Assembly: GCF_022447245.1 (NCBI RefSeq)
Contig: NZ_JAKVBC010000041.1
Coordinates: forward strand, 1 to 40,860
Reading direction: 5' to 3'
Origin: Kordia sp.
GTDB lineage: Bacteria; Bacteroidota; Bacteroidia; Flavobacteriales; Flavobacteriaceae
DNA: 40,860 bases
Below are positions 1-40,860 of the stretch, in pieces. Both the position numbers and the translations under genes were made by a program. The notes under the pieces are model-generated. The model did no database searches. It was not told the DNA's origin and was given only the letters and a program-made list of their open reading frames with translations. Position 1 is the stretch's first letter; each line of letters starts with the position of its first letter.

Positions 1-235
1 TCAATAGAATATTAAAATTAAACAATTCAGAAGCTTCTCCGTAAGTAACATTTGATTCTTATCCTTATAAAAGCATTTCAAATCCATTTAATAACTCAAT
101 CAATCCATTTTGCCTAAAGACATTATAACTTTCAATTGCGGATCTATACCAAGCAATAGAACCTCCAATAGTAACATATGTTCATAGATATTATCTTCCC
201 TAATTACAAGTTTATTGAATAGTTAGAAATAAATC
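1..235 (-). pseudogene. Decayed coding remnant of unknown protein
   Basis: No intact gene is present, but the minus strand reads like protein in pieces. One frame from about 235 to 195 gives LFNKLVIREDNIYEH. A second frame from about 181 to 65 gives VTIGGSIAWYRSAIESYNVF and continues RQNGLIELLNGFEMLL to a TAA at 65-67. Joining the two needs a small indel near 180. The same frame past the TAA meets another TAA and then again looks coding (VTYGEASELFNFNILL) to the window edge. I do not recognise the family. It could be the degraded C-terminal part of a larger gene extending left of the window, or chance open sequence in AT-rich DNA. Confidence 0.3.
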
Positions 236-381
236 AATATTTACAAAAATACAATGTAGTTTCCAGTAATTGTAATATAATAATTAACATATTACCACAA
301 AACAACCCACACGCTCATCAACTATTCCTAACCATTTCCTCTTCACATTCCAATCAAAACATCAAAGAGTTTTAAAACTTT

Positions 382-440
382 AATACGTATTAAAAATGAT
401 TTTGATACGTATTAAAAACAAATTTGATACCTGTAAAAAT
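382..440. repeat. Three 22-bp-phased direct repeats upstream of HU-like gene
   Basis: Units begin at 382 (AATACGTATTAAAAA), 404 (GATACGTATTAAAAA) and 426 (GATACCTGTAAAAAT), exactly 22 bp apart. The first two contain the palindrome ATACGTAT and the third is degenerate. The spacing of about two helical turns puts all units on the same DNA face, as expected for a cooperatively bound regulator. They lie 106-164 bp upstream of the HU-like start codon. The bound protein is unknown. The rest of 236-545 is AT-rich with no convincing gene. Confidence 0.5.
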
Positions 441-545
441 TATTTTTTGACTTTATAAACGTACATAAATATCAAGGAGTTTTGTTTAGATTTACTTGAT
501 GTTATGTGCAAAAGCTCTCTATAAAAATTAATAAACTACAAAATA

Positions 546-938
546 ATGGCAATAAGATATAAAGTTACAGAGCGCGGAACGCCAGGTGTAAAAGGCGGCG
601 GTTCTAAAAAATACTATGCTTCTGCAACGGCACGTAAAAAGATAGACTTAAAACAATTAAGTGAACGACTTGCTTCTATTTCAACAGTCACTGAGATTGA
701 TACCATTGCAGTACTGCAAGGTTTGGTGCATCTGCTACCCGAATATTTATGCAATGGCAATAGCATTTCCTTGGGTGATTTTGGTACGTTTACAGTACAT
801 ATTAAAAGTGAAGGAAAAGATACACCTGAAGCCGTAAATGCAACGTCTATCAAAGATATAAATGTTACCTTTAGACCAAGTGTAGAGTTTAAGAAACGTA
901 TGAAAGCAGTTGATTTTAAAAAACATAGCCTACCGTAG
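546..938 (+). CDS. HU-related DNA-binding protein
   Basis: This 130-residue protein resembles the Bacteroidetes HU-related family (histone-like, TIGR01201 type) rather than canonical 90-residue HU. Expected role: sequence-nonspecific binding and bending of DNA in the nucleoid. The N-terminus (residues 1-35) is basic and Gly/Lys-rich (KGGGSKKYYASATARKKID). Residues about 36-75 form the helical dimerisation part, and residues 70-115 hold the beta arms with the LGDFGTFTVHIKSEG signature and a conserved FRPS..FK motif. Start chosen at ATG 546, preceded by an A-rich stretch with no Shine-Dalgarno, as usual in the phylum. It ends at TAG 936-938. Its upstream region carries 22-bp-phased repeats. Family assignment is fairly sure; the specific role is not known. 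Confidence 0.85.
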   Translation: MAIRYKVTERGTPGVKGGGSKKYYASATARKKIDLKQLSERLASISTVTEIDTIAVLQGLVHLLPEYLCNGNSISLGDFGTFTVHIKSEGKDTPEAVNATSIKDINVTFRPSVEFKKRMKAVDFKKHSLP

Positions 939-1038
939 GTTCTACACTTAAAGAAATGTTAATTTCTTTTGATTCCAAGTTAATTGTTTAATGTTTTAGT
1001 ATATTCGTTGAACAAAAATCAACTTAATCGCGCAAATC

Positions 1039-1857
1039 ATGAAATCATTTTTACTAAAATTCCTGTCCCTTTCCTTGATAGCACTGCTTTCTTTTAAAGC
1101 AGATGACACACAAGAATTTAAAGGAAAAGCCTACTATTTTTCAAAATCTAAAATGCAACTCGGTAGTTGGGGCGCACGTTTGAGCGAAGCACAAAAGAAA
1201 GATGTCGCCGCACGTTTAAAAAACCGATTGGAGAAATCGTATGTCTTAAGCTTTAACAAAGAAGAATCCGTTTTTAAAGAAGAAGATAAACTTGACGCTA
1301 TTTCTGGTGCAACAGATTCTTGGGGTGCTAACTTTTCTAGAGGATACCAATATAAAAATGTTAAAGATGTTACATTGGTACAAAGTCAAGAGTTCTATGG
1401 AAAAAAGTTTTTAGTAAAAGATAAACTCCATACCATCGATTGGAAAATGGGAAAAGAAACGAAGCAAATTGGACAATATACTTGTTTCAAGGCAACGGCA
1501 ACTATTTCTCAAGCCGAATTATCTTGGTATAATTTCTCATGGAGTGATTTACGAAGAAAAGATGAAGACGGTGATGGAAATCCTGATGTTCCTATGGTAG
1601 AAGTAGAAGCTTGGTATAGCTTACAAGTTCCTGATAGTCATGGCCCTGCAGAATACTGGGGATTACCAGGATTGATTTTGGAAGTAAGTGCTGGCGATAC
1701 AACCATGCTTTGCTCTAAGATTGTGATTAACCCTGAAGAGGAAATTAAAATTAAAGCGCCAACTGGTGGAAAAGAAATTACCAAGAGTAAGTATCAAGAG
1801 ACCGTGAAGGGAAAAATGCAAGAAATGATGAGCAATAGAGGACGAAGAAGAGGCTAA
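1039..1857 (+). CDS. GLPGLI family exported protein
   Basis: The protein has 272 residues, with an N-terminal signal peptide (residues 1 to about 21, MKSFLLKFLSLSLIALLSF). The family signature GLPGLI is at residues 208-213, followed by the usual LEV..GD segment. An acidic loop at residues 175-184 (DEDGDGNPDV) looks like a calcium-binding DxDxDG loop, which is unusual inside this family and may be a local elaboration. The C-terminus is strongly basic (RGRRRG). GLPGLI proteins are Bacteroidetes-specific, of unknown biochemical role, and often sit next to outer-membrane receptors. That holds here: the receptor gene starts 55 bp downstream on the same strand, so the two are probably co-expressed and act together in the periplasm. 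A weak promoter-like TATATTCG lies at 1000-1007. Confidence 0.85.
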   Translation: MKSFLLKFLSLSLIALLSFKADDTQEFKGKAYYFSKSKMQLGSWGARLSEAQKKDVAARLKNRLEKSYVLSFNKEESVFKEEDKLDAISGATDSWGANFSRGYQYKNVKDVTLVQSQEFYGKKFLVKDKLHTIDWKMGKETKQIGQYTCFKATATISQAELSWYNFSWSDLRRKDEDGDGNPDVPMVEVEAWYSLQVPDSHGPAEYWGLPGLILEVSAGDTTMLCSKIVINPEEEIKIKAPTGGKEITKSKYQETVKGKMQEMMSNRGRRRG

Positions 1858-1911
1858 CATTTAGTACTTTCGTTTTGCAAAAAATCTTATAAATATATTC
1901 AATACTCGATC

Positions 1912-4620
1912 ATGAAAAAATTATGCTGTTTGCTACTGTTCTTTGTGGCCACGATTTCTTACGCACAAATTAAAATGGAAGGAGTCGTTAAAGACAGCCT
2001 GAATAAGCCGTTAGAACTGGCGAATGTTATTGCTTTAAACAAAGCATCAGGTACCTTAGAATCATATGGGATTACGGACAAGTTTGGAAAATATCGATTG
2101 AAATTAACCAAAAATACTGACTATAAGATACAAGTGAGTTACATTGGCTTAAAAAACATCGAAGAAGACCTTTCTGCCAAAGAAAATGATATTAACAAAG
2201 ACTTTGTAATGAAAAGTAGCAACTCACTAGAAGCTGTTGAGCTAACCTATGAGATGCCTGTAACCATTAAAGGTGATACTTTGGTCTATAATGCTGATTC
2301 TTTCAAGAACGGAACCGAGCGGAAACTGGAAGATGTCCTCGAAAAACTTCCTGGCGTCGAAATTAATGAAGATGGGCAAGTAGAAGTAGAAGGAAAAGTC
2401 GTAAATAAGCTGATGGTTAATGGGAAAGACTTTTTTGACGGTGATACCAAATTGGCTACCAAAAACATTCCTTCTAAGGCAGTAGATAAGATTCAAGTGT
2501 TACGCAATTATTCAGAAGTAGGACAATTGCGTAGCGTAACTAACAATCAAGATAGTGTTGCTATTAACATTAAATTAAAAGAAGGAAAGGAAAACTTTTG
2601 GTTTGGTAATATTACTGCAGGGAGCGGATCGTCACCCGATAATGAACTCTATTTATTACAACCCAAGCTCTTTTATTACAGCCCAAAATATAGTATAAAT
2701 TTTATAGGTGATTTAAATAATATTGGAGAAGTGGCCCTATCTCGTCGTGATATTCGAGGATTTACTGGAGGCTTCCGACCGCCGAGTCGAAGTAGCGGAA
2801 CCAATATCAATCTTGGAGATAATGGCTTGAACTTTTTGACAAGTCAGAACAATGCTTTAGAAATTGAAAGTAAATTGGCAACGGGAAATTTTAGTTATTC
2901 GCCTAACAAAGCTTTGGACTTGAGTGGATTTTTAATTTACAGCAGTAGCCGTATTTTATCAAGAGAAACAAGTTTTGTGCAGTACACTGATCCTGCATTA
3001 GGCATTCCTGATGAATCTACCGAGCAACGAAGTAGAGAGCGTTCTGACCAAGCAGTGGCAAAGCTCAGTGCTTCATATCAACCAAACCTTAACAATCAAT
3101 TAGATTATGATGTGATTGGACGTATTGCTAATGATACCCAAAATCAAGGTGTATTTTCATCTGTAATTGGAAGCACAGATCAAATTGATGAAATAACTCC
3201 CTATAGCTTTAATCAAAACCTTAATTATTATTATACCCTTGACGAAAATAATATTTTCGCCCTAGAAGCCCAACATTTGATTAAGAATGAAGATCCTTTT
3301 TACAATGCTATCTTAGAAAACACAACCAATAGTGCTTTTGATACTACAGCAGATGCTTTAGGATTAGATACCACAGTTGATCAATATAATTTGAGACAAA
3401 ACAGACGTATTAAATCCAATCAATTGGATGCCAAACTAGATTATTACAATATTTTAAATGCGCGAAGTAATATTAACATCACATTCGGATCTATATTGAG
3501 TCGTCAGCAATTCAACTCAAATTTATTTCAGTTTTTAGGACCTGGATTGATTACAAATCCAATTCCAAATTTTAATGATGGACGTGCTTCTAATGATACT
3601 GAATATAATTTTAGTGACATTTACTTAGGCTTTCATTACCGTTTAAAAAGTGGAAAGTTCACCTTTACACCAGGTTTTTCAGTGCATGCCTACGGGAACA
3701 AGAATAGCCAGTTTGGAGCAGAATACAAAGACAATTTCTTTAGAGTTTTACCAGACTTTGAAACACGTATTCAGTTTAAAAAGAGTGAAGCCCTGACCTT
3801 GCGTTACCAAATGCGAAATCAGTTTACAGATGTGACACGTTTGGCAGAAGGCTTGGTTATGAACAACTTTAATAGTTATCAATTTGGAGAACCAACTTTG
3901 CAGAATGCATTGTCGCACAATGTAAGTTTAATTTACACTAGCTTCAATTTGTTTAATTACACCAATGTATTTGCCAGAGCATCGTACTCAAGCAACATAG
4001 ATCAGATTCGTGGCTTGACCGATTTTGAAAGTGTTATTCGCACAAGTACTTTCTTTAATTCAAGTTTTGCAGACGAAAATGTGAATGTTTTTGGGCGCGT
4101 GCAACGTACGTTTGGAAAGGTTCGTGCAACTTTGAATGCTAGTTTTAATTATAGTAAAATAAATCAGTTTATTGAGCGACGTAGATCTTTGAATGAAGGA
4201 TTTACACAAACATACATTCCAGGCATCCGAACAAACTTTAGAATTGCACCCAATGTGCAGGTACGTCATCGTTATAGTATCACGGATAATAAACAAGGTG
4301 GACGTAATACACAGTTTATTACAAATGCAACTACTGTTGATTTTGACGCCTATATCTGGAAAAGAATCACATTTAGAACCGATTACACCTATACCAATCA
4401 AGATATAGGTAATGGTGAATCGCAATCGTTCCAAACATGGAATGCATCACTTTCATATAGAAAAGACAGAGATGCTAAATGGGAATATGAGATTAAAGCA
4501 ACAAACTTATTAGACATCGATGCACGTGTACGAAACAGTGCGAATAACTTATCTGTATTCAGTCAAGAAACCTTTATTCAGCCACGTTTTGTTACGTTTA
4601 GATTTGTGTATACCTTATAA
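1912..4620 (+). CDS. Outer-membrane beta-barrel receptor with carboxypeptidase-regulatory domain
   Basis: This 902-residue protein has a clear signal peptide (to about residue 19, ATISYAQ). A carboxypeptidase-regulatory-like beta-sandwich follows at about residues 23-100 (GVVKDSLNKPLELANVIAL). A plug-like segment at about 110-220 contains LEDVLEKLPGVEI and the KLMVNGKDFF signature, then a long beta-barrel with alternating aromatic strands to a C-terminal FRFVYTL. This matches the TonB-dependent-receptor-like outer-membrane protein family of Flavobacteriia. The substrate is unknown. Its GLPGLI neighbour upstream suggests a two-gene unit. A promoter-like TACTTTCG at 1865-1872 in the 54-bp gap could give separate transcription. 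A strong hairpin terminator follows at 4675-4710. Confidence 0.85.
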   Translation: MKKLCCLLLFFVATISYAQIKMEGVVKDSLNKPLELANVIALNKASGTLESYGITDKFGKYRLKLTKNTDYKIQVSYIGLKNIEEDLSAKENDINKDFVMKSSNSLEAVELTYEMPVTIKGDTLVYNADSFKNGTERKLEDVLEKLPGVEINEDGQVEVEGKVVNKLMVNGKDFFDGDTKLATKNIPSKAVDKIQVLRNYSEVGQLRSVTNNQDSVAINIKLKEGKENFWFGNITAGSGSSPDNELYLLQPKLFYYSPKYSINFIGDLNNIGEVALSRRDIRGFTGGFRPPSRSSGTNINLGDNGLNFLTSQNNALEIESKLATGNFSYSPNKALDLSGFLIYSSSRILSRETSFVQYTDPALGIPDESTEQRSRERSDQAVAKLSASYQPNLNNQLDYDVIGRIANDTQNQGVFSSVIGSTDQIDEITPYSFNQNLNYYYTLDENNIFALEAQHLIKNEDPFYNAILENTTNSAFDTTADALGLDTTVDQYNLRQNRRIKSNQLDAKLDYYNILNARSNINITFGSILSRQQFNSNLFQFLGPGLITNPIPNFNDGRASNDTEYNFSDIYLGFHYRLKSGKFTFTPGFSVHAYGNKNSQFGAEYKDNFFRVLPDFETRIQFKKSEALTLRYQMRNQFTDVTRLAEGLVMNNFNSYQFGEPTLQNALSHNVSLIYTSFNLFNYTNVFARASYSSNIDQIRGLTDFESVIRTSTFFNSSFADENVNVFGRVQRTFGKVRATLNASFNYSKINQFIERRRSLNEGFTQTYIPGIRTNFRIAPNVQVRHRYSITDNKQGGRNTQFITNATTVDFDAYIWKRITFRTDYTYTNQDIGNGESQSFQTWNASLSYRKDRDAKWEYEIKATNLLDIDARVRNSANNLSVFSQETFIQPRFVTFRFVYTL

Positions 4621-4674
4621 GGAATTGAAAACATAGAAATATAATAACCTTTGTTATTATTATTGTTAGTTAGG

Positions 4675-4710
4675 AACCGAACAGCAGTTTTTTATTGTTG
4701 TTCGGTTTTT
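4675..4710 (+). terminator. Rho-independent terminator after receptor gene
   Basis: The 12-base arms AACCGAACAGCA (4675-4686) and TGTTGTTCGGTT (4696-4707) pair with a single G-U wobble around a 9-base loop, followed by T residues to 4710. It lies 55 bp after the receptor stop codon and closes the HU/GLPGLI/receptor block. Confidence 0.85.
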
Positions 4711-4750
4711 AGTTTTATAGAAGCAGCTTCTTATTTATCAATAAAGTTTT

Positions 4751-5077
4751 CTAAAAGTACCTCTTAATTCCTCGAGTTTCAAAAATAATAGGATTTCCTC
4801 CATCTGGAGTTACACAAACAACATGTTTCTTTGACATGTAATATAGAATGATCAATATAATCCCTTCTACAACAGGAATTGTCGCTATTCCAATAATTGA
4901 GAACCATATATTACTTTTATAATATGCTAATTGCACAGAACTTATTTTATAGAGCATAATTGAAGTAAAATCTGAATTTGCTTTATTCGTTTCATAATAC
5001 CGAAGTCTATGAGTTGTTAATCGTAATTGTCTATTAGTTGACTCTAAAAGTAGCTTTTCATTATCAATTCCTAACAT
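4751..5077 (-). CDS. Small membrane protein with PH-like fold signature
   Basis: 108 residues. The N-terminal part has the pattern E-x-LL-x-x-N-x-x-L-x-LTTHRLRYY (about residues 7-28), then SSVQLAYYKSN (about 46-56). This resembles bacterial PH-domain (bPH) membrane proteins, where a pleckstrin-like sandwich is split by membrane helices. One long hydrophobic stretch at about residues 57-80 probably forms one or two membrane passes. The C-terminus (VTPDGGNPIIFETRGIKRYF) looks like the closing strands of the domain. No partner genes indicate a role. The PH-like label rests on motif resemblance only. Confidence 0.65.
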   Translation of the reverse strand: MLGIDNEKLLLESTNRQLRLTTHRLRYYETNKANSDFTSIMLYKISSVQLAYYKSNIWFSIIGIATIPVVEGIILIILYYMSKKHVVCVTPDGGNPIIFETRGIKRYF

Positions 5078-5160
5078 ATTTTCATTTTTGATATGCGTTA
5101 AAAGTAACTTAGATATTTACAATATTATTACGGTTTTCCACAAGTAAAATAAAGAACTAA

Positions 5161-5655
5161 TTACATCTGCTCATTCAAATACAAATTGTAAAAACGTTCG
5201 GTATCCATATCAAATACAATGCCCCAAAGATGTGGACCACCATCACAAATGACCATAGGAAATCGTTTCCAATCTTGTCTATTTAAGAATTCAATAGGAA
5301 AAGCATTCACATACAAATATCGTGTGCTTTTGTATACGAAACCCACATATTGATACGCATATGCTTTTAAGTCTGTAATGGCATAAGGTATGAATTCCTC
5401 TTCCGCATGTTTTAGTTGGTATATTTTTTCAAAGTTTTTGTGTAGTGTATTGATATCATTTTCCGTGAGATTAAAAAACTGTGTAGCACCTCTGGGAGAA
5501 GGACGTGAACATTAACGTACTAGTTTTTCTCCTAAACTATCTTTAATGACTGTAAAATTTGTTGGCGTACATTGATAATTGATTGTATCACAAGATTGCA
5601 AAGACAACACAATACATAGTAGTGATACGATTCTTATTTTAAAACTCGTAATCAC
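5161..5655 (-). pseudogene. Putative lipoprotein gene interrupted by an in-frame TAA
   Basis: The minus-strand frame is open from GTG 5655 to TAG-type stop context at 5161 except for one TAA at 5512-5514. The N-terminal part is a lipoprotein signal (TSFKIRIVSLLCIVLSLQSC, Cys at about residue 21). Downstream of the internal stop the frame continues as coherent protein (GATQFFNLTENDINTLHKNF, then RFPMVICDGGPHLWGIVFD), about 164 codons in all. The GTG follows the TAG of the upstream gene by only three bases in the same frame, so the pair is translationally coupled or was once continuous. The second part alone has no good start and would lack the export signal. The family is a hypothetical flavobacterial lipoprotein. 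The lesion may be real or a sequence error. Confidence 0.7.
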
Positions 5656-5658
5656 TTT

Positions 5659-6087
5659 CTATTTTTTAGGTTTATAATTATCAAAATTAACTCCATTGGT
5701 TTTAAAGTACAACCAATCGCGCTCAGCTGGCAAACCTTTAGTATTGGTTAAAGAAGATTTGTGTACTTCTATATGTTTTTTGTGTGTCCCTGAGGTAATT
5801 CCACACTTTTTCCCATCAATGATTAGTTCTATATAAATGGAGCCTAACTTCACTGCAATACTCTTTTCATATTCCATCTTAGCAAGTTCTTTCTTCAACT
5901 TTCCTCTTTGAGCAGCTGTCAATTCAAATTTCCCAGAATTGTTGTACATCGTAACTTTTTCTAGTTTTGAGAGATCAAGCACATCTCCCAAAGTAATTGC
6001 ATCTGTAGTATTTTCTTTGTCTTTTTTAAGGTCTGTACAACCCACAAATACGACTACAGAGAGCAGCAAGAATCTAAGTTTTATCAC
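5659..6087 (-). CDS. Hypothetical lipoprotein
   Basis: 142 residues with a lipoprotein signal and a Cys at about residue 17 (LLLSVVVFVGCTD), so probably membrane-anchored. The body begins with a Lys/Asp-rich linker and continues as a small alpha/beta domain (residues about 40-135; motifs KLEKVTMYNNSGKFELTAAQ and ERDWLYFKTNGVNFDNY). I do not recognise the domain. It ends in KPKK just before the next gene on the same strand, whose probable GTG start is three bases after this TAG. It sits in a minus-strand cluster of small exported proteins. Confidence 0.75.
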   Translation of the reverse strand: MIKLRFLLLSVVVFVGCTDLKKDKENTTDAITLGDVLDLSKLEKVTMYNNSGKFELTAAQRGKLKKELAKMEYEKSIAVKLGSIYIELIIDGKKCGITSGTHKKHIEVHKSSLTNTKGLPAERDWLYFKTNGVNFDNYKPKK

Positions 6088-6133
6088 AGTTAATATTGAA
6101 TTGATTATACTATAACAACGAAGTTTTTAGCTA

Positions 6134-6574
6134 TTATTTTAAACTTTTCAAAAAAGTAGTCAATCGTTCTTTGATAAAATAGTTCCAACCACCAACACAA
6201 CTTTCACGTTTGAATTCAGGAATTTCATCAGAGAAATCTTCTATCACAGTTGCAGTTACCATAAGTAATACTTCATTTGAAAGCTCTTTTAGTTCAAAAC
6301 TTACAAACGAATCGCCTTCCAAATCTTGGTATTTCCAATTATAGACGATTTTTTGTTGTGGAATGACTTCTGTAATAGTCTATAAATGAAGGAAATCGCG
6401 AGAAGATGCTTTTACATTGAACTTTGTTTGAAAACCTACCTCAGCTTTAAAATCGGGAATGTTATCAAAAAACCATTGTCGCATTAATGCTACATCTGTG
6501 ATGGCATTCCATAGGGTTTCTAAAGATTGTGAAAAGTTTTGGGAGACGATTACTGGTGGTTCAGAGGTTTTCAT
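6134..6574 (-). pseudogene. SRPBCC (AHSA1-type) protein gene interrupted by an in-frame TAG
   Basis: The frame runs from ATG 6574 to the stop at 6134, 146 codons, normal for an AHSA1/START-like SRPBCC domain, with one TAG at 6380-6382. The N-terminal half shows the typical opening (S..LW.AITD...M..WFFDNIP) and the second half shows TITEVIPQQKIVYNWKY and GGWNYFIKERLTTFLKSL. In this family the residue just before TITEV is usually Trp, so TGG to TAG is the simplest change (family knowledge plus inference). SRPBCC proteins bind hydrophobic ligands or assist Hsp90-like partners; the ligand here is unknown. The halves on their own are unlikely to fold. Confidence 0.8.
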
Positions 6575-6620
6575 TGTATTTTAATTTATACAATAAAGAT
6601 AACCTCTTTAATCAAAGTAC

Positions 6621-7214
6621 TTACAAGAAGTAATATTTTTTATTATACGTAAGAACTAGTCCTGACAAATCCTCATCTACGACTTGTAATACAGTTTCTG
6701 TCAACGCTTTTATTTCCAAGGAAACAGATTCTCCTTTAGTAGGTTCTAGTTCTAGCATTTCTTTAAATTCTGGAGCACTTGCAAGAACGTTTCTTGTTAA
6801 ATCATCCATGGCAATTACCTTAGCATCTTCAGTAACTGTAACAAGTGTATTATCGTGCAGACTCCATGAACCTGATTGCTTTGCATAAAATTTTAAAGGT
6901 ACCTCTTGACCTCCCATTTTTAGTGTTAACGTAAGTTCTCCTTCTTGATTGAAACGATTTCCTTTGATAAACTGATATTCATCAACCAAGGTTATCTCTC
7001 CACTCATTCCTTCTTCCATGTCATCTTTGAACACTTTTTTCACTTGATCTTCATTGATGAAAGTAGATGTTTTCCATGTTCCCAATAAAAGTGTTGATCT
7101 ATTAATACTTTCTTGGCTTGTACTCGATCCATTCTGTCCTGCGCTTTTAGTATCATTTTTACAGCTGATGAAGAATGTAAGCGTCAAAACTAAAATTATA
7201 TGTGTGTTTTTCAT
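6621..7214 (-). CDS. Hypothetical lipoprotein (lipocalin-like LGTWK opening)
   Basis: I start at ATG 7214 rather than 7235, because this places the lipoprotein signal at the N-terminus (MKNTHIILVLTLTFFISC, Cys 18). The earlier ATG would add seven residues with no role. The mature protein has a Ser/Gln/Asn-rich linker, then LLGTWKTSTFINEDQVKKVF, a pattern seen at the start of lipocalin-like and META-like small beta barrels, followed by alternating beta strands with a SGSWSLHDNTLVT segment. It is transcribed toward the SRPBCC gene 46 bp away. Function unknown; surface or periplasmic anchoring is likely. Confidence 0.75.
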   Translation of the reverse strand: MKNTHIILVLTLTFFISCKNDTKSAGQNGSSTSQESINRSTLLLGTWKTSTFINEDQVKKVFKDDMEEGMSGEITLVDEYQFIKGNRFNQEGELTLTLKMGGQEVPLKFYAKQSGSWSLHDNTLVTVTEDAKVIAMDDLTRNVLASAPEFKEMLELEPTKGESVSLEIKALTETVLQVVDEDLSGLVLTYNKKYYFL

Positions 7215-7297
7215 GATGGTTAATTTTAAAAACAAGTATAAGCTAATTTAAGTGTAAAAAAGTGAGGTTTACCACAATTCAAGTTAAATTAATCATT

Positions 7298-7332
7298 AAA
7301 AAAAAAGCGATCCTTTTTCAAAGATCGCTTTT
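7298..7332 (-). terminator. Rho-independent terminator of folD
   Basis: The arms AAAGCGATC (7304-7312) and GATCGCTTT (7323-7331) pair perfectly over 9 bp. Reading the minus strand, the hairpin is followed by a run of T (the A run at 7298-7306). It lies about 20 bp past the folD stop. Confidence 0.85.
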
Positions 7333-7352
7333 CATATATAGTCCGTACTATT

Positions 7353-8240
7353 TTATTTTTTTGCCATTCTGTGACGCTCGCGTGCCAATAAAGTATTTTT
7401 TAATAACATCGCAATGGTCATTGGTCCTACTCCACCAGGAACTGGCGTAATGTGACTTGTCTTTTTGCTTACGTTTTCAAAGTCTACATCACCCGTAATG
7501 CGGTATCCACGTTTTCTAGTTTCGTCTGGAACACGTGTGATTCCTACATCAATTACTACAGCATCATCTTTTACCATTTCTGCTTTTAGGAAGTTTGGTT
7601 GTCCTAATGCTGTAATGATAATGTCTGCCTGGCAGGTAATCTGAGTAATATTTTTTGTGTGACTGTGTGTTAGAGTTACTGTTGAGTTTCCAGGAAAACC
7701 ACGTCTTCCCATTAAGATACTCATAGGTCTTCCTACAATATGACTTCTTCCAATAACTACTGTGTGTTTACCTTTCGTTTCTACATCGTAACGTTCTAAG
7801 AGTTCTAGTATTCCGAAAGGAGTTGCAGGAATGAATGTAGACATGTCTAATGCCATTTTCCCAAAATTCTCCGGATGGAAACCGTCAACATCTTTATCAG
7901 GGTTTACAGCCATCAATACTTTCTGTGTATTGATTTGTGGCGGTAAAGGTAGCTGAATTATGAATCCATCGATATCATCATTTTCATTCAACTCATGAAT
8001 CTTCTTTAGAAGTTCCAATTCAGAAGTTGTGTTAGACATACGTACCAAAGTAGATTCAAAACCGATACGCTCGCACGCACGCACTTTACTTCCTACGTAT
8101 GTTAAACTCGCGCCATCATCTCCGACCAAAACTGCTGCCAAGTGTGGTACTTTTTCGCCGCGGTCTTTCATTTTCTGGACTTCCTGTGCTATTTCGTCTT
8201 TGATATCATTTGATACCTTTTTTCCGTCTAATAAAATCAT
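7353..8240 (-). CDS. folD: Bifunctional methylenetetrahydrofolate dehydrogenase / cyclohydrolase
   Basis: FolD oxidises 5,10-methylene-THF with NADP(+) and hydrolyses the 5,10-methenyl product to 10-formyl-THF, feeding purine and formyl-Met synthesis in the cytoplasm. The 295 residues are of usual length. The catalytic YVGSK motif is at residues 48-52 (Tyr48, Lys52), QLPLPPQI at 96-103, and the folate-site Asp in DVDGFHPENFG at 117-127. The Rossmann segment VIGRSHIVGRP is at 162-172, and TPVPGGVGPMT lies near the C-terminus. Start ATG 8240 matches the family. A four-helix-bundle remnant separates it from ffh, and a terminator follows at 7298-7332. Confidence 0.97.
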   Translation of the reverse strand: MILLDGKKVSNDIKDEIAQEVQKMKDRGEKVPHLAAVLVGDDGASLTYVGSKVRACERIGFESTLVRMSNTTSELELLKKIHELNENDDIDGFIIQLPLPPQINTQKVLMAVNPDKDVDGFHPENFGKMALDMSTFIPATPFGILELLERYDVETKGKHTVVIGRSHIVGRPMSILMGRRGFPGNSTVTLTHSHTKNITQITCQADIIITALGQPNFLKAEMVKDDAVVIDVGITRVPDETRKRGYRITGDVDFENVSKKTSHITPVPGGVGPMTIAMLLKNTLLARERHRMAKK

Positions 8241-8260
8241 GTATAATTTGTTGTGTTGTT

Positions 8261-8710
8261 TCTCAGTATTCAGTTATCGGTTTTCAGTCTTAGCCCCAAA
8301 TTTCTTAAGGTAATTCATCAAATAATTTAGCAACTTCCCAACATTTTACTCAAAGTCTTCAAATTCTCTACTTCTGATGTAGCTAAGTAATTACAGGATA
8401 ACGCAAAGTCTAACCATACAATAGTTACTGAATTTTCGGCATCCGCATGAGTCAGTTTGCTAACAAAATGCTTCACGTACTTTCTTTTCCTGTAAGCTTC
8501 TGCAATATTTACAGTTACTGACCTTGAAGAACGTCTTATTTGATCGGTTAAAGAATATACTTCTTCTTTAGGAAATCGTTTAGTGATTTCAAAAACTTGC
8601 ACTGCTAACTCAAATGATTTTTGATAAGCTAATAATTTTTAAAATCCATGTAAACTCAATATTTCTATTTATCAAATGAAAAAACTGAAAACTGTAACCT
8701 GAGACTGCTA
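8261..8710. repeat. CAGT-rich short inverted repeats flanking the four-helix-bundle gene
   Basis: At 8261-8288 the plus strand reads TCTCAGTATTCAGTTATCGG followed by TTTTCAGT. At 8679-8706 the minus strand reads TCTCAGGTTACAGTTTTCAG. The two are imperfect copies in opposite orientation bracketing the gene at 8274-8649. The left copy contains that gene's restored stop codon. Such CTGAAAACTG-type tracts around four-helix-bundle genes are, from memory, common in Bacteroidetes genomes, and suggest the gene plus flanks moves as a small cassette (inference). Confidence 0.5.
8274..8649 (-). pseudogene. Four-helix-bundle (23S rRNA intervening-sequence-type) protein, two frameshifts
   Basis: The middle frame (8602-8340) carries the family core, FPKEEVYSLTDQIRRSSRSV and NIAEAYRKRKYVKHFVSKLT. 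The expected N-terminus MDFKxLLAYQKSFELAVQVF is found from ATG 8649 only if one base is added in the five-base T run at 8636-8640 (plus strand). The expected C-terminus NVGKLLNYLMNYLKKFG, ending at TAA 8274-8276, needs one more base at the T run 8344-8347. Adding both gives 378 nt and 125 residues, the normal length. Both lesions are one-base losses in A/T runs. These proteins form a pentameric helical bundle and occur in rRNA intervening sequences, near retroelements and as free cassettes; the function is unclear. Confidence 0.8.
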
Positions 8711-8717
8711 ACTTCAA

Positions 8718-10049
8718 TTAGCGTCCCATTCCTTTCATCATTTGCATCAGCTTTCTTCCGCCACCACCTTGCATCATTTTCATCATCTTGCTCATTTGGT
8801 CGAACTGCTTTAGCAATTGATTCATTTCTTGTACAGAACGTCCCGCTCCTTTAGCAATACGCTTTTTACGACTTGCATTAATCATTGCTGGCTTTGAGCG
8901 TTCTGCTGGTGTCATAGAGTGAATTAATGCTTCAATATGTTTGAAAGCATCATCTTCAATTTCCATTCCTTTCATTGCTTTGGAAGCTCCCGGGATCATT
9001 CCGACTAAGTCTTTCATGTTACCCATTTTCTTCACTTGCTGTATTTGCTTTAAGAAATCGTCAAAACCAAACTGATTTTTGGCAATCTTCTTTTGTAATT
9101 TTCTAGCTTCTTCTTCATCAAATTGCTCTTGCGCTCTTTCTACTAACGAAACAACGTCTCCCATTCCAAGAATACGATCGGCCATACGTGAAGGATAGAA
9201 TACGTCAATAGCTTCCATCTTTTCACCAGTACCAATAAACTTGATTGGTTTGTTTACAACAGATTTAATAGAGATGGCAGCTCCACCTCGTGTATCACCA
9301 TCTAATTTTGTTAAGATAACTCCGTCAAAATTTAAGATATCGTTGAAGGCTTTTGCTGTATTCACGGCATCCTGACCTGTCATAGAATCCACTACGAATA
9401 ATGTTTCTTGTGGCGTAATGGCTTTGTGAATGTTTGCAATTTCGGTCATCATGGCTTCATCAACTGCCAAACGACCTGCAGTATCTATAATTACTACATT
9501 GTGTCCGTTTTGCTTCGCATGTGCAATACCTGCTTGTGCGATAGCTACTGGATCATTGTTTCCTTTATCAGAATAAACATCAACCTTAATTTGATCACCT
9601 ACTACATGCAACTGATCAATCGCCGCTGGACGATATACATCACAAGCAACTAATAAAGGTTTCTTTGTTTTTTTGTTTTTTAAATAATTGGCTAGTTTTC
9701 CCGAAAAAGTCGTTTTACCCGAACCTTGCAAACCAGACATTAAAATAACTGTTGGTTTTCCAGATAAGTTGATTCCTGCAGCATCTCCACCCATCAATTC
9801 AGTTAATTCATCTTTTACGATTTTTACCATTAACTGTCCTGGCTGTAAGGTTGTCAATACGTTTTGTCCTAAAGCTTTTTCTTTGACTCTTTTTGTAAAG
9901 TCTTTTGCAATTTTAAAGTTTACATCGGCATCCAGTAATGCTCTACGCACTTCTTTCAACGTTTCCGCAACATTTACTTCCGTTATACTTCCATGTCCTT
10001 TAAGAACATGCATCGCTTTATCTAGCTTTTCACTTAAATTATTAAACAT
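8718..10049 (-). CDS. ffh: Signal recognition particle protein Ffh (SRP54)
   Basis: Ffh is the GTPase subunit of the signal recognition particle. It binds 4.5S RNA and signal sequences of nascent membrane proteins and docks with FtsY. The 443 residues are the usual length. The N domain occupies about 1-90, the P-loop GLQGSGKTT is at 106-114, DTAGRL at 189-194, and TKLDGDTRGG at 247-256. A Met-rich M domain covers about 300-443, ending in a run of Met/Gly (MSKMMKMMQGGGG), typical of signal-sequence binding. Start ATG 10049 fits the conserved MFNNLSEKLD and lies about 20 bp after the predicted transcription start. Confidence 0.97.
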   Translation of the reverse strand: MFNNLSEKLDKAMHVLKGHGSITEVNVAETLKEVRRALLDADVNFKIAKDFTKRVKEKALGQNVLTTLQPGQLMVKIVKDELTELMGGDAAGINLSGKPTVILMSGLQGSGKTTFSGKLANYLKNKKTKKPLLVACDVYRPAAIDQLHVVGDQIKVDVYSDKGNNDPVAIAQAGIAHAKQNGHNVVIIDTAGRLAVDEAMMTEIANIHKAITPQETLFVVDSMTGQDAVNTAKAFNDILNFDGVILTKLDGDTRGGAAISIKSVVNKPIKFIGTGEKMEAIDVFYPSRMADRILGMGDVVSLVERAQEQFDEEEARKLQKKIAKNQFGFDDFLKQIQQVKKMGNMKDLVGMIPGASKAMKGMEIEDDAFKHIEALIHSMTPAERSKPAMINASRKKRIAKGAGRSVQEMNQLLKQFDQMSKMMKMMQGGGGRKLMQMMKGMGR

Positions 10050-10077
10050 ACGTTTGAATTCTTTTTTTGAGAAGTGG

Positions 10078-10085
10078 CAAAGATA
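10078..10085 (-). promoter_or_regulatory. -7 element of the ffh promoter
   Basis: The minus strand reads TATCTTTG, a perfect match to the Bacteroidota TAnnTTTG -7 box, placed about 29 bp before the ffh ATG. I see no strong TTTG at the -33 position. Confidence 0.55.
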
Positions 10086-10468
10086 GTGGAAACTTCTATA
10101 TTTTGAAAGTATAAATAGACTGGTTATGCCCTGAATGCTAATTTGTTTTTAACTTTTTAAGGATTTGTGATTTTCTAGTGTTTTTTATTTCAAAAACTTA
10201 AAAAAATGATTCTTTGCGCAGATGAAAATTTAATATTCAGCATTTTATTCAGGATGATTTTGATCATTTTCGCAAGCAGTTAAACTATATGTTTTTACTT
10301 TCTACACTTAGAAAACACATATTTGATTATCAGAAGCATACAACTTAAAAAGAACTATCCATAATAAATAAAGGGCTTGCAAGGTGAATTTGTATGAAAT
10401 GAAAATAGTTTTTTGTGATTTTTATGTTCTTTTGAATATATATATTTATTTTCCCCATAAAATTAAAA
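10086..10468. other. Intergenic region between divergent ffh and sensor kinase
   Basis: This AT-rich stretch of about 380 bp carries the upstream part of the ffh promoter on one side and must hold the kinase promoter on the other. I see no gene, tRNA or clear hairpin in it. An alternating AT tract (ATATATATATTTATTTT, about 10436-10452) lies just before the kinase start. Confidence 0.5.
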
Positions 10469-13354
10469 TTGATTTCTAAAGCCTTCGTTTTTATTCTATT
10501 GTTTTGTGTATTCACTGCAAATGCACAACACCCTTTGTATCAACAATTGAGTGAAAAAGATGGTTTACCTGATATTGAGTTTTATGATATCGTTGAAGAC
10601 AAAGACGGTTTTATTTGGTTAGCCGCTGATAAAGGTTTGTTTCGATATGACGGAGAAACCTTTAAAAATTATACGCATCCAGAAAAAAAAGGATTATCCG
10701 TTTTTGGACTTAAGTTTGATCATAAAGGTAGACTTTGGTGTAATAATATTTACGGACAGTATTTTTATATAGAAAATGATTCACTTCAATTGTTTACGAG
10801 CCTTAAAAAATATAGCAGAGGTCAACTAGGACAATTTCTTTTTTTTGATCATAAATTAAATGTTACATGTTTCCAATACAATTTGGAGATTGATTTAGAA
10901 ACAAAGGAAATCAAACGTATACTTCCTGAAACAAAATCACATATCTCTGCATTTAAAAAAGGAGACACACTATTCTATGTAAATGATTATAATTTTAAAT
11001 AAAAAACAATCACAAACGACTCCATAAAAACCCTAAGTTCGTTAGTATTGACTAGAATGTCTACTAATAACTTATTTAAAATCAATAATGATTTATTATT
11101 ACAATCTATGGATTACTCTATTCCAGAGTTAAATCTATTTTTAAGCACGAACAATAAAAGCTTTACCAAACTAACTAGTGAGCAATTAGATTTAAAATTT
11201 CCTGTAGTCAACATTTTCCTTGAAGACGGATATATATGGCTTTGCGGAACCAACGCAGTGTATAAATACAAGTATGTAGGTGGAGAGTTTATCCTTGTAG
11301 AAACGCTATTTGAGAACAAAAAAATCACCAAAATATTTAAAGATAAAAATGGCAACTATTGGTTAACGAGTCTACAAAATGGCATCTACATTATTCCTAA
11401 TATTCACATCAAAAAATATGCACTCCCCGAAGATGATGAACATATAAGTGCATTGGTAAAAATTGATGCAAATACACTTTTATACGGAACCAAGAAAGGG
11501 GCACTAATTCGGAAAAATATCTCAACAAATCAAGAAAGAAATATTGTACTTCCCAATAGAACACAAATAAACAAGTTAGCTTTTAATGGCTCTGATAAAT
11601 TGATTGTTAGTATAGGTGACAAGGGATATATTCTGAATACAAGTGATGATTCATCATACAATTCAAAATTTCATGTAGGACTTGGTAATGCGAAAGGATT
11701 ATCTTTTATAAATGAGCATGAATTTGTTATTGGAGGATTTGCCTTTGCAGAAATTCTGGATCTTACTCGTAATACAAATAAAAGAATTGGATTTCGTCGT
11801 GCTTATAATACTCATTATAATACCGCAACTGAAAAAATTTACGTGAGTTTTGTTGATGGCCTAGAATGGTATGGTAAAGATTTGATTCCACACGAAATTA
11901 CATTTAATGGACAACCTATTTTTGCCATCGACATCGATAATACTTCAAATAATATTGTTTGGGTTTCCACTTTTTCCAATGGTATCTTAGGAGTTAAAAA
12001 TGGTAAAACTATTTATAATTATACTGTTGAAGATGGATTATTATCGAATAGAACTAGAGCGATAAAAGCAGATGGAAATTATTTGTGGATTGTGACCGAT
12101 AAAGGAATTCAACGCTTTAATACAGAAGAGAAGACTTTTAAAAATTTAACGAAAAGAGATGGTTTGACGAGTTTTAATATTTCTGAAATTTTAATCTTTG
12201 ATGATCAATTAGTTTTTGGCTCTAACAAAGGCTTGTACCAATTAGATAAAAACAAGGTATTTAAGCCAGTTATACTGCAAGATTTCTATTTTACAAAAAT
12301 ACAGATTGAGGATAAAGAAGTACCTATTAAAGATCAATATGATTTGCCGCATGACAGCAATAAAATCAAGTTTGAATTTCAAACTAATGGGTATTTATCT
12401 GAAGAAAGTATGTCCTATTATTATCGTTTACTTGGTTCAAACGATACGTGGTCAGCTGTTACCCAAGGTGTCAATGAAGTTGTATTTAACAGCTTATCTA
12501 GTGGAAACTACACTTTTCAGCTTAAAGGTGTTGAAATTAACGGAAGTAAAGAAACTACTATAAGAGAAGTTGCTATCAAAATCAATTTGCCTTTTTATAA
12601 AACTTGGGGATTCATTGGAATTATTTCACTGCTTTTTATATCGGTTATAGGTTTTGGCTTTTTACAACGAGAAAACAGCATCAAAAAACGTCAAAAGCAA
12701 CTTTTAGAAAAAGAACGCTTGGAACGACAAATGGTATCTTCTAAACTGAAAAGTTTGCAATCACAGTTAAATCCTCACTTTGTTTTCAATGCTATGAATT
12801 CTATTCAAAATTTAATTTTAAAAGATGACAAAAAAGACGCCTATGCATACTTAACTAAGTTTGCTTCTTTAATGAGAGAGAATTTAAACATGAGCGAAAA
12901 AAGCTTTGTATATTTTGATGAAGAAGTATCGCATCTTAAAAAATATTTAGAATTAGAAAAGTTGAGATTCAGAAATAATTTCACCTATACTTTGGCAGGT
13001 CAGGAAGACATCGAAGACATTAAAATTCCGTCTACAATCATACAACCATTTATTGAAAATGGCATCAAACACGGATTGCTACACAAAAAAGAAGGCAAGA
13101 GAAATATTGAAATCACATTTTCTCAAGAAGGTGAAGTTTTAAAATGTGTTATTGTTGACAATGGCATCGGAATTGAAGCAGCAAAAGCGATTGAAAAATC
13201 AAATGAATTAAAATCCGAATCCTTCTCTACCAAAGCTATCAAAGAAAAGTTAAATTTGTTGAAAAAGTATTACGATACAGATATTGGTTTTCATTATGAA
13301 GACGTAACCATAGGAACAAAAGTTATATTAAAAATACCCGCAAAACTATCTTAA
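10469..13354 (+). pseudogene. Propeller-type sensor histidine kinase (LytS-like), in-frame TAA
   Basis: The frame runs 10469-13354 (about 961 codons) with one TAA at 11000-11002; both sides share the same frame. It opens with a signal peptide (KAFVFILLFCVFTANAQ), then two-component-regulator propeller blades (IVEDKDGFIWLAADKGLFRY and repeats up to about residue 640). A Y_Y_Y beta-sandwich, one membrane helix (WGFIGIISLLFISVIGFGFL) and a coiled coil follow. The H-box LNPHFVFNAMNSIQN of His_kinase (PF06580) comes next, with an ATPase N-box (IIQPFIENGIKHGLL) and a VDNGIGI motif. The partner regulator lies 83 bp downstream. The first codon is TTG 10469; an in-frame ATA at 10457 may be a lost ATG. 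The part after the TAA lacks the signal peptide and would probably not be exported. The signal sensed is unknown. Confidence 0.85.
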
Positions 13355-13360
13355 AAGCAC

Positions 13361-13402
13361 TTTAGGAAATAATTTTTTAGCATTCGGAAAATTTATCCTA
13401 AA
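13361..13402 (+). promoter_or_regulatory. Inverted repeat between kinase and regulator genes
   Basis: TTTAGGA (13361-13367) and TCCTAAA (13396-13402) pair, and the inner AATAATTTT / AAAATT bases extend the stem imperfectly. The loop contains CATTCGGAAA, the same motif found twice after the regulator gene. It could be an operator, an attenuator or a processing hairpin. Confidence 0.4.
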
Positions 13403-13437
13403 TACTGTTTTAAAAAAGTGATTTTTACACTTGAATT

Positions 13438-14178
13438 ATGAATAAGAGCATTACAGCCATACTCGTTGACGATGAAATAAATGCAAGGGAGAATTTAAGA
13501 TACTTATTGAATTTACTCTGCAAACAAGTAACTATAGTCGGTGAAGCTGCTAATGTAGATGATGCCAAACAACTCATCAATCAAGTTCAGCCACAATTGG
13601 TATTTTTAGATATTCAAATGCCCGAAAAAAGCGGCTTTCAATTGCTTGATGCTTTTCAAAACTTAACTTTTCAAGTAATTTTCATTACGGCATACGATCA
13701 TTATGCCATCAAAGCATTTAGAGTTTCTGCTATAGATTATCTATTGAAACCAATTGATACGGAGCTATTACAAAAAGCTGTACAAAAAGTAGAAAAACAC
13801 CTTGAACATCACACCGTTAGCAATCGTATCTCAACCTTAAAAGAAAATAAAAAACAAATACAAAAAATCGCAATTCCCTATAAAAACGATTATGTCATCA
13901 TCAATATTAAAGATATACTTTGTATGGAAGCTGATAGAATGTATACCATTATTCATACGGTAGAAAAGAAACAATATATTGTAGCCAAAAAACTTCGATA
14001 TTATGAAGATTTATTAAAAGATCATAACCTTGTAAGAGTTCATAGATCTTGGTTAATACACCTAAATCACATCGAAACCTACTCTAAAAAAGAACGTGCT
14101 GTAACACTCAACCCCCAAAAGAAAGTCCCTGTAAGTAAAGGATTTAAAACAGCTTTTGAAGAAGTCTTTCATTCTTAA
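13438..14178 (+). CDS. LytTR-family response regulator
   Basis: The 246 residues comprise a receiver domain at about 1-120 and a LytTR DNA-binding domain at about 145-244. The acidic pocket is DDE at 11-13, the phosphoacceptor is Asp58 in FLDIQMPEKSG, Thr is in FITAYD, and the Lys is in YLLKPID. The LytTR part shows IPYKNDYVIINIKDILCMEA and LVRVHRSWLIHLNHI, matching the ten-stranded beta fold that reads direct repeats in the major groove. It pairs with the kinase directly upstream, where the His_kinase/LytTR combination is standard. Likely targets are its own locus and the surface-protein genes that follow, whose upstream DNA carries 21-bp-phased repeats. Confidence 0.93.
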   Translation: MNKSITAILVDDEINARENLRYLLNLLCKQVTIVGEAANVDDAKQLINQVQPQLVFLDIQMPEKSGFQLLDAFQNLTFQVIFITAYDHYAIKAFRVSAIDYLLKPIDTELLQKAVQKVEKHLEHHTVSNRISTLKENKKQIQKIAIPYKNDYVIINIKDILCMEADRMYTIIHTVEKKQYIVAKKLRYYEDLLKDHNLVRVHRSWLIHLNHIETYSKKERAVTLNPQKKVPVSKGFKTAFEEVFHS

Positions 14179-14192
14179 ATTTTAAAAAAAAC

Positions 14193-14235
14193 CATTCGGA
14201 AATAAATACGATTCATTCGGAAGTAAAAAGGAATT
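14193..14235 (+). promoter_or_regulatory. Candidate LytTR operator: tandem 21-bp CATTCGGAA repeats
   Basis: Two direct copies begin at 14193 (CATTCGGAAATAAATACGAT) and 14214 (CATTCGGAAGTAAAAAGGAA), exactly 21 bp apart, and a third copy of CATTCGGAAA is at 13381 in the gap before the regulator gene. LytTR proteins typically bind pairs of direct repeats spaced about two helical turns apart. A -7-like TATCTTCG sits at 14253-14260, so the repeats would lie at the -35/-55 position, suited to activation of the surface-protein gene at 14505. The match is by pattern only. Confidence 0.55.
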
Positions 14236-14295
14236 ACTTGTGGTAATGAAAATATCTTCGCATTAAAATATTATTCCTCTAAACTGAAATTTACA

Positions 14296-14439
14296 ATGCG
14301 AACAAAGTTGCCCAAAGCATTTGCTAGATTCAATAATGTAATCTATGCCCTGCCCAATCTAAAAATTCATACAACAGAATACGCCACTACGTATTCTTTT
14401 TCAAGTAGTATCAACTTTCATTATCAGCTAGCTAGCTAA
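14296..14439 (+). CDS. Possible 47-residue small protein or leader peptide
   Basis: ATG 14296 opens a 48-codon frame ending at TAA 14437-14439 (MRTKLPKAFARFNNVIYALP and onward to HYQLAS). It starts about 36 bp after the putative -7 box and ends about 65 bp before the large surface-protein gene. It has a basic N-terminus and no obvious membrane helix. A hairpin with a T run lies inside it. It may be a leader peptide, a small protein, or chance open sequence. Confidence 0.25.
   Translation: MRTKLPKAFARFNNVIYALPNLKIHTTEYATTYSFSSSINFHYQLAS
14377..14401 (+). terminator. Weak hairpin with T run in surface-protein leader
   Basis: GAATACG (14377-14383) pairs with CGTATTC (14390-14396) around a 6-base loop and is followed by TTTT (14397-14400). 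It could terminate the regulator transcript or act as an attenuator before the 14505 gene. The stem is short and AT-rich. Confidence 0.35.
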
Positions 14440-14504
14440 GATAAGAAGCTACTAAACACACAACGTACACATTTAATAGTCAAACAAATTATAAATTAAA
14501 AAAA

Positions 14505-17500
14505 ATGAAAAAAATACTACTTTTTATGCTATGCATAACTTCTTTTGCCTATGCACAATATCCCATAGGCGGACTTACTGCTGCATACGAATTCAATGGA
14601 AACTTAAACGATTTAGCCAACGGTAATAACATGAGTATTGTCAATGGTTCAATGTTGTACCCAACAAATAGAGTGAACACTCCGGCAAGCTCATTAAATC
14701 TGCTTTTTGGAGACGCCAAATGCCCTAATATTGACTATCAAAATGCAGGTGTTTATAGAGATTTGATGACCTATAGTTTTTGGGTGAAAACGTCCTTAGA
14801 TGACGCAAATCGCAGAGTAATCATAGAACAATCTGATCGTTCTAGTGATTCAGATACGGAATATAATGGTACAGTCATTTACTTAAAAGATGGCAAAGTA
14901 GGAATTAACAACACACTTCGTTTAGGAAATTCTGATTATAGAATTATGAATAAAGAAATGCCTGATGTTATTAGTGATGGTAATTGGCATCATATATACA
15001 TTAGCGTAAAATGGAAGGAATATTTAAATGATACTAGAGTGGATCATTTGATTACAATTGCAATTGATGGAAATACGCTCTCAACTTCAACCGAAACGTA
15101 TGGTAAACCATCTCATGTTTCTGTAGCATCATACGATGTAATTAATGCCGATATTGCCATTGGAAACAATTCAGCAGGAAATTTACCTGCTTCAAATAGA
15201 TTTCCAAATCAAATTGACGACTTGTTAATGTATGGTATCGAATTGTCAGCAGCAGATATTCAAACTATTACCAATTCTTTAAATTTTTGCTTTGTACCTA
15301 ATTCAGATCTTATAAGTTTTGCAAACATTCAAAATACAAGTGTAGAAGTTCTTATAAATGGTTCCGATACTTATGATGTAGCCTATGCACCAGAAGGAAC
15401 TCCAATTAATCAGGCAACCATTGTTAATAATGTAACCTCCATGACTACACTTACTGGATTGGATGCTAATGTGAACTATGAAGTATACATACGTAAATTA
15501 TGCGCAAATACCACAAGTTGGTCAGCGCCAAAACTTTTTAGAACTACTCGTACTACAGGTGTTTTATATGTAAATGAAAATGCTACAGGAATCAACTCAG
15601 GTACTTCATGGAGTAATGCGTATACAAATTTACAATCGGCTCTAGCAGATGCAATAGATGGTGAAGAAATTTGGATGACAGGCGGAACATATAAACCATC
15701 AATAAGCGGTGATCGATTTGATACGTTCTCTGTGAACAATTTTGTGTCGATTTATGGAGGCTTTGCAGGGAACGAAGCTGCGAAAGAAGATCGAGTATAT
15801 GGAACAAATGAAACCATTTTATCTGGAGATTTAAATGGCGATGATGATGCTATCATAACCACTGAAAATACGCTGCGTAGTGATAATAGTTATCATGTAA
15901 TTTCTATAGGTGCCTTAACTACAACTACTGGAGAAAAAGTAGTATTTGATCGATTGACAATTAGTGGAGGTAATGCCAATACTGTTATATCTGATATACA
16001 TAGAACAGGTGCAGCCATTTTAAAAGATGATGTTGTGAGAGGTTTAGAAATCACAGATTGTGTCATTAAAAACAATTCATGTAGATTTGGAATTATTTCA
16101 AGTTCATTTGGAACTGGATCTGCTGCACATTTGACCATAAAACGTTGTATTATAGATAATAATTACAGTGGAACAGGAACTATATATGCCTTATCTTCTT
16201 CAAACTTTTCTTCTGTAGCATTTTCTGTTAGTATTGAAAACACACAAATCACTAACAATATAGCTACAGATACCAATGTAAGCATTGGAACCGCAGGAAG
16301 TGCTTTATTTGTGAGAGCAGGAAATGTGAGCTCAGCTACTGTGCGTATTGAAAACTGTACCATCGCAAACAATCAAGATGTAGGAACATTCAATGGTTAT
16401 AATAATTTTAATAGAACTCCTATTATTGCCCAACGAACAACGACCTCATCTGCTGCTTCCAATACCACAGTTCGTGTATACAATTCTATTTTTTATGGAA
16501 ATACCACTGCTAATGGCTTGACTTCACGTGCTATTTCAAAAGGAAATGAAAGTACTCCAGAGCCATTAGTTGAAATATTTAATGCTATAGATGAAAATAA
16601 CTTTTCAAATATTCCTGTTGCCAATGTAACCAATGGGAGTAGCGCAAATCCTGTTTTTACAAATGCAGCAAATGGTGATTATACATTGCAAATAAATTCA
16701 CCAGCTATTGATGCAGGAGACAACTCAGCAGTGAATTCTACCATTGATCTAAATGGAAATACGCGTATTATAAATTCAGTAGTAGATCTTGGTCCGTATG
16801 AATATTTTACATCGCTTGTTGTAGCTCCACAGGTATATTTACAAGCTCCTATGTTAGGGGTTGGTGGCACAAATATGAATGATCTTTTGAGAACTGGAAA
16901 TTATTTACCAACCACTTCTCCTTACGCCGATGGAGCTACTTGTGATCCTGCTGTTTTTTCAACTACTGGAAATGATGCTATTGTAGATTGGATTTGGGTA
17001 GAATTAAGAGATGCAGCAATGAATACAACTGTAATAGACTCTCAATCTGCTTTATTACAGCGCGATGGTAACGTAGTTGCAACGGATGGTGTTTCAAATC
17101 TAGTGTTTAATCAAGCACAAGGAAGTTATTACATAGTGCTAAAACATCGAAATCATTTAGGAATTATGACAAATACAGCGTTGAACTTAAGTCAAACAGT
17201 TACAAATGTAGACTTTACAGATGCAAATAATCAAATTACTTTCGGCACAAATGCACAAACAACTTCTGGAATGCCAGTAGGCTTGGTTGCTATGTGGTCA
17301 GGAAATGCAAATGGAGATACCATAGTTCAGTACTCAGGAACTACGCCTGATGCACCTAGTATCTTATCGCAAGTACTGAATGATGGTGGCAACTTCCTAA
17401 ACTTTCCAACATATATCGTTACAGGATACAATGCGTATGACATAAATATGGATGGTAGCATACAATACGCAGGAATAACACCAGATACTCCAAGCATTTT

Positions 17501-17579
17501 ACAAAACGTACTAGCACATCCTGGAAACTTTTTAAACTTTAGTACATATCAAATTCAAGAGCAATTACCAGAAAATTAA
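14505..17579 (+). CDS. Surface protein: LamG, beta-helix and two dockerin-like C-terminal motifs
   Basis: The 1024 residues start with a signal peptide (MKKILLFMLCITSFAYAQ). A LamG/concanavalin-like domain spans about 20-255 (LTAAYEFNGNLNDLANGN; DGNWHHIYISV). A fibronectin-III-like segment lies at about 265-350. A right-handed beta-helix at about 350-780 begins with LYVNENATGINSGTSWSNAY, the usual start of choice-of-anchor/DUF1565-type helices. After a further beta segment, two copies of a 47-residue unit end the protein (930-977 and 978-1024), with NANGDTIVQYSG..PD..SILSQVL and DINMDGSIQYAG..PD..SILQNVL. These fit calcium-loop dockerin-like motifs (DxNxDG). No T9SS sorting domain is visible, unlike the gene 28 bp downstream, so the two products may dock on each other. 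An adhesin or carbohydrate-binding role is likely. Confidence 0.8.
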   Translation: MKKILLFMLCITSFAYAQYPIGGLTAAYEFNGNLNDLANGNNMSIVNGSMLYPTNRVNTPASSLNLLFGDAKCPNIDYQNAGVYRDLMTYSFWVKTSLDDANRRVIIEQSDRSSDSDTEYNGTVIYLKDGKVGINNTLRLGNSDYRIMNKEMPDVISDGNWHHIYISVKWKEYLNDTRVDHLITIAIDGNTLSTSTETYGKPSHVSVASYDVINADIAIGNNSAGNLPASNRFPNQIDDLLMYGIELSAADIQTITNSLNFCFVPNSDLISFANIQNTSVEVLINGSDTYDVAYAPEGTPINQATIVNNVTSMTTLTGLDANVNYEVYIRKLCANTTSWSAPKLFRTTRTTGVLYVNENATGINSGTSWSNAYTNLQSALADAIDGEEIWMTGGTYKPSISGDRFDTFSVNNFVSIYGGFAGNEAAKEDRVYGTNETILSGDLNGDDDAIITTENTLRSDNSYHVISIGALTTTTGEKVVFDRLTISGGNANTVISDIHRTGAAILKDDVVRGLEITDCVIKNNSCRFGIISSSFGTGSAAHLTIKRCIIDNNYSGTGTIYALSSSNFSSVAFSVSIENTQITNNIATDTNVSIGTAGSALFVRAGNVSSATVRIENCTIANNQDVGTFNGYNNFNRTPIIAQRTTTSSAASNTTVRVYNSIFYGNTTANGLTSRAISKGNESTPEPLVEIFNAIDENNFSNIPVANVTNGSSANPVFTNAANGDYTLQINSPAIDAGDNSAVNSTIDLNGNTRIINSVVDLGPYEYFTSLVVAPQVYLQAPMLGVGGTNMNDLLRTGNYLPTTSPYADGATCDPAVFSTTGNDAIVDWIWVELRDAAMNTTVIDSQSALLQRDGNVVATDGVSNLVFNQAQGSYYIVLKHRNHLGIMTNTALNLSQTVTNVDFTDANNQITFGTNAQTTSGMPVGLVAMWSGNANGDTIVQYSGTTPDAPSILSQVLNDGGNFLNFPTYIVTGYNAYDINMDGSIQYAGITPDTPSILQNVLAHPGNFLNFSTYQIQEQLPEN

Positions 17580-17607
17580 AAACATCCTATCAGATAAGAT
17601 TTATATT

Positions 17608-18429
17608 ATGAATAAAATTAAAATACTCAGCCTTTTCCTTCTTGTATTCAATTACTATGCAAATGAAATTTTTGCCCAAGATGGATATACATATACCTTG
17701 GCACATAATAGTGGATACAGTTTCACAGTACAAGCTGTACCAAATGCAAGCGCTAATAACTTTACGACTTCTGTTCAGAGTTACGGATTCACCATCATTC
17801 TACCAGATGGAGTTACAATAAACACAGGATCGACAACTTCTTTAGGAAACGCAGCAAGCGCTACTTTTTTCGATGGAACTAATGTAGCACAGCCAACACT
17901 AGATGGATATTTAGTTACAGAAACATTAGGAAGTCCAGTAGCATTGCCTGCTCCATCTGCAGCAATAAATTCTAATATATTTACATTCACGGTAAATGGA
18001 AACCCAACAAGTGGAGAATTAAAGATACTAGAAAATAATTCAGCATTAGCAACTACAGTTACACCATTAAAATCATTTATGCAAGCAGATATGATCGATA
18101 ATGGAATGGCTCAATTTGTAAATGTTGTAGATCCAAATGCAGCAGCGGTATCTGGAATGAGTACATTCAATTTTGCTACATTAAGTAGACCAGAAGTTGA
18201 AAAGACAATATTTTCCATATATCCCAATCCTGTAACAACTGTTTTAAATATTAGCATGGAAGCAACTTCCTTCTTAAAAGCAGAAATATATGACTTGCAA
18301 GGGAAAAAGCTTTTCGAAAGTAAAAAAACAAATATTGATGTTTCTCACATATCAAATGGTATCTATATATTAAAAATTATAGATACTGAAACTAGCGTTA
18401 TTAGTACTGAAAAATTTGTAAAAAAATAA
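17608..18429 (+). CDS. T9SS-sorted beta-sandwich protein, possible cohesin-like partner
   Basis: The 273 residues have a signal peptide (to about residue 23, NEIFAQ). A beta-rich domain at about 25-180 contains GYTYTLAHNSGYSFTVQAVP, FTIILPDGVTINTG and a Gly/Ala/Ser-rich stretch. The C-terminus is a type IX secretion (Por) sorting domain, with FSIYPNPVTTVLNIS, AEIYDLQGKKLFE and ISNGIYILKI, ending KFVKK. It is therefore exported and probably attached at the cell surface. The short beta domain has the size of a cohesin (about 150 residues), and the upstream gene ends in dockerin-like motifs. That makes a receptor/ligand pair plausible, but the sequence alone does not prove a cohesin fold. Transcription ends at the hairpin at 18502-18531. 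Confidence 0.8.
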   Translation: MNKIKILSLFLLVFNYYANEIFAQDGYTYTLAHNSGYSFTVQAVPNASANNFTTSVQSYGFTIILPDGVTINTGSTTSLGNAASATFFDGTNVAQPTLDGYLVTETLGSPVALPAPSAAINSNIFTFTVNGNPTSGELKILENNSALATTVTPLKSFMQADMIDNGMAQFVNVVDPNAAAVSGMSTFNFATLSRPEVEKTIFSIYPNPVTTVLNISMEATSFLKAEIYDLQGKKLFESKKTNIDVSHISNGIYILKIIDTETSVISTEKFVKK

Positions 18430-18501
18430 GTGTTTACATACTCTGAACCTGAACTAGGTTCAAATAAAGATATGTTTTAAACTAAATAGAATTATTAACA
18501 A

Positions 18502-18531
18502 ACAAGCGAACTTCGGTTCGCTTGTCTTTTT
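18502..18531 (+). terminator. Strong terminator with UUCG tetraloop
   Basis: The perfect 10-bp stem ACAAGCGAAC (18502-18511) / GTTCGCTTGT (18516-18525) closes a TTCG loop with C-G closing pair, the extra-stable cUUCGg form, followed by CTTTTT. It ends the 14505-18429 operon. Confidence 0.93.
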
Positions 18532-18546
18532 AGACAACTATAATGC

Positions 18547-18583
18547 AAAAAAGCTGCCCTAATTCAACGAAAGGCAGCTTTTT
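18547..18583 (-). terminator. Terminator of the LamG lipoprotein gene
   Basis: AAAAAGCTGCC (18548-18558) pairs with GGCAGCTTTTT (18573-18583). On the minus strand the hairpin ends in a T run, about 50 bp past the stop of the 18632-20635 gene. It could work in both directions. Confidence 0.85.
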
Positions 18584-18631
18584 ACGATAGTCACTAAACT
18601 AACTTAAATAAACACTTAACTTTTTAAAACT

Positions 18632-20635
18632 TTATAAACAATTGTTGCAATCGGCTTCCAAGTTGTATAACGTTGTAACTTGGTTTGGATTTAAGGCAAC
18701 TTTGTATACTCTGATATCATCCAAATGACCTTCAAAGCCATTTCCTAACATATAATTCATTAATGGTGTGCTTCCAATATCAATAGCAGCATTTTCGTCT
18801 ACGTTTCGCTGTACACCATCGCGATATAAACGTACCGTATTATTACTATCAACAGTAACTACTAAATGATGCCAATTGGTTGTATCTGTTGGCAAATCTG
18901 GATCCGTATTCCATGGATCATCCCATAAACCATAACCAGAATCTGCATCACTGAATACAGGCGTATTTAAATCAAATACACTAATTTGAAAACCTTCACT
19001 AACAGTATTTCCTTTTTGGAATAAAATCTCATAATTAGAAGGATCTGTATTTTGCATTTTAAACCATAAACTCACGGTAAATGCGTCTCCTTGCACAATT
19101 TGATTGTTATTCGTTATAGGAATTTCTACTGTTTCATTTCCATCAAAAGAAATTGCACAAGAACTATTTCCTGATCGGTCAGAGACATAATTATAATTTC
19201 CTGAAGCTTCCCAGTTACTCACTAAATCTTTGGTTTGGTTAGCAAATGGCATATATAAAATCATATCATCTGTGAGCACAATATCATTAGTACAACAGTC
19301 TTCTACAGAAATTGTAATTGTATATATTTGAAAAACACCTACTGAATCTTGAATTCGCAAATACAAGGTTTCTACTTGTGACGTATTTGTATATGGGCTT
19401 AAAAGTGGATTTGTGCTTGCTACTGCATCTGATTCTGTAATATGAAATGAATAGGTATACTCTTGTGTACAACTTACATTGTTAATGAATAATGCTTCTA
19501 AGTCCATTGCCACAAAACCATCAAACGGATTTTCTTCGTCACAAAAAGTGATTTGCATATTTTCAAAACATTCAAAAGGTGTAGCATTCTCACATACTTT
19601 TTGCAAGGTGATTTCTTGATTTCCGCTATGCAATAGTAATTGATCTTCACTGCATTCATCAATGATCCATGAACCATTAAGCATGGTTAATTCGGTATCA
19701 ATATTACTAACGTTCAATACTAAATTTCCTTGTTCAACTGTGACTTCCCAATTTCCTGTATTTTCTGCTCCATTTGGATCTGTAGAAAATGTAAATGAAC
19801 CATCTTCATCAAAATAGAATTCATACGCTAACTCCGTATTTCCTACAAAATTGGTGATTCTCCAAAAACAGTTTATCAAATTAGCTGTGATTTGTTCTTC
19901 AGTACAATCAGCATCATTATAATTGTTGTCATCATCTTCATCGCAAGTATCTTCCGCTAAAGCAATCGCAGCCTCTAATTCATCATTACTATTTACAGAA
20001 ATTACAGTTCCGTCCGCTTTAATTAAATTGATGGGATAATTAATACTCGCCACTACTCCATCCGCCAAGGTTTCTAAAAAATAGAACAATGTTTCGTCAT
20101 CCGTAATATTTTGAGTTTCTATGACTTCAAAATTCACATTAAAAATGGCGATACTAAACGGATATTGAAAGTCGATACATTCTATATCAATATCTGGCTG
20201 ATTTGGTCCTGAACAATTGGAAATCTGCGCAATCAATTCTTCCTCATTTTCAACAGTAACTTCCGAATAATCACTTAAAATTATTGTAATTGGATAGGTA
20301 ATTTCGACAGAATTGTTATCAGACTGACTTAACAATTCAAGAATTACAGGATAATCACTGGTACTATTTACAGTACTTGTAACACCATTGATTGTCACCG
20401 TTACTGGCAAATCAACCAAGAAACAATTGGCATTGTCTATAAAATTATCTGTAGAACCATCTAATAAGGTTACACGTTCCATTAAACGTGGTAAAGTTGT
20501 ATTGGCTACCAAAGTAGCTCGTGTATCAGGTTCAGTAGTTTGTATTCTTTCCTCTTGGCAAGCTTGGAAACTGAGGCATATCGCGCAAAGCGAAAACACC
20601 ATTTTTACAACTTTAATTAGGGCAATTCTATTCAT
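18632..20635 (-). CDS. Large multi-domain surface lipoprotein with C-terminal LamG domain
   Basis: The 667 residues begin with a lipoprotein signal ending LSFQAC (Cys about 26). Two tandem related units follow (about 70-145 and 150-235). Each opens with a Cys and a DLPVTV/QYPFSI strand and carries a central YPI.I/YPINL strand and a V.N..EL.A/AQI end before a second Cys, a clear internal duplication. A lipocalin-like region lies at about 250-350 (CFWRITNFVGNTELAYEFYF), then a Cys-flanked beta domain at about 355-450. The C-terminal LamG domain at about 465-660 contains DDMILYMPFANQTKDLVSNW, TNWHHLVVTVDSNNTVRLYR and GHLDDIRVYKVALN. Acidic DEDDDNNYND near 235 may bind calcium. It is divergent from the sigma/FecR operon. 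Adhesion or glycan binding is probable. Confidence 0.8.
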   Translation of the reverse strand: MNRIALIKVVKMVFSLCAICLSFQACQEERIQTTEPDTRATLVANTTLPRLMERVTLLDGSTDNFIDNANCFLVDLPVTVTINGVTSTVNSTSDYPVILELLSQSDNNSVEITYPITIILSDYSEVTVENEEELIAQISNCSGPNQPDIDIECIDFQYPFSIAIFNVNFEVIETQNITDDETLFYFLETLADGVVASINYPINLIKADGTVISVNSNDELEAAIALAEDTCDEDDDNNYNDADCTEEQITANLINCFWRITNFVGNTELAYEFYFDEDGSFTFSTDPNGAENTGNWEVTVEQGNLVLNVSNIDTELTMLNGSWIIDECSEDQLLLHSGNQEITLQKVCENATPFECFENMQITFCDEENPFDGFVAMDLEALFINNVSCTQEYTYSFHITESDAVASTNPLLSPYTNTSQVETLYLRIQDSVGVFQIYTITISVEDCCTNDIVLTDDMILYMPFANQTKDLVSNWEASGNYNYVSDRSGNSSCAISFDGNETVEIPITNNNQIVQGDAFTVSLWFKMQNTDPSNYEILFQKGNTVSEGFQISVFDLNTPVFSDADSGYGLWDDPWNTDPDLPTDTTNWHHLVVTVDSNNTVRLYRDGVQRNVDENAAIDIGSTPLMNYMLGNGFEGHLDDIRVYKVALNPNQVTTLYNLEADCNNCL

Positions 20636-20832
20636 AAATTCAGCAAGTTTACATACTCTACTCTTTTAGTATGCTATTACTAAAACAACTGAAACGACAA
20701 AATTCCCACCTTTATTAATAAAAAATTTATGTTTACTTTTAACCCAAATTCTGCATTAGAAAATCTATTACAAGACTGAATTACGATGTTCTAATACATA
20801 ATTTGAACCTAGCAATTATTTAGCCAACAAAA

Positions 20833-21348
20833 ATGCCAAAATCCCTACAAGATAATATATGTAACGAAATGATGTTTTCTAGTTTTTTCAAGAAACATTA
20901 TCAAAGCTTGTATTCGTATTTGTACTATAAGTTTGGCGATTATTTAAATCCGGAAGATAAAGCTCAAGAAGCATTTAGTAAACTTTGGCAGAACTGTGGA
21001 AAGGTAAAACCTGAAAAAGCCAAAAGTTATGTATTTACCATTGGTAATAATATGATGCTAAACGAAGTAAAACATCATAAAGTAGTACTACAACACCAAA
21101 AAATTAAGCCGAAATCACATACCAATGAGAGTCCTGAATTTTTAATGCAAGAGCAAGAATATTTACAAAAATTAGAGCGTGCCATTGAAAATTTGACTGA
21201 ATCAGAACGTACTGCATTTTTAATGAATCGTATAGAAGGAAAACGTCATAAAGAAATTGCTGCTATTTTAGGCATTTCGAGTAAAGCGGTCGAAAAACGT
21301 ATTTACAGAGCGTTGGGTAAACTGCGTGAAGAGATTAAGGAACTTTGA
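20833..21348 (+). CDS. ECF RNA polymerase sigma factor (FecI-like, Bacteroidetes sigma-70 family 1)
   Basis: 171 residues. Region 2 covers about 14-80 (FFKKHYQSLYSYLYYKFGDY, then EDKAQEAFSKLWQN). Region 4 covers about 112-165 (LPE-like LTESERTAFLMNRIEGKRHK, then IAAILGISSKAVEKRIYRAL). It directs transcription when released by its membrane anti-sigma factor. The FecR-type anti-sigma gene lies 116 bp downstream, and a TonB receptor with an STN domain follows, giving a complete cell-surface signalling set. The 197-bp intergenic region to the divergent lipoprotein gene may hold its target promoter. Start ATG 20833 has no Shine-Dalgarno, as expected. Confidence 0.95.
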   Translation: MPKSLQDNICNEMMFSSFFKKHYQSLYSYLYYKFGDYLNPEDKAQEAFSKLWQNCGKVKPEKAKSYVFTIGNNMMLNEVKHHKVVLQHQKIKPKSHTNESPEFLMQEQEYLQKLERAIENLTESERTAFLMNRIEGKRHKEIAAILGISSKAVEKRIYRALGKLREEIKEL

Positions 21349-21464
21349 TTTTGGGTTTTGGAAAATGCTAGTGTTAAACGTAAAAATTTGAAAAAAAGTA
21401 TATTTAATTTAAAAATGGGTGGGAATTTTTGATAGTAAGTTGTTATATAGATAAGTAACGATAT

Positions 21465-22361
21465 ATGAGACGAGAAGATTTAATACAAAAATGGTTGGAT
21501 CATGCGTTAACTCCTGAGGAATTTGAAGCTTTTAAACAGCTTGAAGATTATGAGGAATTGACCAAGATGCAATCTGCTTTACAGTATTTTAAAGCCCCTG
21601 AAGTTGATGTAGATGCTGCCTACAATACTGTAACGACTACAAGAAAAGACACATCAAAACCTACTTCATGGTTCAAGCCATTACTAAAAATTGCCGCAAT
21701 TTTAGTTATCGGATTTGGTACATACCTTTATGCAACATTACCAACGCTAACAACGCACGAAACAATTGCGGCAAATAAGACTTTAGTGAAATTGCCTGAT
21801 ACATCAGAAGTTGCCTTAAACGCAGTTTCAAGTTTGTCATTTGACGAAGATGCTTGGGAAGAAAAGCGTGAAGTAAATTTAGACGGTGAAGCGTATTTTA
21901 AAGTAGCCAAAGGCAAGACTTTTAACGTAATCACAGATGATGGAATTGTAACTGTATTAGGAACTGAATTTAATGTAAAACAACGAGACGACTTGTTTGA
22001 AGTGTTTTGCTACGAAGGTTCTGTGAAAGTTACATACAATGATACGAGTGTTGTTCTAAAGCCAGGACAACGTTATTTGATACTTGATGGGAAAGAATTC
22101 CGCAACGAAGAAGAAAATCGAAAAGAACCTACTTGGATACACAACGAAAGTTCTTTTAAAAGTTTACCTTTACAGGAAGTTATCCAAGAATTTGAACGAC
22201 AGTATAATGTAACTGTGAAAGCCAACAATATTGACACTTCTCAAATAGTGACAGGAAGTTTTACACATTCCGATATTGATGCAGCTTTACAAGCGATTAC
22301 GATGCCGTTGAAATTAAAGTATCAAAAGAAACAAAACTCGATTATTCTAAAACGTGATTAA
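21465..22361 (+). CDS. FecR-family anti-sigma factor
   Basis: 298 residues. A short cytosolic N-terminus (EDLIQKWLDHALTPEEFEAF) that binds the sigma factor is followed by one membrane helix at about 68-88 (LLKIAAILVIGFGTYLYATL). The FecR periplasmic domain at about 95-195 contains TSEVALNAVSSLSFD, GEAYFKVAKGKTFNV and VLGTEFNVKQRDD. The DUF4974 domain is at about 225-296 (FKSLPLQEVIQEFERQYNV). It senses the loaded outer-membrane receptor in the periplasm and controls the ECF sigma factor. Its stop overlaps the receptor's GTG start by 8 bp, so the two are translationally coupled. Confidence 0.95.
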   Translation: MRREDLIQKWLDHALTPEEFEAFKQLEDYEELTKMQSALQYFKAPEVDVDAAYNTVTTTRKDTSKPTSWFKPLLKIAAILVIGFGTYLYATLPTLTTHETIAANKTLVKLPDTSEVALNAVSSLSFDEDAWEEKREVNLDGEAYFKVAKGKTFNVITDDGIVTVLGTEFNVKQRDDLFEVFCYEGSVKVTYNDTSVVLKPGQRYLILDGKEFRNEEENRKEPTWIHNESSFKSLPLQEVIQEFERQYNVTVKANNIDTSQIVTGSFTHSDIDAALQAITMPLKLKYQKKQNSIILKRD

Positions 22362-24660
22362 AAAACGCGTACTCACTTTTTTCACTTTTTTTTGCTTCTT
22401 TCTTAGTTTTCAATGCATTATTGCTCAAGAAAATCAAGGGAATAAAATTTTACTGTCCAAATTATTACCCGACATTCAAAAACAGTTTGATGTCGTTTTT
22501 TCGTATGTAGACAATACGTTAGATACGGTTTTGGTAACTCCTAGAGAAAAAAATGTACCTCTGAAAGATTTACTAGAAGGTTTTGAATCAGAAACGAATT
22601 TACGCTTTACCACTATTAACGGACGCTATATTGCCATTACTGTTTTTGTAGATCAAATTCAGGAATTGGACGAAGTATATTTGACCGAGTATATTGCTTC
22701 TGGAATTTCTACAAATAGAACTGGACAAATTACCGTAAAACCAAAAAACTTTAGTATTCTTCCTGGCGTAACAGAACCTGATGTTTTACTGACCATTCAA
22801 GCATTACCAGGAATTTCTAGTATTAATGAAACCGTTTCTAATATCAATATTCGCGGAGGTACCAACGATCAAAATATCTTGCTTTGGGACGATATTAAAA
22901 TGTATCAATCTGGACATTTTTTCGGGTTGATTTCTGCATTTAATCCATATTTTTTAAAGAAAGTAACCGTTACAAAAAACGGAACTAGTGCGGAATATGG
23001 TGATGGTGTTTCTGGAATGGTTCAAATGGAATTGGATGAACATGTAAACGATTCATTGATCGCTGGTGCTGGAATGAATTTGATTCATGTAGATGGTTTC
23101 GCCAAAGTACAGCTCAATAAAAAAATGGAAGTGCAAGTTTCTACACGTCGTGCCATTACTGATTTGATAGAAACGCCAACCTACGCTATTTATTTTGATC
23201 GTATTTTTCAAGATACTGACATTACAAATAACAATCAGGAAACCAATAGTACGACCACCACCAATAGAGATTTTTATTTCTATGATATGAGTACAAAGTT
23301 CATTTATGATATTTCTAAGACAGACAATCTACAGTTTAGCTTTTTGAATATTTTTAATGACTTAAGTTATACCGAAAATGCGACATTAAACAATATTCCA
23401 CGATCGGTAAATAGTGGAATTACCCAACGAAATTTGGCTACAGGTTTGACCTATAATCGTGAATGGAATCCTGCGTTTAGTTCGCAAATACAATTGTATA
23501 CTTCCAATTATAATTTGGAAGCCACCAATTATAACATCACCAATAATCAACGCTTGTTTCAAGAAAACGATTTGGCAGATAGTGCGATTAAATTGCATAC
23601 AAAATATCGTATCGATGAAAATTTCACCATAGAAGGTGGCTATCAGTTTTCAGAGATTGGAATCACAAATATTTAAGATGTAAGCAATCCACAGTTTCGT
23701 AGCGACCGAAAAGATGTGATGCGAAATCACGCCTTGTATTCAGAGGTTCATTATTTCTCGGATAGTTATCGCACGATGTTAACATTTGGTGTTCGCGGAA
23801 ATCGTTATGGGAAGATTGACAAGTTTCGCTTTGAACCACGTTTGAACTTTAGACAGCAATTTTCTAATTATTTTAGCGTGTTGGTATTGGGAGAATATAA
23901 AAGTCAAGCCATTTCACAAGTTATCGATTTACAGAACGATTTTTTAGGTATTGAAAAACGCCGTTGGACTTTGGCAAACGGAACCTCAGTTCCTTTAATT
24001 GAAAGTAAGCAAGCTTCTATTGGTGTTCAATACAATAAAAACAACTTATTGATTACTGCCGAAGCTTATATAAAAGATGTAGATGGAATTACTACACGAA
24101 GTCAAGGTTTTCAAAATCAGTTTCAATTTGTCAATGCTGTTGGCAGTTATGAAACGTATGGAATTGACTTGTTATTCAATAAAAAATGGCATGATTTCAA
24201 TACGTGGTTAAGTTACACATTAAGTAAAAACGAATATACGTTTACCTCGCTGAATAATGGAAATCCATTTCCAAACAATATAGATATTACACACAACATT
24301 ACACTTGGAGCAACTTATACTTGGAACGATTTTGAGTTTTCTTTAGGAAGCTATTATCGTACTGGAAGACCAACAACAAGTATTGGAATGCCATCAGTTG
24401 AAAATGGTGTCATCAATTACAATTCGCCAAATGCTTCAACTTTAGAAGACTATTTTAGAACGGATTTTTCTTCTACTTATCGTTTGATACTCTCTAAAAA
24501 GAAAAAAATCTATTCCAAAATCGGCGTGTCAGTTTGGAATGTATTCGATCAGCAAAATGTATTGAATGAATATTACAATTTAGACAACGAAGTGGTTTCT
24601 CAAATTCAAAATCGCGCACTCGGTATTACGCCTAATTTGAGTTTTCGTTTAGATTTTTAA
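22354..24660 (+). pseudogene. STN-domain TonB-dependent receptor, in-frame TAA
   Basis: The frame spans 768 codons from GTG 22354, interrupted only by TAA at 23674-23676. A signal peptide (FFTFFCFFLSFQCIIAQ) is followed by an STN domain at about 35-100 (QKQFDVVFSYVDNTLDTVLV; LRFTTINGRYIAI), a plug at about 125-235 (ALPGISSINETVSNINIRGG; YGDGVSGMVQMEL) and a beta-barrel to the terminal FRLDF. The STN domain is the part that signals to FecR. The stop lies in the barrel at GITNI*DVSNPQFRS, where relatives usually have Gln, so CAA to TAA is the likely change (inference). The upstream piece of 440 residues would be a half barrel, not functional. The imported substrate is unknown, and there is no SusD partner. 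Confidence 0.87.
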
Positions 24661-24782
24661 GTTACGTATAATGCAAACTTAATTCTTTGCTTTAACAGAA
24701 AAATAGCTGAGTTTTGTAATTCATGTTAAAAAAATTATAAGCAGTTTTGATCTTTAATTATATTATCATAATTTTAGAATGC

Positions 24783-25232
24783 ATGGAAATAACTATTGGA
24801 ATTTTAGCCCTTATATTAATCATCGCTATTGTTGCTTTTGAATACCGTCTCTTTTCTAAACCAAAAGAAGAAAAAGTAGTAGTAGAGACTGATCCTTTAG
24901 AAGTACAATTTAAAGCAACCCAGAAATTATCAGAAGAAGTTCAACTTGACCTAGAGAATTATATTTTAAAAGCAAACGCTGCAGATAAACTCTTATTTAA
25001 AGATATGACATTTGCTAATTATTTGGCTCACATGAAGGAAACTCACAATGAAAATTTGTCTGATAGTTTGTATGAAAGATTGAGTGACTTAGAATTAACG
25101 AAGAGTAATACAGTCTTTATTATTAAAAGTCTTGAATTCCAGTTTTCTGCTTTACTCCAAATGAAAACTAAAATGCAATTGTTAAACCTGGTCTATTCAA
25201 AAAAATTAGTGCTTACGGAAAGTTCAAATTGA
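24783..25232 (+). CDS. Single-pass membrane protein with coiled-coil-like tail
   Basis: I start at ATG 24783 (MEITIGILALILIIAIVAFE). An upstream ATG at 24747 would add 12 residues lacking codon character. A single N-terminal membrane helix at about 4-22 is followed by a Lys/Glu-rich linker and a helical, soluble tail (LEVQFKATQKLSEEVQLDLE; LSDSLYERLSDLELTKSN). About 149 residues. I do not recognise a family. It sits after the receptor operon, separated by about 120 bp, so it is probably transcribed on its own. Confidence 0.6.
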   Translation: MEITIGILALILIIAIVAFEYRLFSKPKEEKVVVETDPLEVQFKATQKLSEEVQLDLENYILKANAADKLLFKDMTFANYLAHMKETHNENLSDSLYERLSDLELTKSNTVFIIKSLEFQFSALLQMKTKMQLLNLVYSKKLVLTESSN

Positions 25233-25331
25233 GTTTTTTTTGTGGTTTTTAGGTGAAGTGTTTTTTATCTTATGAAATATTGAGATGATTGAATTTGTTA
25301 TTAAATTTATAAAAAATGTTCATCTGTAAAA

Positions 25332-26039
25332 ATGAAATATAATACTATATATGAAGATACTTTTGGAACAATAAAAGGTAGTATTGAAAATAATTTCTCA
25401 GAAGATTTTGACCTCTCAAAAAATTATACAATTGAATTAAATTTAGAAGGCATTTTATTTAATGGAGCTACATTCGATGGGTTGGAATTACAAAATGAAG
25501 ATTACTATACTAAAGAACAATTGCATAGATATTCTTTTTATAACTACGAAGTATTTGGCACTAAACAAATTATTAAAGAACTCACTAATTGTAAATTTCA
25601 ATTTATACTACAATTAAAAATAGTAGATAAAAAATCGTTTCAAATACATAAAGTAAATGGAAACTTAACTGTACTGTTAGGAAATTTTAGTCCTGAAGAA
25701 TATTCTGTTTTTCAATATGATTACTCCCTCAATGAAATAGATCATTCAATAATGGGAGATTCATTTGAAAACCTATTTGACAAGTTAAAAGAAAAAATTA
25801 AAGAAACTCATTTTATAAAAAATTGTTATGGATGTAATTATTCTGACTATAGTCCATACGGAAGTGATCATTTTGGAGACATGCTATGCTTTAAAAACTC
25901 CAAGGATAAATATCTAAAAATCAAAAACAAAGAAAGTTATTTTCGACTTCTAGGCAATCAAAATCCTATATATGTTCAAGAAACACATCTCTGTGATGAA
26001 TTTGAATTTAGGAAAGAAAATATTGGATATAGAGGGTAA
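25332..26039 (+). CDS. Hypothetical protein with conserved-looking Cys cluster
   Basis: 235 residues, no signal peptide, so cytosolic. The N-terminal half is beta-rich (TFGTIKGSIENNF; YTIELNLEGILFNGATFDGL). The C-terminal half has Cys residues spaced as NCYGCNYSDYSPYG ... MLCFKNS ... HLCDEFEFRK, which could bind a metal. It resembles uncharacterised DUF proteins of Bacteroidetes, but I cannot name the family with confidence. The stop TAA is followed immediately by the ATG of the next gene, so the two are translationally coupled and probably act together. Confidence 0.7.
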   Translation: MKYNTIYEDTFGTIKGSIENNFSEDFDLSKNYTIELNLEGILFNGATFDGLELQNEDYYTKEQLHRYSFYNYEVFGTKQIIKELTNCKFQFILQLKIVDKKSFQIHKVNGNLTVLLGNFSPEEYSVFQYDYSLNEIDHSIMGDSFENLFDKLKEKIKETHFIKNCYGCNYSDYSPYGSDHFGDMLCFKNSKDKYLKIKNKESYFRLLGNQNPIYVQETHLCDEFEFRKENIGYRG

Positions 26040-26423
26040 ATGAACAAACTCAGAACAAGCTGGTCAAAGAAAAACCCACCTTTTGGTGCTTTTGATGATT
26101 ATATTATTATAGAAGCCATTGATAGCAATGGGCGAATTTTAATTCGTCCAGAAGAATTCGATTTTTTAGCTTCGAAATTGTTAGACAATTGGAACAAAGA
26201 CAAATCAAGATACATCCAAATACTCAAGGAATGGAATGAAGTTATCAGATTTTACGATGTTCTAGAAACACCTTCTGTCCTACTCGATGTTTCCGATACC
26301 ATTGATGCAATGCAATTGATACACGAAGTTGAAAGTATGGAATTTGGTAAACTAGTACAAACCGACATACAACTCATTGTTGACTATTTAATAAAAAATC
26401 AACTTCACACCATAAAAATCTAG
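26040..26423 (+). CDS. Small hypothetical protein coupled to the upstream gene
   Basis: 127 residues, starting at the base after the previous stop codon, a strong sign of coupling. No signal peptide or membrane helix is visible. The N-terminus SWSKKNPPFGAFDDYIIIEA leads into an alpha/beta body (LIRPEEFDFLASKLLDNWNK; TPSVLLDVSDTIDAMQLIHE). I do not recognise it. A pair of small coupled cytosolic genes like this could be a toxin/immunity or regulatory pair, but nothing in the sequence proves it. Confidence 0.7.
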   Translation: MNKLRTSWSKKNPPFGAFDDYIIIEAIDSNGRILIRPEEFDFLASKLLDNWNKDKSRYIQILKEWNEVIRFYDVLETPSVLLDVSDTIDAMQLIHEVESMEFGKLVQTDIQLIVDYLIKNQLHTIKI

Positions 26424-26444
26424 AAAGAATAAATTCAGGTTTCT

Positions 26445-29400
26445 TTATTTTTTCAACTCTTTCAGAATAACCTCTATCGCTTTATCTAATTGTGGGCTTT
26501 CTCCATCTAAACGTTCTTTAAAACCTTTTTTAACATATATATCTGGCGAAACTCCATGTATTTCTAAATCTCTACCATCCAAGGTATAACAACCCCAACT
26601 AGGAATTCGGTATGAAGAACCATCAACTAAAGACTTACTTGTTGTAAAAATAATCCATCTATAAGTTTCTGTTCCTATGATTGTTCCCAATTTTAATTCT
26701 TTAAAGCCTGCAGCCGTCATTTCAGCATCCGATAACGATTGTTCATTTATTAATAAAACAATGGGTTTGTTTGCATAATTAAAGTTTGATTGACTTGTCA
26801 ATTTCCCTTCGCGATACTTCCAATTTAGATATTGTTTTTGACGTAAGAAATTCAATACCGCATCATGAACATTTCCTCCAGTATTAAAGCGTAAATCTAA
26901 AATTAGTCCTTCCTTATACGCTTCTTCACTCATCAAATCATAGTAAAATTTAGTAAGTTCTGTTTGCGACATATCTTTCATGTGAACATAGGCAATCTTA
27001 TTATTTGACTTTGCATCAACATATGCTTGATTTTGATCTTGCCATTCATCATAAATTAAATCTTTGAGATTCCAATACGAAATTGCATGTACATTTACTT
27101 GAAACTCTATATTATTTCTACTGAATGTCAGGCTAATTTCAGCGTTAAATTTTGGGTTAGCGAAATACTGTTCTCTATTCAGTTTTTCATCTACTCTTTT
27201 ACCATTTACCGCTACTAGCCTATCGCCTTTTTTAAGATCTTTTCCTTTTACATCTGTCGGACCTTCAGAAACGATTCGTTCTATCATAAACGGATCATTT
27301 TCATTAAAAATAATTCCTGTTTCTGATGTACTAGTTCCATGATATATTTGTTCCTCTTTTCCAGAAGAATAAAATCCAAAGTGAGACGTATTTAGTTCGC
27401 CAAGCATGTCATTAAAAATCAATCGTAGGTTTGCTCTGCTAGATACATACGGTAAAAATTTTGCATAAGCATCTCTTAATTTTTCCCAGTTTTCGCCATG
27501 AAAATTTTCATCATAAAAATTCTCTTCCATTCCAGCCCAAGCTTCATAATACATTTGATCAAATTCTTTAGCTAATGATTTATTGAACCGATGATTTATG
27601 GTAATTGGCTTTAACTTATTCGCCTTTACATCTACTGTTTGGATAGTTCCTCCAGATAAGAGATAATGTTTTTTCCCAGAAGTAACAAACTGATAGCCAT
27701 ACATAGGCGTATCGCTTAATTTTACTGTTTTATTTTTTTCAAAAGGTTCTAGCGTTGTTTTCCACAATTTATATGTTCCTTCATCGTGATTTGATATGTA
27801 TAAAATATGGATTTTAGCTCCATCTTTCACAACTGTGATATTGCTTTGATTACCAAATCTAGGACTTATCCTTGTCAAACGATCCATCAATCCTTTTTCA
27901 TTAATGGACACTGTAACTTTTTCTTTTTTCTTAGTTGTTGCTTTCTTTTTATCGTCTTCTTTGTCCTTCGTATCTTTATTTTCCTCCTCGTTAAAAAGTT
28001 CGTTTATTTTATCAATTTTAAACGGCTTTTCATAGGCATCTAAAGCCATTTGATATATTTTAGATTTACCACTTCCTCCACTTGGAAAATTTGGTTTTAT
28101 TCTTTCTGAAGAAGAATAAATATATTTACCATTCGGAGACCAAATAGGCCCAGTTTCTGAAACTTTAGTTTTGGTAAGGTTGATCGCTTTTTTAGAAGCT
28201 ATATCGTAAGCAAAAATATCTGTTTCAAAATCTCTATACGCATTGTACACAATATATTTATCATCAGGAGAAAAGTAAGGATTTGAATTATAAAAGCCCC
28301 ATAATTCGTCTGTTACCACCAATTCACTTTTAAAGGTTTTAAGGTCAATGATATAAATTTCATTTCTTCCACTTAAATATACACCTTTGGTTTTATCAGT
28401 GTTCAACGTAATTTGCCTCTTATTAGAAGGACTTTTTGTGAGTTGTTTCGTTTTAAACTTTCCGTTTGCGCTCGTCACGAACCAATTGTAGTATCCTTTC
28501 GCTGAGCGAGAAAATAGTAAAGAATTATTGTCCTTTAACCATTTTACTTCCTTTACGGCTTCCAATGGATTGGTCACGACTTCTTTTACAAATTTTCCTT
28601 TTACATCAGATACAAATAGTTTCCCTCTAGATACAAAAGCCATCTTTTTTCCATCAGGGGAAACATCAAAATATGAAATTGCTTTTTTGATATCGTATGA
28701 CTGTTCTTTTTCTATGGTTGAATTGGTATTGATATTAATGTCTAGCTTTTTCGTAGTTTTTTTAACAACATCATAGATGAACAATTGATAATCTTTTCTA
28801 AACACTATTTTTTCACCATTTGCACTTACTTTAGGCCACATAATTGAGGTAGAAAAATTAGTCAATCGCTCTGGAGTACCATTTTCTAGTTTATATAAAT
28901 TGTATTCTCCATTATCTCTGTCTGATAGAAAATATACATTTCCTAATTTATCAATGGTTGCTGCAAAATCTTTTCCTTTGTATGTTGTATACTGCGTATA
29001 TTTTTTGGTCTTTTCGTCATACGATTTTATATCAGGGTTGTAATCACCTTTGTATCTTTTTCTATGCGCAAAACGTGAACTTTCCCATGATTCATTAAAA
29101 TATATTTCCTTTTTTTTTGGATGTTGCACTACATTATGAACCGTATTAAAGTAATGCTCAAATGTTCTTTTAGGTGTTTCGCCATCAATGGAAATTGTAT
29201 AATTAGTGATGGAATTATATCTAGCTGACTCAAAGTTGATGGTTTTACTATCCCAATTCCATGAAGATACCCTATCATTACTTTGGTGAAAAGTTAGCTG
29301 TGTAATTCTGCCTCCTTTTAACGGCATTATATAGACATCATTGTTTCCGTATTGATTGCTTGAAAACGCCAACCATTTTCCATCTGGAGAAACACTAGGA

Positions 29401-29615
29401 TGGTTTTCTATACCTTGCATTGCCGTTATTCGACTTGCTTCTCCTCCATTAGAAGCAACTTTCCATAAATCTCCTTCATAACTAAATATTACATACTTAG
29501 CATCAGGAGTCAGAGTAGGTTTTAATGTAAAATAAGCATCATCACTACTTTTTTGTTGTCCGTGAACAAGAGACACTATCACAAATGTGAAGAGAAGAAT
29601 TATTTTTTTAATCAT
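26445..29615 (-). CDS. Tricorn-like S41 protease with PD40 propeller
   Basis: 1056 residues, full length for exported tricorn-like peptidases. The signal peptide (IILLFTFVIVSLVHGQ) is followed by repeated PD40/WD40-type blades (TLTPDAKYVIFSYEGDLWKV; VSPDGKWLAFSSNQYGNNDV; FSPDDKYIVYNAYRDFETDI). A lysine/glutamate-rich linker lies at about 545-572. A helical core domain, a PDZ domain at about 775-840 (DVKGKDLKKGDRLVAVNGKR) and the S41 catalytic domain complete it, with LILDLRFNTGGNVHDAVLNF and the nucleophile motif SLSDAEMTA (Ser about 962). It likely degrades peptides in the periplasm. It converges with the gene pair at 25332-26423, and only 21 bp separates the stop codons. Confidence 0.93.
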   Translation of the reverse strand: MIKKIILLFTFVIVSLVHGQQKSSDDAYFTLKPTLTPDAKYVIFSYEGDLWKVASNGGEASRITAMQGIENHPSVSPDGKWLAFSSNQYGNNDVYIMPLKGGRITQLTFHQSNDRVSSWNWDSKTINFESARYNSITNYTISIDGETPKRTFEHYFNTVHNVVQHPKKKEIYFNESWESSRFAHRKRYKGDYNPDIKSYDEKTKKYTQYTTYKGKDFAATIDKLGNVYFLSDRDNGEYNLYKLENGTPERLTNFSTSIMWPKVSANGEKIVFRKDYQLFIYDVVKKTTKKLDININTNSTIEKEQSYDIKKAISYFDVSPDGKKMAFVSRGKLFVSDVKGKFVKEVVTNPLEAVKEVKWLKDNNSLLFSRSAKGYYNWFVTSANGKFKTKQLTKSPSNKRQITLNTDKTKGVYLSGRNEIYIIDLKTFKSELVVTDELWGFYNSNPYFSPDDKYIVYNAYRDFETDIFAYDIASKKAINLTKTKVSETGPIWSPNGKYIYSSSERIKPNFPSGGSGKSKIYQMALDAYEKPFKIDKINELFNEEENKDTKDKEDDKKKATTKKKEKVTVSINEKGLMDRLTRISPRFGNQSNITVVKDGAKIHILYISNHDEGTYKLWKTTLEPFEKNKTVKLSDTPMYGYQFVTSGKKHYLLSGGTIQTVDVKANKLKPITINHRFNKSLAKEFDQMYYEAWAGMEENFYDENFHGENWEKLRDAYAKFLPYVSSRANLRLIFNDMLGELNTSHFGFYSSGKEEQIYHGTSTSETGIIFNENDPFMIERIVSEGPTDVKGKDLKKGDRLVAVNGKRVDEKLNREQYFANPKFNAEISLTFSRNNIEFQVNVHAISYWNLKDLIYDEWQDQNQAYVDAKSNNKIAYVHMKDMSQTELTKFYYDLMSEEAYKEGLILDLRFNTGGNVHDAVLNFLRQKQYLNWKYREGKLTSQSNFNYANKPIVLLINEQSLSDAEMTAAGFKELKLGTIIGTETYRWIIFTTSKSLVDGSSYRIPSWGCYTLDGRDLEIHGVSPDIYVKKGFKERLDGESPQLDKAIEVILKELKK

Positions 29616-29837
29616 AATTAAAAAGTATACGTTTTTGATTGAAATGAAATTTTGACTACGATTAGTAACACTATAAAAAGTTGTTTATTAAAGACATACC
29701 CAAAGACAACGAAGATATAAATTAAAACACAAAAAAAGTGATACTGTTAAGCATATAACATAATCTTTTTAGAGATAAATTTTATCTTTTGCATGCTTTA
29801 CTAAGAAAACTTTCATAAATACGAATGCATAAAATAT

Positions 29838-30950
29838 TTACTTCGTTTGTATTTTAAATGTTTTTAGAAATTCATCAAAGCGTTTGACATTGCCTTCATA
29901 AGTATCTGGCGTTGCATTGAACATAACTAAGCCGTAATGCGTTTTGGTTTCAAAGGTCATTTTTTTCGCATGATACAATCGCATCGTACCTTTAGGCATG
30001 TATTGAAGTCGCATACTTTTGCCATTGATCTCTCCTATATTTTGAAGCTCTTCCTTTAAAAGTAATGTCATACGACCATCGTCTTCTCCCATTTTTCCTT
30101 GCGGTAAAATTTCTTTATTAAATGCTTCTAATGAATCAAACTCGGTTTTTTCTGTCATTCGGATTACAACAGCATTTTTGACATTATTGACATCTGGAAA
30201 ACTTGCTGACCACAACATTGGATCATTAGAATTTACAACATTCAAATAATCGGGAACGACAAAAGAAACATTAGCTTCTACAACATCAACTACTAAATCT
30301 TCATTGTCTTTGTTTAGTACGCGCCTTCTTAGAAAGTCTATATCAATATTGGCAGGAAAGATGGCTACAGATTCGGTAAGTGCTTTGATATATGCTGTTT
30401 TTTCAGCTTCATTTTCAGACTTAAATAAAGGAAAACTAATTGTTGCCATTTTATCATTTACAATAAAACACAAAATATTCATACGTTTTAAATAGTCTTC
30501 ATCCGTATTCACTTTATCAAGTGGAATATCCATAGAAAATAGATAAAATAATTTTCCATCTTTATTGGAGAAAAATTCTTCTTTCACTGTCATTTTCTGT
30601 TCGCTGAATTCTTCAAAATACTTTAATTCTACATCTTTATATGCTTGCAAAACCCTCTTCTCTTCTTCTATTCCTTTGGTATTATTATAAATAGAAGTAT
30701 CATAATCAGTCTCTATGAGTGTTATAAGGTGATCTTGAATTTTGAATGCTCCATTGTCCATGTATTCTACATTTTCACCTAAAAATTTCATCGTATAAAA
30801 GTATTGGTCATTTATATAATGAAATCCATCAGAGCCTTTCATAAAGTAGACATCTTGTGCTGGTTGCAAAGAAGCTTGCGAGTCATTTTGAGAAAATCCA
30901 TATACACTTAAACTAGCGCAAATAAGAAAACAGAGTAGATATTTTTTCAT
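29838..30950 (-). CDS. Exported protein of unknown function
   Basis: 370 residues with a signal peptide (MKKYLLCFLICASLSVYGFS, cleavage after about residue 20). The mature part is an alpha/beta protein in two similar-looking halves: an N-terminal half with DHLITLIETDYDTSIY and MDIPLDKVNTDEDYL, and a C-terminal half with ANVSFVVPDYLNVVNSNDPM and GLVMFNATPDTYEGNVKRFD. I see no catalytic motif and do not recognise a family. The gene is separate from the protease (222 bp apart) and from argS (terminator between). Confidence 0.7.
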   Translation of the reverse strand: MKKYLLCFLICASLSVYGFSQNDSQASLQPAQDVYFMKGSDGFHYINDQYFYTMKFLGENVEYMDNGAFKIQDHLITLIETDYDTSIYNNTKGIEEEKRVLQAYKDVELKYFEEFSEQKMTVKEEFFSNKDGKLFYLFSMDIPLDKVNTDEDYLKRMNILCFIVNDKMATISFPLFKSENEAEKTAYIKALTESVAIFPANIDIDFLRRRVLNKDNEDLVVDVVEANVSFVVPDYLNVVNSNDPMLWSASFPDVNNVKNAVVIRMTEKTEFDSLEAFNKEILPQGKMGEDDGRMTLLLKEELQNIGEINGKSMRLQYMPKGTMRLYHAKKMTFETKTHYGLVMFNATPDTYEGNVKRFDEFLKTFKIQTK

Positions 30951-31046
30951 ATAATCGGTATGTTAATGACTTTCAATATACTAAAATTATTTGCGATATT
31001 CTTTAAATTAAGAAGAGGAGAACATCTTACATTCTCAAAAAGTCTA

Positions 31047-31089
31047 CAAAAAAAAATTCCACTCAATCTTAAATAAGAAAAAGTGGAAT
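31047..31089 (-). terminator. Terminator of argS
   Basis: ATTCCACT (31056-31063) and AGTGGAAT (31082-31089) form an 8-bp stem. On the minus strand a run of T (31047-31056 as A) follows. It lies about 50 bp after the argS stop. Confidence 0.85.
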
Positions 31090-31136
31090 CAGAATATGAA
31101 ATACTGAATTGAATTCAGCTTAATTTTTATGATACT

Positions 31137-33047
31137 TTACATACGTTCAGGTACCTGAATGCCTAGCAATCCGAACGCAGCTTTGATAGTGTCTCCAACT
31201 TTTTTAGAAAGTTGTACTCTGAATATTTTCTTAGCTTCGTTTTCTTCTCCTAGAATGTAAATATTTTGGAAGAATGAATTGTACAATTTCACCAAATCAT
31301 ACGTGTAATTTGCAATAACCGCAGGACTTTGATTGCTAGCAGCTAATTGTACTGCTGCAGGATATCCTTGTAGTTGCTTTACAATTTCTTTTTCACGAAT
31401 ATCCATATCAATTCCGCCAATTTCAGCTGAATAGTCAAAATCTGCTTTACGCAAGATAGATTGAATACGCGCATAGGTATATTGAATGAATGGTCCTGTA
31501 TTTCCTGCGAAATCAATAGATTCTTTTGGATTGAAAAGAATACGCTTTTTAGGATCTACTTTTAGAATAAAATATTTTAATGCACCCATTCCGATCACTT
31601 TGTATAGCGCTTCTTTTTCCTCATCCGTATATCCTTCCAATTTTCCTAATTCTTGTGAAATTTCTTTGGCAGTTTTTGCCATTTCTACCATTAAATCATC
31701 TGCATCTACAACTGTTCCTTCACGACTTTTCATTTTCCCTTCTGGTAAATCTACCATTCCATAAGACAAGTGACTTAGGTTTTTAGACCAATTGAATCCT
31801 AGTTTTTTCAAGATTAAGAATAATACCTTAAAATGATGGTCTTGCTCATTTCCAACCGTATAAATCATACCGCCAATATCTGGATAATCCTTTACACGCT
31901 GAATTGCTGTTCCAATATCTTGTGTCATGTATACTGCCGTTCCATCAGAACGCAATACAATTTTTTCGCTTAAGCCATCATCTGTCAAATCACACCAAAC
32001 AGAACCATCTTCTTTTGTATAAAAAACGCCACTTTCTAAGCCTTCTTTTACAAAGTCTTTTCCTAAGAGATAGGTGTCACTTTCATAATACAACGCATCA
32101 AAGTCAACCCCTAAGTTAATATATGTAACTGCAAAACCGTCATATACCCATTGGTTCATTTGCTTCCACAACGCTACTGTTTCTTCATCTCCCGCTTCCC
32201 ATTTTCGTAGCATTTCCTGCGCATCAGCACCAATAGCACTTATTTTTGCGAAATATTCATTTTTGAATGATTTCTTGAATGCTTTTATGATTTCTTCTGA
32301 AAGGTCTTCTCCGTTTTCATATTTTTCTGAAAACTTCTCTTCCAACATTTTTTGCGTTTCAGGCTTCTTAGCAAATTCATCAACCTTATCAACACCTTCC
32401 GTAGTTTTTATCCATTCAGAGAACTCCATTTGAAATACTTTTTCAAATTCTACATAATAGTTTCCTACTAATTTATCTCCTTTTAAGCCTGTAGATTCAG
32501 GTGTTTCACCGTTTCCAAAAAGCTTCCAAGCCAACATCGATTTACAGATGTGAATTCCACGATCGTTGATGATTTGTGTTTTGTAGACTTTTTTTCCAGC
32601 AGCTTTAATAATTTCGGCAACACTATATCCTAATAAATTGTTACGGATATGTCCTAAGTGCAATGGTTTGTTTGTGTTTGGTGAAGAATATTCAACCATC
32701 ACAGCACTGTCACCTTCAGTTGGTGTCACATGTCCGAATGTATCATTTTTAGTAATATTCGCGAAGAAGTTTAAATAGTACGAATCGTCAACAACAAGAT
32801 TTAAAAAACCTTTTACCACATTGAACCTACTGATTTCTGCTACATTCGCTACCAAGTATTGTCCTAGCTCTTCACCAAGTTGTGCAGGATTCATTTTTTT
32901 TACCCGTAGCATTGGAAATACCACTACTGTGATATCACCTTCAAAATCTTTTCTTGTCGCTTGAAATTCTACATTTTCTAATGCAGCGCTGTACAAGTTT
33001 TCAAATGCTTCTTTGACTTTTTCCGTTAATACTTCTTGAATATTCAT
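31137..33047 (-). CDS. argS: Arginyl-tRNA synthetase
   Basis: ArgS charges tRNA-Arg in the cytoplasm (class Ia). I start at ATG 33047 (MNIQEVLTEKVKEAFENLYS), giving 636 residues, because the predicted promoter at 33069-33097 places transcription start after the more upstream ATG at 33080. The N-terminal Arg-specific add-on is at about 1-100, and the HIGH-type motif HLGHI at about 130-134 in SSPNTNKPLHLGHIRNN. The KMSKS-type loop is replaced by GKMKSREG, as often in ArgS, and the DALR anticodon-binding domain ends the protein. An ArgS-typical IQYTYARI segment precedes it. It has its own terminator and is followed upstream by the Rrf2 gene. Confidence 0.97.
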   Translation of the reverse strand: MNIQEVLTEKVKEAFENLYSAALENVEFQATRKDFEGDITVVVFPMLRVKKMNPAQLGEELGQYLVANVAEISRFNVVKGFLNLVVDDSYYLNFFANITKNDTFGHVTPTEGDSAVMVEYSSPNTNKPLHLGHIRNNLLGYSVAEIIKAAGKKVYKTQIINDRGIHICKSMLAWKLFGNGETPESTGLKGDKLVGNYYVEFEKVFQMEFSEWIKTTEGVDKVDEFAKKPETQKMLEEKFSEKYENGEDLSEEIIKAFKKSFKNEYFAKISAIGADAQEMLRKWEAGDEETVALWKQMNQWVYDGFAVTYINLGVDFDALYYESDTYLLGKDFVKEGLESGVFYTKEDGSVWCDLTDDGLSEKIVLRSDGTAVYMTQDIGTAIQRVKDYPDIGGMIYTVGNEQDHHFKVLFLILKKLGFNWSKNLSHLSYGMVDLPEGKMKSREGTVVDADDLMVEMAKTAKEISQELGKLEGYTDEEKEALYKVIGMGALKYFILKVDPKKRILFNPKESIDFAGNTGPFIQYTYARIQSILRKADFDYSAEIGGIDMDIREKEIVKQLQGYPAAVQLAASNQSPAVIANYTYDLVKLYNSFFQNIYILGEENEAKKIFRVQLSKKVGDTIKAAFGLLGIQVPERM

Positions 33048-33068
33048 GATCTCAAAAAATTTAAGATG

Positions 33069-33097
33069 CAAAGATATCAATTATTAACAATGAACAA
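33069..33097 (-). promoter_or_regulatory. Promoter of argS
   Basis: On the minus strand TTG (33097-33095), an 18-bp spacer and TATCTTTG (33076-33069) match the Bacteroidota -33/-7 consensus. Transcription would start near 33062, about 15 bp before the chosen argS ATG, which rules out the ATG at 33080. Confidence 0.65.
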
Positions 33098-33124
33098 CGA
33101 AAAGTTGATGCAGATAATTAAGAT

Positions 33125-33538
33125 TTATAAGCTCGTAAGATCTTCTAGGGTTTTATTGTCTAATACAGCTAGCATATTATCACGTACTTCTAACATTAAG
33201 TGATGTAATCCGCATGTTGTTTCATCAATACAGTCATCACATTTTTCGTAGAAATTTAAACTCACACATGGCAACATGGCAATTGGACCTTCTAAAATTC
33301 GGATTAACGAAGCTACTTTTATTTCGCCAGGTGTTTTAATAAGATAATAACCGCCACCTTTACCTTTTTTTGAACCTAATAAACCATTGTTCTTTAATTG
33401 TAAAAGGATAGCTTCTAAGAATTTTTTAGAGATATTTTCTTCTGTAGCAATTTCAGATATTAATACAGGAGCATCATCACCTTTTCTGGCGATGTATGTT
33501 AATGCTTTTAGCCCGTATTTTGTTTTTTTAGATAGCAT
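33125..33538 (-). CDS. Rrf2-family transcriptional regulator with Cys cluster
   Basis: 137 residues. A winged helix covers about 1-75 (MLSKKTKYGLKALTYIAR; VLISEIATEENISKKFLEAI; GSKKGKGGGYYLIKTP). Cys91, Cys100, Cys103 and Cys109 plus His112/His113 form a cluster in the region where IscR holds its [2Fe-2S] ligands, although the spacing differs. It may sense iron-sulfur status, nitric oxide or redox. It probably acts on genes elsewhere, as no iron-sulfur or cysteine-synthesis genes are adjacent. Confidence 0.92.
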   Translation of the reverse strand: MLSKKTKYGLKALTYIARKGDDAPVLISEIATEENISKKFLEAILLQLKNNGLLGSKKGKGGGYYLIKTPGEIKVASLIRILEGPIAMLPCVSLNFYEKCDDCIDETTCGLHHLMLEVRDNMLAVLDNKTLEDLTSL

Positions 33539-33593
33539 GATACTATTATTCTAATGTAAGGGAACTTGTTTCGAGGCATTCCAATCTAGTGCA

Positions 33594-33624
33594 TAAAAGT
33601 AATTGGTTGTTTGTTAAAAACAAA
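33594..33624 (-). promoter_or_regulatory. Promoter of the Rrf2 regulator
   Basis: The minus strand has TTTG (33624-33621), a 19-bp spacer and TACTTTTA (33601-33594), one base off TAnnTTTG. The TTTG itself is part of TACTTTTG (33628-33621), a second perfect -7 box, so two overlapping starts are possible. Confidence 0.5.
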
Positions 33625-33823
33625 AGTATTCATTAATTATCTACCATTTTTATGGAGATATTGCCAATTTCCAACGTGTTTTTTACTTTTTTAAACCTTT
33701 TTTGCCATTTTTTATAGTATGGTTTACAGTTGCATTTAGATGCTTCTTTAGTATTAAATTTACTTAAATTATACTATTTTTTTATTGATTTACTAGAAAT
33801 TTCCACCAATATTGATGATGACC

Positions 33824-35047
33824 TTATGGTGTTACTTTCTTTCTTATTGGAAGCACTTTTTTATATGTCAAGCAACGCCAAATCCATTCTAATGGTCCAA
33901 ATTTGAAGTAGGTTAACCAGAGTTTACTAAGGAATATTTGTGTAATAAATACAAGTATTGCTGTGGCTAATGTTTCTGATGGACTCAAGGTTTCATACCA
34001 TCCAAATCCGATAGAAGAAAATAGTATCAACCCAATAAAGCTTTGCATGATATAGTTTGTCAAAGCCATTCTTCCTGCATATCTTAACGGTTTTAATATT
34101 TTTCTCCAAGAAGTGTTGTACCAAAGCCAACCAATAATCCATAAATAGAATAAGCCCATAAAGGTATCAGAAAGCACCATTATTTTGATGAAAATTTCTC
34201 GGTATTTAGCAACTCTAAAAATATCTTGATTTACTAATACATATAAAAATAATACTCTGTAAATGTTTGTGACCAATGCAATGATTAGCATTGGTTTTTT
34301 GATTTTTTGGATAAATTTATCTAGAGAATTGTAGATTTTATTTTTCCCTAAATACAATCCTAAAAGAAACATTGATATTGCCACAGGTGCAAGGAAACCG
34401 ACTAACATAGGAACATTAGCTAAATATTCTGAAACTCGAAGTTTCATACCTTCAAGATAAGTTCCGTTTTTTATGATTTGATTGACTGTTTCACCTGTAT
34501 GTCCAGCTAAATAGATTTCTGGTTTATAATTTATCAATTCAAAAATATATCCTAAGATTTGATCATAAAATGGAAAGAATAGAAAAACAGCTGACAATGT
34601 TAGTATTAACTTGTTGGAACGTTTGATCATTAATGTGGTAAACAATCCCAGAATTGCATATAAGTTTAACACATCGCCCGACCATAAAAATAGTATATGA
34701 AAAACACCAATTAAGAACAAAATAAACATTCTTCGTGCAAAGAATACAAAGGATAGTTGCTGCTTTTCAAACATTTTCAACGCTTGCATCGAAATTCCCA
34801 ATCCAAAAAGTAAGGAGAAAATTGGGAAGAATTTGGTGTAGAAAAATAGTTTTAAAATATCTTCTGCGCCTTTATCGATGGTAGCTGTCCATTGCAATGC
34901 AAATTCATCCTGATTTAAGAAGGTAGAATTCATAATCACAATATTCACCACAAAAATTCCAAGAATGGCAAATCCACGATATACATCTAAAAGTTCAATT
35001 CGTGTTTTCTGATTGGTAGGCTGAGACTTCAATGATTCGTTTTTCAT
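33824..35047 (-). CDS. DUF418 (YeiB-like) integral membrane protein
   Basis: 407 residues with about nine to ten hydrophobic segments. The typical opening RIELLDVYRGFAILGIFVVN (residues 16-35) is followed by FSLLFGLGISMQ and the DUF418 C-terminal core RYAGRMALTNYIMQSFIGLI, then FGWYETLSP and GPLEWIWRCLTY. DUF418 proteins are polytopic inner-membrane proteins, possibly transporters of acyltransferase-3-like fold, with no settled function. The C-terminus is basic. It is transcribed away from the ctlX terminator, 76 bp from that gene. Confidence 0.92.
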   Translation of the reverse strand: MKNESLKSQPTNQKTRIELLDVYRGFAILGIFVVNIVIMNSTFLNQDEFALQWTATIDKGAEDILKLFFYTKFFPIFSLLFGLGISMQALKMFEKQQLSFVFFARRMFILFLIGVFHILFLWSGDVLNLYAILGLFTTLMIKRSNKLILTLSAVFLFFPFYDQILGYIFELINYKPEIYLAGHTGETVNQIIKNGTYLEGMKLRVSEYLANVPMLVGFLAPVAISMFLLGLYLGKNKIYNSLDKFIQKIKKPMLIIALVTNIYRVLFLYVLVNQDIFRVAKYREIFIKIMVLSDTFMGLFYLWIIGWLWYNTSWRKILKPLRYAGRMALTNYIMQSFIGLILFSSIGFGWYETLSPSETLATAILVFITQIFLSKLWLTYFKFGPLEWIWRCLTYKKVLPIRKKVTP

Positions 35048-35056
35048 TTTGGTGTA

Positions 35057-35093
35057 TAAAAAAAGTACATTTCGACGATGCTCAATGTACTTT
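35057..35093 (-). terminator. Terminator of the ctlX-like gene
   Basis: AAAGTACATT (35062-35071) pairs perfectly with AATGTACTTT (35084-35093). The minus-strand T run is the A run at 35058-35064. It lies between the ctlX-like gene and the DUF418 gene. Confidence 0.88.
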
Positions 35094-35123
35094 GGTATGT
35101 TTTCACTTTTTATGTGAGATATA

Positions 35124-36059
35124 CTATTTCTTCGGCAAGAAAACCTCAGCCATCATACAACGAGCACTTCCGCCGCCACAGGCTTCAATAGTATCTAACG
35201 AACTAGATACTATTTTGCAATGTTTTTCTATAGCCTCAATTTGAGTTTTTGTTAGCGACTGATGTGCTGCTGCGCTCATGATTAAGAAAGGTTCATCATT
35301 TGCTCCTTTTACTTGCAGCATGTTTCCAGCAAAGTTGTTTACTTGTGCTTCTGTGATAGCAATGATTTCTTTTCCATCTTCTTTAAGATGTTTTTTTACG
35401 TTTTCACGTTCTTTTTTATCATCAATACATTCTAGGCAAATTACTGAGAAGGTTTCTGCCAGACACATCATTACATTGGTATGATAGATTGCTTTTCGCT
35501 CGCCATTTACTGATTGATTTGCAGTAAATATTACTGGTGAATATTCAAAGTCTTCACAAAACTCAATGAAGAGTTCTTCATCTGCTCTTGGTGACAACGC
35601 ACAGTAGGCTTTTCTGCTCACTCTATCCAACAATAAACTTCCTGTTCCTTCTAAGAAAATTTCTTCATCTTCCGCAGATGTATAATCTACAATGTTTTCT
35701 ATGTGATAACCTGCCTTTTCAAGTTCAATCAATACATCTTCTCTACGTTCTTGACGTCGATTTTCGGCATACATTGGATACAATCCTACATTTCCATTTT
35801 CGTGAAATGAAATCCAGTTGTTTGGAAAGATTGAATCTGGCGTATCAGGTTCTTTTGTATCTTGAATTACAACGACATTGACACCAATAGCTCTTAGTTT
35901 TTCTACATAGTCATCAAACTCTTGTGCTGCTTTGGCTTGTACCGTTTCTGGTAATAAATCTTCTAATACTTTTTGATAGTAGTTATTTACGGCGGTTTGT
36001 TCGTTCATTCGAAACGCAACCGGCCGTACCATTAGAATTGTATTGGTAATTTGTTGCAT
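35124..36059 (-). CDS. ctlX: CtlX-like amidinotransferase-fold hydrolase (citrulline utilisation type)
   Basis: 311 residues, matching CtlX of the guanidino-group-modifying superfamily. Features are NTILMVRPVAFRMNEQTAVN at the start, PDSIFPNNWISFHENGNVGL (about 72-92), the Glu/Asp site in IFLEGTGSLLLDR, the catalytic His in AIYHTNVMM, and the catalytic Cys in CGGGSARCMMAEVFLPKK (Cys301). Such enzymes hydrolyse or rearrange guanidino/ureido groups of arginine-like compounds. The name CtlX comes from citrulline utilisation in Francisella; the real substrate here is unproven. A second member of the superfamily lies 2.2 kb upstream on the same strand. Confidence 0.9.
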   Translation of the reverse strand: MQQITNTILMVRPVAFRMNEQTAVNNYYQKVLEDLLPETVQAKAAQEFDDYVEKLRAIGVNVVVIQDTKEPDTPDSIFPNNWISFHENGNVGLYPMYAENRRQERREDVLIELEKAGYHIENIVDYTSAEDEEIFLEGTGSLLLDRVSRKAYCALSPRADEELFIEFCEDFEYSPVIFTANQSVNGERKAIYHTNVMMCLAETFSVICLECIDDKKERENVKKHLKEDGKEIIAITEAQVNNFAGNMLQVKGANDEPFLIMSAAAHQSLTKTQIEAIEKHCKIVSSSLDTIEACGGGSARCMMAEVFLPKK

Positions 36060-36170
36060 TATGTATAGCTAACTTTTGTTGTTGTTTTTAATGTTGTAAA
36101 ATTACATAAAAACTGAGATAACAAATACTAGTTATACCTTTTTTATATTGATTTTTTAAGAGGTACTGTA

Positions 36171-37310
36171 CTACTGTTTTTTTACTTTGGTAGAACTAGC
36201 ACTTGGCTTTACTTTTCCTTCTAAAACTACAAGCACCGTTTTCTTTAAGTCCACATAATTAAAGTCCTTTTCAAATCCATATTTAAACGTTGAATGTGTT
36301 CCGTCTTTGTCCATTCCAAGGATATATTTAGGGCCGCCCATTTCTATGGAAATTGGAGAGTTTTCGGTTTGAATGGTAAACTCACTGTTTCCATCTTTGC
36401 CTGTTACATAAAAAACATGTTTGTAATAAAGTTCTCCTTCTTTTTCAGCAAATCTTTCATAGGCTAATATTCGCTTGTCCTTCCATACAAATTGATCAAA
36501 ACAAAACATATTTTTTAGCACGCCTTTTAAGACTCCTTGTTCATAAGCTTTGTATAGTTTTTCAACATAAGGTTTTGCTTTGTCATATTCTTTTTTTGCG
36601 TAAAAAACTTGAATGAGTTTTGTGTAGGATTGAAAGTCCTCTGGAGCTAAGGTCACAAGTTCCGTGAGTGCTTTTTCAGAAGCTTCATAATTTTCATTTA
36701 AATATTCGTAAAGTCCTATGTTGTATAATGCTGTAATGTACGAACTCGATTCTTTTGATACTTTTTCTTTTGAGATGTAAAATGCTTTTAATGCTTTTTC
36801 AGACTTTCCAAGTTCTGCATAAATTTGAGGAATCATAGCATACGGTCTGTCTAGGTGATTTTCTTTTTCTGTAGCTGCAGTATACGCGCTTAAAGCCAAC
36901 TCATATTTTCCTGTATTTAGATATGAATCTCCAAGTCCGCTGTGGTAATTAGCATTGGCATCGTCTAGTTTAATTGCCGTTTTGAATGCCTCGATTGCTT
37001 TTGGGTATTGCTCCATGTAGTTTAACGACATTGCTTTGATGTAATACGCATCTGGATCTGAATTGTCTTTACCTATTGACATATCCATTAATTTAATTAC
37101 ATTTTGATCGTCAGATTTCATGTAGTACGCCATACCAACATAGTAAATAGCCTTTGCTGGATATTCGTTTATTTTTGCAGCGTGCTCTGCGATAATTGCA
37201 TCGTATTGTCTTTGCTGATATGCATTTTGAAGTTCAGTTGTAATGGCATCTTGAGCAAAAACCGAGAAGCTTAAGAAGCAAATAATAAGGAATAATACTT
37301 GTTTTTTCAT
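36171..37310 (-). CDS. Exported tetratricopeptide-repeat protein
   Basis: 379 residues with a signal peptide (QVLFLIICFLSFSVFAQ). About six TPR units occupy residues 20-260, for example NANYHSGLGDSYLNTGKYEL and ALYNIGLYEYLNENYEASEK. The C-terminal beta-like domain (FTIQTENSPISIEMGGPKYI) is followed by a Lys-rich end. It probably acts as a periplasmic scaffold. It is followed on the same strand by the ctlX-like gene (111 bp) and preceded by the interrupted outer-membrane protein gene (78 bp). Confidence 0.85.
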   Translation of the reverse strand: MKKQVLFLIICFLSFSVFAQDAITTELQNAYQQRQYDAIIAEHAAKINEYPAKAIYYVGMAYYMKSDDQNVIKLMDMSIGKDNSDPDAYYIKAMSLNYMEQYPKAIEAFKTAIKLDDANANYHSGLGDSYLNTGKYELALSAYTAATEKENHLDRPYAMIPQIYAELGKSEKALKAFYISKEKVSKESSSYITALYNIGLYEYLNENYEASEKALTELVTLAPEDFQSYTKLIQVFYAKKEYDKAKPYVEKLYKAYEQGVLKGVLKNMFCFDQFVWKDKRILAYERFAEKEGELYYKHVFYVTGKDGNSEFTIQTENSPISIEMGGPKYILGMDKDGTHSTFKYGFEKDFNYVDLKKTVLVVLEGKVKPSASSTKVKKQ

Positions 37311-37388
37311 TGTGTTAGGACATATCGTTGTAAAAACTAGAGCTAAGACAATTCAAAAGAAGATCAAAATTTAGATAAAGACTTGTTA

Positions 37389-38201
37389 TTAAAGTTGATA
37401 CGTAAGTCCTGCACGATATGCAAAACCTTGAAATACATTTCTTCCTGAAATGGTGTACGAAGGCGCTATATAAATTCCTGATTTTTTTGATATTGGAAAG
37501 TGATATGTTCCTCCTACTTTGTGATAGCTAACACCAAATTCTTTGAAATTCTGTGGTCTTGGCGTACTGCGATAGTCAATACCTCCAAACGCATGTTGAA
37601 AGTCATACCAAAAATCAAAGTAACTTTTGTCACTTGCTTTTCATATTTTGAATGTAAATGGAAAGCTGTTAGGTACTTCTTCAAACTTAAAGGAAAAACC
37701 ACTTTGTATGTTTGCAAACCAGCCTGATTGTTTTTGATAATGAAGTAAAGTTCGTGTATCTAGAATTTTTGCTTGTTGCCCTAAATCATTGAGTCCTCCT
37801 GAACGATAATCACTTACATTTGTTGAAAATCCTGCTGCGAATGATAGTTCTAGTTTTCCAGTTTCGTAGGATATTTGTGTAACTCGATATTTTACAAAAA
37901 TTTGTGCATCTTGAAGTCCGTTTTGATGATTGCTTGACAGATATGGTAATGAAGCTTGTACATTCAATCTATCACTGATTCCATAGACTCCAAATATAGA
38001 AATGCTGTAAAGATTTCTACTTAAATCACTTTTTTCTCTTCCGATAAAATAGTTTTTTGAATCTTCAAAACCTGCTCCAAGTACGAGTGTTGCTATTCCT
38101 TTTTTATTGTAAAATCCACTAATAGAACCTTGTGCTATTCCGTGATAAGAACAGCTTAAAATACTTGTAAAAGTAACGATTCGCATACAATGTTTCCACA
38201 T
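37389..38201 (-). pseudogene. Outer-membrane beta-barrel protein, in-frame TGA
   Basis: The frame covers 270 codons from ATG 38201 to TAA 37389-37391 with one TGA at 37641-37643. The N-terminal part has a signal (to SCSYHGIAQG) and porin-like strands (IATLVLGAGFEDSKNYFIGR; LELSFAAGFSTNVSDYRSGG). The continuation after the TGA is coherent (SYFDFWYDFQHAFGGIDYRS; GIYIAPSYTISGRNVFQGFA) and ends in a barrel-type Tyr-Gln-Leu. Relatives tend to have Gly or Arg before KA.., so GGA or CGA to TGA is likely (inference). It resembles small flavobacterial outer-membrane or transporter-like barrels. The function is unknown. Confidence 0.8.
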
Positions 38202-38242
38202 ATAGACTAATTTTTGGAGTTAGTCCACAAAAAAAAGAAACC

Positions 38243-39160
38243 TTACTTCTCTCTTATGAGCGGCATTGTGCTACAACGTAATAAACCTTCTTGTTTTGCA
38301 ATTTCTGCGTACGGAACTTTTTCTACTGTAAATCCTTTTGATTCCAACCACTCATTTAAACGTGTAAAGTTTTGTTCTGAGATGATTACTTCTGGTGAAA
38401 TAGAAAATACATTACTATTCATGTTGTACATTTCATCTTTTGTAATTTCAAAGATGTTTTCTTTTCCAAAGAAATTAACCAACCAATTGTATTCTTCTTC
38501 CACTAAGAAACCATTTTTATGCAGGATTGCTTTATCTTTTCCTATAGGTTGAAAACAACAATCTAAATGCAATGCATTTTCTTTTGGTTCTGTATTGGAT
38601 TTGCGAAGTTCGAATGATTTTACTGTTTTGTTCGGGAATAATTCTTGTAACACAATAACGGCATCTGTATTGGTGCGTGCCGTAATGTAATCTGGATAAT
38701 CTTCTCCCGAATAAGTCCCTACAAAAATATAATCACCCCAAGGCATAACATCACCACCTTCAACATGTACTTCTTCTGGCAATGTGATGACATTTTCTGG
38801 ATTAATTTGATTAATTACATGCTGAATCGCATCTATTTCTCGGTCACGATCTGGTAATACATTTGACTTGACGAATTTGTCTTCTATTACAAAAGCAATA
38901 TCTCTTGAAAATATTTGATTATAATCTTCAATGACTTTTGGTCTAAATACTTTTACATCGTATTTTTCAAAGACAGCAGCGACAGCTTCCATTTCAGGAA
39001 CCATATCTTTTTCCAAAGGATACGTTCCTGCAAGTACGTGTTGTTTTGATTTTGGATCGTAACAATCTTCTGCTTCTGGTGTAGACCCACAGCTTTCAGC
39101 AGTTCCTAAGACAACTACTTTTAGTTTAGAAGTTTCGTCGTTTACGTATAATTCTAACAT
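38243..39160 (-). CDS. Amidinotransferase / dimethylarginine-dimethylaminohydrolase-like enzyme
   Basis: 305 residues of the guanidino-group-modifying superfamily. The N-terminal LKVVVLGTAESCG is followed by FSRDIAFVIEDKFVKSN and the EVHVEGGDVMPWGDYIFVGT core (Glu/Asp guanidino contact). The catalytic His is in NALHLDCCFQPIGKDKAILH, and the catalytic Cys is in LLRCSTMPL (Cys296). Together with the ctlX-like gene and argS it gives an arginine-related neighbourhood. The candidate reaction is hydrolysis of arginine, methylarginine or a related compound; the substrate cannot be read from the sequence. It is preceded by the citrate synthase gene and its terminator. Confidence 0.9.
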   Translation of the reverse strand: MLELYVNDETSKLKVVVLGTAESCGSTPEAEDCYDPKSKQHVLAGTYPLEKDMVPEMEAVAAVFEKYDVKVFRPKVIEDYNQIFSRDIAFVIEDKFVKSNVLPDRDREIDAIQHVINQINPENVITLPEEVHVEGGDVMPWGDYIFVGTYSGEDYPDYITARTNTDAVIVLQELFPNKTVKSFELRKSNTEPKENALHLDCCFQPIGKDKAILHKNGFLVEEEYNWLVNFFGKENIFEITKDEMYNMNSNVFSISPEVIISEQNFTRLNEWLESKGFTVEKVPYAEIAKQEGLLRCSTMPLIREK

Positions 39161-39186
39161 GTAATTCGGGGGTGTTGTATGTATAG

Positions 39187-39222
39187 TAAAAAAGCTTCAC
39201 AGTTTTTGAACCTATGAAGCTT
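39187..39222 (-). terminator. Terminator of citrate synthase gene
   Basis: AAGCTTCA (39192-39199) pairs with TGAAGCTT (39215-39222) across a 15-base loop. The minus-strand T run is the A run at 39188-39193. It lies about 20 bp past the gltA stop. Confidence 0.82.
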
Positions 39223-39239
39223 AGTGGTGTGTTTTTCTG

Positions 39240-40526
39240 TTATCTTTCTGAGATTTCTTTAAAACCTCTATAGTTTTCTCCAATGTATATTTGACGTGGA
39301 CGTCCAATTGGTTCTTTGCGTAAGCGCATTTCTCTCCATTGAGCAAACCATCCAGGTAAACGTCCTAAAGCAAACATTACCGTAAACATTTCTGTTGGAA
39401 TTCCCATAGCTCTGTAAATAATTCCTGAGTAGAAATCTACATTTGGATATAATTTTCTATCTACAAAATATGGATCTATCAATGCTTCTTGCTCTAATCC
39501 TTTAGCGATATCTAAGATAGGATCTTCTACTCCTAAGTCTCCTAATACCTCATCAGCAGCTTTCTTAATGATAGTTGCTCTTGGATCAAAGTTTTTATAT
39601 ACTCTGTGTCCGAATCCCATTAAACGGAAAGGATCATTTTTATCTTTTGCTTTTGCCATGTATTTTTTCGTGTCTCCACCATCTTGACGAATAGCTTCTA
39701 ACATTTCTAATACAGCTTGGTTTGCTCCTCCGTGTAATGGTCCCCAAAGTGCAGAGATTCCAGCAGCTAATGATGCAAATAATCCTGCGTGTGATGAACC
39801 TACAATACGTACTGTAGATGTAGAACAGTTTTGCTCATGATCTGCATGTAATATTAATAGTTTGTTTAATGCATTTGAAATTACTGGATCAACTTTATAT
39901 TCTTCAGTTGGCATACCCCAAGTCATGTGCATAAAGTTTTCAATATAACCTAAATCATTTTTAGGGTACATAAATGGATGTCTCACAGTATTTTTGTACA
40001 CCATAGCAGCCAATGTAGGTAACTTAGCGATCAATCTGTGGATTGTTAATTTAAATGCCTCTTCGTCTCTATTAGGATTTTGAGATTCAGGATAAAAAGT
40101 TGACATTGAACAAATCATAGACGCCAAAACACCCATTGGATGAGCCTTTGCGGGATATGCTTCAAAAAACCTTTTCATATCCTCATGCACCAAAGTGTGG
40201 TGATTGATTTCTTCTTTAAAAGCTTTAAATTGCGCCGTAGTCGGTAACTCACCATTTAATATTAAATATGATACCTCCTAAAAAGAGGCTTTATCTGCTA
40301 ATTGCTCTATTGGGTAACCTCTATATCTTAAAACACCCTCTTCTCCATTTAAAAACGTAATAGCACTTGTACAAGAACCGGTATTTTTAAAACCTCTATC
40401 AATGGTTACGTAACCCGTTTGAGCCCTTAACTTTGAGATATCAATTCCCTTTTCATTTTCAGTACCTTCAATAACTGGTAATTCAATCGTTTTACCTTCT
40501 AATTCTAATTTTGCTATTTCACTCAT
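39240..40526 (-). pseudogene. gltA: Citrate synthase gene with in-frame TAG
   Basis: Citrate synthase condenses acetyl-CoA and oxaloacetate, the first step of the TCA cycle. The frame is 428 codons from ATG 40526 to TAA at 39240, the normal length, with one TAG at 40278-40280. The active-site His in ILHADHEQN and in GPLHGGANQ and Asp in PNVDFYSG are intact. The stop sits at ADKASF*EVSYLILNGELPT, where the family usually has Leu (E. coli has YLEV), so TTG to TAG is the simplest route. A GTG at 40193 could restart, but its product would lack 111 residues. No second copy is visible in the window. Citrate synthase is normally essential to an aerobic flavobacterium, so sequence error or read-through should be considered before real loss. 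Confidence 0.93.
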
Positions 40527-40654
40527 GCTCTAATCTGTATTTTAATTGGTTAATTAACCCGATAAATATAACATGAAAAACTCTATTTTTTATATATTTA
40601 TCACATTATTTTAAGAAAAAAAATAATCAAAATACGTTCAATATAAAACTGCAT

Positions 40655-40860
40655 ATGGAGATAGTTTCAGTTAACATTGGTGATAAACAAGAAGTTGAAT
40701 GGAAAAACAAACTAATTGAGACTGGTATCTTTAAATCATCAACACAGCAAATAACATTAGGTTCTGAAGTTGTTCTAAATGACAATGTGATTGACAGAAA
40801 ATATCATGGTGGGATTGATAAAGCCTGTTATGTCTATTCTGAAGATCACTATTCTTTTTG
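40655..40860 (+). CDS. MOSC-domain protein (YiiM-like), cut by window edge
   Basis: ATG 40655 opens 68 codons that run off the right edge. The translation MEIVSVNIGDKQEVEWKNKL ... ETGIFKSSTQQITLGSEVVL ... VIDRKYHGGIDKACYVYS matches the N-terminal part of MOSC (Mo-cofactor sulfurase C-terminal-like) proteins, including the KYHGGIDKACY signature. These are beta-barrel proteins related to YiiM/YcbX, acting on sulfur or N-hydroxylated substrates. It is divergent from gltA, and the 128-bp gap should hold both promoters. I could not see its end. Confidence 0.88.
   Translation, partial: MEIVSVNIGDKQEVEWKNKLIETGIFKSSTQQITLGSEVVLNDNVIDRKYHGGIDKACYVYSEDHYSF

Follow-up and report, generated by a model that had tools for sequence, protein, structure and literature searches.

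How a large exported protein that carries no type IX secretion system (T9SS) sorting domain could be displayed at the cell surface is the question raised by a pair of neighboring genes from a marine bacterium, Kordia sp. The window, meaning the whole 40,860-nucleotide stretch of DNA that was analyzed, holds a gene for a 1,024-amino-acid protein, here called the cargo (14505-17579, + strand), followed by a gene for a 273-amino-acid T9SS partner, here called the anchor (17608-18429, + strand).

Organization of the cargo and anchor genes

According to the original prediction, the second gene lies 28 bp downstream of the first and encodes a T9SS sorting domain. The open reading frames, the spacing, and a match to TIGR04183 and PF18962 all agreed with this. 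The 28-bp gap (17580-17607, + strand) contains no terminator-like site. The single such site on the + strand of positions 14150-18650 is a hairpin with a 10-bp stem and a T run (18502-18525, + strand), 3' of the anchor gene. Two terminator-like sites were found, compared to 1.8 in shuffled sequences, so that their count is no higher than chance. Judged from the DNA, the cargo and anchor genes look like a single unit. Directly upstream on the same strand is a two-component pair (11048-14178) consisting of a Y_Y_Y-type histidine kinase and a LytTR regulator. Farther along the window, a Tricorn-like protease with PD40 repeats, Tricorn_C1, and an S41 peptidase domain is encoded at 26445-29615 (- strand).

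The anchor combines a predicted cohesin fold with a sorting domain

A signal peptide was assigned to the anchor by eye. Its cohesin-like domain (17680-18186, + strand; residues 25 to 193) was recognized through a folded homologue at locus L084. This homologue is 67% identical, was modeled with a pLDDT of 94 to 98, and has cohesins as its best structural match. The cohesin-like beta domain foreseen for the second protein is thus borne out by a close homologue, and the anchor is predicted to contain a beta-sandwich of cohesin fold. The Pfam cohesin model (PF00963) matched none of 21 cohesin-like proteins. The C-terminal part (18217-18426, + strand; residues 204 to 273) is a type A T9SS sorting domain (TIGR04183, E = 1e-12; PF18962, E = 4e-14), which identifies the anchor as a type A substrate. 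Counting relatives, TIGR04183 was detected in 45 of 45 cohesin-like proteins versus 0 of 33 cargos; these 33 were scanned out of 48, with near-duplicates and 5'-incomplete sequences left out.

At 273 residues, the anchor has room for one cohesin-like domain beside the sorting domain, and its relatives are similar in size. A scaffoldin with several cohesins, as in a cellulosome, is therefore not what the window's partner represents, and we rejected a cellulosome as such.

The cargo ends in a dockerin-like module

In the cargo, residues 1 to 18 were assigned by eye as a Sec signal peptide. The protein had been described as a LamG protein; its match to Laminin_G_2 (14871-15089, + strand; residues 123 to 195) is only weak (E = 0.003, under the Pfam gathering score), as is one to fn3 (15318-15527, + strand; residues 272 to 341; E = 2e-4, also under the gathering score). 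A choice-of-anchor Q domain (NF041518; 16677-16805, + strand; residues 725 to 767) passes the cut-off with an E value of 3.3e-8. Pfam and NCBIfam scans detected no T9SS sorting domain in the 1,024 residues, as originally stated. The C-terminal region begins with a domain that is conserved ahead of the dockerin-like module and that we named the X domain (16830-17279, + strand; residues 776 to 925). AlphaFold2 (AF2) modeled it with a pLDDT above 90 in 10 of 16 ten-residue blocks; searches for a fold, such as that of the cellulosomal X module, gave no assignment. The dockerin-like module itself (17280-17576, + strand; residues 926 to 1024) consists of two units at the extreme C terminus, for which AF2 gave no confident fold.

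The duplication of these units held up: over 35 gap-free columns, they align with a BLOSUM62 score of 111, compared to a maximum of 51 in 2,000 shuffles of one unit. Each contains a calcium-loop-like motif, namely, N934-x-N936-x-D938-T-x-V941 in the first (17304-17351, + strand; residues 934 to 949) and D979-x-N981-x-D983-G-x-I986 in the second (17439-17486, + strand; residues 979 to 994). Both loops have Asp or Asn at positions 1, 3, and 5, Gly at position 12, and the next Asp at position 16 (D949 and D994). Canonical dockerin loops have an acidic residue at position 12, so the loops in the cargo are noncanonical. In 31 tabulated sequences with variable loop positions, Gly occupies position 12 of both repeats in 30 and Asp occupies position 16 in 28; outgroup sequences without the insert have Asp at the site where the acidic residue is expected.

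The reading of these motifs as dockerin-like was supported. The module has the two tandem calcium-loop units of a type I dockerin (PF00404) and lacks the canonical loop with its acidic position 12, and the PF00404 model matched only 2 of 31 Flavobacteriaceae members (best E = 0.42). Searches with the single proteins (Pfam, NCBIfam, and PDB) found neither a dockerin nor a cohesin. Kinship to known dockerins, as read from profiles, appears to be transitive only. The Flavobacteriaceae profile (A6) found a dockerin as its top PDB match at E = 0.26. With no shared genes, it aligned with an outgroup profile (A15) at an hhalign value of 97.4 (E = 1.5e-11); an earlier comparison with outgroup profile A13 (99.6) was set aside and redone because gene G157 was in both sets. 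Profile A13 matched PDB dockerins with E values of 1.3e-4 and 2.6e-4, with EF-hand proteins following from 0.01 on. Pfam Dockerin_1 was detected in 10 of 26 outgroup relatives (best E = 3.9e-5), and many of the relatives found elsewhere in the phylum, in other families, have canonical loops, which ties the Flavobacteriaceae module to dockerins.

Cohesin-like and dockerin-like genes are paired across Flavobacteriaceae

The source genome (G000; 5.24 Mb in 82 contigs) has 5 matches to the X-dockerin module, of which 2 contain in-frame stops, and 3 to the cohesin-like domain. Two intact pairs are present, those of the window and of C82:716-2072. On C14 (67253-68166; L005 and L008), four in-frame stops interrupt a dockerin-like stretch that precedes an intact cohesin-like T9SS gene, and a decayed dockerin-like stretch with in-frame stops lies at C57:16655-17014 (L004). 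In many Kordia assemblies, a pair whose cargo has an EGSNGDGF repeat lies about 0.2 to 0.9 kb from a contig end (L060, L062, L064, L065, L070, L075, L077, and G000:C82), which suggests that an unassembled repeat is behind it.

Of 299 Flavobacteriaceae genomes, 13 contain a total of 21 genes recognized by a three-row cohesin profile, and 22 contain matches to a dockerin profile. By coordinates, 20 of the 21 cohesin-like genes have a dockerin-like stretch, one of them decayed, within about 300 bp upstream on the same strand; the exception, G179:C10, has none ahead of it. The anticipated genomic adjacency of the two domains was thus confirmed, and chance adjacency was rejected. A broader profile gave 16 more matches, some partial, in 14 chosen genomes: 12 stand behind a dockerin-like gene, 3 are at contig edges, and 1 (G096:C1) has no dockerin-like gene ahead. 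At 44 named loci, the dockerin-like gene lies within 400 bp in 37 (36 by script plus L063 with a corrected start) and 2.4 kb away in 2. These sets overlap in species and cannot be taken as independent. At L063, L080, L081, L092, and L095, a single anchor gene is preceded by two or three cargo genes.

The remaining five named loci (L067, L068, L069, L073, and L086) have cohesin-like T9SS genes with no dockerin-like open reading frame in the 8 kb upstream; such anchors may serve cargos encoded elsewhere. Two genomes, G195 and G096 (L177 to L208), encode at least 16 dockerin-like cargos each versus one and three cohesin-like genes found, respectively. One of the 16 cargos taken from G195 adjoins the only cohesin-like gene found there, and L190 ends at a contig edge. 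None of the 16 taken from G096 adjoins a gene matched by the cohesin profile; the gene behind L203 encodes 233 amino acids with a sorting domain, and other cargos lie upstream of two of this genome's three cohesin-like genes. Perhaps one anchor serves many cargos in these genomes.

Dockerin and cohesin modules diverge together

We compared pairwise distances over 38 adjacent cargo-anchor pairs. Dockerin and cohesin distances correlated at 0.66, a value reached in none of 999 permutations. The other correlations were 0.18 (X-cohesin), 0.26 (X-dockerin), 0.38 (cohesin-sorting domain), 0.53 (dockerin-sorting domain), and 0.54 (X-sorting domain). The partial correlation between dockerin and cohesin given X was 0.64, and that between X and cohesin given the dockerin was 0.01. 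The dockerin and the cohesin diverge together, and the X domain does not. Since the X domain and the dockerin are within one protein, plain linkage is no explanation for the dockerin-cohesin correlation; gene conversion across the junction might be its source.

This co-divergence across the gene border bears on the idea that the two proteins are surface neighbors with separate functions, kept together by descent, whose likeness to cohesin and dockerin is convergence without binding. AF2 gave no clear complex for a joined chain, and no similarity was detected between outgroup partners and the Kordia domain, as this idea would have it. Nevertheless, the arrangement outlasts changes of the cargo N terminus and recurs in many genera, and we consider mere neighborhood highly improbable.

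The dockerin-like tail alternates with a T9SS domain

The dockerin-like module forms the protein end in 47 of 47 cargo open reading frames at the named loci. The N termini ahead of it are diverse and include BspA-type leucine-rich repeats (LRRs), M10, M4, and M60 peptidases, an endonuclease/phosphatase domain, and LamG (25 of 31 families listed). One small cargo has an N-terminal domain of 50 residues, which had 14 matches in 80 genomes. Five of these have an X-dockerin tail, six have a clear T9SS domain, and none has both; three were set aside as lying within large open reading frames (L225 and L228) or as doubtful (L223), all with a T9SS-like tail by our local HMM. One genome (G038) encodes one version of each kind. 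Because the two tails alternate behind the same N-terminal domain, these sequences suggest that the X-dockerin tail and the T9SS domain play equivalent roles.

The modules could also bind each other while the cargo stays in the periplasm or is released in vesicles, the pairing then serving something other than surface display. The scanned cargos do show no export signal beyond Sec. Their domains are nonetheless of the kinds usual at the surface (LRR, M10, M4, and M60 peptidases, and LamG), and their tail alternates with a T9SS domain, which makes a periplasmic or vesicular destination quite unlikely.

X-dockerin genes in the wider phylum

Matches to an X-dockerin profile occur in 45 of 340 genomes and 39 of 154 genera, and many of these matches cover only the X part. 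We looked for a partner at one locus in each of the 29 best-scoring of the 44 other matching genomes. None of the 29 X-dockerin proteins has a sorting domain in cis. A same-strand gene with a sorting domain follows at 20 loci by script and at 21 with L155, added by eye. The local T9SS-tail HMM had been trained on the partners that it then scored; as an independent count, Pfam Por_Secre_tail was detected in 17 of 20 outgroup partners. At L150, L152, L166, and L168, the next gene extends past the stretch examined, also in the longer stretches L214 to L217, and the gene behind the L166 X-dockerin looks unlike a secreted partner. No sorting-domain partner was found behind L149, L151, L159, or L156 (the last with an internal stop); L159 is flanked by sorting-domain genes, one immediately upstream and one 0.5 kb downstream. 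In L214 and L215 (G620 and G536), the gene behind the X-dockerin encodes more than 1,400 and more than 1,690 amino acids, respectively, and ends beyond the stretches examined. X-dockerin proteins with NPNIGKGEQF-like tails, which may be another type of anchor, occur at L149, L151, L211 to L213, L218, and L229; behind the ones at L149, L151, and L211 to L213, no T9SS partner was detected.

The cohesin-like profile (A5) matched only the window's own genome among 345 genomes of the phylum, so only position and the T9SS domain served to identify outgroup partners. Comparison of their N termini with the Kordia cohesin-like domain (A5) and with the PDB detected no similarity, so that calling them cohesins is a guess.

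The X-dockerin genes that lack a nearby partner would fit another explanation, in which the X-dockerin region (about 250 amino acids) is a new T9SS sorting signal in itself and the partner is only a dedicated surface holder, like PorP/SprF for type B substrates. Type B signals are reported to need more than 200 residues, and their substrate genes are clustered with the gene for a surface holder (PMC10202324). The X-dockerin is likewise C-terminal and of such a length, and it alternates with a type A domain. In contrast to PorP/SprF, however, the Kordia holder is not a barrel but a type A substrate in its own right, with a cohesin-like domain, and it co-diverges with the dockerin part, not with the X part. 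We therefore regard an autonomous signal as unlikely.

A model for surface display in trans

The cargo and anchor probably form a trans-acting surface display unit, in which the dockerin would bind the cohesin and the T9SS partner would carry the cargo to the surface or fix it there. Docking is well supported by the genomics and the cohesin fold, from which we infer the binding. The original proposal that a partner holds the cargo is supported by the paired genes, the cohesin-like fold, and a sorting domain in the partner only. According to our model, the cargo would enter the periplasm by means of its Sec signal peptide, and its C-terminal X-dockerin module would bind the cohesin-like domain of the partner. 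The partner would go through the T9SS translocon and be fixed at the cell surface, as follows from its type A domain and from the presence of SprA and PorU genes in the genome. The cargo would thereby be displayed even though it lacks a sorting domain. The complex would most likely form in the periplasm and be exported jointly; alternatively, the cargo might leave by another route and dock afterwards. In some genomes, many cargos encoded at scattered sites may share a few partners. That the folded complex crosses the outer membrane on the partner's sorting domain alone is plausible, if short of probable.

In the clostridial cellulosome, an X-dockerin pairs with a cohesin, and a cell-bound cohesin anchors the cargo. 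The Kordia pair resembles it in the cohesin fold, the domain ahead of the dockerin, and the way in which a cohesin bound to the cell would anchor the cargo. It differs in the anchor's T9SS attachment, the single cohesin-like domain per partner, the noncanonical loops, and the lack of any CBM among the cargo families listed (25 of 31). The closest precedent is the scaffoldin of "Candidatus Stygibacter" (Cloacimonadota; PMC8542988), itself inferred. This cellulosome-like complex, deduced from MAGs, has one 3,755-amino-acid scaffoldin with tandem cohesins and CBMs. It has in common with the Kordia pair that secreted enzymes carry their dockerins at the C terminus and that the cohesin protein ends in a conserved domain for surface attachment. 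The Kordia type, in contrast, has small single-cohesin anchors, two-gene units, modules that Pfam misses, and cargos with LRR, peptidase, and LamG domains. By title and start of abstract, none of the matches listed in our literature search, which had subscription journals mostly outside its scope, describes such a pair. These matches include papers that mention type IX secretion together with cohesin or dockerin (PMC5831590, PMC8542988, PMC10266427, PMC3796261, and PMC6247017).

The recurrence of such gene pairs in related bacteria suggests partner-dependent export or anchoring of some surface proteins. The pair offers a clean test of T9SS transport of a folded complex. If true, export of cargo on a partner's sorting domain would be a widespread, unrecognized T9SS route in which one anchor could serve many cargos. 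In bacteria with a T9SS, surface proteins are commonly listed by means of sorting-domain searches, and proteins displayed by a partner would escape them.
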